Below, one piece after another: positions 1 to 64,000 of a DNA stretch of 64,000 nucleotides. The notes under the pieces were generated by a model. That model was not told where the DNA came from. It saw only the letters and a program-made list of their open reading frames with translations, and did not search any database. Source of the stretch: Prochlorococcus sp. AG-388-D03 (lineage in GTDB: Bacteria > Cyanobacteriota > Cyanobacteriia > PCC-6307 > Cyanobiaceae). The position numbers were made by a program, and so were the translations under genes. The stretch's first letter is position 1, and the number at the start of each line of letters is the position of its first letter. The stretch covers positions 1 through 64,000 of the forward strand of contig QCGN01000003.1 of the NCBI GenBank assembly GCA_003279875.1, in the 5' to 3' direction.

Positions 1-171
1 AATTAAATCCTTCTTTTGATATTTAAGTATTAAATCTACTAATGCATTCTTAGTTTTTCGACTATATAAATTTACCGATAAATTCTTTGCTTCAAGACGT
101 AGTTCTCTTAGGGTTAATTTGAGTAATTGATCTTTTTTTCTTTTCACATAATCTATTTGATTTACAATCAT
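1..171 (-). CDS. Hypothetical protein, N-terminal part, truncated by window edge (MIVNQIDYVKRKKDQLLKLTLRELRLEAKNLSVNLYSRKTKNALVDLIL...)
   Basis: Open reading frame from ATG at complement(169..171) to the window edge; SAP/Rho-N-like helical character is only an impression. Confidence 0.5.
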   Translation of the reverse strand, partial: MIVNQIDYVKRKKDQLLKLTLRELRLEAKNLSVNLYSRKTKNALVDLILKYQKKDLI

Positions 172-299
172 TTTTTTTAAACTCCTTATGAAAATTGCAT
201 AAAATTTATGGAAAAAAATTAAATGAACTTATGACTTACTCAGCTACAAATTCTCTATCAGATTTTGGTATCTCCTAATTATGATTTAATGAGTTTTAT

Positions 300-840
300 T
301 AAAGGTTAACCTTCATTCCTTTAAGTTTTTTACACCCATAGTCCACCGCTTTTTTGAGTTTGAATTAGATGCCAAATCAATCTCGCTAAGAGATAAAAAA
401 AAATTAGTTTTGTTTGTATTAAAGCAAATAAAGAGAGATTGACTCCCGCCTTTAGGAAACAATCTCTTTCACTTAGTTATGTGAAGGAATAAATTACAAC
501 TCACCTAAATCATTGATCCTTGCTGTGAATTTAGTTTGCTGCTTAAACCAATCTAATACTCTTCTCTGGTGGACTTTCGATCATTTCTAATCCCTCCTTA
601 CGATTAATAGGAATTTAGTACGAATAATTACTTTTGTATATCAGTGAATATGCTGATTTATTTAAAACTTAGTATTAAAAGAAATTCCTTATTTTAATTA
701 CTAATTAGGAGGAAAAAATTAAAATTCAAAAACCCCTTATTCTGTCCCAAAAGTAATTTAATGACTTACAAAACTACTCATAATTCTGATAAAAAAATAG
801 TTTCAAATAATTATATTCCTGAATACCTATAGAAAAATAC
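300..840 (+). repeat. Direct repeat copy 1, decayed, with internal deletion relative to copy 2 at 10955-12004
   Basis: Shared blocks: CTTCATTCCTTT..., AGAGATTG...CCTTTAGGAAACAATCTCTTTCACTTAGTTATG, GGACTNTCGATCATTTCTAATCCCTCCTT, AAATTCCTTATTTTNATTACTAATTAGGAGGAAAAAAT. Confidence 0.85.
432..469 (+). ncRNA. Hairpin in repeat copy 1 with loop ACTCCCGCCTTTAGGAAA; possible small RNA or terminator
   Basis: AGAGATTG / CAATCTCT stem; same loop core CCTTTAGGAAA in copy 2. Confidence 0.4.
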
Positions 841-988
841 TTCAAAAATTCAAAAAATTTTATTAAAAATCATTTTAATAAGGATTTTTAATAATTAATT
901 TAAGTCACTCAAATTCAACCTACCTACTGGGGTCAACAACCTTGCAAATATGTCGTATATATGAGTACTTACAAATTTCTGCTAAAAA

Positions 989-1231
989 TCAAGAGGCTCT
1001 CTTAAAAAAGTTTTTCCTATTTCTATCACTCATCTTATTATATCTTTGGTTTATTTCTGATATAAAAGCCCTAGATTTTATTGCCTTTTCAATTTTTTCT
1101 TTCCGTAGTTTTAGATCTCTCACTTCCTCTATTGACATTAGATTATTCTTTCCTTTGCAATTGAAAAGATTTAAAAGTGATTTAAAAGGATTTTCCATGT
1201 ACCAAATTAACAACATCAAGGGATATAGCAA
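989..1231 (-). CDS. Hypothetical basic/helical protein, probable start at internal MENPFKSLLNLF
   Basis: ORF track; amphipathic charged C-terminus looks more protein-like than the overlapping + strand ORF. Confidence 0.4.
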   Translation of the reverse strand: MLYPLMLLIWYMENPFKSLLNLFNCKGKNNLMSIEEVRDLKLRKEKIEKAIKSRAFISEINQRYNKMSDRNRKNFFKRAS

Positions 1232-1555
1232 TAGAGAAAAATAGCTAAATTCAAAGGAAATAAGGATAGTTTAAGAACCACCAACGACTAACCCTTTTTA
1301 CTCCCAAGTCGAAAAAATTACTAGAAAAATGTAAGCAATGAAGTATCAAACTTTATTACCTAAGAGTCTTTGTTTTTTTAATATTAATGACTAATAAATA
1401 GTTCGTTATGATATCAATGTTTTGATTATTTAATATAGGAATTTTTTATATTGCAAATAAACTTCAAATAAGGTTATTTAGATCACTTACTAAATTCTCG
1501 TGGAGAAAGCTTTCGTAAATTTCTTTTACTGGTTACTGATGAGATCAATCCAATC

Positions 1556-1741
1556 TCATTTTGGTGAATCTTTGGTTCCAGTAAAAGTTCCTTCTAATTC
1601 AATTAAACCTTTTACAAAATAAGTATTTTCTACTTTGTTTTTATTCAACATAGAGTGCGAATCAGATGAAAGTAGATAATTAGTAAGAGACTGCCGTCCA
1701 ATTCTCAATGGAATCCTCATCCATCTCCTAATCTTTTTCAA
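1556..1741 (-). CDS. Hypothetical protein
   Basis: ORF only. Confidence 0.3.
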   Translation of the reverse strand: MKKIRRWMRIPLRIGRQSLTNYLLSSDSHSMLNKNKVENTYFVKGLIELEGTFTGTKDSPK

Positions 1742-1797
1742 TTTATATCAGCTGTCAATCGAATCAACTATAGAAGTGCAACTAGTAAGCTTTTTAT

Positions 1798-2157
1798 CTA
1801 TTCCCAACCATTTTCTGACTGTTGAATAATCCATTGTGAGAGAATCATATCTTCCCCTTCCTTTAATTTATGTTTATAACCTTTCATATAACCAATCCCC
1901 TCATTTGCAATTTTTGCTATTGAACCCACATCTGCTATTCCTCTCTTTTCAAGATCTTCAAGTTTTAATGATTTAGATCCTTTAAGAACAACCGATCCAC
2001 CTCTTACATGGCAGCCTGCACAAACATTTTTAAAAATTGTATCTCCACTTTTTACATCAGATGCTAAAAGATATCTACCTTGCAAAGAGTTTTGAAAAAT
2101 AATTATTAAAGTTATCAAAGGAAGTACAAATAGAAATTTAAATATTTTCATTTGCAT
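1798..2157 (-). CDS. Class I cytochrome c (cytochrome c6-like)
   Basis: Signal-like N-terminus, heme motif VCAGCH, C-terminal QWIIQQSENGW. Confidence 0.8.
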   Translation of the reverse strand: MQMKIFKFLFVLPLITLIIIFQNSLQGRYLLASDVKSGDTIFKNVCAGCHVRGGSVVLKGSKSLKLEDLEKRGIADVGSIAKIANEGIGYMKGYKHKLKEGEDMILSQWIIQQSENGWE

Positions 2158-2171
2158 TAGATCACCTAGAA

Positions 2172-2510
2172 TTAATTTAGCTTGTAACTAGTATTAATTG
2201 TTTTAACTATCGATTTTTTAGGATCTTTATTTGGATAACAATTAACAATTCTATATTTTCCTCCTTTTCTAGCAGTTTCAACAACTGTAAATTGAACAAA
2301 TTTATCTTTTTCAGTACTCGAAGAATCCTTAATTTCTACTTTAATGATTTCTTCATTTTTACTTTCAATTAATCTGGATTTGCCTCCACAAACAAGAAAA
2401 GCATTTTCTTTAGTTAAAGAAAATAATTTATTTTCATCAGTAATGGATAATTCATCTTTCGTACTACAAGAGGTAATAAAAAGTATAGTTAAAAATAAAA
2501 ACTTTTTCAA
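2172..2510 (-). CDS. Putative lipoprotein, hypothetical
   Basis: MKKFLFLTILFITSCST lipobox-like N-terminus. Confidence 0.55.
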   Translation of the reverse strand: MKKFLFLTILFITSCSTKDELSITDENKLFSLTKENAFLVCGGKSRLIESKNEEIIKVEIKDSSSTEKDKFVQFTVVETARKGGKYRIVNCYPNKDPKKSIVKTINTSYKLN

Positions 2511-2661
2511 AATATGTCGCTAAGAATTTTTTCTTATTTTATGATATCTCATATTTTTGTTTATAGTATCTCCTTTTTTTGAATCTGCCCATCCTAATCA
2601 AGGAATGATGCAAGCAAATTTTAATTAAAATATCTGAAGTTCATAAGATCATTTGATCTTT

Positions 2662-4692
2662 CTATGGTCTCCAATAATTTATCAATAGGAAATCAATTAA
2701 CTCTTTTGCAGATTTATCTGACAAGTGATTGTTGTCCCTAAAACACTCTAAATAAGAGTTCATATTTCTTCCACAACTCTTATCAAGAATTTCTAATGGA
2801 TTTACAAATATAATATTTGTAAATGAACCATCTTTGATTGAATTTGCGAGTATTTTATTTAGTTTCTTTGCGTTACCTGCTTCTTGTAGAAGGGTCTTTA
2901 GGGCGGGATCATATGGTCGGAACCATTCTTTGGTAAGTTCCATGTCATTGTTTCGATATGCACTTCCGATTATATAGATCAAAATTGATTTTTCATATGC
3001 TTTTTTTGATAGTCGATTCAATCCAGCCATGTATAGGTTTATTTTTGTTGAAGGATCTGATACACGGTTCTTATTTTTATTGAATATGTTGTGTCTTGTG
3101 TATTTAAGATTGTATCCACCAAGATGACTAAGATGATAATTGTAAATAATAATCGAGTCCCCAGCTTTTAGATCTTGCAAGATTTTATTTTCCGCATTTA
3201 TCAGAAACTTATTACATTCACGAGGAAAAATCCCAAAAGGTGGTAAAGGAAAGGGGCAGCCAGCATATGAATAATTAATGACTCGGAATCCTGAGTTAGT
3301 CAGAGTTTCTTCTGCGTTGAGAAGTGAGATTGCTTGACTGTCGCCTACAAACGCTAAAGTTCTTTGATTTCTTGATTGTCTGATGACTGGATATTTGCAT
3401 TCGCTGAAAAGTAATTTTAATTGTTCTGAAGAGAAGTTTTTATGTCCAATACATTTTTCCCAAGTCAGAGAAGACTTACCTAGTCTGAGTTGTGTAAAAT
3501 CTTCTCGATTAGTAGAAATAATTTTTTTGCCAGCATAAAGTTTGCCTTTCAGAGGTCTCTCAAGTGCAATGAGAAAACTAGAAAGGACAACTATAACTCC
3601 TCCTCCTAAGATAAGTATCTTCCATCGTTCACCTAACCATTCTCCCTTAAGAACTGGCGTTTCAATATATCGATAAGAAGTAATTGCTAAACAAAGTATC
3701 AGAACAATTTGGAAAGGAACTGACCACCAATGAATACCAATCGTCCATCGACTGATTGAAAGAACTCCCCAATGCCATAGATAAAGTGAATATGATATAT
3801 CACCTATATAAACGACTTTAGGATGAGTAAAAAATTTGTATGCTCTTCTTTGTTTCTGCAAGCATGCGATAAGAACAGATGATAATAAAATTACAGCAAC
3901 TCTCGACGCTGTTGCCCAAGATATAGGAAAATACATTACGCCTAAAATCAAAGCAAGTACAAAAAGCGGTTCCACCTTCTCAAGAAAGTGTTCAAAAGAT
4001 TTTACTTTCTGACAACAAATAAAGAGCAAACATCCTGAGGCCATTTCCCAAAACCTTGTTTGCATTTGTAAAAAGGCTGCTTCTTGGTTTATTGGATAGA
4101 GATATAGAAATCCAATAAAAGATACAATTCCTAGTCCTCCAACTGTAAGAAATAAATTACGAGTACCATTCTTAGTTTGACGTCCAAATCCAGAAAACCA
4201 AATGATATATGGGAATAGGATATAGAATTGCTCTCCAACTCCTAGAGACCATGTATGTGCGAAAACATTCAATTCTGTTAATTTTGCAAAATAATCCTGT
4301 GAATATTGAAGCAGGTAAAGATTTGATAATCCAAACAACGAAGTCAAACCTGTTCTCAGGTTTATAATTGGTTTTGGATTGAATAAGCAGATTGCAATGC
4401 TCATAATCAAAACAAAAAATGATAGTGCTGGTAATAATCGCTTTATTCTTCTTTCATAAAATCCACTGATGAAATCTTCGAAGTTTTTACTGGGTCTTTG
4501 ATAAAGAGATGATGTTATGACGAATCCTGAAATAACAAAAAAGATATCAATCCCAAGGTATCCATTTGGCAGTATTTCTTTATTGAAATGATTTATGATC
4601 ACAGCGACTATTGCAAATGCCTTAAGACCATTTATCTCTGGACGATAGAGACTTTTTATAGTTGATTTATTTTGTGTAAATTTCACTAGCAA
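2662..4692 (-). CDS. OafA-like acyltransferase 3 with C-terminal SGNH domain
   Basis: YRPEINGLKAFAIVAVIINHFN...GYLGIDIFFVISGFVIT; multiple TM helices; C-terminal FVGDSQAISLL...DNNHLSDKSAKEL. Confidence 0.9.
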   Translation of the reverse strand: MLVKFTQNKSTIKSLYRPEINGLKAFAIVAVIINHFNKEILPNGYLGIDIFFVISGFVITSSLYQRPSKNFEDFISGFYERRIKRLLPALSFFVLIMSIAICLFNPKPIINLRTGLTSLFGLSNLYLLQYSQDYFAKLTELNVFAHTWSLGVGEQFYILFPYIIWFSGFGRQTKNGTRNLFLTVGGLGIVSFIGFLYLYPINQEAAFLQMQTRFWEMASGCLLFICCQKVKSFEHFLEKVEPLFVLALILGVMYFPISWATASRVAVILLSSVLIACLQKQRRAYKFFTHPKVVYIGDISYSLYLWHWGVLSISRWTIGIHWWSVPFQIVLILCLAITSYRYIETPVLKGEWLGERWKILILGGGVIVVLSSFLIALERPLKGKLYAGKKIISTNREDFTQLRLGKSSLTWEKCIGHKNFSSEQLKLLFSECKYPVIRQSRNQRTLAFVGDSQAISLLNAEETLTNSGFRVINYSYAGCPFPLPPFGIFPRECNKFLINAENKILQDLKAGDSIIIYNYHLSHLGGYNLKYTRHNIFNKNKNRVSDPSTKINLYMAGLNRLSKKAYEKSILIYIIGSAYRNNDMELTKEWFRPYDPALKTLLQEAGNAKKLNKILANSIKDGSFTNIIFVNPLEILDKSCGRNMNSYLECFRDNNHLSDKSAKELIDFLLINYWRP

Positions 4693-4718
4693 ATCTCCAT
4701 AAATCTTGAGAATTTATT

Positions 4719-4900
4719 TTATTTATTAGAGAATAAGTCATAAAGAAATCCTGAAACCACTAAAAAATGTCTACACCAATATAACCACTACTAAAAAATG
4801 TAAAATTTAAATGACCTAAAATAATTACCAATACTGCAATAGCTTTTATTATTTCTATTTTTTTTCTGTAGAAATCTTTTGATATGATATTGAAATTCAA
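4719..4900 (-). pseudogene. Frameshifted, truncated N-terminal remnant of an acyltransferase 3 gene
   Basis: Minus strand gives YRKKIEIIKAIAVLVIILGHLNFTFFSSGYIGVDIF*, then in the shifted frame VVSGFLYDLFSNK; aligns with the N-terminus of the 2662-4692 protein. Confidence 0.75.
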
Positions 4901-5019
4901 TTTTTATAGTTAAATTTTAATTAACTTTATGATAAATCATATAAAGATTTATTCCTAATTTAATTTATAATGAGATATTTAAAGAAGAAATTAAAAAATT
5001 TATCAATTAAAATTATTTT

Positions 5020-5169
5020 ATGAATAATAAATTTGAAAAGGGAAAGATATTAAAAACAACAATTTTGATTTTACCTGCGATTATTTTTATGTTATTAATA
5101 TCTTTTAATTCTTTAGGTAATAATCAAGAAAAAGATGAAAACCGCTTTGAATATAAAAACCCTAATTGA
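5020..5169 (+). CDS. Single-TM small protein, 49 aa
   Basis: MNNKFEKGKILKTTILILPAIIFMLLISFNSLGNNQEKDENRFEYKNPN. Confidence 0.45.
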   Translation: MNNKFEKGKILKTTILILPAIIFMLLISFNSLGNNQEKDENRFEYKNPN

Positions 5170-5272
5170 ATTTAATCAGCTTTGAAGCCATTATTTTTTT
5201 TTATAAATTTAAGGCTGTTATATTTGAAATTTTCTAGTTAAATATTTATTAGAAATCTTTTTAGAAATTACA

Positions 5273-6595
5273 TTGAAAAATATCTTTATTATATTCATTT
5301 TTGCTGTATTTTATTATTTCACAACCAATGAGAGTTTTTGGAAAGTTGGTTTGGTATTTGTAATATCTTTAATCTTATTAATGCTTTTATATTATTTTCA
5401 GAGGAAAAATTGTTCTTTTCAATACTTATTAGTAGTTTCTTTTTTACTCCTTTTACCATTAACTTGGACTACTCAATTTAAATTACTTTATTTACCTTTT
5501 GGATATCAATATATTTATATATCCTTAATTTCAAGCTTGATTTATATTGATTCAAAAAAATTATATTTAAAAAATTCGTTTAGAGAATTGTTACAAGGAT
5601 CATTTATTGCGTCAATTGCTCCTGGTTCTTATTTATCGGGACCTTCTGCAACTTTTAAAGAGATTAATAGTTTAGATAAAAGTTTTTTTGGATTACCAAT
5701 ATTTGGGAAGTTACAATTTTCAAATATAAAATTAGCTATATCTGGAGGCTTAAGAATATCTCTAGGTTTTTATCTAAATACTCTAGATCCTCATATATTA
5801 AATAATGATTTTTTATTAACTGAAAACTCAATAATATTTAAATTATTTATGATAATTTTATTTGGTTTCTTTAACTTTTGGAGATACTATTTATTATTTT
5901 CTGGTGCAAGTGATCTCGCCAAATCATTTTTATCAATATTTGATATTAGAGTAATTGATAACTTTAAGAATCCTGAAATAGCAATTTTTTATCATGAAAT
6001 TTGGAGTAAATGGCATTTGAATATTACTCAAAGAATAAGAGAATTTTTATATACTCCATTAACTCTATTTATTTTAAGGAATTTTAAATTAGTCAATAAT
6101 CAAGTAAAATTTTTATTATTTGAGGGACTTCCAGTTGCTGTTTTATTTGCAGTTTTAAGTTTATGGCATGGAGGAAAAAGTTTAGACTTTATATTCGCGG
6201 GATTCAGCACATTTTTTACACTGAGTTCTAGAGCATTAAGTCAAAATTTTTATTTTAAAGAAAAAGTAACTAATATCATTCTTGGCAGGGAATTCATTAG
6301 ATTTCTTAGTTTGTCATTGTTCGGGTTAGTTTTAGGGATATATGATTTTAGAAATCAATTACCAATTTTAGATAATGATATTTCAAGTCTTTTTTTATCC
6401 TTTTTAGTTTCAATTTTTATATATATTTATTATAGGTTAAAAATTATATTTCTTGAATTAAATGAAAATAGTGGCAAACTTAAATATTTAGAGATTGTTA
6501 TATGCTTAGTTGAAAGTATTGGGATTTTTTATATAAATTTATTTTTAGTATTAGATTTAAAGCAAATAAACGAATTTATTTATTTTGCTGGCTGA
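5273..6595 (+). CDS. MBOAT-family membrane O-acyltransferase (DltB/AlgI-like)
   Basis: Polytopic; WSKWHLNITQRIREFLYTPL and SLWHGGKSLDFIFAGF with the MBOAT histidine. Confidence 0.85.
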   Translation: MKNIFIIFIFAVFYYFTTNESFWKVGLVFVISLILLMLLYYFQRKNCSFQYLLVVSFLLLLPLTWTTQFKLLYLPFGYQYIYISLISSLIYIDSKKLYLKNSFRELLQGSFIASIAPGSYLSGPSATFKEINSLDKSFFGLPIFGKLQFSNIKLAISGGLRISLGFYLNTLDPHILNNDFLLTENSIIFKLFMIILFGFFNFWRYYLLFSGASDLAKSFLSIFDIRVIDNFKNPEIAIFYHEIWSKWHLNITQRIREFLYTPLTLFILRNFKLVNNQVKFLLFEGLPVAVLFAVLSLWHGGKSLDFIFAGFSTFFTLSSRALSQNFYFKEKVTNIILGREFIRFLSLSLFGLVLGIYDFRNQLPILDNDISSLFLSFLVSIFIYIYYRLKIIFLELNENSGKLKYLEIVICLVESIGIFYINLFLVLDLKQINEFIYFAG

Positions 6596-7871
6596 ATTCT
6601 GGTTTTAATAAATCACATTTAACACCCAATAAACCTTGACTGAATATATGGTTAGATATTTCTTTAGCAATTTCAAATGATCCATTATCTGTAAAATGTG
6701 AATCATCATAATAAAAATGAGAATTCATATGTTCTATTTTGAATAATTTTTCTTTAATTGCTGCTTTTAAAGATAGTGGTACAAAATTACCATTTATATT
6801 GTATTTTTTCTGCTCCTTGTTTAAAAAAGTTCTTAAATCTACTAAATTCAAACAACTATTTTTTGAGATTTGGTTTGTATAGGTATGATTGATATATTTC
6901 CATTTGTGATCTGATGAGCTGGAATTCTTTAAATCAGGTTGAATAAAAACAATATGTTTCCCACCTAAATCATTTATTACATTATTTATTAGAAATTGAT
7001 TATAAAAAAATGCTTTTGACTGCATATAAATAAACTCTTTATCATTTGTATTAAATTTTTTATCTCCAAAGATTTGATCATTTTTTTTATGGGAAATTAA
7101 TTCATTTAAATTCCCAAATAATTGTTGATATATTTTGCTTACTATAATTCTTAAATTATATTTAATATTAGATTCGATTTTTGTTAATTTTTCTAATTTT
7201 TTTTCTAAAATATTATATTGTTCTGGAGCATTTATTAATATAAATCTACCTTCTTTTGTTTTAAATAAGTTACTTTTACTGCTAAAATAAATATTATTAA
7301 TATCAGCAGTTCCTGTAAATGAAATTGATTTTACACTTTTGCAATGTAATTGATTCAAACTATACAAAGCATTAAAAATAGAAATTAATTCCTGTCTACT
7401 ATTCCAAGAGGGTATAGCTAAATTATAAATTAAATATTCATCGCCAATTATGTTGTGAAGTTGAGATGGAATTGTTTTATTATCTTTGGTAACTCCTACT
7501 CCAAATGTAGCTGAAGATCCAGTAAAGAAAATACATTTTTTTTTCCGATCAATAAATTTGTTATATGGGTTTTTTCTGAAATTATATTTATTTAATGATA
7601 AAACTGAACTCTCAGAGTTAAGGAAGTTGTTAGATCCTTTTTGTATAGAGAAATAGTAAGTTGGATTTATTTTAAGCCTGCTAGACTCTAAATAGGGATC
7701 GTAATTTTCTTCATAGTAGTTTATTTCTTGGAGTTTGTTATGAAAATCTGAATCTTTATTTTTTTTATAATTTATTTTTCCTAAATAAAAATTGACTCCT
7801 ACTAAAAGAGTAATTGCATAAAAAAATACAGTAGTAATTGCTCTAATTTTTGATATATTTTCTAATTTCAT
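6576..7871 (-). CDS. SGNH/GDSL-like membrane-anchored protein (DltD/AlgX-like role)
   Basis: N-terminal TM; FFTGSSATFGVGVTKDNKTIPSQL block I; C-terminal DDSHFTDNGSFEIAKEI. Confidence 0.75.
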   Translation of the reverse strand: MKLENISKIRAITTVFFYAITLLVGVNFYLGKINYKKNKDSDFHNKLQEINYYEENYDPYLESSRLKINPTYYFSIQKGSNNFLNSESSVLSLNKYNFRKNPYNKFIDRKKKCIFFTGSSATFGVGVTKDNKTIPSQLHNIIGDEYLIYNLAIPSWNSRQELISIFNALYSLNQLHCKSVKSISFTGTADINNIYFSSKSNLFKTKEGRFILINAPEQYNILEKKLEKLTKIESNIKYNLRIIVSKIYQQLFGNLNELISHKKNDQIFGDKKFNTNDKEFIYMQSKAFFYNQFLINNVINDLGGKHIVFIQPDLKNSSSSDHKWKYINHTYTNQISKNSCLNLVDLRTFLNKEQKKYNINGNFVPLSLKAAIKEKLFKIEHMNSHFYYDDSHFTDNGSFEIAKEISNHIFSQGLLGVKCDLLKPEFSQQNK

Positions 7872-7986
7872 TTATATAATTCTTTAAGTTATAGTTATTT
7901 TAATTTTATGATTTTACTGTAAGAAGTTGAAAGGTAAGAATTATTTAAAATGTTTTAATTCAAACTGATATAAATTTAAAAATTTA

Positions 7987-8238
7987 TTACATATATTTAT
8001 TCATCAATTTAACAAGATCACCAATGGTATTAAGATTTTGAATTTCATTTATAGGAAATTGAATTCCTAATTCTTCTTCTATAGTAAATAGAATTTGAAC
8101 ATGATTTAAGCTATCCCAACCTTCCACATCAGGTGCAGTCATATCCATTGATAAAGATATTTTTTCTTTTCTCAATATATTTGAAACGATTTTTTCAAGC
8201 AAGATTAATTCCTTAGACAAATCTTTTTCCCTTAACAC
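7987..8238 (-). CDS. Acyl carrier protein
   Basis: DVEGWDSLNHVQILFTIEEELGIQF with phosphopantetheine-site DSL. Confidence 0.9.
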   Translation of the reverse strand: MLREKDLSKELILLEKIVSNILRKEKISLSMDMTAPDVEGWDSLNHVQILFTIEEELGIQFPINEIQNLNTIGDLVKLMNKYM

Positions 8239-8282
8239 ATATCTAGGTTCATTATAATATCAATAAGGGTATTTAATCGCAA

Positions 8283-10019
8283 TTAATTTTTTTTTGAATT
8301 TAAAAATAATTCTTTACTTTTTAGAAAGTTTTCCTTATTAGCCAGTGTTGAGTAATCAAGCTTTTCATTAAAGTAGTTATTTTCAGCAAGATCTCTCATG
8401 ATTCTTCTCATTATCTTCCCGCTTTGTGTTTTTGGCAGTTCATTAAAAAATTCAATTCTAGATGGTAAATGATACTTAGATAATTTATTTTCGATTGTTT
8501 GTTTGATTTTTATTATAATCGGGTTCACTTCGCAAATTATTTTTGAAGGGGTTAGGTATAAAACAATTTTTTCTCCTGTTAATGAGTCTGAGGCTGAAAC
8601 AGCACAAGCTTCTTTAATTAAATCTAGATTAAGACAAATACTTTCAATCTCAGAAGTTGAGATTCTGTGACCAGATACATTGATAACATCATCACTCCTT
8701 CCTCCAATATATAAATAACCATCATCATCCAAATACCCTACATCATGTAATCTAAAGTAACCAGAATCAGTAAAGTATTTAGATCTCTTGTCGGAGACAA
8801 CCATATTAAAAATACCTGACCAATAATTCTTGACAAGTAGTTCATTAGGTTGAATATTTTCTTTTGCAAGTTGCTCAGGATTAATTAAATCTTTTGCTTG
8901 AAATAAACCAAGTTCCTTTAATGGTTTACCTACACATGAATAATCTTTGGGAGCTAAATCTTCATCCCTAGGGGCTACGAGTATACCCCCAGTTTCTGTT
9001 TGAAAATAAGTATTAACAATTGATTTTCTTGATGGCTCAAAGAAGTCAATCGCCCACTTCCCTACATGATGTGCAAGAGGTTCTCCACATGAGCCTATTC
9101 TCTCTATCTTAAAATCTTTACTTGAGTAATTAGAAAGCTTTTCATGATCCTTTGTCATACTCTTTAATAGTCTTAAAAGAGTTACTGATGTATAAAAACA
9201 TTCTGGTCTAATTTGATTTAAATATTTTCCAAGAATCCTTGGTATTGATATCAAAGTAGGTATTTCATTAATAATCGAAATTCCTCCTGAAAGAAGAGGT
9301 CCATAAAATGCATATGTATGGCCGTTAATCCATCCTGCATCAACCGCTGTGAAAATTTTTGAATATCTTTTTACACCAAAAAAATATTTAGTTGTGATTT
9401 TTGCATATTTAAGATATTCCCTTACACCATGAATAATAGCTTTTGGCTTTCCTGTTGAACCTGAAGTAAAAAGAGTAAAAAGATTATAATTATTTTTATA
9501 ATTAATGACTTTATCTTTTTGAGGAGGTAAATTATCTATCTTCTCAATATCTATAACAAGAATTGATGTTTTCACTACTTTATTTTTTGCTAATGCTGAT
9601 TCAATCTTTTTTTGAAGATCTTTCTTGCAAACAATAATATCAGGCTTAAAAATATCTAATCTTTGATAAATAGCTTCTGGAGATAAGTCCTCAAAGCATA
9701 TACAGTGATGCGCTCCAAGATAAAGACTTGCGAGCATTAATATAACTGACTCTTCAGATGCACTGATTATCCCCATAATTTTTATTTGGTCGTCAGAATT
9801 TTTATTTTGTATATTTTTTTTTATTTCTGAAGCAAAATTTCTAGATAAATGAATACATTTTTTTTTATTTAATTTTTTAATTTCTCCACTTTTTTTTATA
9901 ATTTCGAAAATTGTATCAGACTCTTTAAATTTTCTTAAAAGATTAAAATAGACATTTTCTTCTATATTTTTCTCGTTTTTAATCTTCCAAGATTTGGGCG
10001 GTTCAATTATATATTTCAT
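8283..10019 (-). CDS. AMP-dependent acyl ligase, acetyl-CoA-synthetase-like
   Basis: FTSGSTGKPKAIIHG, DAGWINGHTYAFYGPL, YFQTETGG, DVINVSGHRIST, LPKTQSGKIMRRIMR. Confidence 0.9.
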   Translation of the reverse strand: MKYIIEPPKSWKIKNEKNIEENVYFNLLRKFKESDTIFEIIKKSGEIKKLNKKKCIHLSRNFASEIKKNIQNKNSDDQIKIMGIISASEESVILMLASLYLGAHHCICFEDLSPEAIYQRLDIFKPDIIVCKKDLQKKIESALAKNKVVKTSILVIDIEKIDNLPPQKDKVINYKNNYNLFTLFTSGSTGKPKAIIHGVREYLKYAKITTKYFFGVKRYSKIFTAVDAGWINGHTYAFYGPLLSGGISIINEIPTLISIPRILGKYLNQIRPECFYTSVTLLRLLKSMTKDHEKLSNYSSKDFKIERIGSCGEPLAHHVGKWAIDFFEPSRKSIVNTYFQTETGGILVAPRDEDLAPKDYSCVGKPLKELGLFQAKDLINPEQLAKENIQPNELLVKNYWSGIFNMVVSDKRSKYFTDSGYFRLHDVGYLDDDGYLYIGGRSDDVINVSGHRISTSEIESICLNLDLIKEACAVSASDSLTGEKIVLYLTPSKIICEVNPIIIKIKQTIENKLSKYHLPSRIEFFNELPKTQSGKIMRRIMRDLAENNYFNEKLDYSTLANKENFLKSKELFLNSKKN

Positions 10020-10388
10020 ATTTCAAATTAATTTTATAAACAAATTAATAGTAAATATATAATTATTTTATGTAAAGTCTGAATATTAAATAGTAATTGA
10101 AGTCTTTTAATAATTTATAGAAAAATTTTTTCCAATATTAAAAAATCTCAACCAATCAATAAACAACTCTTACTTATTTCGAGAACATAAAACTGACTCT
10201 ATTCATTCTTATTTAAATTGATTGGATGAAGGCAGATTTTTTTGATATTGGCTTCTTTTATCAATATGCTTCTTTCATTGTTGATGAGTGTGATCATAAA
10301 AAAAGGAGCTAATTGCTTCTTAGTTTAGATTTAGGTTCAATCAATCTCTCTTCGAGCTTTTCAGATTGTTTTATAAAAAATTATCAAT

Positions 10389-10544
10389 TTATCCATAACA
10401 AGAGAAGGCGCCTTTAAGAATATTTTTAAAAATTGGTGATTGACCTAAGGCATATAAGAATAAGGAAGATGTGGCAAGAGTAAGGACCAACTTGGATGCT
10501 CTGTTAACTTTTAGGTTTGAAACTTTGGTAAATGCTGAATTCAT
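10389..10544 (-). CDS. Small protein, 51 aa, one hydrophobic segment
   Basis: MNSAFTKVSNLKVNRASKLVLTLATSSLFLYALGQSPIFKNILKGAFSCYG. Confidence 0.45.
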   Translation of the reverse strand: MNSAFTKVSNLKVNRASKLVLTLATSSLFLYALGQSPIFKNILKGAFSCYG

Positions 10545-10669
10545 TTTTTAAATTTATTTTAGATTTACTTTAGCTCTGTTCACAAAATATTCTGCAATAA
10601 AATTTACCGTAGATAAATTTTATTGCTGCAGCTGTCGCTGTTCTTCAATTTTAAATTTATTGAATCTGG

Positions 10670-10837
10670 TTATAAAAATTTTAAAGGATAGTCAACATTA
10701 GCTGGTTCCAAATGTTTTGTATAACAAGCGGTCGTACAGTCCAAACCTTCGCTGTTGATACTACATGAATTTATGCATTCGAAGAAATTTTCCAAAGCAT
10801 CTGAATTTTTGATGTTTGATAAAATGTCTTTTTTCAT
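10670..10837 (-). CDS. Twin-CX3C microprotein, probable start at MKKDILSN
   Basis: FFECINSCSINSEGLDCTTACYTKHLEP; GGAG upstream of the proposed ATG. Confidence 0.6.
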   Translation of the reverse strand: MKKDILSNIKNSDALENFFECINSCSINSEGLDCTTACYTKHLEPANVDYPLKFL

Positions 10838-11090
10838 AATTAATTCTCCAATCTGCAGAAGATTTAGCAAATTTTTCCTAATAAAGTCAAATTTTTGGTA
10901 AAGTACCTATCTTTTATCTTGTTAACTTTCGTACTTGATATTTATAGTTTCTAAGTGGAGATTAATCTTCATTCCTTTTAAATTAATTATTCACATAGAC
11001 TACCTCTTTTCAAAGATTGAATTGAGTATTTTTGATTATCGCAAATTGATTATAAATTTGAGAGTTTTTAGTTGAGATAAAGCTAATAAA

Positions 11091-11128
11091 AAAGAGATTG
11101 AATCCCACCTTTAGGAAACAATCTCTTT
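11091..11128 (+). ncRNA. Hairpin in repeat copy 2 with loop AATCCCACCTTTAGGAAA; possible small RNA or terminator
   Basis: 10-bp stem AAAGAGATTG / CAATCTCTTT. Confidence 0.4.
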
Positions 11129-11466
11129 CACTTAGTTATGTATAGGAAATAATTAACAACTTATCTAAATCATTTATCCTTGCTGTTAATTTAGTTGGCT
11201 GCTTAAACCAATCTAATAGACTTCTCTGGTGGACTATCGATCATTTCTAATCCCTCCTTTTATTGAATTAAAATTTAGATCGAATTACATTTTTTGTATA
11301 TCCGTAATTATGCTGATTTATTTTAAACTTAGTATTAAAAGAACCTCTTATTTTTGATTTTAAGGTAAATCATAGTTAATGCTTGATATTTTTTTAGGTA
11401 TTCATACGCTTGATTTTTATATATCAAATGTACTATATAATACCCAAATCAAAGGAGGTTAATCAA

Positions 11467-11628
11467 ATGACCAACTTAGGATTAGAGCTACTTATATTGA
11501 CTGTCTTACTTATTTATTTTGGGGTTTTCATGACTCAAAGTATTTATAAACAATATGAAAAAGCCTTTCTACGCAAAACTATTTTTTGCAGCAAATCACC
11601 AATTGACCCCTATTGCATAGCTGAATAA
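11467..11628 (+). CDS. TM microprotein MTNLGLELLILTVLLIYFGVF...
   Basis: Strong SD AAAGGAGGTTAATCAAATG; paralog at 25494-25595. Confidence 0.65.
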   Translation: MTNLGLELLILTVLLIYFGVFMTQSIYKQYEKAFLRKTIFCSKSPIDPYCIAE

Positions 11629-11667
11629 TAGGATTTAAAACATTTCAAAAAACAACGGAGGTTAATC

Positions 11668-11850
11668 ATGTCTTGCGGAAATTCCTATAAAAATAAGATC
11701 CAAAATGCAATCCATTCTTTTTTCGATAAGTTTGCAGCTCATAATTCACACTCAAGGGCATTAACTGATGAGCAAATGGAATGCATGCAATTTGGAATCT
11801 GTTCATTTGCACCAAAAGCATTAGAAGAAATTCCTTATTTTCATTACTAA
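11668..11850 (+). CDS. Small hypothetical protein MSCGNSYKNKIQNAIHSFF...
   Basis: SD GGAGGTTAATCATG; coherent amphipathic composition. Confidence 0.6.
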   Translation: MSCGNSYKNKIQNAIHSFFDKFAAHNSHSRALTDEQMECMQFGICSFAPKALEEIPYFHY

Positions 11851-11863
11851 TTAGGAGGAAAAA

Positions 11864-12004
11864 ATGAAAATTCAAAAACCACTTACTTTGCCCCAAATTT
11901 ACTTTAATGACTTTCACAACTACTTTAATAATTCTGATGAAAAATTAGTTTCATATACTTATATGCCTGAATACCTTAAGAAAACTAATTCAAAAAAAAC
12001 TTAA
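11864..12004 (+). CDS. Small protein MKIQKPLTLPQIYFNDFHNYFNNSDEKLVSYTYMPEYLKKTNSKKT
   Basis: SD AGGAGGAAAAAATG; decayed copy at about 712-840. Confidence 0.55.
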   Translation: MKIQKPLTLPQIYFNDFHNYFNNSDEKLVSYTYMPEYLKKTNSKKT

Positions 12005-12197
12005 AAAAATCCTTAAACATTTTTAACTTTTTATGACTACATGAATCAAACCTAAAAAAACGATGCAAGGAGTAAATATTTTATTTATTTTGTATTTATT
12101 TTTTAGTAATTCTTAGATAAACATATAAACCAATACCAAAAATAAAAACATCTAGATAGATATGCCAAGGAGGAAATATTTGATGCAGTAATTCCAT

Positions 12198-12329
12198 TTA
12201 ATTTTCTTTTCCCCAAACCCTAGCAAGCTTTCTTAATAAAGTTTTTACTTCCATATCTGAAGCTCCAGATTCGTCTTGGGATTTATTACAAATTTCTTTA
12301 ATTTTCTCATATGCCTGCTCTATTAATAT
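12198..12329 (-). CDS. Possible small protein without canonical start (ILIEQAYEKIKEICNKSQDESGASDMEVKTLLRKLARVWGKEN)
   Basis: Open frame behind a conserved GGAGGTTAATCAT leader; start codon unclear, possibly decayed. Confidence 0.35.
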   Translation of the reverse strand: MLIEQAYEKIKEICNKSQDESGASDMEVKTLLRKLARVWGKEN

Positions 12330-12894
12330 CGTTTTATGATTAACCTCCTTGTTGTATTTACGACTACTAGATAAAAATCTTTTACAGATCTCGATGAGAA
12401 TATAATAAATTTTGGATTAGAGTTTTAATGGTTATTACGTTCACCTCATTAATTTATAAGTACTTGGGAAAATTTTAAAAATATATTTGACTTCAAAGGA
12501 TAAATACTAATTCATCCTATTGGCTTAATGAAAATAATAACGTGTTAATCTCTTTATCGGCTTTATAGCAATCTAGAATTTTATATCTTAATAATTCAAC
12601 ACCGCAACAACTATTAGATCTCGTGAATAAAGAAGAAAGAAGGCAAAGATTTTAATCTATGACTAGCCGGCAAAGGCGAGTATTGATTCTGAAGAAGATG
12701 GAAGCTAAAGGAAAAGAAGTTGGAAATGGAGTTCAAGGTAAAAAATATGAGAATGGCAGGTTTATGAGTTTATACATATTGCTAATTGCTTTCCAGGGTT
12801 AAGAGGCAAAGATAAAAAATAAAACTAAATAATTTAATACTTGACGTTACATTCTATGTGAACCTATAGTAATAGTACACTTGTATTATCTAAA

Positions 12895-13188
12895 ATGACC
12901 CTAGGAGGAGCTAATGTTTGGACTAATTTTTCTTATGGTTATCGTAATGAGTCCCCAAGTGGTTGGTTACTTAAGCCCGACCGTAGCAGACTAATTTTAT
13001 TTACAAAAAATAAGAAATCTGCAAGAAATAATATCAGGATTTTTGCTCACACATATTATACGAATGATATGTGTGAGCCAACGTCAATCAAATCATCAAG
13101 TCAAATGTATTTGGACGATGCCTGGGATAAATGGCATGACCTTCAATTAGAAGGTTGGACTTTCGAAGAGCTTGAATTACCTGAATAA
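12895..13188 (+). CDS. DUF1651-like protein
   Basis: SPSGWLLKPDRSRLILFTKNK...DAWDKWHDLQLEGW. Confidence 0.6.
   Translation: MTLGGANVWTNFSYGYRNESPSGWLLKPDRSRLILFTKNKKSARNNIRIFAHTYYTNDMCEPTSIKSSSQMYLDDAWDKWHDLQLEGWTFEELELPE
13045..13078 (+). repeat. Perfect 12-bp inverted repeat inside the DUF1651-like ORF
   Basis: GCTCACACATAT TATACGAATG ATATGTGTGAGC. Confidence 0.9.
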
Positions 13189-13914
13189 CTTAAAAATAAT
13201 TAAAAAGAAACTATTTACAAAAGATTGAAGAGTATCTGTTCAAGAACAATCAAAAATACAAGCAGAATTTTTTTATGGTTTAGTAATTAAGGGAGATGAA
13301 TAATGGAAGATCCTCAGATATGAGATTATTTCGAGTTAGATTAAGAACTGAAAACAAATAGTATAAAAGTTTGTCTCTAATTCAGTCACTTCAGGTACAG
13401 AATGAAAGATTCTTTTTTTAATTATTAAGACTTTTTTAATTTCACAAAAGATTCATTCATAGTGATTACTACTTAAATAAAGGATGTAGATTTTGGAAAA
13501 AAAGATATGAGGATATTTGTACCTGAAGCTTCCTGAAATTATTAAAGATTAAACTTCCCAATCAATGTCAAAGTAATCAAAAAACTTTTACTCCTCTTGT
13601 AAACAACCTCTCCTTTATATATCTTAAAGTTCTTAGTTATGGCATTTTTCTTTAACCAACTTTTCTACTCTTTTCTGTTTCTTATTCATTTTTTAGTCAT
13701 CTTAAAAGTTAAATAGGTATTGCTATCAAGTAATAATTTTCTATTTGCAGACTAAGCAATTGCTACCGCATGCTTATTTATCAATTAACCTAAAATATAG
13801 TTTTGTTTTTTAGAGATTATAAATAAAAGTAATAGAACTAAATTGATAGTCATAAAAAAGGTCTAATCCAGTTCCTTTTAGATCAATTGTTTAACAAGAT
13901 CTATTCTAAAAATA

Positions 13915-14094
13915 TTAAGCAGCTATATCTTCTTCATTTTCAATTTCTTTATTTTTAATTATTCCGTTTTCGATCAAACCATCAACTATTTTTTTAGAAA
14001 GAAATTCAAGATCATCAGAACCTGATGGATCGAAAAGATCAGCTAATATAGTTGCCACCAAGAAGTCATCCAAATCAGAAGCCTTTTTACTCAT
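13915..14094 (-). CDS. Acidic small protein, 59 aa
   Basis: MSKKASDLDDFLVATILADLFDPSGSDDLEFLSKKIVDGLIENGIIKNKEIENEEDIAA. Confidence 0.55.
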   Translation of the reverse strand: MSKKASDLDDFLVATILADLFDPSGSDDLEFLSKKIVDGLIENGIIKNKEIENEEDIAA

Positions 14095-14622
14095 TATTTT
14101 AAAATATACATATCATTTATAACTTGATCTTGGAAAAATAAAAAGATCTAAAATTTTAGAAACTATAGAGTTGAGAGTAAACATTAATAAGCTTTTCATA
14201 TTATCACCAAGTTCGATTGTATAAATGGTATCTAAATACTTATTTTTTATCCTTTTACTTTGCCTAAGGCAATTCTATTTCTGTGCTTAATTTTTATAAA
14301 TCAGAAGAGTTCATTAAAAAAATGTGATTTATTTTAATTCATATTTACAAATTCATGATAAGTGACAAAAACTATTTATGCATTTCTTCAATAAATAAAC
14401 AATTAACATAATTCTTAAATCCTTAAAAGATAAAAAAAAAGGTATGAATGATTAATTTTTTTCATAAAAAAGTTCAAGCAAAGAAAAAAATATAGACAAA
14501 TTTTTAAGTATTTTATGGAGAAAAGAAGTTTTTGATTTCAAATATACGTTAAAAATTTAGATTACTTACTTTACACTCCTTACAAAATTGCTACGTTTCA
14601 TATATTAAGCTTAATTTTGACA

Positions 14623-14769
14623 ATGTTTTTGAATTATCTTCCTAGCGAAATTATAGAAGTAATTGAACTAACTATTATATTTTCAGGTTTAGTTGGAACT
14701 ATTTTATTTTTATTATTTACAGCAGATAATCCAAATACAAAGAATCTGTATATGAAAAAGGCGAGATAA
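14623..14769 (+). CDS. TM microprotein, 48 aa
   Basis: MFLNYLPSEIIEVIELTIIFSGLVGTILFLLFTADNPNTKNLYMKKAR. Confidence 0.5.
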   Translation: MFLNYLPSEIIEVIELTIIFSGLVGTILFLLFTADNPNTKNLYMKKAR

Positions 14770-15173
14770 TAAAATCTTATTACTGATTTATTTTGAAAAT
14801 TAAGTTAAGCAAATCCACTAATTAACAAAAGACTTACAACTACTTATATAAATTGATTGAAATACATATTTGTCAGAAAATAAATAACTCTAGAAATAAA
14901 TAGACCTTACCTTAGGAATAATAGAAGGTAGATCTAATTTTGTTTTATCTGTATTTATTTGTAAGAAGTTATAAGTAAATCTATTAGAAGATATAAGTAA
15001 ATTTCCTTAGGTATTAATAATTCATTTACTTTAATAATTTCAAAATCAGAATAGAAAACACAACCTTCTGGGTTGTCAAATTTTTTACAATTGTATCAAT
15101 GTAAGAAAAAGGGTAATCAAATTTTAGAAAGAACTAATTGCTGCACATTTGAGGTCGAAAGTTAATACTATAT

Positions 15174-15446
15174 CTATGAGTAGACTTTACCCACTATAGG
15201 ACCAGCTTCTTCATCGGTAAATACTGGTGTGGTTTCCCATTTTAGATATTCACCCCACTCAGCCGCATGTTGATAAATTGCTTTTGGATCATCAGTCTTT
15301 AATACAATCCAACCCTCTAAAGATCCTGGTGCATGATACCTTCCAATCATTTCAACTCCTGGATAATCTCCTCCTCCAGCTAGAAATTTTTCCGCACCTT
15401 TTTGATGATATCCAGTCTTAAATGACCAATGTTGAACGTAAAGCAT
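15174..15446 (-). CDS. DUF3303-like protein
   Basis: MLYVQHWSFKTGYHQKGAEKFL...GWIVLKTDDPKAIYQHAAEWGEYLKWETTPVFTDEEA. Confidence 0.7.
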   Translation of the reverse strand: MLYVQHWSFKTGYHQKGAEKFLAGGGDYPGVEMIGRYHAPGSLEGWIVLKTDDPKAIYQHAAEWGEYLKWETTPVFTDEEAGPIVGKVYS

Positions 15447-15702
15447 TTTTTATTTTTGTTTTGGCTATTAATTAATAGCAATAAAAATGATTCTTGAAAA
15501 CATAGTTTGAGGAAAATCCTCTTCACTTTATTTAGACTTTAAAATTAATATTGTCATAAAAGCCAGTGGTTAGTTATGCAGGCTGCTTTTTTTAGTGAAT
15601 AAGCTAGAAAAAATATTCTTAACAATAATAAAGAGTGAATTTTGCTTTTATTTAGTTGTTATGATCTAGATTTGTTCATCAAACTAAGTAATTTTTAAGT
15701 AA

Positions 15703-15939
15703 TTAACTTAATGTATCTTCTTGTGCCCATGCTTTATGTTTTTCATCTAAATCCGTAACTGAGTTTCTTTGGAAGGTTAACTTCAACTGATTTTGAGCCA
15801 GCTGATCTTTAGCAACAGTCATATCATTCGAATAAAAATTCAATGAAGTTACTTTTTTCACTTTTTTATTTTCCAAAAAAATTCTCCATGTATTAATTTC
15901 ATAATATTTATAAAATACTTTTAGAAGAAATCGCCGCAA
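15703..15939 (-). CDS. Small protein of the DLDEKHKxW family
   Basis: LNFYSNDMTVAKDQL...VTDLDEKHKAWAQE; paralog at 29604-29765. Confidence 0.5.
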   Translation of the reverse strand: MRRFLLKVFYKYYEINTWRIFLENKKVKKVTSLNFYSNDMTVAKDQLAQNQLKLTFQRNSVTDLDEKHKAWAQEDTLS

Positions 15940-16147
15940 TTTAAGGTTTTATTTTGCTTTGCTTTACAGATTTAAAAACACTTACTTTAAAAGAAGGCTT
16001 TAATTTTCAAGATTCTATTAGATAATAATCTTAAATATTATTTTTTAATGTCTTATTTTTAAAGTATCATTCTATTACTAATCATGAAACTTTAAATGAA
16101 AACTATTATTTCTAATTTAGGATAAATGATCCAGAGATGGATCTATA

Positions 16148-16167
16148 CATAAGAATCTAATCTTATG
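16148..16167. promoter_or_regulatory. Palindrome upstream of MarR-like gene, candidate operator
   Basis: CATAAGA-ATCTAA-TCTTATG, 40 bp before ATG 16207. Confidence 0.4.
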
Positions 16168-16206
16168 GGATAGTATCATAGTCATAGAAAGAGGAATTTA
16201 TTAGAC

Positions 16207-16611
16207 ATGACACAAGCTAAACTAGAAGAATTACTTAAGATAGATAACGAATCATATAACCTTTTACGAGTCCTACATATGTTCATGAAGTTGGATAACT
16301 CTCAAGAAGTTCCATTGCAGTCAATGGCAGTATTTTGGTATGTAGCTACCTATCAAAATTGTAGCAAAAAGGATATTGAAGATCACTTCAATATGAGCAA
16401 AGCTAGCGCTTCGAGGATGACGGATTATATCAGTAGGTATCATAGGCTAGGAAAGGCAGGGTTAGGGTTGATTTCTAAAGAGCAAGATCCAAACGATAAA
16501 AGAAGAACTCTTTTGAAACTTACTAGGAAAGGTAAGGATTTAATTGAAAAGTCTTTTAGTACTCTTTATGAGGATGTAAAAGATTTCCATGAAATTGATT
16601 TTCAAGAATGA
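16207..16611 (+). CDS. MarR-like winged-helix transcriptional regulator
   Basis: CSKKDIEDHFNMSKASASRMTDYISRY...KEQDPNDKRRTLLKLTRKGKDLI. Confidence 0.75.
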   Translation: MTQAKLEELLKIDNESYNLLRVLHMFMKLDNSQEVPLQSMAVFWYVATYQNCSKKDIEDHFNMSKASASRMTDYISRYHRLGKAGLGLISKEQDPNDKRRTLLKLTRKGKDLIEKSFSTLYEDVKDFHEIDFQE

Positions 16612-16813
16612 ATTCTTGCAATTCAATTAAATTCGTTAGCTCTAAGTAAATATAAAAAAAATAAGCTTAGTACCAATAAAAAAATGACACGTTATTTTAA
16701 ATATTTTAACTCAGTATTATTTACCGATTGTCTAACAAGTTAAAAGGGAATTGATTTAGGTTTTTATTATTTTAATTATTTCATAATATAAATTAGAAGG
16801 GCTTTAATTAAAA

Positions 16814-17290
16814 ATGTTTAAAAATTTACTTTTAACTTCTTTTTTCCTTTTAAATTTAATTGGTATTTTCTATCCTTCAGAAAAAGAAAATACAAAACTA
16901 TTTGATTACTGTAACACTTTAGAAATAATACTTTCTAGGAATTTACTAAACAAAAGGAAAAATCCATCTCAAAACGTTATGTTGATTTCCAAAGATCTTT
17001 TAAAATTTGGGGTCAGTAAAACTAGAGGTGTTTTAATAAATAAGATTATTGATAAATATAAAGCTTCCAAGAATTCTCAAATAATAAAAATTGTCCCAAA
17101 TAGAGTTTATTGTTATGCGGGATATTGGATTGAGAATATAAAGCCTGGGACATTTGAATCATTTTTTTATTCAAAAAGTAATAAAGAAATTAATAAATTT
17201 AAAGATTTGAAAAATGAAGTAGATGGAATTTTAAATGATATCAATGGTGAATATAAATTCATAAAAAAAGAATTTAATAGTCTTTTTTAA
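16814..17290 (+). CDS. Hypothetical protein with signal-like N-terminus
   Basis: ORF; hydrophobic N-terminus. Confidence 0.55.
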   Translation: MFKNLLLTSFFLLNLIGIFYPSEKENTKLFDYCNTLEIILSRNLLNKRKNPSQNVMLISKDLLKFGVSKTRGVLINKIIDKYKASKNSQIIKIVPNRVYCYAGYWIENIKPGTFESFFYSKSNKEINKFKDLKNEVDGILNDINGEYKFIKKEFNSLF

Positions 17291-17626
17291 TATTTTTTAG
17301 TTACTGATTTAATATTTAAATCAGGTTAATTATTAATTAATAAACTCTTTTAACCCAGAGGAATAAGATCATTTATTAATACTTAAATAATTCATAAGAA
17401 TATAGATTCAAATATTACTAAGCAAAAAATAACCACCTAAAAGAATATTTCCTTAAATTTTGAGAACAGATATGAAAACATAATACTTAATATATTTGAT
17501 TGATCTTAGTTTTAGAATTACAACTTGAAGTAAAACTGAATTAAAAAGTTAATAGATTTTTATGAAAATTTTAAAATGTATTTATAAATTTACATTATAT
17601 TTTGATTTTATATAGAGAGAAGAAAT

Positions 17627-17851
17627 TTATTTTTTTAAATTTTCTAAAACAGATATTCTATTTTTTACTTCATCTAATTCATCTAAAATTCTTCTATTTT
17701 TGGTTTGATCAATAAAAGTTTCATTAACGTAATTAGTTAGGATTTCGTTAATCAAGTCAACGAGCCTTCTATTATCCTCAAGTGCAACTTTCTTGAGATT
17801 TTTTAATAAGTCTGGATTGATATTTATATTTAATTGTGTCCTGGCTGACAT
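17627..17851 (-). CDS. Ribbon-helix-helix (CopG-like) small protein
   Basis: TQLNININPDLLKNLKKVALEDNRRLVDLINEILTNYV. Confidence 0.65.
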   Translation of the reverse strand: MSARTQLNININPDLLKNLKKVALEDNRRLVDLINEILTNYVNETFIDQTKNRRILDELDEVKNRISVLENLKK

Positions 17852-18120
17852 TTAGTTATTTATACTTATTACCTATTCTATTCATTCTCTCTTCCTTAGG
17901 ACAATATAATGATTGTTAAATTTTTATAAATGATTTGGTAGTTCTCTAGCTAAATAGACATTTGAAGATTTAAATAAATTTGAATAATTGTGATAGAAAA
18001 AATTCATTAAATTAAAAAAACATTAAGTTCTTGAAAAAAAAATAATTTTGGTAGGAAACACTACATCAAAAGCAAGTTCAAATTAATTATTCTAAATCAA
18101 TAAATATGTTTTACTTTATT

Positions 18121-18249
18121 ATGGAATTCATTAAAAAGTTTATGACCGAAAAAGCTGAAAAGTTTAACGGTAAAGCTGCAATGCTTGGAATGTTTGCTCT
18201 TGTTGGGGCTTACTATTTTACTGGTCAAATTGTTCCAGGGATTTTCTAA
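18121..18249 (+). CDS. hli: High-light-inducible (Hli) protein, divergent; alternative in-frame ATG at 18106
   Basis: AEKFNGKAAMLGMFALVGAYYFTGQIVPGIF. Confidence 0.85.
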   Translation: MEFIKKFMTEKAEKFNGKAAMLGMFALVGAYYFTGQIVPGIF

Positions 18250-18280
18250 TTAAATATCTTTTTATCTAGAAAAAGTTTTG

Positions 18281-18305
18281 GGGGCTTTTTAAGCCCCTTT
18301 TTCTT
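18281..18305 (+). terminator. Rho-independent terminator after hli
   Basis: GGGGCTT-TTT-AAGCCCC-TTTTTCTTC. Confidence 0.8.
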
Positions 18306-18788
18306 CTCTAAATTTTTCAAAATTTTTAGGTTGAATTTAGTCAAATTATAAATACCTCTTAAAAAAAAGACTGAACTAATTTACTTTTTTATCTTAGTTA
18401 GGTATTAAATAAATAAATAAGTAAGTAAATAAATTAGTTTCGAGAGTGTTTAAAAAAAATTTTGGATTAAAATAAAAACGTGAAAATTTTCGAGACATTA
18501 ATTTATTATATTTAGAAGTTAAAAATTATAAAAAGTAAATAGCTATTTTAAAGAAAGTTTTAAAATTATATTCTTCTAATTAATTCTTATGTTTTGTCAA
18601 AAACAGATTAAGTTTTCTTAATTTATATTTATTGATTTCTCTTTTATGCTTATTGATACAATATTAATCATTTTCTATTTTAAAATGGTGAACAGAAGCT
18701 GATTATACATTCCAAAGAGAAGTATAAAAAGAAAGCCACAGACAAATAGAAAATATATTTAAAATGAGAAAAAATTTTGTTTTTAACT

Positions 18789-18932
18789 ATGAACGTTTAT
18801 GTATTTTGGATATTGTTCTTCGGTTTATGGGGAATTGTCCCTTTGATGATTATAAAAGGTAGAACAGATGACAAAACAAAGGTTAAAACAGTTCCAGAAG
18901 TTAAAGCCAAGAAAAAAGGCTGGTTTAACTAA
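18789..18932 (+). CDS. TM microprotein, 47 aa
   Basis: MNVYVFWILFFGLWGIVPLMIIKGRTDDKTKVKTVPEVKAKKKGWFN. Confidence 0.55.
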   Translation: MNVYVFWILFFGLWGIVPLMIIKGRTDDKTKVKTVPEVKAKKKGWFN

Positions 18933-19039
18933 GCAAGTATTTTACTTTAAATTTATTAAACCTACAAAAATGATTGAGAATTAAAAAGCCATTGAAAACT
19001 TTGCTTCTAATTTAATTTAATAAATAAATGTTAAATATT

Positions 19040-19672
19040 CTATGAGTTTGCTAGGCGTGAAATATATTCCTCAAAATTCCCAGCATTTATCCAACCAGTT
19101 GCAATAGTTTTTGTCTCTGTATTGCTTACTCGCCCTCGATGAATATGAGATATACCTGCGGGAAAGATAATAAGTTTTCCCCTCTCAGCTATTTCATGAT
19201 AATTCTGCCAATGAAATTCAGTACCACCTGAAGTAACGTTATTACAATATAGAATCCAGGCTAAGACTCTATTTACTGGCTCTGTAGCTTCATTACTAAT
19301 AGTCCAATCACAATGCCATTTCTTAAATCCCTCTCCTGGCGCGTATCGTTGTAAATTAAATATTGGGTTAACAAATAAAGATTTTTCTGGGCAGCATTCT
19401 TTAATCATTGGGTGATCTTCTAGATATTTTTTTAGTCCGGCATTAACTCCTCTAATTATTACTTCAGAGATTGCAAAAGCTTCTGGGTCCGATCGATCTA
19501 TCGAGACAAGACTAATATCTGTAGAAACTTTATAAGGATAAGGATTTAAAGAGGTATTTTGTCCAAAAACGATACCATTAGTATGTAAGTCTTGGCGTCG
19601 ATTAAAGAAAGAAATCACGCCGTCAGCTACTGCTTCGAATCCTGCATTCTTATATTCCCCAATTAATTCCAT
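19040..19672 (-). CDS. 2OG-Fe(II) oxygenase-like (prolyl 4-hydroxylase-type) protein
   Basis: FKKWHCDW (HxD) ... FPAGISHIHRGRVSNTETKTIATGW. Confidence 0.7.
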   Translation of the reverse strand: MELIGEYKNAGFEAVADGVISFFNRRQDLHTNGIVFGQNTSLNPYPYKVSTDISLVSIDRSDPEAFAISEVIIRGVNAGLKKYLEDHPMIKECCPEKSLFVNPIFNLQRYAPGEGFKKWHCDWTISNEATEPVNRVLAWILYCNNVTSGGTEFHWQNYHEIAERGKLIIFPAGISHIHRGRVSNTETKTIATGWINAGNFEEYISRLANS

Positions 19673-19791
19673 AAAAAAAGATTAGTCTTCAAAAGTATAA
19701 ATAATCCTTATATCATATCTTTAAGGTAACCATTTATTTTTATAGGATATTTAATTAAAGAAATTAAAACCTCTTAAAAATATCGATTCAT

Positions 19792-20076
19792 TTAATCTGA
19801 TAACCAACTTGTTATTTTTGTAGTGCTATAAATATGTCCTCCGGCTTCTATATTATTTATTGTTTCTGGATCTGAAAATATATGTTTAGCTACTCCTTCT
19901 TCCGCTTGATGAATAACAATAACTTCTTGGGGATCAGTTAAGCCTCTTCCTCGATAAAGCGGAGTTATTCCCGCACTTTTATGAAATTCATCTATCTCTT
20001 TACTATCGAACATCTTAGCCCACTCCTCAAATGTATTAGAAATTTTAAAGGTGAAAACACTAGTTTCAATAGTCAT
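19792..20076 (-). CDS. DUF3764-like protein
   Basis: FTFKISNTFEEWAKMFDSKEIDEFHKSAGITPLYRGRGLTDPQEVIVIHQAEEG. Confidence 0.6.
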   Translation of the reverse strand: MTIETSVFTFKISNTFEEWAKMFDSKEIDEFHKSAGITPLYRGRGLTDPQEVIVIHQAEEGVAKHIFSDPETINNIEAGGHIYSTTKITSWLSD

Positions 20077-20188
20077 ACAGATAATAAGCTACGTAATAAT
20101 ATTTTACTTCGATTGTCAATCAATTTAAAGTATTTTGATTACTTGTATATTTAAGTTATTTTTATATTAATAGGCGCTCTTTTATAAG

Positions 20189-21916
20189 TTGTTTATTTTG
20201 ACTAAATTAAAAACTTTATTGGATGATAAAGAAAAAATAATTACTTCATTATTTATTTTTTTAGTTTTAATATCTCATTCAATTATATCCTTGTTTCATT
20301 TTCACGAATGTGATTCAAGTGATGTGTATAAATACTTGACTGATGCATCAATATTTTCAAAAGGCCATTTTATTGGACATATATGGAAAACTGGCTCAAT
20401 TTTTACACCTCTTAGAATTTTATTTGCTTTAACTGTTTCAATTATTCCATTTGATTTTATAACATCCTTAATATTATTACCTTTAAAAATGACATATCCT
20501 CCTTTAGAGGGTTTTCTTTATGGACTATATTTGCCAGATCGATTTGGATTATTTTTTGAATATGCTTCATTTGTAAATATAACTTTTTTTATTTCAGTAT
20601 TACTGATTTTTTATCAATCACTTAAATTTGTTGGTGTTTCAAAATACATCTCATTTCTTTGCTCGTTTGGGATGCTCAGTTTTTATTCAATAAATTCATA
20701 CACCTATCATTTAGGAAGTACTATTTGGTTTATATCAGGTTCATTGATATCTATTTCTTCAACAATATTTTTTCATAATAAGGCCTCAAAATATGGATTC
20801 GGTCTTGCTTTATTAACTAGCTATCCTTCTATCGTGCATTTTCTTAGTCATAATATTTATCTTTATATAAAGAGGGTCTTTACAAAAAAATTAATTTCAA
20901 AAAATAAGAAAAAAAATATATTAATTAATAAATTATTTTTGGTAATTAGTTCTAATAAGATTGGCTTTTTAACATTCTTATTTATAATCTTGTTTTTCTT
21001 CCCTTTTAATAGCGGAAATCGAATTGATTTTGACTTTAGAGGTTTTTTGACTCCGTTTGCTTTTTTCCCTCAGTATTCAAGAATCAGTATTTTTACAATA
21101 GTTACTTCAATCATATTATTTTTCCTATGTTTCTTCACTATATATAGAAGATTGGTAAATAATATAAAGATTTCGATGCCTTATAAAAACTCTAAATCAT
21201 TAAAATTCGCTATTGATATTTCTATAATAAATTTAATTTTTATAACTCTATTAATATGTATTGGGCAGTTGTCTTTTGGTTTAACTAGACATTCTCTATT
21301 TATAACACCATATATTTTTTTCTTAGTTGCAGTTGCTTTGCAATTAATTTATTCAGATTTGAAAATTATTTTTTATAGATTATTTCTAATTAAAAAAATG
21401 TTAAGTATTTCTTTAATTACATTTTTAATGATCTTATCAATTTATTCCTCTTATTTTCGTTTTGATCCACTTAAAACTAATGAAATTCCATTAAATATTA
21501 GAGAATTTGTTGCTAAAAATAATACTAATACCTTATCTTTAGTCGATTGTGATACCCATTATTTATATAATGATTTTTCAGAGATAAGGGCTACATATAA
21601 TAAAAAAGATCCTCAAACTTACGTTCCTATCGATTTTATCGGCACAAGATTATTAGTTACCCAAAGTATTAAAGAAATAGAAAACTTTTCATTAGATTTA
21701 AAGAAGGGCGATGAGCTCATAACTAAATATAAAGATGTTAAAATCACACTTGTTGAAGAACCTTTCTTTAAAGAAAACAATATATTTTTTGATTCTATGA
21801 ACTTTGATAAAAATTCTTTTCTATATGCTCAAAGGGATAATTTATTTAGTAGATCTAATAGTATTTATATTTTTCCAATAAAAGTTGTTCCTTCTAGTAA
21901 AAAATTATTATCTTGA
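20189..21916 (+). CDS. Polytopic membrane protein, hypothetical
   Basis: 575-aa ORF (TTG start), many TM segments; overlaps next CDS by 4 nt. Confidence 0.7.
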   Translation: MFILTKLKTLLDDKEKIITSLFIFLVLISHSIISLFHFHECDSSDVYKYLTDASIFSKGHFIGHIWKTGSIFTPLRILFALTVSIIPFDFITSLILLPLKMTYPPLEGFLYGLYLPDRFGLFFEYASFVNITFFISVLLIFYQSLKFVGVSKYISFLCSFGMLSFYSINSYTYHLGSTIWFISGSLISISSTIFFHNKASKYGFGLALLTSYPSIVHFLSHNIYLYIKRVFTKKLISKNKKKNILINKLFLVISSNKIGFLTFLFIILFFFPFNSGNRIDFDFRGFLTPFAFFPQYSRISIFTIVTSIILFFLCFFTIYRRLVNNIKISMPYKNSKSLKFAIDISIINLIFITLLICIGQLSFGLTRHSLFITPYIFFLVAVALQLIYSDLKIIFYRLFLIKKMLSISLITFLMILSIYSSYFRFDPLKTNEIPLNIREFVAKNNTNTLSLVDCDTHYLYNDFSEIRATYNKKDPQTYVPIDFIGTRLLVTQSIKEIENFSLDLKKGDELITKYKDVKITLVEEPFFKENNIFFDSMNFDKNSFLYAQRDNLFSRSNSIYIFPIKVVPSSKKLLS

Positions 21917-23100
21917 GAAATCAAAGATTACATTATCAGATGCCTTCAATTTTTAGAAATATCACACTAATAGATAAGTGGATAATATCGAAATTAATAC
22001 CAATATTATTTTTTGCAATTTCTGCATTTACCATTGTATCTCTCTCTGTAGGAGTAATGTTCGATCTTATAAGAAAAATTGTTGAGTATGGACTGCCTCC
22101 CTTAATAGCTTTAAAAGTTTTTGTTTTAAGTCTGCCTGGATTCTTGGTTATTGCATTTCCTATGTCAGTTTTACTTTCCTGTTTACTAACATATGGTAAT
22201 CTTTCCTCAAATTCAGAAATATTGGCTCTAAAAAGTCTGGGAATTAATAATTATCGAATAGTTTTACCTTCTTTGCTTCTTGCTGTTTTTATGACATTTC
22301 TTACATTTACTTTTAGCGATAATTTAGTGCCGATTTCAAATCGTGTGGCTGCTGATTTATTGCAGAATAGTTTAGGGAAATCAATGAGAACAGAGAAAGG
22401 AAGATATAATATTTCTTTCTCGAAATATGGATCAATCATAGATAGTAACACTAATAAACCTATTGATGGAGGATCTCATTTGACTCATATTTTTTATGCA
22501 CGAAGATTCTTAAAGAAGATTATGTACGATGTGACAGTTATTGATTTTTCAAAAAAAGGAACAAAAATATTAATAACTGCTAATAATGGTTCATTTGATG
22601 ATGAATTAAGTAGTTGGAAATTTAATAATGGAAAGATAATGGCTACTGAGGATGAGGGTTCAGTCTCAACAATTATATTTGATAAATATATTTATCCATT
22701 GGATAATGGTCCATCTAAATTAGCTGAAATCCCTCGTGATGCTAACAATATGACAATATCTGAAGCGAGAAAAGCTCAGAAAATGTATGAGATGTCTGGA
22801 AATTTAAAAGAATCTAGAAAGATGAAAGTAAGAATTTATGAAAAAATGACATTACCTATGTCTTGCATAGTTTTTTCTTTGATTGGCAGTACCCTTGGAA
22901 TTAAGCAAAATATTAGGTCTTCAAAAAGTCAAGGCTTTGGAATTAGTATCATACTTATTTTCTTATATTATCTAACTTGTTTTGTGTTTAGTTCGATGGG
23001 GGTAATTGGGATACTAACTCCATTTTTTGCTGCTTGGATACCTGTTCTTATGTTTTTAAGTTTTGGAAGCTTCTTATTATGGAGATCTAATCGAATTTAG
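21913..23100 (+). CDS. LptF/LptG (YjgP/YjgQ) family permease
   Basis: FDLIRKIVEYGLPPLIALKVFVLSLPGFLVIAFPMSVLLSCLLTYGNLSSNSEILALKSLGIN. Confidence 0.85.
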   Translation: MRNQRLHYQMPSIFRNITLIDKWIISKLIPILFFAISAFTIVSLSVGVMFDLIRKIVEYGLPPLIALKVFVLSLPGFLVIAFPMSVLLSCLLTYGNLSSNSEILALKSLGINNYRIVLPSLLLAVFMTFLTFTFSDNLVPISNRVAADLLQNSLGKSMRTEKGRYNISFSKYGSIIDSNTNKPIDGGSHLTHIFYARRFLKKIMYDVTVIDFSKKGTKILITANNGSFDDELSSWKFNNGKIMATEDEGSVSTIIFDKYIYPLDNGPSKLAEIPRDANNMTISEARKAQKMYEMSGNLKESRKMKVRIYEKMTLPMSCIVFSLIGSTLGIKQNIRSSKSQGFGISIILIFLYYLTCFVFSSMGVIGILTPFFAAWIPVLMFLSFGSFLLWRSNRI

Positions 23101-23225
23101 TTAGATAGTAATATTTGAAAATAATATTTTTCTAATTTATTTTAAGTTCTTTTCAAATAAAAAAAGCTGTACAATTATTTCGAAATAAAATATTAAGCTT
23201 AAAGTTTTGGAATTTTAATTTATTC

Positions 23226-23327
23226 TTACCTAACTTTTTTATTATTTCGATAGATCTTATTCTCTCGATTAAAAAGCAATAGAATAGCAATAATACAGAA
23301 AGGGATAAGGACGAAATCTAAGGACAT
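23226..23327 (-). CDS. TM microprotein, 33 aa
   Basis: MSLDFVLIPFCIIAILLLFNRENKIYRNNKKVR. Confidence 0.35.
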   Translation of the reverse strand: MSLDFVLIPFCIIAILLLFNRENKIYRNNKKVR

Positions 23328-23540
23328 TCTAAATTTAATCTATATCCTTTTTTTAGCAAAATTATTTTATTTTGACAGATAAATTCCTAAAAAAGTATTT
23401 ATCAAGTACTTATTCAAATTTCTCTATTTTCCCAAGGTAATAAATAATCAATCACCCAGCAGGAGTTTATTGTTATTTAAATTAAAAAAACAATAAATTT
23501 ATTTTGCCATAAAATAAGTAAATAGTTTTAAAACTATAAA

Positions 23541-23570
23541 GAGTTTGCTTGTATCCCTACGAGCAAACTC
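23541..23570 (-). ncRNA. Hairpin with conserved GTAGGGATACA loop, copy A
   Basis: GAGTTTGCTCGTAGGGATACAAGCAAACTC on minus strand. Confidence 0.5.
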
Positions 23571-23887
23571 TCATGACGATTTAGTTAAATTCAGATTTGA
23601 TCGATTTTAACCAGCTAAGCACTTCCTAGATGCCTTATTATTATAATAGTGAGTATATTTACTTAGTGCGAGTGTAGGTGCTTATGCTTTCTTCAAGTGC
23701 TTCTGACTTTAATCGTTTTGGCTATATCGAAAAGTTCATAAATTTCCATGGACATCATAGAAAGAGCGCTAGATCCACATATGTGACACATATTTGCCAA
23801 TGCATTGATTAATGATTAAGAGTTGGCCTATTAGCTTTACATTTTTTAATACTTATGTTACATTAGTTAACAATTATAAATCTAGTA

Positions 23888-24094
23888 ATGGCGAATTCAC
23901 AAGTAACAACAGAATCAGGTGGAAGACAGAACATGTTCCCAGCCGAAACTCGTCCATATATTGATGAGTCAGTTTCATATGACGGTTATCCTCAAAATGC
24001 AGAGAAAGTTAACGGTCGTTGGGCAATGATAGGTTTTGTTGCATTGCTTGGTGCTTATGTAACAACAGGTCAGATTATTCCAGGTATTTTTTAA
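23888..24094 (+). CDS. hli: High-light-inducible (Hli) protein with N-terminal extension
   Basis: AEKVNGRWAMIGFVALLGAYVTTGQIIPGIF. Confidence 0.95.
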   Translation: MANSQVTTESGGRQNMFPAETRPYIDESVSYDGYPQNAEKVNGRWAMIGFVALLGAYVTTGQIIPGIF

Positions 24095-24222
24095 TTACCA
24101 TAACCATACTAGCTGACTTTCTCCTTTTATAAGTGAGTTACCTTATTATCTAAATTGAAGTAAAAAAAACATTCCAAATCTAATTAAATCATGATCTATC
24201 AAAAAGTGATAATTAGTTAGAT

Positions 24223-24351
24223 TTAAACCAAGTTAGAAAAAAATAAATACCAAACAAACGCTGTAGCATTTAGACAGAACATTGCTCCAAAGAAAATAAA
24301 TGAAAATTTTTTTCCTATAAATGCTGTTTCAGGTTCAAGTTTTACTCTCAT
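24223..24351 (-). CDS. TM microprotein, 42 aa
   Basis: MRVKLEPETAFIGKKFSFIFFGAMFCLNATAFVWYLFFSNLV. Confidence 0.5.
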   Translation of the reverse strand: MRVKLEPETAFIGKKFSFIFFGAMFCLNATAFVWYLFFSNLV

Positions 24352-24778
24352 TTTATAATTTGATTTTTAATTAAAAATAGCATCTTTTTCAATGGAATTT
24401 ATTTTTTGGGATATTACTAAAACTTGTTAAGTCTTTAACTTTAAAGTTTAGATTATAAATAAGAGCCACAATATGATTTGAAGAATGTCTTATTACTCCA
24501 AGTTAGTCGAATTATTTTTTGTTTTTTGTAAGTTCATTAGAGATTAGTTTCATATTTTCTAATATTTAGTAATTAAAAGTTATTAGTTTCAAAAATTTAG
24601 ATGGAAGTAATTTTATACTAAAATCAAAGTCAAAATTTATTAAAAAAAATAATATTAATTAGTTTTTCTTATGTAAAATTTTATGATTATTATTCAATAT
24701 GTTGCTTTCTATTTTAGGTTTTATGATTTTAAACAAATTTATGCTTAAATATTTTAATATTTTTAATCCCTAGGATGT

Positions 24779-24901
24779 ATGGCTTATTCTGAAACTAAAG
24801 TTATTATTGGAGGCCTAGCTCATATTCCAGTAATCATTTTTCTTTTTAATTTCATTCAAAAGAAATTTGAAGTTAGATCTCAATCTAATTCTGCAAGCTA
24901 A
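24779..24901 (+). CDS. TM microprotein, 40 aa
   Basis: MAYSETKVIIGGLAHIPVIIFLFNFIQKKFEVRSQSNSAS. Confidence 0.5.
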   Translation: MAYSETKVIIGGLAHIPVIIFLFNFIQKKFEVRSQSNSAS

Positions 24902-25129
24902 AGCTTTTTAATTCAAAACAAATGGTAAATGTTAATGACTTAAATCTTTATGGGCTAATTGATTAATAACTTTATCTAACCATTCGGTATTCGTTTCAAC
25001 TTTTTTTTGCTTGGAATTTTTTTTTCTTGTAGTCATAAATCTTCCTCAAATAAAAATTAAATTTAACTTAAGATGGATCTATTAAAAATCAATCCATAAA
25101 ATTTACAATTTCATGTAAAAAAAGTAAAT

Positions 25130-25279
25130 TTAGTCGCAATATAAAAGACATTCTTTTTTAGAGGGATGATCTTTGCATTCTTCTTCCCAATAATCTTTAA
25201 TAGGGACATTTGATTTTAAATCATCTCCTAATTGATTTGTTTTTTTTTGATGAATGTTGAAAGTGTCATTTAATGCCAT
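25130..25279 (-). CDS. Cys-containing microprotein (CX8CX3C)
   Basis: MALNDTFNIHQKKTNQLGDDLKSNVPIKDYWEEECKDHPSKKECLLYCD. Confidence 0.55.
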   Translation of the reverse strand: MALNDTFNIHQKKTNQLGDDLKSNVPIKDYWEEECKDHPSKKECLLYCD

Positions 25280-25493
25280 GATTAATACCTTTTTAATAAT
25301 GAAATTATGTAAGTTCTTCTGATTTTTTATTTCAGAAGAGAAATGCTAAATTGCATAGAATAAACTTGGCTATCATTTAGTTTTCTTGATTTAGTCCTAG
25401 GTAATAAAAAAAAGAATTAACTAAAGAAGTTATTATATTTTTTGATTAAATGTGTTTTATGGATTTCCATAAGACATAATTTAATCTTCTTTT

Positions 25494-25595
25494 TTAATAC
25501 TGTTGTTTGTACCCTTTCTTTGTTTGAGTAAGTCTAGCTCCAAGATATGTTAATAAAATCAGCCAGAATAGAATCTCCAATCCGAGGTTGGTCAT
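25494..25595 (-). CDS. TM microprotein MTNLGLEILFWLILLTYLGARLTQTKKGYKQQY
   Basis: SD GGAGGGAAATCAGATG; paralog of 11467-11628. Confidence 0.6.
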   Translation of the reverse strand: MTNLGLEILFWLILLTYLGARLTQTKKGYKQQY

Positions 25596-26316
25596 CTGAT
25601 TTCCCTCCAATTATTTGCTTAAATTTTAATATGCTTTTTATTATTCCGATAGAGTTTTTATACTGATTAAAAAATAATTTAATTTGATAGTGATTTATCA
25701 ATAAATAAGTTCATCCTATTTATATCCCGACTCATGAATTCCCATAGTAAAGGGATTTACATTTTTGAAAGTATTATGAATCTATTATTTACTTATTACT
25801 CATTAAAGCAAAAATTAAACGAGTTAAAAGGCCATGTAAAGCTATAATTATAGAAACCAAAATGGGGAGTTTATAAACTATAAATATTTAGTTTTTTGAA
25901 AAAAGACATAAAGAAAAAAATAAAATTTAAATAAAATTTGCTTTTCTTATATTTAGCATAATCTTTTCATATCCCGTTTTCATCATCACCAAAAGGGTTA
26001 TATCTAATATCCCAAATTAGAACAACTGCAGTTGATAAAATTAGTAAAGCAAAAACTACTTGTGCTGGAGGATAAATCATATTATCGATTCGTCAGGTAC
26101 TCAATAAAGCTTGAGAAGATAAGAAGCTTAAAAATAATAAAAAATCTCACAATTCGATGAGATTTTAGGCCATAAGCTAACTTTATATTGATGGGTTCAA
26201 TATTTCTCATAAAGTAATCTGTACGAGTAACTTTAATAATAAAAAAATAAAATTTATTTTTAGGTAGTTCACTATTCCTGATTTTAAGTGACTATAGATA
26301 GCTTAATTAAGATGTT

Positions 26317-26351
26317 AAAAAACCGGGCTGTTTTAAACAGTCCGGTTTTTT
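26317..26351 (-). terminator. Strong (bidirectional-looking) terminator downstream of hli pair
   Basis: AAAAAACCGGGCTGTTTTAAACAGTCCGGTTTTTT. Confidence 0.9.
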
Positions 26352-26374
26352 GTATAAGAAATAATTGAAGCTGT

Positions 26375-26515
26375 TTAAATGAAACCAGGAATAATTTGAC
26401 CTGTTGTTAGGTAAGCTCCAACTAAAGCAACAAAACCCATCATTGCGAATCTGCCATTTAGCTTCTCCGCTACGATCTTTTCTTTTTCTACAACCTTTGA
26501 TTCCTTATTATTCAT
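26375..26515 (-). CDS. hli: Hli protein, second gene of coupled pair
   Basis: MNNKESKVVEKEKIVAEKLNGRFAMMGFVALVGAYLTTGQIIPGFI. Confidence 0.95.
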   Translation of the reverse strand: MNNKESKVVEKEKIVAEKLNGRFAMMGFVALVGAYLTTGQIIPGFI

Positions 26516-26622
26516 TAGAACCAACCTGGAATGATTTGACCAGTTGTTACATAAGCACCTACAGCTGCTACGAAACCTAACATTGCTGCCCAACCATTAA
26601 AACGTTCTGCTTCAGGAGTCAT
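26515..26622 (-). CDS. hli: Hli protein, first gene of coupled pair
   Basis: MTPEAERFNGWAAMLGFVAAVGAYVTTGQIIPGWF; its stop overlaps the next start as TAATG. Confidence 0.95.
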   Translation of the reverse strand: MTPEAERFNGWAAMLGFVAAVGAYVTTGQIIPGWF

Positions 26623-26961
26623 TTTTTTTAAAGTAATTTATATAAATAAATATAACACATATATTTAATTATGTAAAGAAAATACTCTAATAACATGCAA
26701 TTAAATATAGCTCTCGACATATATGTAGCGGAAATGTAACATTTCTATTTCTCATCTTTTATACCAAAGTGTAATAGTATTATTAATTTTGTTCTTAGAA
26801 AAGTTGACCTTATACGAAAAAAAAGGCTAATAGTAATAGCACAAATATATTATTTAGGTGATGTCTAAAAAATAACTACAGTCCCCTCCTTATTTGAGAG
26901 ATATTATAAAAACAAGGAAGAATGGGTTTATATTGAAGATCCAACTTACTAAAGATCGATT

Positions 26962-27150
26962 TGTAGTCATTTTTGTATGACTTGTTCAAAATTTGATTAT
27001 TAAAGCCAAGCTAGTTGCGGTTTATTACTTTGTTGCAACTGGCATCAAAAACTTATTTGGTATGGTCAACATTTAACTCATTCATGTGAGCTTTATCAAA
27101 AAAACTTTGATATTAATAAAAAACTAAATGAACCATTTCTAGCAGCATAA
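26962..27150 (+). pseudogene. Cys/His-rich small protein interrupted by one in-frame TAA
   Basis: CSHFCMTCSKFDY*SQASCGLLLCCNWHQKLIWYGQHLTHSCELYQKNFDINKKLNEPFLAA. Confidence 0.45.
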
Positions 27151-27531
27151 TAAAAATAGATTAATTTAAAAAGGAAATTGCTAATGGATATAGGAAAGTT
27201 TAAGTTGATGATTCTTCAAATTATTAGCAGAATTTTAATTGTGTAGTAATTCATCTTGAAGATTAATATATTTATGAATCATAAAGAATTAGTTAATCAA
27301 TTCTGTTCAAATATATTTAACGAAAGTGGAAAAATAGAAAGTCTTAAATCATGGCATGGAATAAAAATTATCTAGAAAAAATGTATAATCTATAAATTAA
27401 GTAAACGCTTAAAAAAGAATTAATCATTCTTCTGATTGATATCTAAAAATAGTTTTAATTTGGCCTTTGTCCCATAGAGAAATTTTTATTAGCTATTTAT
27501 TAACCTAGATAAGGATTTAGATTTTCCAACA

Positions 27532-27657
27532 TTATCCATCTAATCTATCAGCATAATCTCTAAATATCTCGGCCATTTTGTATGCTGGAATTTCTTCTTG
27601 AAATTCTCTACATAATTCAAAAAATTTATCCAAAAATTCTTTTGTTGGAGAAGACAT
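27532..27657 (-). CDS. Small protein, 41 aa
   Basis: MSSPTKEFLDKFFELCREFQEEIPAYKMAEIFRDYADRLDG. Confidence 0.5.
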   Translation of the reverse strand: MSSPTKEFLDKFFELCREFQEEIPAYKMAEIFRDYADRLDG

Positions 27658-27712
27658 AAAGAAAGATACCTATTGCTAATAAGTTTAGATTAAAAATTAA
27701 TCAAAGTCTATA

Positions 27713-27847
27713 TTATAACTTAGACTTTTCATCAAACTTAGTTTGTAGTTTTGCCGCTTTATGCAACAAACCTACAGCTTCCTTTCTTCCAGTTGCAATT
27801 GCGGCTTGATGCAATAAATCTGCATATTTTTTATTAAGTTTTTTCAT
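27713..27847 (-). CDS. Small basic protein, 44 aa
   Basis: MKKLNKKYADLLHQAAIATGRKEAVGLLHKAAKLQTKFDEKSKL. Confidence 0.55.
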   Translation of the reverse strand: MKKLNKKYADLLHQAAIATGRKEAVGLLHKAAKLQTKFDEKSKL

Positions 27848-28239
27848 TGGATTGTTTAGTTATTAATTCAGGTTTGATAAGGAATTGAGTTTTTCTGCTT
27901 AATCAATTAAGTTAATCAACTCTGCTAATTTATTTTAAAAATTTGACTATTGCTAATTAGATAACTCAGCTCAGTCAATATTAATTACTTTTATCTCTAC
28001 CTGAGAATACTTTAATATTACCATAAATCCATCTATAACTGTGATTTAAGTTGGCTTTATAATTTATAAGAAAAAACTTGGTAGATTTATGGGATTTGAT
28101 TTTTGGTGGAAGGCAAGCTTTTTCATTTTTTTTTGTAATCAAATTTGACCAATTTATTATTTATTAAATAATTATGAGCTACTAATTTATTAAGATAACT
28201 ATCCTCATTTAATAAGAATTTTAAGTACTATTAATAAAA

Positions 28240-28275
28240 GAGTCAGCTAGTAGGGATACAGGCTGACTCTTTTTA
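28240..28275 (+). terminator. Hairpin with conserved GTAGGGATACA loop, copy B, followed by T tract
   Basis: GAGTCAGCTAGTAGGGATACAGGCTGACTC-TTTTT. Confidence 0.65.
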
Positions 28276-28649
28276 ATTTAATAGAAGATAAAAAGAGTTT
28301 TTACTGAAGATTTTTAGATCATGGACATTGGGAGAAAGTAATTATTTTTATTTAGGTTATTTCTTCGTTTAATTTAATTTCTTAAATAAAAATAGTTTTT
28401 AGAAATTCAATAATAATTACAAGACTTTTTAAATCTATACCTATTAAATTAGTCTTATTTCCTTAATAACTTAATTTGGGAGTGATTTATGCAGAATCAA
28501 ACATATCTACAAATATTTTTTAAAATGCCTCAAAAATTAATATAATATCAGTTTAATATTTAACTAAATCTATATTTTTTAAAAACTCTGAAAAATACCC
28601 TTTTTATTTAACCAAATAATTGCTATTAATAAATTAAATAAAAAAAGTT

Positions 28650-28814
28650 ATGTCATTTACAACTTATTATATGCATTTGATATTTTCTATTATTCCTTCT
28701 TTCCTAAGTTCTGATTTGATCCTTTATTTTTTACCAGCGCTAACAGTTTTAATTTTATTATTTAGCTTCAAAATAATGTTTTTTAAAGCTCCAAAATTGA
28801 GAGGAGCTAAATAA
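28650..28814 (+). CDS. TM microprotein, 54 aa
   Basis: MSFTTYYMHLIFSIIPSFLSSDLILYFLPALTVLILLFSFKIMFFKAPKLRGAK. Confidence 0.5.
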   Translation: MSFTTYYMHLIFSIIPSFLSSDLILYFLPALTVLILLFSFKIMFFKAPKLRGAK

Positions 28815-28822
28815 AAGCTATC

Positions 28823-29458
28823 TTGGATAATAGACTTTTTTTTTCCGCGACTGAGAGAAATAGAGAATCTATAGGAGAGGTATTATCAAGAATTCTTTTA
28901 AAAAGAGGTTCTGTTCTTGAAATTGGCAGCGGTAGTGGAGAGCATGGAGTTGCATTTCAAAAACGATTTCCAGAAATTACATGGCAATCAAGTGATCCTG
29001 AATTAATTCATAGAAATAGTATTTGTTCTTGGATTGATTATGAAGATTTAAATTTTAAAATGCCTCAACCCTTAGATATTGACGTGGAGAAAACTCCTTG
29101 GGAAATTACATCCGACTTAAAACTATCACTTCAAGCGATTATATCTATTAATATGATCCATACAGCTTCTTGGAACTGCACAAAGTCACTATTTAGAGAG
29201 TCTGGGAAATTATTAAAAAATGGAAAAATTTTGATGTTGTATGGGCCATTTAAAATTGCCAATCATCACATAAGTCTAAGCAATGATTTATTTGATAGTT
29301 CATTAAAAATGCGAAATAGATTATGGGGTGTTAGAGATTTAGGAGAAGTTAATGTAGAAGCTAGAAAGTATGGTTTTATTAAAGATGAGGTTATTAGTAT
29401 GCCAGCTAATAACTTATCGGTAATTTATAGAAAAGTTTCTTTAGAGGAACTGGTATAA
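28823..29458 (+). CDS. DUF938-type SAM-dependent methyltransferase-like protein
   Basis: SATERNRESIGEVL...VLEIGSGSGEHGVAFQKRFP. Confidence 0.85.
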   Translation: MDNRLFFSATERNRESIGEVLSRILLKRGSVLEIGSGSGEHGVAFQKRFPEITWQSSDPELIHRNSICSWIDYEDLNFKMPQPLDIDVEKTPWEITSDLKLSLQAIISINMIHTASWNCTKSLFRESGKLLKNGKILMLYGPFKIANHHISLSNDLFDSSLKMRNRLWGVRDLGEVNVEARKYGFIKDEVISMPANNLSVIYRKVSLEELV

Positions 29459-29603
29459 ATAATTTATTCTGTAAAATAAAAAAATTACAAATTTAAAAAT
29501 TAAATATTCTTACTTTTAGTATTACTTAATTATTTTTAAACATAATAAGTAATTTGAAAGTGAATTTATTCATTTCGGCTCTTTCAAAATCTTTTTAAAG
29601 CAT

Positions 29604-29765
29604 TTATCCTGATAACTTTCTGCTCCACTCCTTATGTTTCTCATCTAAATCAGATACTTTATCTCCTAAACTTAATTGCTTTTCTAATAATTCCACTTTA
29701 GTAAGTGTTACTTCCTCAGAGTAAAACTTGATTGGTTGCTTACCATGTAAGTTGTCTCCACTCAT
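29604..29765 (-). CDS. Small protein of the DLDEKHKxW family
   Basis: MSGDNLHGKQPIKFYSEEVTLTKVELLEKQLSLGDKVSDLDEKHKEWSRKLSG. Confidence 0.6.
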   Translation of the reverse strand: MSGDNLHGKQPIKFYSEEVTLTKVELLEKQLSLGDKVSDLDEKHKEWSRKLSG

Positions 29766-29897
29766 AAATAATAAAAATTACGCTATCAATTTAAGTATTT
29801 AAGATAAAAAGTATGTAATTTCTGATTCTTTTATATTATTTTCAGATTTGCGTAAATTAATGTGATATTAAGTTAGTTATTAATAGTTAATTTTGAG

Positions 29898-31058
29898 TTA
29901 TTTTTTGTAAGAGGATTGCCAAATATACTTACCTTCATTGATATCTGATTTAACAGCTATGCAATTACAAGCTATATTCCATAGAGCTTTATGTATTGGG
30001 TCTGGATTGAAAAGGTAGGCTTTACTAAATGTTTTTTTTATTGCAAGAGTAGCTTTCTTTGCGTGATAGTGAGGAATAGTTGGACATACATGATGAACTA
30101 CATGACTTGAACCAATGTGATGATGAAGAATATTAATGACTTTCCCATAGGGCCTATCTATGGAAAGGAAAGCACCTCTCATAAAAGAAAACTCTGAATT
30201 AGATAGGTGTGGTACGTCTGAATCTGTATGGTGAAGCCAAGTATATAGGACTAACCAACAATTAACTACTAATAAAGGTCCGAAATACATTCCTATTACA
30301 GGAAATATCCCATAATTAATTATTAAAATAATTAGTCCAATTATCACTATACCTACGCCGATATCTGAAATCCAAACTTTCTTAGCCCAGAAAGCAGGCC
30401 ACAATGTCTTAGAGAAAGGTTTTCTTGGCCAAAAATGATTGGAGGTGCCATATTTGAGTCCTCCTGTACTTCCAGTTAATAAATAAGCAGGCCAACCAAA
30501 AATAAGATGTAATACAAGTTGAAGAATTCCATACTTAGTTTTTCCTAATGAACTTGAGAAAGCTAGTTCCTTTTCACCTCCAATTTTTTCGCTAATTCCA
30601 TTTCCATCAATAACTATGGGCACGTGAGTTTCTCCATTAGTTATATGATTGGTAAAACGATGATGAACGGCATGAGAGCGCTGCCAAGAGAAATATGGAA
30701 CTAATAATAATGAATGCAATAAATAACCAGTAATCGTTTCCAAAATTCTATTTTTCGAGAAAGCTCCATGACCACATTCGTGAGCGATAACCCAAAACCC
30801 CATCGCAGTTGTTCCTGATAAAAATGCATAAAGAATCCAAATAGGGATCATTCTTTGTGTGAAAGGAATTGCTAATCCTATAGCTATAACAATTGCTTGA
30901 ATAATGATTGATTGTAAAAGATAGCCTAATGAAGTTATGGTTTGAGAATTAAAGCAGTGTTCAGGAATAACACTTTTAAACTCTTTCATGCTTGGGATAT
31001 CAATGGTCTTTATCGCAAGAGCTTGACCTTTAAGGCCAGAAAAATTAATATTACTCAA
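29898..31058 (-). CDS. Membrane fatty acid desaturase (DesA-like)
   Basis: HECGHGAFS, HAVHHRFTNH, HVVHH histidine boxes. Confidence 0.9.
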   Translation of the reverse strand: MSNINFSGLKGQALAIKTIDIPSMKEFKSVIPEHCFNSQTITSLGYLLQSIIIQAIVIAIGLAIPFTQRMIPIWILYAFLSGTTAMGFWVIAHECGHGAFSKNRILETITGYLLHSLLLVPYFSWQRSHAVHHRFTNHITNGETHVPIVIDGNGISEKIGGEKELAFSSSLGKTKYGILQLVLHLIFGWPAYLLTGSTGGLKYGTSNHFWPRKPFSKTLWPAFWAKKVWISDIGVGIVIIGLIILIINYGIFPVIGMYFGPLLVVNCWLVLYTWLHHTDSDVPHLSNSEFSFMRGAFLSIDRPYGKVINILHHHIGSSHVVHHVCPTIPHYHAKKATLAIKKTFSKAYLFNPDPIHKALWNIACNCIAVKSDINEGKYIWQSSYKK

Positions 31059-31493
31059 ATTATTTTGGTTTGGGATGTGGTTTTAAATAAATTTAAATTT
31101 ACATAATTTATTATCCATCAAAGAATCTTTTTATGAAAGTAATTGTGTAGTTCATTTTGTACAAATAGTATTAATTAGTTTAAATTTTCCAGGATTAATA
31201 AAGAAAGGTCAATTTTTGAAAAAGTTACAAAAATTTTCGTGAAATTATAAATCAAGAAAAATTATTTATAGCTATCAACAAAACTAAATATAAAAAAAGA
31301 GTGGATGTAACTGCTAAGGCAGAAATAGGCAAAGTTAGACCAGTATTGAGCCATCTTAAAAATCTAATTCTCCTGTTGATGGCTTTGTCCATCAATTTTT
31401 AACAGATCTAATTTAAAGGTATTGGAGGCTTTAAGTTACTTTAAATAAAATTAATAAATTTCAATAATAGAAATTATGATAAAAAATTTTTAG

Positions 31494-32132
31494 TTAAAAT
31501 AAATTCATTTGTTCCGTGGGTTTTTTATTGATTTCTTCTTTTACCCATCCCACAGATGACCATCCCATCATAATGGGTAGTAAACCTTTCAATTCGCCAG
31601 CATCTTTAACCTGCTCAGTCCATTCATTTTCGTATCCAGAGGGCACAATAACTGGCATACGATGATGTATCGGCTTAATTAAATCATTTGGTTTAGTTGT
31701 TAAAATACAGCAACTTTCTAATTCTGCTCCATCAGATGAAGACCATTTACTCCAAATCCCTCCTAACCAAAAAGTCTCATAATTCTTTTTCCTAATACGA
31801 TATTTTTTTTCAAAAAAACCACTTGCTGGTAATAAGCATCTCTTATGTTTCCAACTTCCACTAAATAATTTTTTCTCCTCAACAGTTTCTGACCTCGCAT
31901 TAAATGGTCTTGGTCTTCCCTTTTTAAATGGGTCTATAGCCCAAGGAGATATGAATCCCCATGACATAAAAGTAGTCTGAATTCTTCCTTCATTCTTGAT
32001 TACAAGCACTGGATCAGTAGGCCTAATTAGATTTTGAGTCTCGTATTTTGTATCAAGCCCTCTTGGATAGTCTTGTTTTAAAACCTTTGGTAACTTATCA
32101 AATTTAGTTCTTAGTTCAAATCTTCCGCACAT
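31494..32132 (-). CDS. SRAP/YedK (HMCES) family protein
   Basis: MCGRFELRT...ARSETVEEKKLF...HHRMPVIVP. Confidence 0.9.
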   Translation of the reverse strand: MCGRFELRTKFDKLPKVLKQDYPRGLDTKYETQNLIRPTDPVLVIKNEGRIQTTFMSWGFISPWAIDPFKKGRPRPFNARSETVEEKKLFSGSWKHKRCLLPASGFFEKKYRIRKKNYETFWLGGIWSKWSSSDGAELESCCILTTKPNDLIKPIHHRMPVIVPSGYENEWTEQVKDAGELKGLLPIMMGWSSVGWVKEEINKKPTEQMNLF

Positions 32133-32188
32133 ATAATTAAGTATTAGTGTTTGAGTCTGTAAATTTTTAGAAAATTAATTTGATTATT

Positions 32189-32866
32189 TTAAAATCCTTT
32201 ATATAACTTTAAATAATAAATGATTTCTGATAACTCATTTATTTTTTGAATTTTGTCTTGATTAAATTCATTTATTAATTTATTAAGTATCTCAATATCT
32301 TTGGAAAAAAAAAGTAAATTGCATTCTGCTGTTAATGCAGATACAGATCCTGCATATGAGTCTTCTATGACCCACGTTTTGTTTGGATTTACATCTAATA
32401 TTTTTAATGCTCGCAGATAGGGATCAGGAGATGGTTTACCAGCAGAAATAAATTTATCATCTCCAAGAATCTTTGTCTCGAATAAATTTAACCAGGGATT
32501 TACAGAACATTTAATTCTAAAACTCTCATCACTGCTGCTTGTTACTAAAGCAATAGGTAATTTTGTATTTATACAAAACTTGATTAAATCCATGGCTCCT
32601 TTAAAAGGCTTTGCTTTTGTGAGTTGCTTATCTACTTTTAACTTTTGAGTAATAAGTAATTCTTCAATTGAGTTTTCTTTATGTATCCATTCATGTACTT
32701 TCCTAGCGCAATCTATTCTTCTCATTCCCTTTAATTCTAATAATTGGTCACTTGATAAATGTTGATTATATTCTATTGCCGTTTCACTCCATGCATTAGC
32801 TAGTAATGGCTCTGTATCTAACAGAACTCCATCCAAGTCAAATAGAATTGCTGCTGGGAATTCCAT
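32189..32866 (-). CDS. HAD-family phosphatase
   Basis: LFDLDGVLLDTEP...VTSSS...GKPSPDPYLRAL...IEDSYAG. Confidence 0.85.
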   Translation of the reverse strand: MEFPAAILFDLDGVLLDTEPLLANAWSETAIEYNQHLSSDQLLELKGMRRIDCARKVHEWIHKENSIEELLITQKLKVDKQLTKAKPFKGAMDLIKFCINTKLPIALVTSSSDESFRIKCSVNPWLNLFETKILGDDKFISAGKPSPDPYLRALKILDVNPNKTWVIEDSYAGSVSALTAECNLLFFSKDIEILNKLINEFNQDKIQKINELSEIIYYLKLYKGF

Positions 32867-32978
32867 ATTAATAAAAATATTTTCAGTAAACTTTTATTTA
32901 ATATAGTCCTAATTTTTATCTCAGTATTTAATTAATTTTTGACTTCAAAGAAAAATCTTTTTTAAATTGGGATTAAGT

Positions 32979-33110
32979 TTATAAACCGCGAACATATCTT
33001 TTTTGGGAAATTGATTGCTTTCTTGGCTTTACTAAAATTGGTAAAATAATTACTCCTACTGTAAAGACACATATTGGAGCAACAACCATGAGTATAGATT
33101 CTAAAGACAT
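32979..33110 (-). CDS. TM microprotein, 43 aa
   Basis: MSLESILMVVAPICVFTVGVIILPILVKPRKQSISQKRYVRGL. Confidence 0.5.
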   Translation of the reverse strand: MSLESILMVVAPICVFTVGVIILPILVKPRKQSISQKRYVRGL

Positions 33111-33304
33111 TAGTTAATTTGAAAATTAACTAACAAATAGCAGTAATTATTTTGTTAGTCATGCGTATTTATATCTAATAAGGCAATATCTTTACAACTT
33201 TATATATTGTTAAGCAAAAACGAAATAAAGATTAAATATAAGAACTTTTGAAGATTTACATCCTAAATAAAACCTAACAAATTTTATATCAAGGGAGGAT
33301 TGTA

Positions 33305-33448
33305 ATGACTGAAGATAAAAGATGGTTGTTAATGACTTACTATTGCCCAACTCATGGTGATAGAGGAAGAGTGGAGCCTGTACAAATAACTAGGCAAGAA
33401 ATTTCTAATAAACTATTTGATAAGACTAAATCTAAAAAAGATATTTAA
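33305..33448 (+). CDS. Small protein, 47 aa
   Basis: SD GGGAGGATTGTAATG; MTEDKRWLLMTYYCPTHGDRGRVEPVQITRQEISNKLFDKTKSKKDI. Confidence 0.55.
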   Translation: MTEDKRWLLMTYYCPTHGDRGRVEPVQITRQEISNKLFDKTKSKKDI

Positions 33449-33743
33449 TAAAATTTATTTTCAAAAACAGAATTTTCTAAGGTTAGCAGCAGAACTTATA
33501 AATACTTTTGATAGAGTGTTTATCTTATTACAAAAACGACCGATCTCCTTTTTTGACCTCAGTATGACTTGAGCCAAAGAAAGGGGATTAAGCAATTTTC
33601 TAGGAGACTTCATTATGGTTAATATATATTTTAATGGAAAATTATTTGTATATTTTGAAGTAATTAATAAAAAATTTAAAAGTTAACTTATAGAGATTTA
33701 AGTTACTCAAGTATTTTAATTAAAGGTGTTGAGTATAAAAAAA

Positions 33744-34604
33744 TTAAAATTTTGATGTGTTTTTTGAATTTTTACTAGACTCAACAATTTTCCATGCTTC
33801 TGAAGCTGTGTCCGCATATTTAAAAATTTTTAAATCATTTTCGGAAATAAGTCCGAAATCAGACAATAATTCAAAATTAATTAAATTATTCCAATATTGT
33901 CTACCAAATAAAATTATTGGAATTTCACTCTTCATTCCTGTTTGACGAAGAGTTAACAATTCAAATAATTCGTCTAGGGTACCAAACCCTCCAGGAAAAA
34001 AAACTGCAGCAACAGAGCGCATTACAAAATGAATTTTTCGTAAAGCAAAATAATTGAATTTAAAACAAAGTCCAGGAGTTATAAATGAATTTGGATATTG
34101 TTCATTCGGTAATTTTATATTTAAACCAATAGATTTGCAGTTAGCTTCAAAAGCTCCTCTATTAGCTGCTTCCATGATTCCTGGCCCTCCGCCTGTAACT
34201 ATTACATGCGAATTGCATTTTTTATCTTGGTTATTTACTGAAGCTAATTTTGAAAATTCTTTTGCAGATTCATAATAATGACTCATGGAGATTAAATTCT
34301 TTAATTTTTTAAATTTAATTTTTAATTCAATAGATTCGGGGAATTTTTCTAGTGAGTTTTTTACTTTGTCTATTTCATGCTGAACCAATGTTTCTTCTAC
34401 TATTTTGGCACCTCCAAAAACAATGATGGTTGAGATGATATTTTGTTCTTCTAGGACTAATTCAGGTTTAGTTATTTCTAAAAGCATTCTAACCCCGCGC
34501 ATTTCATCACTTTTAAGTAAATTAATATCTTCCTGAGCAAGTTTATAGGAATTAGAATCAAGTATTAAATTTAGATTTTTGGAGTTTTGAATATTCTTAA
34601 TCAT
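33744..34604 (-). CDS. LOG-family (TIGR00730-like) protein
   Basis: VTGGGPGIMEAANRGA...PGGFGTLDELFELLTLRQTG. Confidence 0.85.
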   Translation of the reverse strand: MIKNIQNSKNLNLILDSNSYKLAQEDINLLKSDEMRGVRMLLEITKPELVLEEQNIISTIIVFGGAKIVEETLVQHEIDKVKNSLEKFPESIELKIKFKKLKNLISMSHYYESAKEFSKLASVNNQDKKCNSHVIVTGGGPGIMEAANRGAFEANCKSIGLNIKLPNEQYPNSFITPGLCFKFNYFALRKIHFVMRSVAAVFFPGGFGTLDELFELLTLRQTGMKSEIPIILFGRQYWNNLINFELLSDFGLISENDLKIFKYADTASEAWKIVESSKNSKNTSKF

Positions 34605-34687
34605 GGGTTCATTAAAAATATTTTCATATGGTGAATTGATTTTTTACAAATATTCGATTAAAAAAATTACATACATTTACTTTAAAT

Positions 34688-34837
34688 CTAAACATCTAAA
34701 TCGCATGTTAATTCACATTGATTAAGCTCTGCAGTCGAAATTTTATCCAAAATTCTTAGCATATCAATCTCAGAAAGATCTCCATTAGAATTCCACTTTA
34801 AAGTTGTTTTCCTTTGAGGAGTATTTTTCTTATTCAT
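34688..34837 (-). CDS. Small protein, 49 aa, C-terminal CX3C
   Basis: MNKKNTPQRKTTLKWNSNGDLSEIDMLRILDKISTAELNQCELTCDLDV; start overlaps upstream stop by 8 nt. Confidence 0.55.
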   Translation of the reverse strand: MNKKNTPQRKTTLKWNSNGDLSEIDMLRILDKISTAELNQCELTCDLDV

Positions 34838-34988
34838 TTTTATTTCCTCCTTTGAGATGAACCTCTACGCATCTAGTAATACATTCCTGATGGCCATCAA
34901 TAATGCTACATTCACTAATGCATTCAAAATATGAATCTATAGTATCTTTTGCTGTAATTTGATTTGAAGAAAAAGATAACTGATCCAT
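34830..34988 (-). CDS. Twin-CX3C microprotein
   Basis: DSYFECISECSIIDGHQECITRCVEVHLKGG; paralog of 10670-10837. Confidence 0.6.
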   Translation of the reverse strand: MDQLSFSSNQITAKDTIDSYFECISECSIIDGHQECITRCVEVHLKGGNKNE

Positions 34989-35173
34989 AATTTTTGTTCC
35001 TTAATTTGGAATGATATATAGCATAACTTTCAAAATTAAATTTTCTTTTGTAAAGATAATATGAAAAAATAAGTATTAGTTACTATCTTTGGGTATTTAT
35101 TTTGTAAAGGGATAAAAAACCAATTGGCTAATGACTTTTTTGGGTTAATACAATATAAAAAACTTAATTTTAT

Positions 35174-35383
35174 TTATTCATATTTTTGTAATTTCTGGGA
35201 TTTTAATTTATAACTATCTGGGTTCCAATCTTGTTGGATATCCTCTATGAAATTAAAAATAAACTCATTAGGACATTCAAGTTCTTTGTGAAGATCATTT
35301 AATTTTTGTTTTATGTATTTATTTGCATTAGAAATTAGCCTTTCTTTTTGATAGTTTGTAGCATGCCATTTTTCTCTAGTCAT
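35174..35383 (-). CDS. Hypothetical protein
   Basis: ORF track, coherent composition. Confidence 0.5.
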   Translation of the reverse strand: MTREKWHATNYQKERLISNANKYIKQKLNDLHKELECPNEFIFNFIEDIQQDWNPDSYKLKSQKLQKYE

Positions 35384-35465
35384 AGTAATTATTTATCCTT
35401 TATTGATATTCATACTGGTATAAAGCACAATAAAAAGTAAATCAGCATAAAGACTGATTTACTTT

Positions 35466-35663
35466 TTGAAAATTTCATTAGATGATAAAAATGTACTTTT
35501 AGATTTTCAAATGAGATCAACTATGAATTGGCTTTCTAAAATGTTAGAGAGCATGGCAAATGCTTTTATTCATCCTATTAAAAATGATTTGCCCCCATCT
35601 ATTGGAGCTCACGCTTACAGCAGTATTCCTCTAAAAAGGAAAATAAGAAGAAGATTTAGCTAG
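35466..35663 (+). CDS. Hypothetical protein
   Basis: ORF track; no overlapping competitor. Confidence 0.5.
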   Translation: MKISLDDKNVLLDFQMRSTMNWLSKMLESMANAFIHPIKNDLPPSIGAHAYSSIPLKRKIRRRFS

Positions 35664-35666
35664 GAT

Positions 35667-36803
35667 TTAATTAATTGGTATTAGCTTTTCGTTCTTGCTA
35701 TCCCAGATAATATATTTAAAACAGTTTGTGAAATCACTTAATTTGAGAATTTTTGATTTTTGAAGTAAAAGTTTGTTTGCTTTATGACAAGCTTTTAAAT
35801 TGTAATTAGGAATTCTCTCTGAAAGATGATGAATACTATGGAATGATATATCAGCTAAAAACCAATTTAACCAATTTGGGATATCTAAATTGCTGCTGCC
35901 AAAAACAGCACCTTCGACAATGTCCCAATTTTTTGTATTACTTGCATATGCATTTTCATAGTTATGTTGGATGAAAAAGATACATATGAAAATTGCTGCT
36001 GAAAAAGTTAGTATTAGTGAATAAAAAGTTAAGAAAAATGCAGCTCCTAGCCATTTACACATAACTACCCATCCTCCTATCACAACAAGATTATTTGCTA
36101 CTAAGTCAAATAATTCATCAAAATTGTCTCCATAATCTGAGAAAGGAGGTTTAATTCTTGATTGGATGGTTAAAAGTTTTAAATAATTTCTTTTTTTAAT
36201 TTTATTAAAACTTTCAATTATTAAAGATTTAATAAAATTAAAGATAATTAAGATTAGTCCTAATCGAGCTTTAATAACTAAATAAAAGAATCCACCAGGT
36301 AAAAGCATTAACCAGTGCCTAGAAATCTTATAAATTAGTTTTTCTTTTTTACCAAGAGCCTCATAATCTTCTAAACTTAAAACATCTACCGGCCCTTTAT
36401 ATATTTCCCAATTCCCATTATTTCTATGATGGAATGCATGATCATTTGTCCAAGGTTTATAAGGGATTCCATTTAATAAACCCAGAAAAAAGCCAAATAA
36501 ATTATTTAAAAAACGTTTTTCAAATAAAGAATTATGTCCACAATCATGCATTAATGAGAATGTTCTAGAAGATAAGAGAGTTAGAAGAACAAGGATAGGA
36601 ATTAAAAATAACCCTTTTGTAAAATACAAAAGAGGTGAATATACAATCTTAGAGACAATAATCCAAAGAGTAATTATTGGTATAAGAGTAGTGGTTATTT
36701 GATATGAAGCTCTGAAATTACTTCTTTTTAGAAAAGGCTTTAATAGAAAGTCAGATCTTTTAACTGTATTCATATATTTTTGTTTTTTATCTTTTATACA
36801 CAA
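35667..36803 (-). CDS. Membrane fatty acid desaturase-like protein
   Basis: HDCGHNSLF, HAFHHRNNG, HSIHHLSERIPNY. Confidence 0.85.
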   Translation of the reverse strand: MCIKDKKQKYMNTVKRSDFLLKPFLKRSNFRASYQITTTLIPIITLWIIVSKIVYSPLLYFTKGLFLIPILVLLTLLSSRTFSLMHDCGHNSLFEKRFLNNLFGFFLGLLNGIPYKPWTNDHAFHHRNNGNWEIYKGPVDVLSLEDYEALGKKEKLIYKISRHWLMLLPGGFFYLVIKARLGLILIIFNFIKSLIIESFNKIKKRNYLKLLTIQSRIKPPFSDYGDNFDELFDLVANNLVVIGGWVVMCKWLGAAFFLTFYSLILTFSAAIFICIFFIQHNYENAYASNTKNWDIVEGAVFGSSNLDIPNWLNWFLADISFHSIHHLSERIPNYNLKACHKANKLLLQKSKILKLSDFTNCFKYIIWDSKNEKLIPIN

Positions 36804-36882
36804 TAGTCGAGTATAAATTTATCGTGGTTAACTTAAGAATTTGCCTATATACGAAAACTTTTACCATAACTTTGATATTAAA

Positions 36883-37893
36883 TTATTTGATTGAAATTTG
36901 TTTTAAGGAATTACCCATATCTATTAAAGTTTTTTCTAAGGAAATTGGATCCCAATTGAATATAGTTATAGTCTCTGTAATATCAGCACCGTAAGATCCT
37001 CTATTAACCATGGCAGCCATACTTTTCATCTCTTTATTGAATGGTGCCAGAGAATTAATCATTTTTGTAGGGATAAAGTTTCTAGGTGTTTTTTTGTAGC
37101 CATTTTTTCTTAAAATATTGGAAATTTCCATAATATTGATCCCTTGAGAAGAAGTCGCAATTATTCTTTTGTTATCACTCTTTTTATTGCTTAAAGACTC
37201 TACATGTAACTTTGCAACGTCTCTTACATCTACGACAGTAAAATAAGCGTCTGGGAGTGCGGGGAATTTACCATTAATCATTTTTGAAAGAAGCTCTGCC
37301 GAAGCCCCATCAATATCATCACTAAGCAGTGGGCCGAAAACCATTCCTGGATGGATAGTGGTCATAGAAAAAGAGTGCTCTTTATCAGTATGAATAAAAT
37401 CCCATGCAGCTTTCTCTGCAATTGTTTTACTTTTTACATAAGCACCAACATCTTTTGAAGTATCTGTCCAGTCTTCAGGTGAACATAATTTCTTATTATG
37501 GCCATAAGCAATTGCAGCCATAGAAGAAGTTAGAACAACTTTCTTTACTTTAGAAGAATTTTTTGAAGCATTTAAGGCTCTTAAAGTTCCCTCTAGTGCA
37601 GGATTTATAAGAAGAGATTCCTTTTTTGGCTCTTCTATAGTGAAGGGAGATGCTACGTGAAAGAGATAATCACAATCAAAGGCTGCTTCATCCCAACCTT
37701 CATCATATAAAAGATCAAGTTTACAAAACTCTATTTTATTATTATCCGAATCTTTCTCAAGGGATTTTCTTATTTCTTCCTCTCTCCCCATATTTCTCAG
37801 AGATCCTTTGACGTGATAACCTGCTTTTAGTAGCTCATGTATGCAGTGAATAGCGATAAAACCAGATGCTCCAGTAACTAAAACTTTTTCCAA
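36883..37893 (-). CDS. NAD-dependent epimerase/dihydroflavonol-reductase-like SDR
   Basis: VLVTGASGFIAIHCIHELLKAGYHVKGSLR; YVKSKTIAEKAAW. Confidence 0.85.
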   Translation of the reverse strand: MEKVLVTGASGFIAIHCIHELLKAGYHVKGSLRNMGREEEIRKSLEKDSDNNKIEFCKLDLLYDEGWDEAAFDCDYLFHVASPFTIEEPKKESLLINPALEGTLRALNASKNSSKVKKVVLTSSMAAIAYGHNKKLCSPEDWTDTSKDVGAYVKSKTIAEKAAWDFIHTDKEHSFSMTTIHPGMVFGPLLSDDIDGASAELLSKMINGKFPALPDAYFTVVDVRDVAKLHVESLSNKKSDNKRIIATSSQGINIMEISNILRKNGYKKTPRNFIPTKMINSLAPFNKEMKSMAAMVNRGSYGADITETITIFNWDPISLEKTLIDMGNSLKQISIK

Positions 37894-38036
37894 AATAAAT
37901 TTATTACATTTCTACTTTTATTATGAATCATTAGTTTTTTTTAAAAACCTTTAAAAGCTTTTTATTTATATAGTTTTAGAAAAACTTTAATATGAAACAT
38001 ATATACTTAAAAATTTAATAACAAAACAAAGATTAA

Positions 38037-38324
38037 TTAATTTTTTTTATTTTGATAACGTCTTTTTTTTCTTGGAGAACGATCTTTTTGTTCTGCTTTA
38101 AAAACTCTTATTTCTCTTCCCATCCATTCAACATCCTGTAAATCATCGATTGCAATTTTTTCTGAGCTCTCATCAGTCATTTCAATAAAGCCAAAACCTC
38201 TTTTTCTACCTGAATTCCTTTCTAATGGAATTTTACATTTTCTTACTTCACCATAAGTTTTAAAAAGGTCTTTAAGGTCGAATTCTTCAGTTTCCCAGGA
38301 CAAGTTACCGATAAAAATTGTCAT
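38037..38324 (-). CDS. RRM RNA-binding protein
   Basis: IFIGNLSWETEEFDLKDLF...KRGFGFIEM. Confidence 0.95.
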   Translation of the reverse strand: MTIFIGNLSWETEEFDLKDLFKTYGEVRKCKIPLERNSGRKRGFGFIEMTDESSEKIAIDDLQDVEWMGREIRVFKAEQKDRSPRKKRRYQNKKN

Positions 38325-38482
38325 AATTCAAAAGGTTTTTAATCTTAGTACGGCCGCAAAAATTGGCAGAATTATTTTAATGAGGGATTTTCACTCCTCA
38401 GAATTCTATTATCAGATATTTTGGATGTTTAATTTAAGATTAAGCTTCTAATAGCGGCTATACAGATTTTAGGTTTCAATGC

Positions 38483-38638
38483 TTAAAGAATAAATTCTTT
38501 AGACATTGTTCTTAGTTGATCTAAATTTAATCTATTTAAATATTCTATTATTTCACTAGAACTCTCCCTTGATTGAAGATTTTTGTTCTCGAAAATCAAG
38601 CTATTAGAAATTAATTCTACTAGATGTTCTTTATCCAT
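38483..38638 (-). CDS. Small protein, 51 aa
   Basis: MDKEHLVELISNSLIFENKNLQSRESSSEIIEYLNRLNLDQLRTMSKEFIL. Confidence 0.5.
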   Translation of the reverse strand: MDKEHLVELISNSLIFENKNLQSRESSSEIIEYLNRLNLDQLRTMSKEFIL

Positions 38639-38776
38639 AACCTCTTATAATTCAAAATTTTGAATTAATAACTTAAAATCTTGAATTCGAAACCTTTTTT
38701 TTCTTAGATTAAACCTTAATTTAATTTTTGGAATTTTTTTTGGTAAAAATTGATTTGTAAATTTGTGACTAAATTT

Positions 38777-38998
38777 TTATAAATTTTTCAAATCTTGATC
38801 TATTTTTTGCAGTCTTTCATTAAGTTCTTGCTTTTCTTTTAACAAAGATTTTTTCTTTATTTGAAGTTCCTTATTAAAAGGTGAATTGAAATATTTTTGA
38901 TATGCCAGAAAAAATACTGCTATTGCAACAATAATGCCAAGTGCTCCAATTATTAATAAGGGGGATGATGGAAAATCGTAAAATGGTACAGAAAGCAT
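38777..38998 (-). CDS. TM plus coiled-coil small protein
   Basis: N-terminal TM, Lys/Glu/Gln-rich C-terminus. Confidence 0.55.
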   Translation of the reverse strand: MLSVPFYDFPSSPLLIIGALGIIVAIAVFFLAYQKYFNSPFNKELQIKKKSLLKEKQELNERLQKIDQDLKNL

Positions 38999-39223
38999 TT
39001 GTTTTTTAAAATACTATCGTAGCTTTTATTCGATATAAATAATATAAGATAAATACCTAAATATTTTATCAATGTAGTCTTTGGTTTAAGTAGAAAAGTC
39101 TTTTTTAATAAAAAATTTTTTATTTCATATCTTCAAGTTTAAATTCCGATATAAATATGAGTAATTGTACAGGTGCCAAATAGATAATTACGAATAATCA
39201 TTAATATAGTTAATAGTTGGTTA

Positions 39224-39541
39224 ATGAAAAAAATAGTTAGAGAAGAAAATAATAATCAGTCTGAATTATGGTTTAGTTGGTTGACAAGAAAAATAAATTC
39301 TCATGAGGCTTTTAAAGACTTTGCTTCAGGTCAAAATCCTGAGGATGTAGCAAAGGATTTTATAGAAATTAATAGTTTAGGAATCTCAGACATTTTTGAT
39401 AGATTTGATGAGGAAGACAAAGAAACTCTTGATCAATTTCAAAAGCTATCGGAATGTGAATGGCATGTATTTAGAATTCTAAAAAAACAATTAGAGTCTC
39501 GAAATAAAGTAACTTTTGTAGATTTTAAAAAAAATAGATAA
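39224..39541 (+). CDS. Small ELWFSW-family protein
   Basis: SELWFSWLTRKI...LDQFQKLSECEWHVFRILKKQL; paralog at 51058-51324. Confidence 0.65.
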   Translation: MKKIVREENNNQSELWFSWLTRKINSHEAFKDFASGQNPEDVAKDFIEINSLGISDIFDRFDEEDKETLDQFQKLSECEWHVFRILKKQLESRNKVTFVDFKKNR

Positions 39542-39684
39542 AGTAAAAAATTAAAAAAGTTTAACAATATTTAGCGCTTTAACCTTTTGGTACGGGTTAA
39601 TGAACAAAATTGTTCGGTTTAACTATTAAAAGTTAATTCAATAGTGATTACTTTTTATTAGGTTGTAAAAAGTTAATACATGCT

Positions 39685-39816
39685 ATGAAAAACCTTATTA
39701 CCCCCTTCTCAATTTTTAATTTTAAAAGGAATACAAATAAAAATTCAAAAGTAAACACTTTGGTTAATAAAGAAAACTTAGTTCACTACCGAAGAGATTT
39801 AGATTCTTTAGGCTAA
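39685..39816 (+). CDS. Small protein, 43 aa
   Basis: MKNLITPFSIFNFKRNTNKNSKVNTLVNKENLVHYRRDLDSLG. Confidence 0.45.
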   Translation: MKNLITPFSIFNFKRNTNKNSKVNTLVNKENLVHYRRDLDSLG

Positions 39817-39832
39817 ATTCTTAAGTTTTTTT

Positions 39833-40168
39833 TTAAATCAATTTTGATCTCCCATTCCCAGATTTCCCAAAACCCAGCCATATAAACCATATTATCCATC
39901 CAAAAATTGGTACTAAATTTATAAAAATCCATTTCCAGTTTTTTCCAAAGTCTCTTAATCTTCTAATATCAATTGCTATTTGAGGAAGAATACATATAAT
40001 TCCATAAATGTTAAAACCAAATGTTCTTAAAAATATTGGAATGGTAAAAATAGATATAATAATATTAGCTAATTGAACCCACCACCAATCAGATCTTGAT
40101 GTTGTGCTATTGAAGTCTGTAGCTTTAAGCCAGAATTGTTGATAAGCATTAAAAAATTTCTTATACAT
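39833..40168 (-). CDS. DUF805 family membrane protein
   Basis: TTSRSDWWWVQLANI...DIRRLRDFGKNWKWIFINLVPIFGWI. Confidence 0.85.
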   Translation of the reverse strand: MYKKFFNAYQQFWLKATDFNSTTSRSDWWWVQLANIIISIFTIPIFLRTFGFNIYGIICILPQIAIDIRRLRDFGKNWKWIFINLVPIFGWIIWFIWLGFGKSGNGRSKLI

Positions 40169-40254
40169 TAGTTCTAATTTTTACTATCAAGTCAATAAAC
40201 TCTTTTTAGGGTAGTATTAGCTTAAATTTTTCTTAGTATATTAATTTCCTAAAA

Positions 40255-40419
40255 TTAAATAGGATCAAATAAATTAACTTTATTTTCAATTATGCTTTGA
40301 TTTTCATTTTGATTCGGCAATGTACAAAAACCGTCCTTACAAATAATATTTTCTTTTTCATGTTTCAATGATGAAGAAAACTGTTTTTCTTTTGAATTAT
40401 TTGATGATTCAATTTGCAT
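40255..40419 (-). CDS. Small protein, 54 aa
   Basis: MQIESSNNSKEKQFSSSLKHEKENIICKDGFCTLPNQNENQSIIENKVNLFDPI. Confidence 0.5.
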   Translation of the reverse strand: MQIESSNNSKEKQFSSSLKHEKENIICKDGFCTLPNQNENQSIIENKVNLFDPI

Positions 40420-40954
40420 CTATAAAATTAATATGATTATTAATAAATTAATAACTAAATTTATATGTATAGGCAACAAAATTAATAATATTTATCTTTT
40501 ACTTCTTTTTTTGATTAGGCAGGTCTCTCCAAAATAAGGCCATGATATATATAAACAAAGATATAGAAAAAATATAAAGTAGGGAATTAAGATGCATTTT
40601 TAGTATTCTTTAAGCAAATTTATTAAAACAAAATATTGATCTAATAAGAGAGAAATGTCCTTCTATATTAAAATAAATTTTTTTCTATTTAAACTTCATT
40701 TGAAGTTATTATTTTTATTTATTTATATATTTAACATTAAAATTAAATAAGGATATGTCTATTTTTTTTCTCTACTCATTTCTTTAAGGGCTTTATTACC
40801 TTCTTTAAGTGTATTAATAACCAACCAAGAGAGTAGGAAAATAATAAAAACAGCTAAAGAAACTAGTGATATATAATTAGGATAAGCCAATTTATCTACT
40901 GTTGGAATAATTATACTAATTAATAATTTTATCTAAGTATTTAGAAAATGTTTT

Positions 40955-41179
40955 TTAATTCTTAGAGGTTGAATATGCTGGTATTAACATTCCACCATCT
41001 TGATCATCATTATCATCGTCAAATCCACCACCCAAAAATAATTCTACTAAAACTAATATTGCTATAGGGTAGAAACACCATAGAACTGCCGTTAATGGAC
41101 TTATCGCGGATGATGTTGAATAAATTTCTGTCATATAAACAAGATAATCAAAAAAAATATAAATTGTGGATATTTTCAT
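40955..41179 (-). CDS. Single-TM protein with acidic DDDNDDQDGG tail
   Basis: ORF track; motif shared with 42223-42357. Confidence 0.6.
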   Translation of the reverse strand: MKISTIYIFFDYLVYMTEIYSTSSAISPLTAVLWCFYPIAILVLVELFLGGGFDDDNDDQDGGMLIPAYSTSKN

Positions 41180-41437
41180 CTGTTGTCTAGTCTCAAATTT
41201 TATAGTTCAACTTACAAAAATTTAGATTTTCGCCTGTCATGCAAGTCGATTAGAGAAAAACTTAATAAGAATTTGTGTTCTTATTAGAAATCTAAATATT
41301 GGTTTCTTAGTTATCAAATTTCTGTAAAGAATTTATTCTTGACATATTGAGATATGTTCATGTAACTAATGTTACTTAACAATAATTGTGTAATTTAAAT
41401 TGAAAAACTATTATTTATTTTGATTTTATAGTTTCTT

Positions 41438-41587
41438 ATGTTCTCTTTCACTTTTGACCCTTTAGCTGCAATTTTTGGTATTTCTGGGATAGTAGGGTTC
41501 TTTTTCTTTGTGTCCTCAGCAAAAGGCACATCAAGTATTAATACAGGTCCTAAAAAAGATTTTGAAACTATAAAAACTGAAAAGTAA
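41438..41587 (+). CDS. TM microprotein, 49 aa
   Basis: MFSFTFDPLAAIFGISGIVGFFFFVSSAKGTSSINTGPKKDFETIKTEK. Confidence 0.6.
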   Translation: MFSFTFDPLAAIFGISGIVGFFFFVSSAKGTSSINTGPKKDFETIKTEK

Positions 41588-41637
41588 TATTAAAATTATT
41601 TTTACTATCAATATCTTTTATAAAGATTTATCAATCA

Positions 41638-41907
41638 TTAACTATCCCATTGTTTAGAAATAAATATTAGAAAATTCTCAATGTCTTCTTCGGGGCAATT
41701 AGTTTGATTTTGTAAATTAATACATGTTTGTTTTATCGTTTCGAATGCTTCTTTGACAGTTTCATTCTTTTGGATAACTTCGAAATATTCATTGTCTGTG
41801 AAAGTCATGAAAAATATATGTTTTACAATTAATTTACAAGATAATATTAGCTTATTTATAGAAATTGGTGTATTGCTGGAAAAAATATTTTTAAAATCTA
41901 TTCTCAT
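41638..41907 (-). CDS. Hypothetical protein, probable start at MTFTDNEYFEVIQ
   Basis: ORF track. Confidence 0.45.
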   Translation of the reverse strand: MRIDFKNIFSSNTPISINKLILSCKLIVKHIFFMTFTDNEYFEVIQKNETVKEAFETIKQTCINLQNQTNCPEEDIENFLIFISKQWDS

Positions 41908-42222
41908 AATCTTAAGTGTTTTTAAACCTTTTATTTATTTGTCATTATCAAGAAAAGTCTCTCAGGGAATTTAACTAAGTCTCATGATTAAAGTAAATAA
42001 CTTTGTCCTGTTTCCGTTTTAATTTTTTGCTTCCACTTCAATTATTAAATAATGAATTATTGTTGTAGCTATTTATGGGTTACGATAAGAATTTTTTCAC
42101 AAGAAAAATAACTCATTAAAATTACTATATGTACATTGTTAATTCAAACTATATTTGAACATTGTTAATTAATTTACAAATATATTTTTTTTTCTATTAA
42201 TATCTAAGAAATACTTTTATTA

Positions 42223-42357
42223 ATGGACGAGCTCTCAGCCCTTTCTATTTCAATATCTATTGCATCGTTAGGAATATATTGTTTATTTTTCGCTTCAAGT
42301 GATGATGATGATCAAGATGGAGGTCACTTGGTAAAGTCGTCTCAAAAAATTAATTAG
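42223..42357 (+). CDS. TM microprotein with DDDDQDGG motif
   Basis: MDELSALSISISIASLGIYCLFFASSDDDDQDGGHLVKSSQKIN. Confidence 0.6.
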   Translation: MDELSALSISISIASLGIYCLFFASSDDDDQDGGHLVKSSQKIN

Positions 42358-42554
42358 CTTAGGTAAATAACATAATACCTAATAAGGATTTATAGCCTAT
42401 AAAGCCAGCATATAAACAGGATATAAAAATTAAATATACTTCAAAAATACCAAGTGTCTTTTTCTTTAAAATTTTCATATTTAAAATAGTTCTAAAATAA
42501 TTTTATTTATTTTTTTTTCTAATAACATGAGTATTTATTACAAAGACTTATCTT

Positions 42555-43427
42555 TTATAGAATTACAAAACATAACCCTAAAAACAATAATACAGTAAAA
42601 AATATTATGGTCTTTGTTATCTGCCCTTCTTCTTTTTTTGCGTAAAAAAGAGAAATTACTGGAGATGTACTTAGCAAAGTCCATCCTATGCCCAAAGGAA
42701 GAGTCTTGAAAACAATTTGTTGAAGCAATATTCCTAAATTTGTGCCTAAAAATATCGAGAGTAGAAATCTTTTTTGATCATTACTATCTAATTTTTTTAA
42801 GAAGAAATCAACTCTAAAATTATTTATCGTTATTAAAAAAATTATTGCTCCAAGTAACCTGATCTCTGTTGTTTGGAATGGAGATAAATCTCTTTCTAAA
42901 AAGACCATTCGAGATAAAAGACCACCTAAAACAGCACATAAGACTGATAAAAGTGGATATATATAAATTTTAAAATTATTTTTTTTAATTGTGGTTAAGC
43001 TATTAACTACAAGATTATTTCTTTTCTTAAGTAAAGTGAAAAGTGAAATCGATATAATTACTATTCCCAAATAAGATCTAAGTGTTAAATTTTCATTAAT
43101 AAAAATTTGACCAGATAATGCAGCTAAAAGTGGGGATGCTGTTTCTATAGATAAAGTTTTTCTTGTTCCAATTAATTGTAATGACTTTAAATAAAAAGTA
43201 TCTCCTAAACCTATCCCTATAACTCCACTTAACAGGAGAGTAAGCACAGATTTAAGATCATTCATAATACTCATATTGGTAAATGCCGGCAGAAAAATTA
43301 GAAATGCGATTATATTTTTTACTAAATTAATATCTATGGATTTATACTTTTCAGTCTGAGATCGCCATATAAAACATGCATAAGTCCAAGATATAGTTGC
43401 TCCGAATGCAGAAATAATTCCAATCAA
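42555..43427 (-). CDS. EamA/DMT-type transporter
   Basis: Two repeated 5-TM halves, WTYACFIWR...ETASPLLAALSGQIFINE. Confidence 0.85.
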   Translation of the reverse strand: MIGIISAFGATISWTYACFIWRSQTEKYKSIDINLVKNIIAFLIFLPAFTNMSIMNDLKSVLTLLLSGVIGIGLGDTFYLKSLQLIGTRKTLSIETASPLLAALSGQIFINENLTLRSYLGIVIISISLFTLLKKRNNLVVNSLTTIKKNNFKIYIYPLLSVLCAVLGGLLSRMVFLERDLSPFQTTEIRLLGAIIFLITINNFRVDFFLKKLDSNDQKRFLLSIFLGTNLGILLQQIVFKTLPLGIGWTLLSTSPVISLFYAKKEEGQITKTIIFFTVLLFLGLCFVIL

Positions 43428-43452
43428 AATTAATAATTTTTTAAAATTTTTA

Positions 43453-43551
43453 CTTTATAAATTGTGTAAATGCTAAAAAGAACACATATAGAAGAATAAT
43501 AAATCCTGGTAGATATTGTATTAAATACTTTAATTTATTAGTTTCCATGAT
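43453..43551 (-). CDS. TM microprotein, 32 aa
   Basis: METNKLKYLIQYLPGFIILLYVFFLAFTQFIK. Confidence 0.4.
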
Positions 43552-43800
43552 ATTTAAATTTGATATTGATATTTGAATAATATAAAGTCTTTATACGGCC
43601 AATAGATAGTGATTAATAAAGAAGCTACATAAGGCTTAATACTAACCATAAATAAAGTGATTACACAATACGGTAATAAGATTATGAATTAAACATTTTT
43701 TATTTTATAACCAATAGCATTATTTAATATGTTGAATCTATCACTAAGTAATTACTTTATTAAATAAATATCTAATAATTAAAATAAGTTTATAATTAAA

Positions 43801-43953
43801 ATGGAAATAATTAACAAATATGAGCTTTCATTAGGTCTAGAGCCTTTCGATGTTTTAGGTTTTAGATCAGAAGAAGAACTTAACCAGGAAATTTCAAAGC
43901 TTATTGAAGTTAGAAGTGAATTCAAAAACAAATCTAAAATAAATTCAATTTAA
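43801..43953 (+). CDS. Small protein, 50 aa
   Basis: MEIINKYELSLGLEPFDVLGFRSEEELNQEISKLIEVRSEFKNKSKINSI. Confidence 0.5.
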   Translation: MEIINKYELSLGLEPFDVLGFRSEEELNQEISKLIEVRSEFKNKSKINSI

Positions 43954-43987
43954 TGCTTTTTACAAAAACTTATTCTCACAACATATT

Positions 43988-44224
43988 TTAAAAATTTCCT
44001 TTTCTATTTGGATATAAGCTTTCTAACTTTCTTCTCCTTTCGGTTTTAGCGTTAATTCTCTCTTCCTTCTCTTTCTTCTTTATTTCGTCATTTATTTTAT
44101 TTTGTCTATACCCAAACCAAAGAAGTATCCATATAAATGTAGTTATTAGTAAAAGAGCCATATATTGGCTCGTCATGGGAAAGCTGGCTTCAGAATATTT
44201 AACGTAGGAAAGTAAATTAACCAT
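43988..44224 (-). CDS. TM plus charged-tail small protein
   Basis: ORF track. Confidence 0.55.
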   Translation of the reverse strand: MVNLLSYVKYSEASFPMTSQYMALLLITTFIWILLWFGYRQNKINDEIKKKEKEERINAKTERRRKLESLYPNRKGNF

Positions 44225-44412
44225 TTAATTAAAATAATATATAAAAATTTATTGTGTGCTTACATAAATGATAAAGTTTAAAACTTTTATCATTATTATC
44301 AATATCTCGAGATAATTTACTATGAATAAAAAATTATAATTTAATGATTTTTTTTATCTAATAAATTGAATTGCTATTATCAAAGTAAGGAGAATATTGT
44401 GCTTTAACATTT

Positions 44413-45660
44413 TTGGACATTTTTGATTTAGTAGTAATTGGTGGTGGGGCAGCAGGTTTCATGACAGCTGTAACAGCCGCTGAAAATGGTGTTAAAAGTA
44501 TAAAAATTCTTGAAGGTTCTTTAAAACTTATGGAGAAAGTTAGGATAAGTGGGGGAGGGAGATGCAATGTAACACATGCATCATGGATACCTAATGAGTT
44601 GGCAGAAAATTACCCCCGAGGTGGAATTAAGCTTTTAGAATCGTTTAATCGTTTTGCCGCTGGGGATGCATTAGATTGGTTTGAGAAAAGAGGATTGAGC
44701 TTAAAAATTGAGTCAGATCAAAGAGTATTTCCTGTATCAGATTCATCTTTAGATGTAATAAGTTGCTTAAAAAAAAATGCAATAGCTAAAGGTGTAAAGA
44801 TATCAACAAAATTTTTTGTTAAAGAAATTTTAAAAACTCCAGATAACCTTTTCACTATTTTAAACACTGATAAAGATTCGATAACTACTAAAAATATTGT
44901 TCTCTCAACAGGCGGACACCCAAGTGGACATAAATTAGCTAAAAGCCTTGGTCATAGAATAATAAAACCTGTTCCATCGCTTTTTACTTTCACTTCTAAA
45001 GAAACTCAATTGAATGAATGTAGTGGAGTTTCTATTAAGAATATCGATATTGAAATTCAAATAAATAATAAGTCTTTTAAAAATAGGGGAGATTTACTAA
45101 TAACTCATTGGGGGTTTAGCGGTCCTGCCGTTTTAAAGCTCTCTTCATTAGCTGCAAGAGAGTTATTTGACCAAAAATATAAATGTAAATTAATAATTAA
45201 ATGGTCAGACTTGGAATATGAAGAGTTAAAAGAAAAAATAAATAAAATAAAATTAAATAATGGCAAATTAAACTTAATAAATTTAAGACCCCTACCATTG
45301 CTAACTAAAAGATTGTGGATATTCTTATTAAATAAAATGAATATTAATAAAGATAAGAAGTGGGCAGATCTTCTTGCTAATGAAAGAGAGATAATGATAA
45401 ATAGTCTCTTAAAAGATATATATAATATTTCAAGCAAAGGCCCATTTGGGGAGGAATTTGTCACCTCTGGGGGAGTGTCAATTAATGAAGTTGATTTTAA
45501 AAGTATGGAAAGTTTAATATGCCCAGGTTTATTTTTTTCTGGTGAGATTCTTAATGTTGATGGAATTACTGGGGGTTTCAATTTTCAACATTGTTGGACT
45601 AGTGGATGGCTGGCAGGACAAGCAGTTTCAGAATTATTTAATAAAGTAACAAATCAATAA
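44413..45660 (+). CDS. HI0933-family FAD-dependent oxidoreductase
   Basis: DLVVIGGGAAGFMTAVTAAENG...ISGGGRCNVTHA...DGITGGFNFQHCWTSGWLAG. Confidence 0.9.
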   Translation: MDIFDLVVIGGGAAGFMTAVTAAENGVKSIKILEGSLKLMEKVRISGGGRCNVTHASWIPNELAENYPRGGIKLLESFNRFAAGDALDWFEKRGLSLKIESDQRVFPVSDSSLDVISCLKKNAIAKGVKISTKFFVKEILKTPDNLFTILNTDKDSITTKNIVLSTGGHPSGHKLAKSLGHRIIKPVPSLFTFTSKETQLNECSGVSIKNIDIEIQINNKSFKNRGDLLITHWGFSGPAVLKLSSLAARELFDQKYKCKLIIKWSDLEYEELKEKINKIKLNNGKLNLINLRPLPLLTKRLWIFLLNKMNINKDKKWADLLANEREIMINSLLKDIYNISSKGPFGEEFVTSGGVSINEVDFKSMESLICPGLFFSGEILNVDGITGGFNFQHCWTSGWLAGQAVSELFNKVTNQ

Positions 45661-45745
45661 GTTTATCTTTTTTTTATTAAGTATTAAAAGGAAAAAGGTT
45701 TTTAACCAGAGATTAATTTTAAAGTTTAAAAACTCAAAAAGAATA

Positions 45746-46495
45746 ATGCAAAATCTAATTCCTAAAAAGGAAGAAGAAGAAAAAAGGTTAAAAGCATTAG
45801 CCGAATATCGGATATTGGGAACTAAACCAGAATCCTGTTATGACGATATTACAAAAATAGCAGCATCCACATGTGATGTCCCAATATCTTTAATGACTTT
45901 AGTTGATAGAGATAAGCAATGGTTTAAGTCAAAAGTGGGCCTTGAAATTAATCAAACACCAAGGGATTGGTCATTTTGTACGCACGCAATAAAAGAAAAT
46001 AATCCATTAATTATTAAAGATGCTTTTCAGGATGAAAGATTTATAAATAATCCCCTAGTAACGGGCGATCCTAAAATTAGGTTTTATGCTGGTTTCCCTC
46101 TTAAAAATAAAGATGGTAATAAGCTTGGAACTCTTTGTGTAATTGATAGGAAACCGGGTAATCTTTCTCCTAAGCAATACAATGTAATGGAATTGTTATC
46201 CAGGCAAATAGTTTCATTCTTGGAGTTGAGAAAGAAATCTTTATCTTTATTAGAGGCATTGTCTGATTTGCATAAACAAGAAGGCATATTGTCAGTCTGT
46301 TCTTATTGCAGGGAAGTAAAAAATAATGATGGTGATTGGATTCATCTAGAAAAATACCTCTCTAAGATAAGTGATATTAGATTTAGTCATGGGGTCTGTG
46401 ATGTTTGTATGGAAAAGCATTTTCCAGATGTAGTTGAGGTATGGAATAAAAAAGATTCTTTTCAGGAGGGGCAGAAAAGATTCTTAGATTCTTAA
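45746..46495 (+). CDS. GAF-domain protein with Cys-pair C-terminus
   Basis: EYRILGTKPESCYDDITKIAA...DRDKQWFKSKVGL; SVCSYCREVKNNDGDWIHLEKYL...FSHGVCDVCMEKHFP. Confidence 0.85.
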   Translation: MQNLIPKKEEEEKRLKALAEYRILGTKPESCYDDITKIAASTCDVPISLMTLVDRDKQWFKSKVGLEINQTPRDWSFCTHAIKENNPLIIKDAFQDERFINNPLVTGDPKIRFYAGFPLKNKDGNKLGTLCVIDRKPGNLSPKQYNVMELLSRQIVSFLELRKKSLSLLEALSDLHKQEGILSVCSYCREVKNNDGDWIHLEKYLSKISDIRFSHGVCDVCMEKHFPDVVEVWNKKDSFQEGQKRFLDS

Positions 46496-46581
46496 AATCT
46501 ATGATTTAATTTTTAATTGAAAGTATTTTTTGGACGAATATATATTTAAACAGTTAGTATTGTATAAATTTTGACTTACAA

Positions 46582-47067
46582 ATGTTACTAGGAACTTTAT
46601 TTAATGGTGAAATAGCTAAAAGTGCATTAGTTGCTTATATTCATTATTTGGGGATAATACTTTGCTTTGGATCTCTTTTATTTGAAAGGTTGACTTTAAA
46701 AGTTGACCTTAATAGAAACCAAACTATTTCAATGGTTGTTGCAGATGTTATTTATGGCTTGGCTGGTGTAGCAATATTAGTTACTGGAATTCTAAGGGTA
46801 AAATATTTTGGACAAGGAGGTGCTTTTTATACAGAAAATCCAATTTTTTGGATTAAAGTCTCTCTCTATATTTTGGTTGGATTATTGTCTTTATACCCAA
46901 CAACAACTTATATTTTATGGGCAATACCATTGAGTAAAAATAAATTACCTGAGATCTCAGAAAAACTTGTAAAAAGATTTAGATTTATTATCACTACTGA
47001 ATTAGTAGGTTTTGCGACTATACCTCTTTTTGCGACTTTAATGGCCAGAGGTGTAGGTCTAGGTTGA
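46582..47067 (+). CDS. DUF2214-like membrane protein
   Basis: LVAYIHYLGIILCFGSLLFERLTLK...DVIYGLAGVAILVTGILRVKYFGQG. Confidence 0.8.
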   Translation: MLLGTLFNGEIAKSALVAYIHYLGIILCFGSLLFERLTLKVDLNRNQTISMVVADVIYGLAGVAILVTGILRVKYFGQGGAFYTENPIFWIKVSLYILVGLLSLYPTTTYILWAIPLSKNKLPEISEKLVKRFRFIITTELVGFATIPLFATLMARGVGLG

Positions 47068-47630
47068 AAAATTTTTTTATTGAAAGAAGTTGTTTAATAA
47101 GCACAAATGGAGAATATAGATGGAGTTTAAGTTTTAAAATAAATACATCAAAAAAAGAAATAATTTTCATTGGTCTAAATCCATCTCTTTCAAATTCAAC
47201 TTATATTGATAATACAACGAGGAAAATAATCAAAATCTGCAAAAACTATAATTATGGAAAGCTTAAAATAATAAATCTTTTCGCTTTAATTTCCAAAACG
47301 CCTGATAAATTATTGATTCATAAGAATCCAGTTGGCTATTTAAATAATAAGTTTATAAATAAAAGTTTAAAATATTGGTCTGCAAATAAAAATTGTCACT
47401 TGTGGTTGGGCTGGGGTAATAAGGGGATCTTTCTTAATAGAAATTACAAAATTTATAAAAAAATAATGAATTATTATTTAATAAAAAAAGATAATTTTGT
47501 TAATCCTTTAGGTCCGCTTTTAATAAAAAAAACAAAAAAAGAAAATCCTATACATCCCTTATATTGCTCTGATAATTCCACTCTCCAAGCTGTATCACTT
47601 GAAAGCGATTTGATTTATACAAAAGTTTAA
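47064..47630 (+). CDS. DUF1643-like protein
   Basis: RWSLSFKINTSKKEIIFIGLNPSLSNSTYIDNTTRKIIKICKNYNYGKLKIINLFAL. Confidence 0.8.
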   Translation: MKNFFIERSCLISTNGEYRWSLSFKINTSKKEIIFIGLNPSLSNSTYIDNTTRKIIKICKNYNYGKLKIINLFALISKTPDKLLIHKNPVGYLNNKFINKSLKYWSANKNCHLWLGWGNKGIFLNRNYKIYKKIMNYYLIKKDNFVNPLGPLLIKKTKKENPIHPLYCSDNSTLQAVSLESDLIYTKV

Positions 47631-47683
47631 GAGGTGATTTATTTAAAATTATGTTAAGGTAAATTCAAGGTACTGGTTAAATT

Positions 47684-47812
47684 ATGAATAATAAAAAGCA
47701 GCTACAAAAACTAAAGAATTTAAATGTAAAAGCTGAAAAATGCCTTACGAGAGACGAAGCAAGAACTATATTGATAAAGGCTACTAAAGCGCAAAATAAA
47801 ATTAATTTCTAA
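47684..47812 (+). CDS. Small basic protein, 42 aa
   Basis: MNNKKQLQKLKNLNVKAEKCLTRDEARTILIKATKAQNKINF. Confidence 0.55.
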   Translation: MNNKKQLQKLKNLNVKAEKCLTRDEARTILIKATKAQNKINF

Positions 47813-47911
47813 ATTTCAATAGTTATTTTTTTCATTAGGAATAATCCTTACTAAAATTTTTACAAATATTTTTTTAATTACTTAGAATTTTTCTAATTTA
47901 TTTTAGTTTTA

Positions 47912-48643
47912 ATGGTTTTTAATATTATCAAATTAAGAAAATCTAATGAAAGATTTAAATCAAATAGAGAATGGCTTGATTCAAAGCACTCATTTTCTTT
48001 TGCAGAACACAGGGATCCAATCTGGGATAATTTTGGAAAAATTAGAGTAATTAATGAAGATATAATTTCTCCTAATTCAGGATTTAGTACTCACTCTCAT
48101 TCAAATATGGAGATAGTCACAATTGTTATAAAAGGTGAAATTACGCATAGAGATTCATTAAATAACTTAGGAATAATTTGTGAAGATGAAGTACAGGTCA
48201 TGTCTGCAGGAACAGGAATTTCTCATAGTGAGAAAAATGAAAAAAATATAGACTGTAAATTGTTTCAAATATGGATATATCCGGATGTTCAAAATCTCAA
48301 GCCCTCATACAATCAAATGTCAATTAAGAATATATCTGGCAATAATTTGATTATTGATTCTTTTAAAAAAAACAATTCCCTACTCTGTATTAATCAAGAA
48401 ATTTCTATATGGCGATGTAAATATAATCGTTTAAACGAAAAGTATTTGCCTTCAGAAATAAAAAATTTTAATTGGATTCAAATAATAGAAGGTGATTTAT
48501 TGATAAGAGAGAAAAATAATAAATCAAATAAATATCTTTCTTCGGGAGATGGCTTGGGCTTTGAAATTTCTGATTTTAGTGATATCGATATTGAATCTGA
48601 TACTGAGGTCGATCTTCTCTTATTTTCTATGCAAAATATATAG
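47912..48643 (+). CDS. Pirin-family protein
   Basis: WLDSKHSFSFAEHRDP...FSTHSHSNMEIVTIVIKGEITHRDS. Confidence 0.95.
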   Translation: MVFNIIKLRKSNERFKSNREWLDSKHSFSFAEHRDPIWDNFGKIRVINEDIISPNSGFSTHSHSNMEIVTIVIKGEITHRDSLNNLGIICEDEVQVMSAGTGISHSEKNEKNIDCKLFQIWIYPDVQNLKPSYNQMSIKNISGNNLIIDSFKKNNSLLCINQEISIWRCKYNRLNEKYLPSEIKNFNWIQIIEGDLLIREKNNKSNKYLSSGDGLGFEISDFSDIDIESDTEVDLLLFSMQNI

Positions 48644-48647
48644 TAAT

Positions 48648-48962
48648 TTAATCTTGAGATTCTTTGTTAAATGCATTTAAAGCTTGCAATGCCATATTAA
48701 GGTGAACTTCCATTGCTCCTAATGCCATTAAAGAATTAGAAGATTTATCCTTTAATAAGTTTTTGTTTCGCTTAGAGATTGTTTTAATAACATCTTTGGT
48801 TGCTGTTTCCCAATTACTTATTAATTCATCAAATTCTATTTTTTCTAAATCACCAGTATTTATTGTGTCATCCGAGGTATGTAATTCTTTTTGAGCATTT
48901 AGCATCAAATAAGTTAATTTTTTATGACTTATTGCTTGAGGTAAATTGTTAGATTCACTCAT
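48648..48962 (-). CDS. Hypothetical helical protein
   Basis: ORF track. Confidence 0.6.
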   Translation of the reverse strand: MSESNNLPQAISHKKLTYLMLNAQKELHTSDDTINTGDLEKIEFDELISNWETATKDVIKTISKRNKNLLKDKSSNSLMALGAMEVHLNMALQALNAFNKESQD

Positions 48963-49064
48963 GTTTAGTAATAATTTATATTGTAAATTTAACTAAATGA
49001 GGGATAATTTGCTAGTAGTGAATTGGTTGTAATGACCGACCTGATAATTAGAATAAGTAAATTT

Positions 49065-50483
49065 TTAACTTTTAGTAAGCGTTAGATTGAATTTCTTATG
49101 GATTAATTCTCTAAAAACATCTCCTCTTTCCTCATAGTCTCTAAATTGATCGAAACTTGAACATGAAGGGGAAAATAACAACGTTTCGGTTTGATTATTT
49201 TTTAAATAAAAATAGGAATATTCTATAACTTCTGAAAGATCATTAAAAGTCAATAAATCTTTCTTAAATCCTCCATCAAGGAGTAATTTTTTTAACTTTT
49301 GTGAGCTTTCACCAAAAAGAAATACGGCTTCTGCCTTTTTATTAATAGTCTTTACCCACTCATTAGCATTACCTCTTTTTAACCTACCCCCAGATATTAT
49401 TATGGGATTATCTTTTATTGCGTTTATTCCAGCTATTGAAGAGTCAAAATTAGTTGCCTTGCTATCATTTATTATTTCTAGTTTTTTGTTTTGATGAATT
49501 GTCTCAAGTCTATGCGGAAGTTGTTTATAACTACTTAGAGAATCATTTATTTCTTCAGGTGATAATCCAATTTTTCTTGCCGCAGCAACAGCTAATAATA
49601 AATTCTGAGCATTGTGATTTCCTTTCAATTTAAAGTTATTTAAATTGAATAACTTTTTTCTTCTCTCCATAATATAGTTTTCATTATTTATCCAGTAATC
49701 ACAATTACTTAAATCTGATTTATTAGAATTAGTTGTTATCCAAATTCCATTTGAAAGAGTTTTAAAATTTTTTCTTAAATATTTGTCGTCATAATTATAA
49801 ATTCTAAATTCTGATTGATTTAGTAAGTTATTTTTTATCTTGAAATAATTTTCAATGTTTTTGTGCCTATCCAGATGATCTGCAGTAAATGTTGTCCAAA
49901 TTCCAATTTTAGGTTTTATGTAAGGCGCTACTTCTATTTGATAACTGCTTAATTCAGCTACTAACCAATCAATTTTTTTTTGGTTTTCTCCGTAAGCAAT
50001 TTTGCATAATGGAGTTCCAATATTACCAGCAAATGGAGCAAATAATTTATTCTTGCTAAGGATATGACTTAATAAATGTGTAACTGTTGTTTTTCCGTTA
50101 GTGCCCGTAATTCCAATCCAATTTACGTTTTTCAGACTTTCCCATGCAATATTGATTTCTCCGATTACCATAATTCCTTTTTGTTTTAGTTTGATTATTG
50201 TTTGATGATCAATAGGTATAGCTGGGCTTACAACAACAGATTCAATTTGGTTAATACAATGAGAGAACTCATTAAATAAAAATTGTTTATCCAGATAAAC
50301 AGATATATCTAGTTTTTTTAGCACTTCTTTTTTTTCTAAAAGTTCTTTATTTTCTTTACTTTCCCAAACTATAACTTTTTTCCCCATACTTCTTAAAAAC
50401 TTCGCAGCCCAAAATCCAGATCTTCCTAACCCAACTACAAAATTAATTTTTTCTTCTCTTTTTGAATTATTTTTACCTGACAT
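49065..50483 (-). CDS. murD: UDP-N-acetylmuramoylalanine--D-glutamate ligase
   Basis: [21 protein letters not shown]...AELSSYQIE...[11 protein letters not shown]. Confidence 0.97.
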
Positions 50484-50531
50484 TAAATTTATAATAAATT
50501 GTATGAAAGAAACTAATTAGTTTATTTAATT

Positions 50532-50780
50532 ATGAAAAATTCTTTAAAAACTAATTTAATTTCTAAATTAAAATTAATAAATATCTTTTTAATTGTTTTT
50601 GGATTTAATTTAATTGACTTTGAATCAAAGGCTCATCTAAGAGGTAACTATTTAACTGAAAGTGAAGCTGAGGAAAAAGCTAAAGAACTTGGCTGTAGTG
50701 GAACATTTAAATTAAAAGAAATGTGGATGCCTTGTCAAAGTGAAAAAGAATTGCATAAATATCTAAGAAAAAATAAATAA
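50532..50780 (+). CDS. DUF3721-like secreted small protein
   Basis: EAEEKAKELGCSGTFKLKEMWMPCQSEKELHKYL. Confidence 0.7.
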   Translation: MKNSLKTNLISKLKLINIFLIVFGFNLIDFESKAHLRGNYLTESEAEEKAKELGCSGTFKLKEMWMPCQSEKELHKYLRKNK

Positions 50781-51049
50781 TGTTTGAAAATAAAACAAGA
50801 AAACTTCATAGACGTATGACTCTACTAGCAGTGTTCCCATTATTTATTACTGTTGTTAGCGGTAGTTTATATTCTTTATTTCAATATTTTGGGTTAGATT
50901 TCTTTTGGCTTATGAAAATTCATACAGGTAATTTTTTCTTTATGAATTTAGAACCTTTATATACTCCTGTTGTCGGTTTTCTAACAATTACTGCAATAAT
51001 TTCTGGTTTATTATTATTTCCTAGATCAAAAAGTAAATATCCAAATTAA
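50780..51049 (+). CDS. Small membrane protein, PepSY-TM-like
   Basis: RKLHRRMTLLAVFPLFITVVSGSLYSLFQ; TAATG coupling to upstream gene. Confidence 0.65.
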   Translation: MFENKTRKLHRRMTLLAVFPLFITVVSGSLYSLFQYFGLDFFWLMKIHTGNFFFMNLEPLYTPVVGFLTITAIISGLLLFPRSKSKYPN

Positions 51050-51057
51050 TCAAATAA

Positions 51058-51324
51058 ATGAAAGGGAATATTACGGAATTATGGTTTTCTTGGTTTTATA
51101 AAAATTGGGAGGAATATGCTCCAGGTGATTTACTTGATAAAGGTTTATCTCCATCACAGATTGCAGAAAGATTTGTAAATAAGAATCATGATGAATTTTT
51201 AGAATTAGCCAAAGAATTTGATCTAGAAAACTATCAGGCTCTGAATGAATTTATGAAACTTTCAGAAAGTGAATTGCATATTCTGAAATATTTTTTGAAG
51301 TTGATAAAACTAAAAAACTTATAA
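51058..51324 (+). CDS. Small ELWFSW-family protein
   Basis: ITELWFSWFYKNWEEYAPGDLLDKGLSPSQIAERFV...MKLSESELHILKYFLK. Confidence 0.65.
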   Translation: MKGNITELWFSWFYKNWEEYAPGDLLDKGLSPSQIAERFVNKNHDEFLELAKEFDLENYQALNEFMKLSESELHILKYFLKLIKLKNL

Positions 51325-52248
51325 AAAACTACTAAGTATTTCCATACTCTTGTCCCATAGATTTTTTCTTTCTTTCTTATTTAGAGCAAATGGTGAAGTT
51401 GGAGATAATTTTGGATGACCTCTAAAATTGAATTTAGGCCCGTAATGGTCTCCTCCCTTTGCATCAGGAGAAGTAGCAGCAAGTAATTGAGGTAAAGCGC
51501 CCATCTCTGCCGATTGAAAAATTGGACTAAATAGCTCTAAGGAGAAAGTTTCAATTGGACTTGGTTTTGGTTTCTGTGCAGAAAAAAGATTTGTTTTTGC
51601 AATACCTGGATGAGCCGCCAGGGATAAAATATTTTTTTGCTCTAGTTTTTCATTCAACTCTAATGCAAACATTACGTTAGCTAATTTACTGTTAGCGTAT
51701 GATTCCCATTTGTTATAATAATTTTCTGCTTTAAGATTATTCCACCCAACTTTTCCAAAGAACTGAGCCCCAGAAGTTACTGTTACTATTCTCGAATTTT
51801 CATGCTTTTCAATCAATGGGAGTAATTTTAATGTTAAAAGCATATGTGCTAAATGGTTGACCGCAAACTGTATTTCAAAACCTTGTGCACTTAATGTCTT
51901 TGGAGGGTGCATTATACCTGCATTGTTAATGAGTAAATCTAAATTCTCAAACTCACTTGATATTTTTGGTCCAATTTCACTTACATTATCTAAATTTGAA
52001 AGATCTAGTTCTACAGGAGTAAATTTTCCTGCAGGATTTAGCAACTTTAATTTGTCTATAGCCGCATAAGCTTTTTCTAAACTTCTGCAAGCAAGCAAAA
52101 CATGTGCATTTTTTTCTGCTAGAGCTTTAGCGGTGTAAAAGCCAAGACCACTGTTTGCGCCAGTTATAAAAGCTGTTTTCCCATCTAGATTGGGAATATC
52201 TGATTTGGTCCAATTAGACTTTTTACTCTTAGAGATAGTGGAAGTCAT
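51319..52248 (-). CDS. Short-chain dehydrogenase (retinol dehydrogenase/POR-like)
   Basis: KTAFITGANSGLGFYTAKALAEKNAHVLLACR; NNAG; SYANSKLANVMF. Confidence 0.9.
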   Translation of the reverse strand: MTSTISKSKKSNWTKSDIPNLDGKTAFITGANSGLGFYTAKALAEKNAHVLLACRSLEKAYAAIDKLKLLNPAGKFTPVELDLSNLDNVSEIGPKISSEFENLDLLINNAGIMHPPKTLSAQGFEIQFAVNHLAHMLLTLKLLPLIEKHENSRIVTVTSGAQFFGKVGWNNLKAENYYNKWESYANSKLANVMFALELNEKLEQKNILSLAAHPGIAKTNLFSAQKPKPSPIETFSLELFSPIFQSAEMGALPQLLAATSPDAKGGDHYGPKFNFRGHPKLSPTSPFALNKKERKNLWDKSMEILSSFL

Positions 52249-52384
52249 TTTCTAATTCTTCTTAAAAATATTGAAACTTGATTAAAAATTAAGTTTGCTG
52301 AATATTTTTTATCGTAAATACTTATGCTAAGGATCGTGAGTACTTAAATAATTACTCTTTTTATAATTAATTAGCTTTTATTGA

Positions 52385-53134
52385 TTAATTTTTAATTGCA
52401 TATTGCCATTCATTGTATTTTGAAAAATTTGTTTCTCTAAGTAACTGCAATTTTCTGCTATTTATTTTGATGACAATTCCATCAGTTGGGTATTTAGAAA
52501 ATATTTTTCCATCTAACCATCTTTTTCTAAATAACTCGACTTGGCTTGTAAAATTTGTGAAGTAACTTTGAGGGGTGATAAAGCCACATTTTTTAAGATA
52601 GTTAAGGGTTTCATACTGGTTAAGTCTTCCATTAAGTATTTGGAAACAGCAAAAGCTGAAATTTTCTGTAATCCTTTTTTTATTGTTGAGGAATTCGCTT
52701 GTAATTTTTTGGGAAAAATAGGGAGTTTCGTTTGGGGCATAAAGCTCACCTCTAACTTGAAAATCTCGTTGGATAGGAAGGCTATTGGGGACATCTTTAA
52801 TCTTTTCAATTTTGCTTGAGACATCAAATCCTTTTCTTGTAATGGCTCTATTAAACTTGCCATTTATATATTTAATTGCAATAGCGCAACCATCAATTTT
52901 TGGTTGAATACTCAATCTTGTATTTTTTAATAAGCTATTTAAAAACTCTTTATGATTATCTGTAGGTAATGAGGGTAGTAATAAATTACTTCTTTGATTA
53001 AAATAATCACATTTTGGATCTGTACGTAGTAAGTTTTTTTCAAGTTGATCAAATGCTTTATCAGATATAAGAGCATTTCCTATTCGATATTGTTCATCAA
53101 GATATTTAACATTTTTTTCTAATAATGAACCCAT
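52385..53134 (-). CDS. NAD-dependent DNA ligase-like protein, Ia plus adenylation domain only
   Basis: QPKIDGCAIAIKY (KxDG), FQVRGELYAP, FSFCCFQILNG, YPTDGIVIKINS, stops after motif-V-like WQYAIKN. Confidence 0.85.
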   Translation of the reverse strand: MGSLLEKNVKYLDEQYRIGNALISDKAFDQLEKNLLRTDPKCDYFNQRSNLLLPSLPTDNHKEFLNSLLKNTRLSIQPKIDGCAIAIKYINGKFNRAITRKGFDVSSKIEKIKDVPNSLPIQRDFQVRGELYAPNETPYFSQKITSEFLNNKKRITENFSFCCFQILNGRLNQYETLNYLKKCGFITPQSYFTNFTSQVELFRKRWLDGKIFSKYPTDGIVIKINSRKLQLLRETNFSKYNEWQYAIKN

Positions 53135-53433
53135 AATATTTCTTTGATAATTTTGAAAATATTTTTGAGGAGATTTTTTATTTAAGTCAAGGATTTATAG
53201 ATTCAAATTTGACTTTAGGAATAAAAATAATTGGCTTGTCCATATATATTTTCCTATGAAGAGTTCACTTGAAAAGTATAAAATGTACTCATTGAAGGTT
53301 TAAATTAAATACTTTAATAAAACATTTTTTCAGAAAATTGTTTCAAGGTTTTTAATGATTAAATAAGAAATTAAAAACCTTTATTTAGTTAAGCCCATAC
53401 AATTTAGAAAAAAAGTTTTTAGCATATTCAAAA

Positions 53434-54573
53434 ATGCCATTACTTTTAGAAGCTCAGGAAAAGTGGGACCATTTTTTAGAGAATAAAATCACAAACTACG
53501 AAAAACTTCGTAATTTTGATTATGGCCCAACGAATAAAAGCTCCGTTTCAAAATTATCACCTTATATCTCCCATAGGGTTTTATTAGAATATGAATTGCT
53601 TGAAGAGGTTAAAAAGAAATATCATTCTCAAAAGATTAATAAATTTGTTGAGGAGATTTATTGGAGAATTTATTGGCAAGGTTGGATGGAAAATAGACCA
53701 AAGGTTTGGTGTAATTTTATTTCAGAAAATGATTATGAATACGATATTGAAACCTATGAAAAAGCAATAAATGGAAACTCAGAATTAGGTTTTTTCAATT
53801 CATGGGTTAATGAGTTAAAAACTTATAACTACTTACACAATCATACTCGTATGTGGTTTGCAAGTACTTGGATTTTTAATTTAGGTCTGCCCTGGCAATT
53901 AGGCGCAAATTTTTTCTTTAAACATCTTTATGATGGGGATGCTGCCTCGAATCTTTTGAGTTGGAGATGGGTTGCAGGATTACAAACAAAAGGAAAGCAA
54001 TATCGTTTTTCACCGGCAAATCTAAGGAAATTTTCAAATAATAGATTCAATGTTGAAAAGATTAGCAATAGGCAAATCTTTCTTGAAGAAAAAACCCCAA
54101 TCCCACTTGATGAGGAGATTTATAAAAACAATATGGAAACAAAGTCAGAAACCCTTTTATTATTTGAAAACGATTTACATGTTTCAACTCTTGAAAATAT
54201 CTTACGAAAATACAAGAGCGTTTTTATTATCCTACTAAGCAATGATCAAAGAAAAATAAAATTATCTGAAGCAGTTCTGAGTTTTAAACAACAAATAGTT
54301 CTTGAATTCATAAAGCAATTTGATAATGTTACTCAGATTGATCCTTTCAAATTAAAAGAGACATTGGTTGCTATTGATCAGTTAGATATGATTTATCCTG
54401 GTGTTGGTGAAAATAACGACTTTATAAATAGTTTTAAGAAGTTAAATAATAAGGTGATTTTTAATTTAGTAAGAGATCAAGACTTATTTGCATGGAAGTT
54501 TGCCAAAAAAGGGTTCTTTAAATTTAAAGAAAATATACCCAAAATTAATCAATATGTTTTTCAAAATTATTAA
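53434..54573 (+). CDS. Photolyase/cryptochrome-like protein: FAD-binding domain first, unusual C-terminal domain
   Basis: KLRNFDYGPTNKSSVSKLSPYISHRVLLEYEL; NHTRMWFASTW; DGDAASNLLSWRWVAGLQTKGKQYRFSPANLRKFSNNRF. Confidence 0.85.
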   Translation: MPLLLEAQEKWDHFLENKITNYEKLRNFDYGPTNKSSVSKLSPYISHRVLLEYELLEEVKKKYHSQKINKFVEEIYWRIYWQGWMENRPKVWCNFISENDYEYDIETYEKAINGNSELGFFNSWVNELKTYNYLHNHTRMWFASTWIFNLGLPWQLGANFFFKHLYDGDAASNLLSWRWVAGLQTKGKQYRFSPANLRKFSNNRFNVEKISNRQIFLEEKTPIPLDEEIYKNNMETKSETLLLFENDLHVSTLENILRKYKSVFIILLSNDQRKIKLSEAVLSFKQQIVLEFIKQFDNVTQIDPFKLKETLVAIDQLDMIYPGVGENNDFINSFKKLNNKVIFNLVRDQDLFAWKFAKKGFFKFKENIPKINQYVFQNY

Positions 54574-54728
54574 TGGAAATTTTTGAAAGAAACTAGCTTC
54601 TTAATAAGCTGAAAATTTTGAGATACGCAAAACACTAAGTATAAATACTTAATTAAAGATCAGTTTTATGGTTTAATCCACGATGAATAATGTGGCTAGT
54701 TATTTTTATTTAAGAAATACGTTTTATA

Positions 54729-55289
54729 GTGCTTTCAACAATTCTTACAAAATCATTCAGCAAAGATACTGCCTTATTAATCCTAAGAGTAATTACTGGA
54801 ACGGTTTTAATTCATCATGGGTTTGAAAAGCTAGCTAATATAGAAAATTTTGCTGATGCTTTTGTCAGACCTCTACACTTACCTTTCCCAATATTCTTGT
54901 CATATGTAGCTGCATTTTCAGAAATTGGTGGAAGCTGGTTATTAATACTTGGTTTAGCTACAAGATTTGGTGCTTTAGCAATAGTTGGCACTATATCTGT
55001 GGCTATCTATCATGCTCTCGTAACATCGGGATTTAATATTTTCTTATTAGAACTTTTACTACTTTATTTCGCTTCAGCAACCTCAATAGCATTAACAGGT
55101 CCTGGGGATTTCTCAATTGATGAGGTAATCATTAGAGTATTGAGATCAGAATCAGATGATGAAAACATTCAAGAATCACTCAAAACAAATACTAATACTA
55201 GTAAATCACTCATTCAAGAGGATTCAACTAACAAGGGTGGTATATTCCAATTTTTACAAGCTAACCTACTATCTGACACTTCGAACTAA
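54729..55289 (+). CDS. DoxX-family membrane protein
   Basis: ALLILRVITGTVLIHHGFEKLANIENFADAFVRPLHLPFPIFLSYVAAFSEIGGSWLLILGLATRFGAL. Confidence 0.9.
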   Translation: MLSTILTKSFSKDTALLILRVITGTVLIHHGFEKLANIENFADAFVRPLHLPFPIFLSYVAAFSEIGGSWLLILGLATRFGALAIVGTISVAIYHALVTSGFNIFLLELLLLYFASATSIALTGPGDFSIDEVIIRVLRSESDDENIQESLKTNTNTSKSLIQEDSTNKGGIFQFLQANLLSDTSN

Positions 55290-55453
55290 ATTTTTGGATA
55301 TAGACTATCAATAAATTCCTGTCTTTTTTGTAAAGTATTTAATTTTTCAAATTTAATTTTTAAGGTTGCTTCCGTTAAACTTAAGAAAAGTCCTAAAGCC
55401 GTTACCCAAGATAAAAAGATTAAGGGATTTTCAGGAATTTCTGAGAAATTCAT
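55286..55453 (-). CDS. TM microprotein, 55 aa
   Basis: MNFSEIPENPLIFLSWVTALGLFLSLTEATLKIKFEKLNTLQKRQEFIDSLYPKI; 4-nt convergent overlap with the DoxX gene. Confidence 0.6.
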   Translation of the reverse strand: MNFSEIPENPLIFLSWVTALGLFLSLTEATLKIKFEKLNTLQKRQEFIDSLYPKI

Positions 55454-55527
55454 ATATTTAATATTTCTTTTATAAAACTGACCGATCTATATAATTTTTT
55501 CAACCTAAGTAAACAATTTAGAAATAT

Positions 55528-56133
55528 TTATGGATTTATTTCTATTCTTTCCCAATTATTTTCCTTATGCCAGACATACCTCTTGTGGATAGGCGTTACT
55601 AATTTAAGAAGATCTACAGAATATATTTCAAATTCTAATACAACAAAACTTTCTGGTTTATTCAAATCACTAGGAATTATTTGAGAAGTGCGAATATTTT
55701 TATTAATCTCTTTTCCTGGATGTTGCCAAAACCAAGTTGATTTGGATCTGTCTGATAATGAATCCCAATATTTCATGTTTTCCTTTAACTCTTTCATTTT
55801 CCCTTTAAATCTGAATTGTGATTTGCTTTTAAAAAAAAGCCATAAAACCTCTGCGTTGGAGTTTAATTTTAATTGAGCAATTTTTTCGCTTCGGCTATCA
55901 GTAAAAATAAGGATTGAATTTTCAGTTTGCCATCCTCTAAAAACTACCGTACGTAATCTAGGTTCGTTATCTCCGTTAATAGTACAAAGCTGAAACCACC
56001 TACTTGAGGGTAATTTACCTTCTTTTTTTCTCGCAGCTTTTAACTCCTGCCTCCACATTGGAATTTTAATTTCCTTCATTAAATTTGGGCAAAAGTAAAC
56101 CACTAATTCGCTTATATTCTGCAAATGAAGCAT
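55528..56133 (-). CDS. Pyridoxamine-phosphate-oxidase-like flavoprotein (Alr4036-like); probable start at MKEIKIPMW
   Basis: SRWFQLCTINGDNEPRLRTVVFRGW...IFTDSRSEKIAQL. Confidence 0.8.
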   Translation of the reverse strand: MLHLQNISELVVYFCPNLMKEIKIPMWRQELKAARKKEGKLPSSRWFQLCTINGDNEPRLRTVVFRGWQTENSILIFTDSRSEKIAQLKLNSNAEVLWLFFKSKSQFRFKGKMKELKENMKYWDSLSDRSKSTWFWQHPGKEINKNIRTSQIIPSDLNKPESFVVLEFEIYSVDLLKLVTPIHKRYVWHKENNWERIEINP

Positions 56134-56689
56134 ATTTTGTAAGTGATTTGTCCTTTTTTATCATTCTTGGTAGAAAGACTCCAAAGAAAAATAAAGCAAG
56201 AATTGCAAAAGGTACGTAACTCATTGAAAGGATCGCAAAGGATAAATAAATTAGTATTTCTCCCAGGTAATTAGTATTTCTTATATTTTGAAAAAATCCA
56301 TCTCTAATAAGTTCTTTTTGGATTCTAAGGGTGAAATATTTTTGCGCATCACTTGCAAAGTGAAGAAAAACACCAATAATATTTATGGAAATAGAAGCTG
56401 CAATAATTGGACTAGAGACTGACTTTTGGGAGGAGATGAGAATAAATGGTGCTATCCAGTAACTACCAAGGAAAATAAACCCAGTAATTGAAGTTATGAA
56501 ATTTATTTTTTCTTTAAAATATGGATCTGGAAATATTTTTTCTTTTAATAACCAAAGTATTCCATAAGTTCCATGCAAAGATAAATAAACCCATGCAGCT
56601 ATTGAATAATTTTTATAAAAAATCATTAATCCCGCGACAACAAACACGGTTAAACCTTTATGAAGGTTAATTATTTGGTTAAGTTTCAT
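56066..56689 (-). CDS. DUF1295/ICMT-like membrane protein
   Basis: ELIRDGFFQNIRNTNYLGEILIYLSFAIL. Confidence 0.7.
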   Translation of the reverse strand: MKLNQIINLHKGLTVFVVAGLMIFYKNYSIAAWVYLSLHGTYGILWLLKEKIFPDPYFKEKINFITSITGFIFLGSYWIAPFILISSQKSVSSPIIAASISINIIGVFLHFASDAQKYFTLRIQKELIRDGFFQNIRNTNYLGEILIYLSFAILSMSYVPFAILALFFFGVFLPRMIKKDKSLTKYASFAEYKRISGLLLPKFNEGN

Positions 56690-56754
56690 TTTTTAATTAA
56701 TCTAAAAAAAGAAAGTATTATTTGTGGATCTTACTATATTTATCAAAATTCTAA

Positions 56755-56826
56755 TGGGCGATACTGGATTCGAACCAGTGACCACTACCTTGTCGAGGTA
56801 ATGCTCTACCGCTGAGCTAATCGCCC
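56755..56826 (-). tRNA. trnV: tRNA-Val, anticodon GAC
   Basis: GGGCGATTAGCTCAGCGGTAGAGCATTACCTCGACAAGGTAGTGGTCACTGGTTCGAATCCAGTATCGCCCA; full cloverleaf, loop TCGACAA. Confidence 0.93.
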
Positions 56827-56880
56827 TTTTATAAAAGTCAAATATTTGAACTCCTTATATGAAAATAGCAGCTTAAGGTT

Positions 56881-57672
56881 TCATTTTCTAAGTAATTTAA
56901 TTTTCCATCGTTCTCTTTTTGTTATTTCTAAATCTAGAATTTCAATAAAACCTTTGTTATCAAGCTGAAGTTTATCACCAACTTTCATACTAACAGTACC
57001 TTTCTTTACTGTATTACCATTCAATTTAACCATTCCGTTTTCTATTCTTTCCAAAATTTTAGTCCTTGATATTCTGAAGCCTGCTGAAGCTATTGCATCT
57101 AATCTTTTTGAGGCCTCTACAGTATTAATAAGTTTTTTTAATCTTCCAACAGGTATTTGTAATTCTTCTAATTCCACTATTTTTATTTTTACTTTTACTT
57201 CTCTAAGGTACAAATTTTTTTCATTTAAGAAGTCCACTTTTGAATCATCAACTATTCCTTGAGCCCCTCTATCTCCTGTAGTCCAAATATCCCCTATTTT
57301 TTCTACAATTAATCCATTATCTACTAATAATTTTCTGAAATCATCCTGTGTAGGATTATCAAATAAAAAATTACCATTAATTTGAATCCCTTTTGCCGGG
57401 AAATGTCTTATGAGGTCATTTTTATCTGGGATATTATCTTCTCTAAAACATGCAATCTTGGATCTTTGAGCTGAGGCATATCCTCCAAAGACAAAAAATT
57501 TAAAATCATTTATATTGGTAAACTCTTTCAAAATTTCTTCACATATAAACGTTGAATTAAACCCTGTCCAATATGTTCGCCAATGTTTTAAAGATAAATT
57601 GGAAGTATTTATTAATTCCTCAATTTCTTTTTTGTAATTTGAATTTATTAATAATTCCTTTAAGTCAATCAT
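56881..57672 (-). CDS. S4-domain RNA-binding protein (YlmH-like; 'photosystem II S4 domain' type)
   Basis: VFGGYASAQRSKIACFRED...VGRLKKLINTVEASKRLDAIASAGFRISRTKILERIENGMVKLNG. Confidence 0.85.
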   Translation of the reverse strand: MIDLKELLINSNYKKEIEELINTSNLSLKHWRTYWTGFNSTFICEEILKEFTNINDFKFFVFGGYASAQRSKIACFREDNIPDKNDLIRHFPAKGIQINGNFLFDNPTQDDFRKLLVDNGLIVEKIGDIWTTGDRGAQGIVDDSKVDFLNEKNLYLREVKVKIKIVELEELQIPVGRLKKLINTVEASKRLDAIASAGFRISRTKILERIENGMVKLNGNTVKKGTVSMKVGDKLQLDNKGFIEILDLEITKRERWKIKLLRK

Positions 57673-58239
57673 TTAGCCTTCTAAAAAAATTATATCTACA
57701 GGTTCTGATTGTTTTATTAAGGCCCAGGGTAATTCACTTCCTATTTGATTTTCGAGAAGAACAAGCCATTTGCCTTGTTTGTTCAAATCAATAATTGATC
57801 TCAACTCTTTATTTCTATTAACTTTTATACTTGCTGAAGATACAATGCTACCTAAATATCCAGAGCCCATACCCAAAATACCCCCCATGAAAGATTCACC
57901 TATATTGTTTAATCCAAGAAAGCTAAATGTAGATAAGTTTGTCATGTTTGAAAATGCTATGCCTGCTATAAATCCAAATGGCATAAGCCAGGTTCTCATA
58001 TATTTCTGCCTTATCTTTCTATCAAGTTTTGGATTTAGGATTCTTATATTATCTATTTCTTCAGATCTGATATAGCTATTTTTGGATAAATTTAGTAATT
58101 GTTGTTGATCAGAAGTTATTTTTTCTTTAGATGGCAAGATTAATAAAGATTCTGATAAAATTATTGACTTATCCTTAAAAAACTTTAATAGATTAAGACA
58201 TTTTTCTAGTTCATTAAATATCACTATACTTTTAGTCAA
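57673..58239 (-). CDS. Conserved hypothetical protein with Gly-rich hydrophobic segment
   Basis: RTWLMPFGFIAGIAFSNMTNLSTF. Confidence 0.7.
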   Translation of the reverse strand: MTKSIVIFNELEKCLNLLKFFKDKSIILSESLLILPSKEKITSDQQQLLNLSKNSYIRSEEIDNIRILNPKLDRKIRQKYMRTWLMPFGFIAGIAFSNMTNLSTFSFLGLNNIGESFMGGILGMGSGYLGSIVSSASIKVNRNKELRSIIDLNKQGKWLVLLENQIGSELPWALIKQSEPVDIIFLEG

Positions 58240-58341
58240 TTTTCATACCTCAAATGTTGGTTTCTTGATTCAAATTAATAAAATAAGATATCTCTACTAT
58301 AGATTAAGTTAAAGTAAAAAAATTAAAGAACAACTCTTTAA

Positions 58342-59928
58342 ATGACAAAAGTTCTAATTACCGATTCAATTGATCAATCTGGAATTGATATTCTTTCCCA
58401 AGTAGCTCAAGTTGATCAGAAAATAGGGATCTCCAACTCTGAATTGGCATCTATTATCAAGGATTATGATGCTCTCATGATACGTTCTGGGACTCAAGTA
58501 ACAGAAGATATAATTAATTCGTCTAAGAAACTAAGAATAATTGGTAGGGCTGGTGTAGGGGTGGATAATGTAGATGTTAAAGCTGCCACACAAAAGGGAG
58601 TCCTCGTTGTTAATTCTCCTGGAGGGAACACCATAGCCGCTGCGGAGCATACAATTGCAATGATGTTGGCATTATCTAGGAATATCCCAATTGCTAATAG
58701 CAGTACTTTTTTAGGAAAATGGGAAAGAAAAAAGTTTGTTGGTAATGAGCTTTTTAAGAAAAAGCTAGGTGTTGTTGGTTTGGGAAAAATAGGCACTCAT
58801 GTAGCAAAAGTTGCTAATGCTCTCGGAATGGATGTTTATGGATATGATCCATTTGTTTCCTCTGAAAGGGCACAACAATTACAGGTGAAATTGTCTGAAT
58901 TAAAGATATTGTTTGCTGAATCTGATTACGTAACTTTACATTTACCAAGGACTTCAGAAACAGAAAACTTAGTAGATATTAAGGTGCTAAAAAGTATGAA
59001 AAATAATGCAAAATTAATAAACTGCGCTAGAGGCGGAATAATTGATGAAAAAGCATTAGCTGAGGCGCTTAATAATTCCTTGATTGGAGGAGCTGCTATT
59101 GATGTATTTTCTGAAGAGCCATTAGACTCAAATTCACCGTTGCTTAAAGTTGAAAAAAATTTAATTCTTACTCCTCATTTAGGAGCATCAACCAGAGAGG
59201 CGCAGGAGAATGTTGCCGTAGATGTTGCAGAACAGATAAGAGATGTTCTTTTGGGCCTCTCTGCACGAACAGCAGTAAATATACCTGGTTTAAGTCCTGA
59301 TATTATGGATAGCCTTAAACCTCATTTACAATTAGCTGAAACAATGGGCCTTTTAATTAGTCAACTTTCTGGAGGACAAATTCAGAAATTAGAGGTAAGG
59401 CTTCAGGGTGAATTCGTGCAGCACCCTTCTCAACCCTTAATCATAGCTAGTTTAAAAGGACTACTAAGTAAAGCTCTTGGAGATCGAATAAATTATGTCA
59501 ACGCTTCTATTGAAGCAGAATCCAGAGGGATTTCAGTGGTTGAAAGTAAAGATGAGGCTAGGCCTGAATTTGCTAGCGGTTCACTTCAGTTAACTACATT
59601 TGGTGATAATGGAGAGCATAGTGTCGCAGGAAGCATTTTTGCTGATGGCGAATTAAGAATAATTAGCATTGATCAATATCCAGTTAATGTTTCTCCAAGT
59701 AGATTTATGTTAATAACTAGGCATAGAGATATGCCCGGTATTATTGGAAAGTTGGGTTCCCTCCTTGGAGACCATAATGTCAATATTGCTTCAATGCAAG
59801 TTGGAAGAAAAATTGTTAGAGGAGAGGCTGTTATGGTTTTAAGTATTGATGATCCTATTCCTACAAAGTTACTTGAATCAATTCTTGAAGTTGAGGGCAT
59901 TACTAGCTCTGACCCGGTAACTTTATAA
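58342..59928 (+). CDS. serA: D-3-phosphoglycerate dehydrogenase
   Basis: NAD-binding LGVVGLGKIGTHVAKVA, catalytic regions, C-terminal ACT domain. Confidence 0.98.
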   Translation: MTKVLITDSIDQSGIDILSQVAQVDQKIGISNSELASIIKDYDALMIRSGTQVTEDIINSSKKLRIIGRAGVGVDNVDVKAATQKGVLVVNSPGGNTIAAAEHTIAMMLALSRNIPIANSSTFLGKWERKKFVGNELFKKKLGVVGLGKIGTHVAKVANALGMDVYGYDPFVSSERAQQLQVKLSELKILFAESDYVTLHLPRTSETENLVDIKVLKSMKNNAKLINCARGGIIDEKALAEALNNSLIGGAAIDVFSEEPLDSNSPLLKVEKNLILTPHLGASTREAQENVAVDVAEQIRDVLLGLSARTAVNIPGLSPDIMDSLKPHLQLAETMGLLISQLSGGQIQKLEVRLQGEFVQHPSQPLIIASLKGLLSKALGDRINYVNASIEAESRGISVVESKDEARPEFASGSLQLTTFGDNGEHSVAGSIFADGELRIISIDQYPVNVSPSRFMLITRHRDMPGIIGKLGSLLGDHNVNIASMQVGRKIVRGEAVMVLSIDDPIPTKLLESILEVEGITSSDPVTL

Positions 59929-59944
59929 ATAATTTGCATAGTTA

Positions 59945-60847
59945 ATGGAAATAAATAATTGGTATAAACTTACTTTTGAAATAGAAGATAATTTAGAAGA
60001 AATTATTATTTGGAAATTAAATGATTTAGGAATATTTAGTTATGCATTTGAATTTCTATTAAATAAAAAAAATAAAAAAAGAGTAGTAATTTGGCTCCCA
60101 ATTTTAAATTGGCCAAAAAGTTTAAGGATAAAACTTGAAAATAATATCAGAGAGGTTCTAGATCAAAGTGATGATAATCTTTACACATTCATGTGGAGCA
60201 TCATTGAGCAGGAAGATTGGATGTCAAGTTGGAAAAAATATTGGGGACCTGAATTGGTTGGCAATCAATTAGTAATTCTACCTTCCTGGCTTAAATTACC
60301 AGATAAATATAAAAATAAAAAAGTTATAAAAATTGACCCTGGAGCTGCTTTTGGTACTGGAAGTCATCCCACGACATCTCTTTGCTTAGAAAAATTAGAA
60401 AAAATTTCTTTATCAAGTAAAAAAATATTAGATATTGGTTCAGGAAGCGGAATTTTAAGTATTGCAGCTAAGTGTTTAGGTGCAATTGAAATTTGTGCTA
60501 TTGATAATGATTATTTAGCAATAAACTCAACTGAGTCTAATTTTAGGCTAAATTTCAGTAATTTAGATAATTTCATAACGTATCTAGGAACATTTGATGA
60601 ATTAGTTTCAAAATACTCTTTAAAGAGTTTTGATTTAATTACATGTAATATTCTTGCAGAAGTTATAAAAGGGATAATCCCTGAAATAAGCAATTCACTA
60701 AAAATAGATGGAGAATTAATTTTAAGCGGGATTTTGAATTCACAAAAAGATGAAATATTTAAATTATTGGATGCTAGTAATTTTCTAATAAATGATGTAT
60801 CTTTTAAAGAAGATTGGGTGTGCATTACAGCACAAAAAATCCTATAA
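59945..60847 (+). CDS. prmA: Ribosomal protein L11 methyltransferase
   Basis: [20 protein letters not shown]...[14 protein letters not shown]. Confidence 0.97.
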
Positions 60848-60987
60848 GAGGATAAACATATAAGTTTTGCTAATCAAACCCTCTTTTTACATTTCATTGT
60901 TTCATTTTTTACGCCAAAAACTCACAAATGGTTGTGATCAATGTTAAAAAAGTATTAACGGTTTAAACCATCAAATTTTTTATTTAA

Positions 60988-61287
60988 ATGGCTTCTTACA
61001 AAGTTACACTTATCAGCGAAAGCGAGGGTCTCAATTCTACAATCGAAGTTCCAGATGATCAGTACATTTTAGATGCTGCTGAAGAACAAGGTGTCGACCT
61101 TCCATATTCCTGCAGAGCAGGGGCTTGTTCCACATGCGCAGGAAAGATCACATCAGGAACTGTTGATCAATCAGATCAAAGTTTTTTAGATGATGATCAA
61201 TTAGAGGCTGGTTTTGTACTTACTTGTGTTGCTTATCCATCTTCAGATGTAACAATTAATACCCATGCTGAAGAAGAGCTTTATTAA
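60988..61287 (+). CDS. petF: Plant-type [2Fe-2S] ferredoxin
   Basis: [15 protein letters not shown]...[14 protein letters not shown]. Confidence 0.98.
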
Positions 61288-61330
61288 TTATAAAAAATAA
61301 CTCCAGTTAGTTGTTTTATTAAAATTTTTC

Positions 61331-61360
61331 TGCCATTCTCATATGAGATGGCATTTTTTT
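61331..61360 (+). terminator. Terminator after petF
   Basis: TGCCATTCTC-ATAT-GAGATGGCA-TTTTTTTT. Confidence 0.75.
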
Positions 61361-61371
61361 TTGCGATATTA

Positions 61372-61737
61372 ATGAATAAATTTGAATTTTTTAAAAACGG
61401 TGCAATTCAATCAAGTTACGGTGGTCAATTCAGTTATAAAGTGATTGGCCCATGTTGCAGGCTATATGACAGAGAAGAGTTACCTTGGCCTTGTTCTAGG
61501 CTTGCTTGGCGCAGTAAAGAGCCAAGTTGGAGAAGGATAGGAGCTAGATTTGTCGCAGATATGGCCTCAAGAAAATGTCCATCGTATTCAGTTCAAATTT
61601 TAGAACCAGGATCAAAACCTGTAGAAACGGTAATAACACTATTTTCAAAGAAGTTTTCTTCAGAAATCCAAGAATGGTGGTATAGCAAAAAACCAGGTTC
61701 AAAAGAACCTGGTAATGTGTTGCCAGCAAGTATTTAA
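61372..61737 (+). CDS. Conserved hypothetical protein; ORF track extends to 61348
   Basis: MNKFEFFKNGAIQSSYGGQFSYKVIGPCCRLYDREELPWPCSRLAW. Confidence 0.75.
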   Translation: MNKFEFFKNGAIQSSYGGQFSYKVIGPCCRLYDREELPWPCSRLAWRSKEPSWRRIGARFVADMASRKCPSYSVQILEPGSKPVETVITLFSKKFSSEIQEWWYSKKPGSKEPGNVLPASI

Positions 61738-61746
61738 AGTATTTTT

Positions 61747-62325
61747 TTAAGCTTTTGGTTTTGGAGGCATATAACCTTTTAAACCTAAGCATTCAAGACT
61801 GTCAACTGTATCCACGCCAGTTTTTGAATTAGTACCTGTTGCTCTCTCACATAATGATTTCCTTTCAGAAAGATCAAGATTGGCGTCAGTAAAGTCTGTA
61901 CCATCTATAGTTGCACCATCAAATACACTTTTCATTAGCTCTCCATTTGTAAGATTCGCATCTGACAAATCAGCATTATCAAAACGTACAGCATATGCAA
62001 TAAGATCTTTCATATTTGCGCCTTTGAAACTAGAGTTTTTGGCAGTTGTTACGCTCATGTAGGCACCTTGAAGGTTGGCTTCGCCTAAATCCTGATTAGA
62101 TAAATCATATTTTACATATTCATTATTTTGAAGATCTGCGCCATGAAGATCTTCTTTCAATCCATCTACTGATGAAGGATCACTTGGATAAAGTGCATTT
62201 GCAGAGATTGGATTAAGAAGTAAACCAATAATCAATGGAAGAAAAATAAGAAGTCTTTTGAAAGACTTGTTTAGTGATGAAAAAATAGAAACCATTTCGA
62301 TCGACATCAAATTAAAAAAAACCAT
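61747..62325 (-). CDS. Pentapeptide-repeat protein with signal sequence
   Basis: ANLQGAYM...SSFKGANMKDL...NADLSDANLTNGEL...TDFTDANLDLS. Confidence 0.9.
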   Translation of the reverse strand: MVFFNLMSIEMVSIFSSLNKSFKRLLIFLPLIIGLLLNPISANALYPSDPSSVDGLKEDLHGADLQNNEYVKYDLSNQDLGEANLQGAYMSVTTAKNSSFKGANMKDLIAYAVRFDNADLSDANLTNGELMKSVFDGATIDGTDFTDANLDLSERKSLCERATGTNSKTGVDTVDSLECLGLKGYMPPKPKA

Positions 62326-62384
62326 AAGACTATTATTTCATGGGTTGGTCATTTACAACCCTACTGCTCACGAACTGTTGCAGT

Positions 62385-63323
62385 TTATTTAATTTCAGCT
62401 GTTAAAAAATCTTTAGCAAGATAAGTATTAGGGAATATTTTTTGAGCTTCTTTTAGCAAATCGCTTGGCTTGATTGGACTTCTTTGAGTATATCTTGGAC
62501 TTAAATGTGTGATAATTAGTTTCTTTGCGTTAGACAATAGTGCAGTTTTTGCAGCCATTATTGTTGTCGAATGTAATTTTTCGTAAGCCATTTTTTCATC
62601 TTCTTTTGAAAATGTAGATTCATGGACCAGTAAATCGGCATTTTTGGATAAGTTAACCGCCGACTCGCTAAAAACTGTATCAGTACAATAAACAAAACTT
62701 TCACCTTTTCGAGGAGGGCCACAAAAATCTTGCCCATTAAAAGATCTCCCATCTTTCAATTCAACTGTTTTACCTGCTTGCAATTCTGAATATATTGGCC
62801 CAGGAGGGATATTTGAATCTTCTGCTTTTTTGATATCGAATACTCCGGGCTTATCTTTTTCGCTAACACGATAACCAAAAGCAGGTAACCTATGCTTAAG
62901 GCAGGCACAATGAACTTTTAATTTATCATTTTCAAATAAAATTTTATTTAAATAGGCGTAATCTTCAACTTCTATAAAACGTAAAGGGAATGTCAACCTG
63001 CAATAGCTGCTTTTAAGTGCAGAAATTACAAAATTTTTTAACTCTGAGGGACCATAAATTTCAATACCATTACTATTTCCTGAAAGTCCTAATGTAGCTA
63101 AAAGACCTGGTAAACCATATATATGATCACCATGCATATGAGTGATAAATATCTTCTTAATTTGTGAAGACTTAATATTACTCTTCATTAATTGATGCTG
63201 TGTTCCTTCTCCGCAGTCAAAAAGCCATACTTCAGCCGTTTGAGATAACTTGAGGGCTAAGGAAGAAACATTTCTTGTTAAGGTGGGGACCCCTGAGCTG
63301 GTTCCTAAGAAAGTGATGTTCAC
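62385..63323 (-). CDS. rnz: Ribonuclease Z
   Basis: [10 protein letters not shown]...[16 protein letters not shown]. Confidence 0.95.
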
Positions 63324-63411
63324 TTATTATTATATTTTTATTTTTATATCTAGATTAAATCTAGACTTTTAGTCAAACTAAGGCAAACACAAAATTTGTT
63401 TTTCAAACATA

Positions 63412-64000
63412 GTGGTTTTTAAAATTATAAAAATTTCTCATAAAATATGCTTTATCGGCATTATAGTTTTTTTTGTTTTTTACAATTATTCCGCATCCGC
63501 TTCTAAAGAGCCCTTGATAAGGGTTCTAATATCAAAAAACAAAAATTTAAGGATAAGATCAGATAAGTCAATCCCCTTGATTATCAAAGGAAAAAAATTC
63601 TCAAATAAAAAAATTAAAGGTTTAACTTTAAAAAATGAGGCTAATAGAACAACAATATTTTTTGATAAGAATAAACAAAAAATCTATGATTTGAAAAATA
63701 AAGCAAAAATCGTAGTTAAATCCTCTGATGGAAGAGGTATTTGGGTTGGTCAGAAAAGATATTCAGGGATATTAAATCTATTTGTTCTTGATTCTAAGAT
63801 CTTAGTCATTAATATTCTTGGGATTGAAAAATATCTGAGCAGTGTCGTTGGCTCAGAAATGCCAGCTAAATGGCCTTTGGAGGCATTAAAAGCTCAGGCT
63901 ATTGCATCAAGGACTTATGCTTTGAAACAGAAAGGAAATCTGCTTTATGATATTGACTCTACTCAAAACAAACAAGTTTATAATGGTTTGGAATCAAGAA
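63412..64000 (+). CDS. SpoIID/LytB-domain protein, 3' end outside window
   Basis: GTG start; ILGIEKYLSSVVGSEMPAKWPLEALKAQAIASRTYAL. Confidence 0.8.
   Translation, partial: MVFKIIKISHKICFIGIIVFFVFYNYSASASKEPLIRVLISKNKNLRIRSDKSIPLIIKGKKFSNKKIKGLTLKNEANRTTIFFDKNKQKIYDLKNKAKIVVKSSDGRGIWVGQKRYSGILNLFVLDSKILVINILGIEKYLSSVVGSEMPAKWPLEALKAQAIASRTYALKQKGNLLYDIDSTQNKQVYNGLESR

Follow-up and report, generated by a model that had tools for sequence, protein, structure and literature searches.

A probable carrier-protein-dependent MBOAT/SGNH surface acylation cassette in Prochlorococcus

Introduction

Why should a Prochlorococcus genome carry, side by side, an AMP-forming ligase, a stand-alone acyl carrier protein (ACP), an SGNH-like protein and an MBOAT acyltransferase? 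These parts recall the teichoic-acid system of Gram-positive bacteria, but they are assembled differently and are found in few Prochlorococcus genomes; to our knowledge, cyanobacteria do not have teichoic acid. An initial annotation of this DNA proposed a Dlt-like division of labor in which an acetyl or other short acyl group is transferred to an envelope glycan. Here, we analyze the locus within the whole stretch from which it was described (bases 1–64000 of contig C3, hereafter the window), which belongs to a Prochlorococcus genome that is 80% complete. In the literature that was searched, this four-gene cassette is not described. Its best explanation, as judged from sequence, is probably a surface acylation system in which an MBOAT/SGNH pair is supplied by a carrier protein.

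The Four Genes and Their Recurrence

All four open reading frames were confirmed. The ligase (8283–10019; 578 aa), the ACP (7987–8238; 83 aa) and the SGNH-like protein (6576–7871; 431 aa) are encoded in this order on the minus strand, with gaps of 44 nt between ligase and ACP and 115 nt between ACP and SGNH, while the DltB-like MBOAT (5273–6595; 440 aa) converges on them from the plus strand, its 3′ end overlapping that of the SGNH gene tail to tail by 20 nt. The TTG start of the MBOAT at 5273 is uncertain, and its first internal methionine is residue 37. The initial annotation grouped the four genes as one cassette and did not mention the opposite strand of the MBOAT; because of this orientation they are not a single operon.

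A search of 400 genomes from the family for MBOAT orthologues scoring >200 bits gave G026 and G371 in addition to the window genome. In both G026 and G371, as in the window, a homologue of the SGNH protein lies tail to tail with the MBOAT. Locus L045 of G026 contains all four genes consecutively: the ligase (7939–9747), the ACP (about 9749–10006) and the MBOAT (10030–11403), all on the plus strand, and the SGNH protein (11478–12743) on the minus strand. Compared with the window, the MBOAT/SGNH pair is inverted relative to the ligase/ACP pair. The co-occurrence that the initial annotation proposed to look for thus exists, in two loci only (the window and L045). In G371 (L053), the MBOAT/SGNH pair is kept up to the contig end, 39 nt past the SGNH start, and a fourth genome (G892) keeps the SGNH homologue at a contig start. 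The cassette is rare and patchy. The locus bears no sign of contamination, since the MBOAT/SGNH pair of G371, which belongs to the same genus, adjoins genes that are also present in the window. Scans of viral contigs with the MBOAT and ligase alignments gave no match, and phage and plasmid collections held nothing beyond distant Acs or partial MBOAT matches. An AT3-SGNH gene (2662–4692), a homologue of which lies near the ligase in G129, was weighed as a fifth component and dropped because it is common (97 of the 400 genomes).

An Acs-Like Ligase Associated with a Carrier Protein

The ligase matches the Pfam families AMP-binding PF00501 (110 bits) and PF13193. Its best NCBIfam model is AcsA (298 bits), vs. 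77–81 bits for DltA, and its 77 bits compare with a DltA equivalog cut-off of 560; the initial annotation had rightly called it Acs-type rather than DltA-type. Homologues with 49–57% identity are present in G306, G129, G238 and, as a second copy, G026; G184, G290, G233 and G196 have more distant ones. The ten ligases of the window type are split from AcsA by a branch with a support of 1.0. Seven of these ten loci have an ACP within 1.5 kb, compared with none of 21 canonical Acs loci, and at L041 the ACP is two genes from the ligase, so that eight of the ten are near an intact ACP. In G129 the ACP is missing at a contig edge; G238 has instead a phosphopantetheinyl transferase fused with a degenerate ACP-like domain.

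With Salmonella Acs as the reference for numbering, all ten ligases keep the equivalents of the catalytic residues Lys609, Asp500 and Arg515; in the window ligase, those of catalytic Arg526 and of Ser523 are retained as well. A deletion has removed the loop that carries Arg191 and Arg194 from the window ligase, and in the other nine this loop is either also deleted or changed. In Acs, Arg191 contacts the phosphates of CoA; when the equivalent residue of the Methanothermobacter enzyme, Arg193, is replaced by Ala, the enzyme is not saturable with CoA, and an Arg193Gln change lowers efficiency about 12,000-fold (PMC10455477). Loss of Arg584 was also considered as a sign of a non-CoA ligase, and rejected because canonical cyanobacterial AcsA lack this residue too.

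The loss of the CoA-binding arginines argues against one outcome that would have undone the original proposal, namely that the ligase loads CoA and not the ACP. The enzyme could still be an ordinary short-chain acyl-CoA synthetase beside an ACP from an unrelated pathway, as its Acs-like sequence and its Ser523 and Arg526 equivalents might suggest. We consider this very unlikely: the Arg191 loop is lost, the genome already encodes a separate, canonical AcsA (G000:C21), and an ACP adjoins this group of ligases in several unrelated contexts.

The ACP itself matches PP-binding PF00550 above its cut-off (28 bits) and has a phosphopantetheine site, GWDSL, in which the DSL of the carrier site is kept. 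Its scores against the DltC models are far below their cut-offs (23 bits vs. 68 for NF003464 and 16 vs. 52 for TIGR01688). It is the second PP-binding protein of the genome, the sole other one found being a distinct AcpP on contig C1, in line with the earlier suggestion of a dedicated carrier and against its being the ACP of fatty acid synthesis. One phosphopantetheinyl transferase was found in the window genome. The identity of the ACP to MBOAT-linked ACPs (37–38%) and to others (20–30%) was weighed and set aside because the signal is too short.

The ligases closest to that of the window (49–57% identity) are in loci without a window-type MBOAT, and for this reason the ligase/ACP pair may serve other transferases too. 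It could even be that the two feed a different transferase altogether, for example in cytoplasmic sugar N- or O-acylation, and that the MBOAT/SGNH pair is an acyl-CoA-fed neighbor placed by chance in the same variable region. Related ligase/ACP pairs do occur away from an MBOAT of this kind, with neighbors such as a PglD-like acyltransferase in L042 and TPR proteins in L047–L049, and the MBOAT gene runs opposite to the other three. However, the four genes recur in G026 in inverted order, with the ligase there belonging to another branch (40% identity to that of the window), and the motif typical of carrier-less MBOATs, described below, is missing from the window MBOAT. A chance association therefore appears improbable.

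The MBOAT, Its Fused Tail, and the SGNH Protein

Both membrane-associated components are weak family matches. The MBOAT has no significant Pfam match and a single NCBIfam match, DltB (22 bits, E = 7e-5; equivalog cut-off 375), but the DltB model TIGR04091 matches all three MBOAT homologues, and a profile built from the three finds the DltB structures 6bug (E = 1.2e-7) and 8jem. Residues H248 and H299 align with the catalytic His289 and His336 of DltB; the initial annotation had likewise pointed out an MBOAT histidine (LWHG). An AlphaFold model from the three-sequence alignment was poor (pLDDT 50), and its fold search is meaningless.

The MBOAT ends in FIYFAG (last six codons, 6575–6592, plus strand), with Tyr437 as the proposed acyl-carrying residue, and both homologues (G026 and G371) end in FLYFAN; this tail is conserved even though the MBOATs are about 40% identical. 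It resembles FXYXXF, with the final Phe replaced by Gly or Asn. FXYXXF is the shuttle motif of DltX and PatA; PatA auto-acetylates a tyrosine of its C-terminal tail, from which PatB takes the acetyl group (PMC12148441). By analogy with this PatA tyrosine and the transfer to PatB, the tail of the window MBOAT is likely an acyl shuttle. When the reading frames within window positions 1–16000 were scanned for C-terminal F-x-Y tails, no membrane microprotein recognizable as a separate DltX emerged, and the credible match was the MBOAT tail itself. The fused tyrosine, as the proposed shuttle, is the key mechanistic element, and the initial annotation had missed it.

The SGNH-like protein has no significant Pfam match and no NCBIfam match, DltD included. 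Three homologues share invariant G118-S119-S120, W156-N157 and D389-H392 (D-x-x-H), and weak sequence and fold matches link the protein to CgnD and other SGNH enzymes. Its AlphaFold model, also from a three-sequence alignment, was poor (pLDDT 41), and the corresponding fold search is no more than suggestive. These motifs, together with the weak fold match, make the SGNH assignment well supported but not proven. A single hydrophobic stretch (residues 8–31) forms an N-terminal membrane anchor, and the protein is proposed to be a periplasmic acyltransferase.

A Possible Donor Signature at Helix HC

DltB is an MBOAT that accepts a carrier-bound acyl group. Its carrier, DltC, docks on helix HC through Met302, Val305, Ile306, Met309 and Lys312 (PMC11035591). 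At this site, ordinary cyanobacterial MBOATs read PLGG[NS][RK], the window family TPLTLFILRN, and DltB MRLVIVLMRN. For a comparison of this motif with the presence of an ACP, the neighborhoods of 78 further MBOAT places were fetched. An ACP lies within 2.5 kb in none of 68 cyanobacterial MBOATs with the motif and in 10 of 16 without it, in counts drawn from phylogenetically non-independent loci, some of them fetched because of the window finding, and with a motif that was itself drawn up from some of these data. At L058, which lacks the motif, FkbH and an ACP are slightly beyond 2.5 kb, and their inclusion brings the total to 11 of 16. For the count of 10 of 16, with relatedness ignored, Fisher p is 3e-9, or 4e-8 without the window family. 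The fused tail is kept in both groups (15/16 without the motif, 64/69 with it).

The carrier-type loci differ in their loading enzymes: an Acs-like ligase in the window and L045, FkbH in L057 and L058, and an amino-acid adenylation enzyme in L203 and L177. In L189 and L202, the loader is probably a fatty-acyl-AMP ligase, accompanied by an acyl-dehydrogenase-like protein and an ACP of PKS type; a similar ACP lies beside the MBOAT in L187, L193 and L194. The window genome provides a control on contig C22, where an ordinary MBOAT (PF03062, 120 bits; PIGGNK; tail FLYFNF) is followed by an SGNH-like gene, with neither ligase nor ACP at the locus; this pair is probably of the acetyl-CoA type.

The Nature of the Acyl Group

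Relative to Salmonella Acs, the pocket of the window ligase carries T311N, V386C, D411N, W413Y and W414F, and so has Phe, Asn and Cys where AcsA has the acetate-pocket residues Trp414, Thr311 and Val386. All ten ligases have Asn at 311, Phe at 414, Asn at 411 and Cys or Met at 386. The initial annotation favored acetyl as the group transferred, which would make the same cassette an O-acetylation system with its own donor pathway. The model that the ligase matches best is indeed that of an acetate–CoA ligase, and the pocket has probably stayed small, with Phe at 414 where medium-chain enzymes have Gly. Yet AcsA of this lineage has none of T311N, V386C/M and W414F, which the ten ligases share, and the parallel cyanobacterial cassettes load non-acetyl groups, to judge by their FkbH, amino-acid adenylation or probable fatty-acyl-AMP ligase enzymes. 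Moreover, acetylation would not need the cassette, since the loader-less pair on contig C22 is available in the same genome. Given the changed pocket and the fact that acetyl-CoA-type pairs need no loader, we regard acetyl as unlikely. A small acid other than acetate, which may be hydroxylated, is the probable source of the acyl group. The Asn conserved in place of Thr311 could, speculatively, point to a polar substituent on the acid.

Proposed Mechanism and Relation to Known Systems

From gene content, recurrence, motif conservation, the loss of CoA-binding residues and the HC signature, we infer each chemical step, the acyl group and the acceptor as follows. With ATP, the ligase would activate a small carboxylic acid as acyl-AMP and would then load the acyl group onto the phosphopantetheine arm of the adjoining ACP, not onto CoA. 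The acyl-ACP would dock at the cytoplasmic helix HC of the MBOAT, which would transfer the acyl group to the tyrosine in its own tail on the periplasmic side. From there, the anchored SGNH protein would take over the group on its serine and esterify a glycan outside the cytoplasm, most probably O-antigen or exopolysaccharide.

The Dlt-like division of labor first proposed fits with the recurrence, the altered ligase, the DltB match and the HC signature. Like the Dlt pathway (DltA, DltB, DltC, DltD and DltX), the cassette has an adenylating ligase, a small carrier, a DltB-like MBOAT with both histidines and an anchored SGNH-type protein. However, its ligase is Acs-type and not DltA, its shuttle tyrosine is fused to the MBOAT whereas Dlt has a separate DltX, its genes are convergent, and there is no teichoic acid. 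With ligase, ACP and MBOAT far under the Dlt equivalog cut-offs and the SGNH protein unmatched, it is not a member of the Dlt family by these curated thresholds.

The cassette shares with the PatA/PatB pair of peptidoglycan O-acetylation and other acyl-CoA-type pairs (alginate, cellulose) an MBOAT with the conserved histidine (H299) and a C-terminal shuttle tyrosine, and an SGNH partner with Ser-Asp-His, here recognized by motifs and weak fold evidence. Such pairs use an acyl-CoA donor and have no ligase or carrier (PMC12148441). The sequence does not describe a standard Pat-type pair, because a carrier (along with a ligase) is present and the PLGG[NS][RK] motif of carrier-less cyanobacterial MBOATs is absent. 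In its workings, the cassette would resemble Dlt, with a shuttle arranged as in Pat. Its ligase resembles AcsA in overall sequence and adenylation core, but differs in the missing Arg191/Arg194 loop, the remodeled pocket and the neighboring ACP gene. Also comparable are the FkbH-ACP-MBOAT and A-domain-ACP-MBOAT cassettes of other cyanobacteria (L057, L058, L203 and L177), with an ACP, a fused-tail MBOAT and a non-PLGG HC; their loading enzymes are different, and therefore so is the acyl group, which we take from the enzyme families to be glyceryl or an amino acid.

Implications

A broader reading, which we put forward tentatively and hold at slightly less than even confidence, is that carrier-fed MBOAT/SGNH acylation with a fused tail is a general cyanobacterial class whose loaders can be exchanged (an Acs-like ligase, FkbH, an amino-acid adenylation enzyme or a fatty-acyl-AMP ligase), in which the HC signature separates carrier-type from CoA-type MBOATs and the window version puts a small non-acetyl acid (glycolate, lactate or glycerate, say) on a Prochlorococcus surface glycan. 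If this is true, donor type would be predictable from sequence alone by means of the docking-helix signature. In photosynthetic bacteria, the carrier would uncouple surface acylation from the acyl-CoA pool and allow the attachment of acids that are not normal CoA esters. Rare, patchy surface-modifying genes of Prochlorococcus are natural candidates for altered grazing or phage attachment.

Docking-helix motif of cyanobacterial MBOATs

The motif PLGG[NS][RK], at the position of helix HC, the DltC-docking helix of DltB, separates ACP-less cyanobacterial MBOATs from those that lack the motif. Across the compared loci (L126-L203, L045, L053, L057-L060 and L050) and the window, an ACP neighbour (within 2.5 kb; slightly beyond in L058) was absent for 68/68 motif-bearing proteins and present for 11 of the 16 without it, although these counts are not phylogenetically independent and the motif was defined on part of the same data.

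Gene neighborhoods

The most Dlt-like arrangement among the cyanobacterial loci of this analysis is a tandem SGNH-like gene, amino-acid adenylation enzyme (TIGR01733 match above cut-off), ACP and MBOAT (L203:634-6068; L177:4747-10063). Elsewhere, an AMP ligase matching fatty-acyl-AMP ligases in size stands in tandem with an acyl-dehydrogenase-like protein, a PKS-type ACP and an MBOAT carrying PLM[GN] (L202:4699-9948; L189:427-6049).

Near the window's cassette, the minus-strand OafA-like AT3-SGNH acyltransferase gene (2662-4692) is not cassette-specific, because its type is common in the family (97/400 genomes). A cysteine-containing 66-aa peptide ORF (10670-10870, minus strand) lies upstream of the ligase and gave no significant match in a family search; only short ORFs (10900-15100) separate the cassette from the next recognisable gene.

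A relative of the cassette ligase (L044:6957-10066) has a C-terminal extension and overlaps a fusion gene, which joins an ACP-like domain without the serine to a phosphopantetheinyl transferase. By sequence, a putative phosphopantetheinyl-transferase-like gene (L053:8590-9237, minus strand) adjoins the MBOAT/SGNH pair in genome G371.

Finally, FkbH, ACP and MBOAT occur together at L057:6992-11507 (order FkbH-ACP-MBOAT-SGNH) and L058:34-4071, possibly as glyceryl-type surface acylation cassettes.
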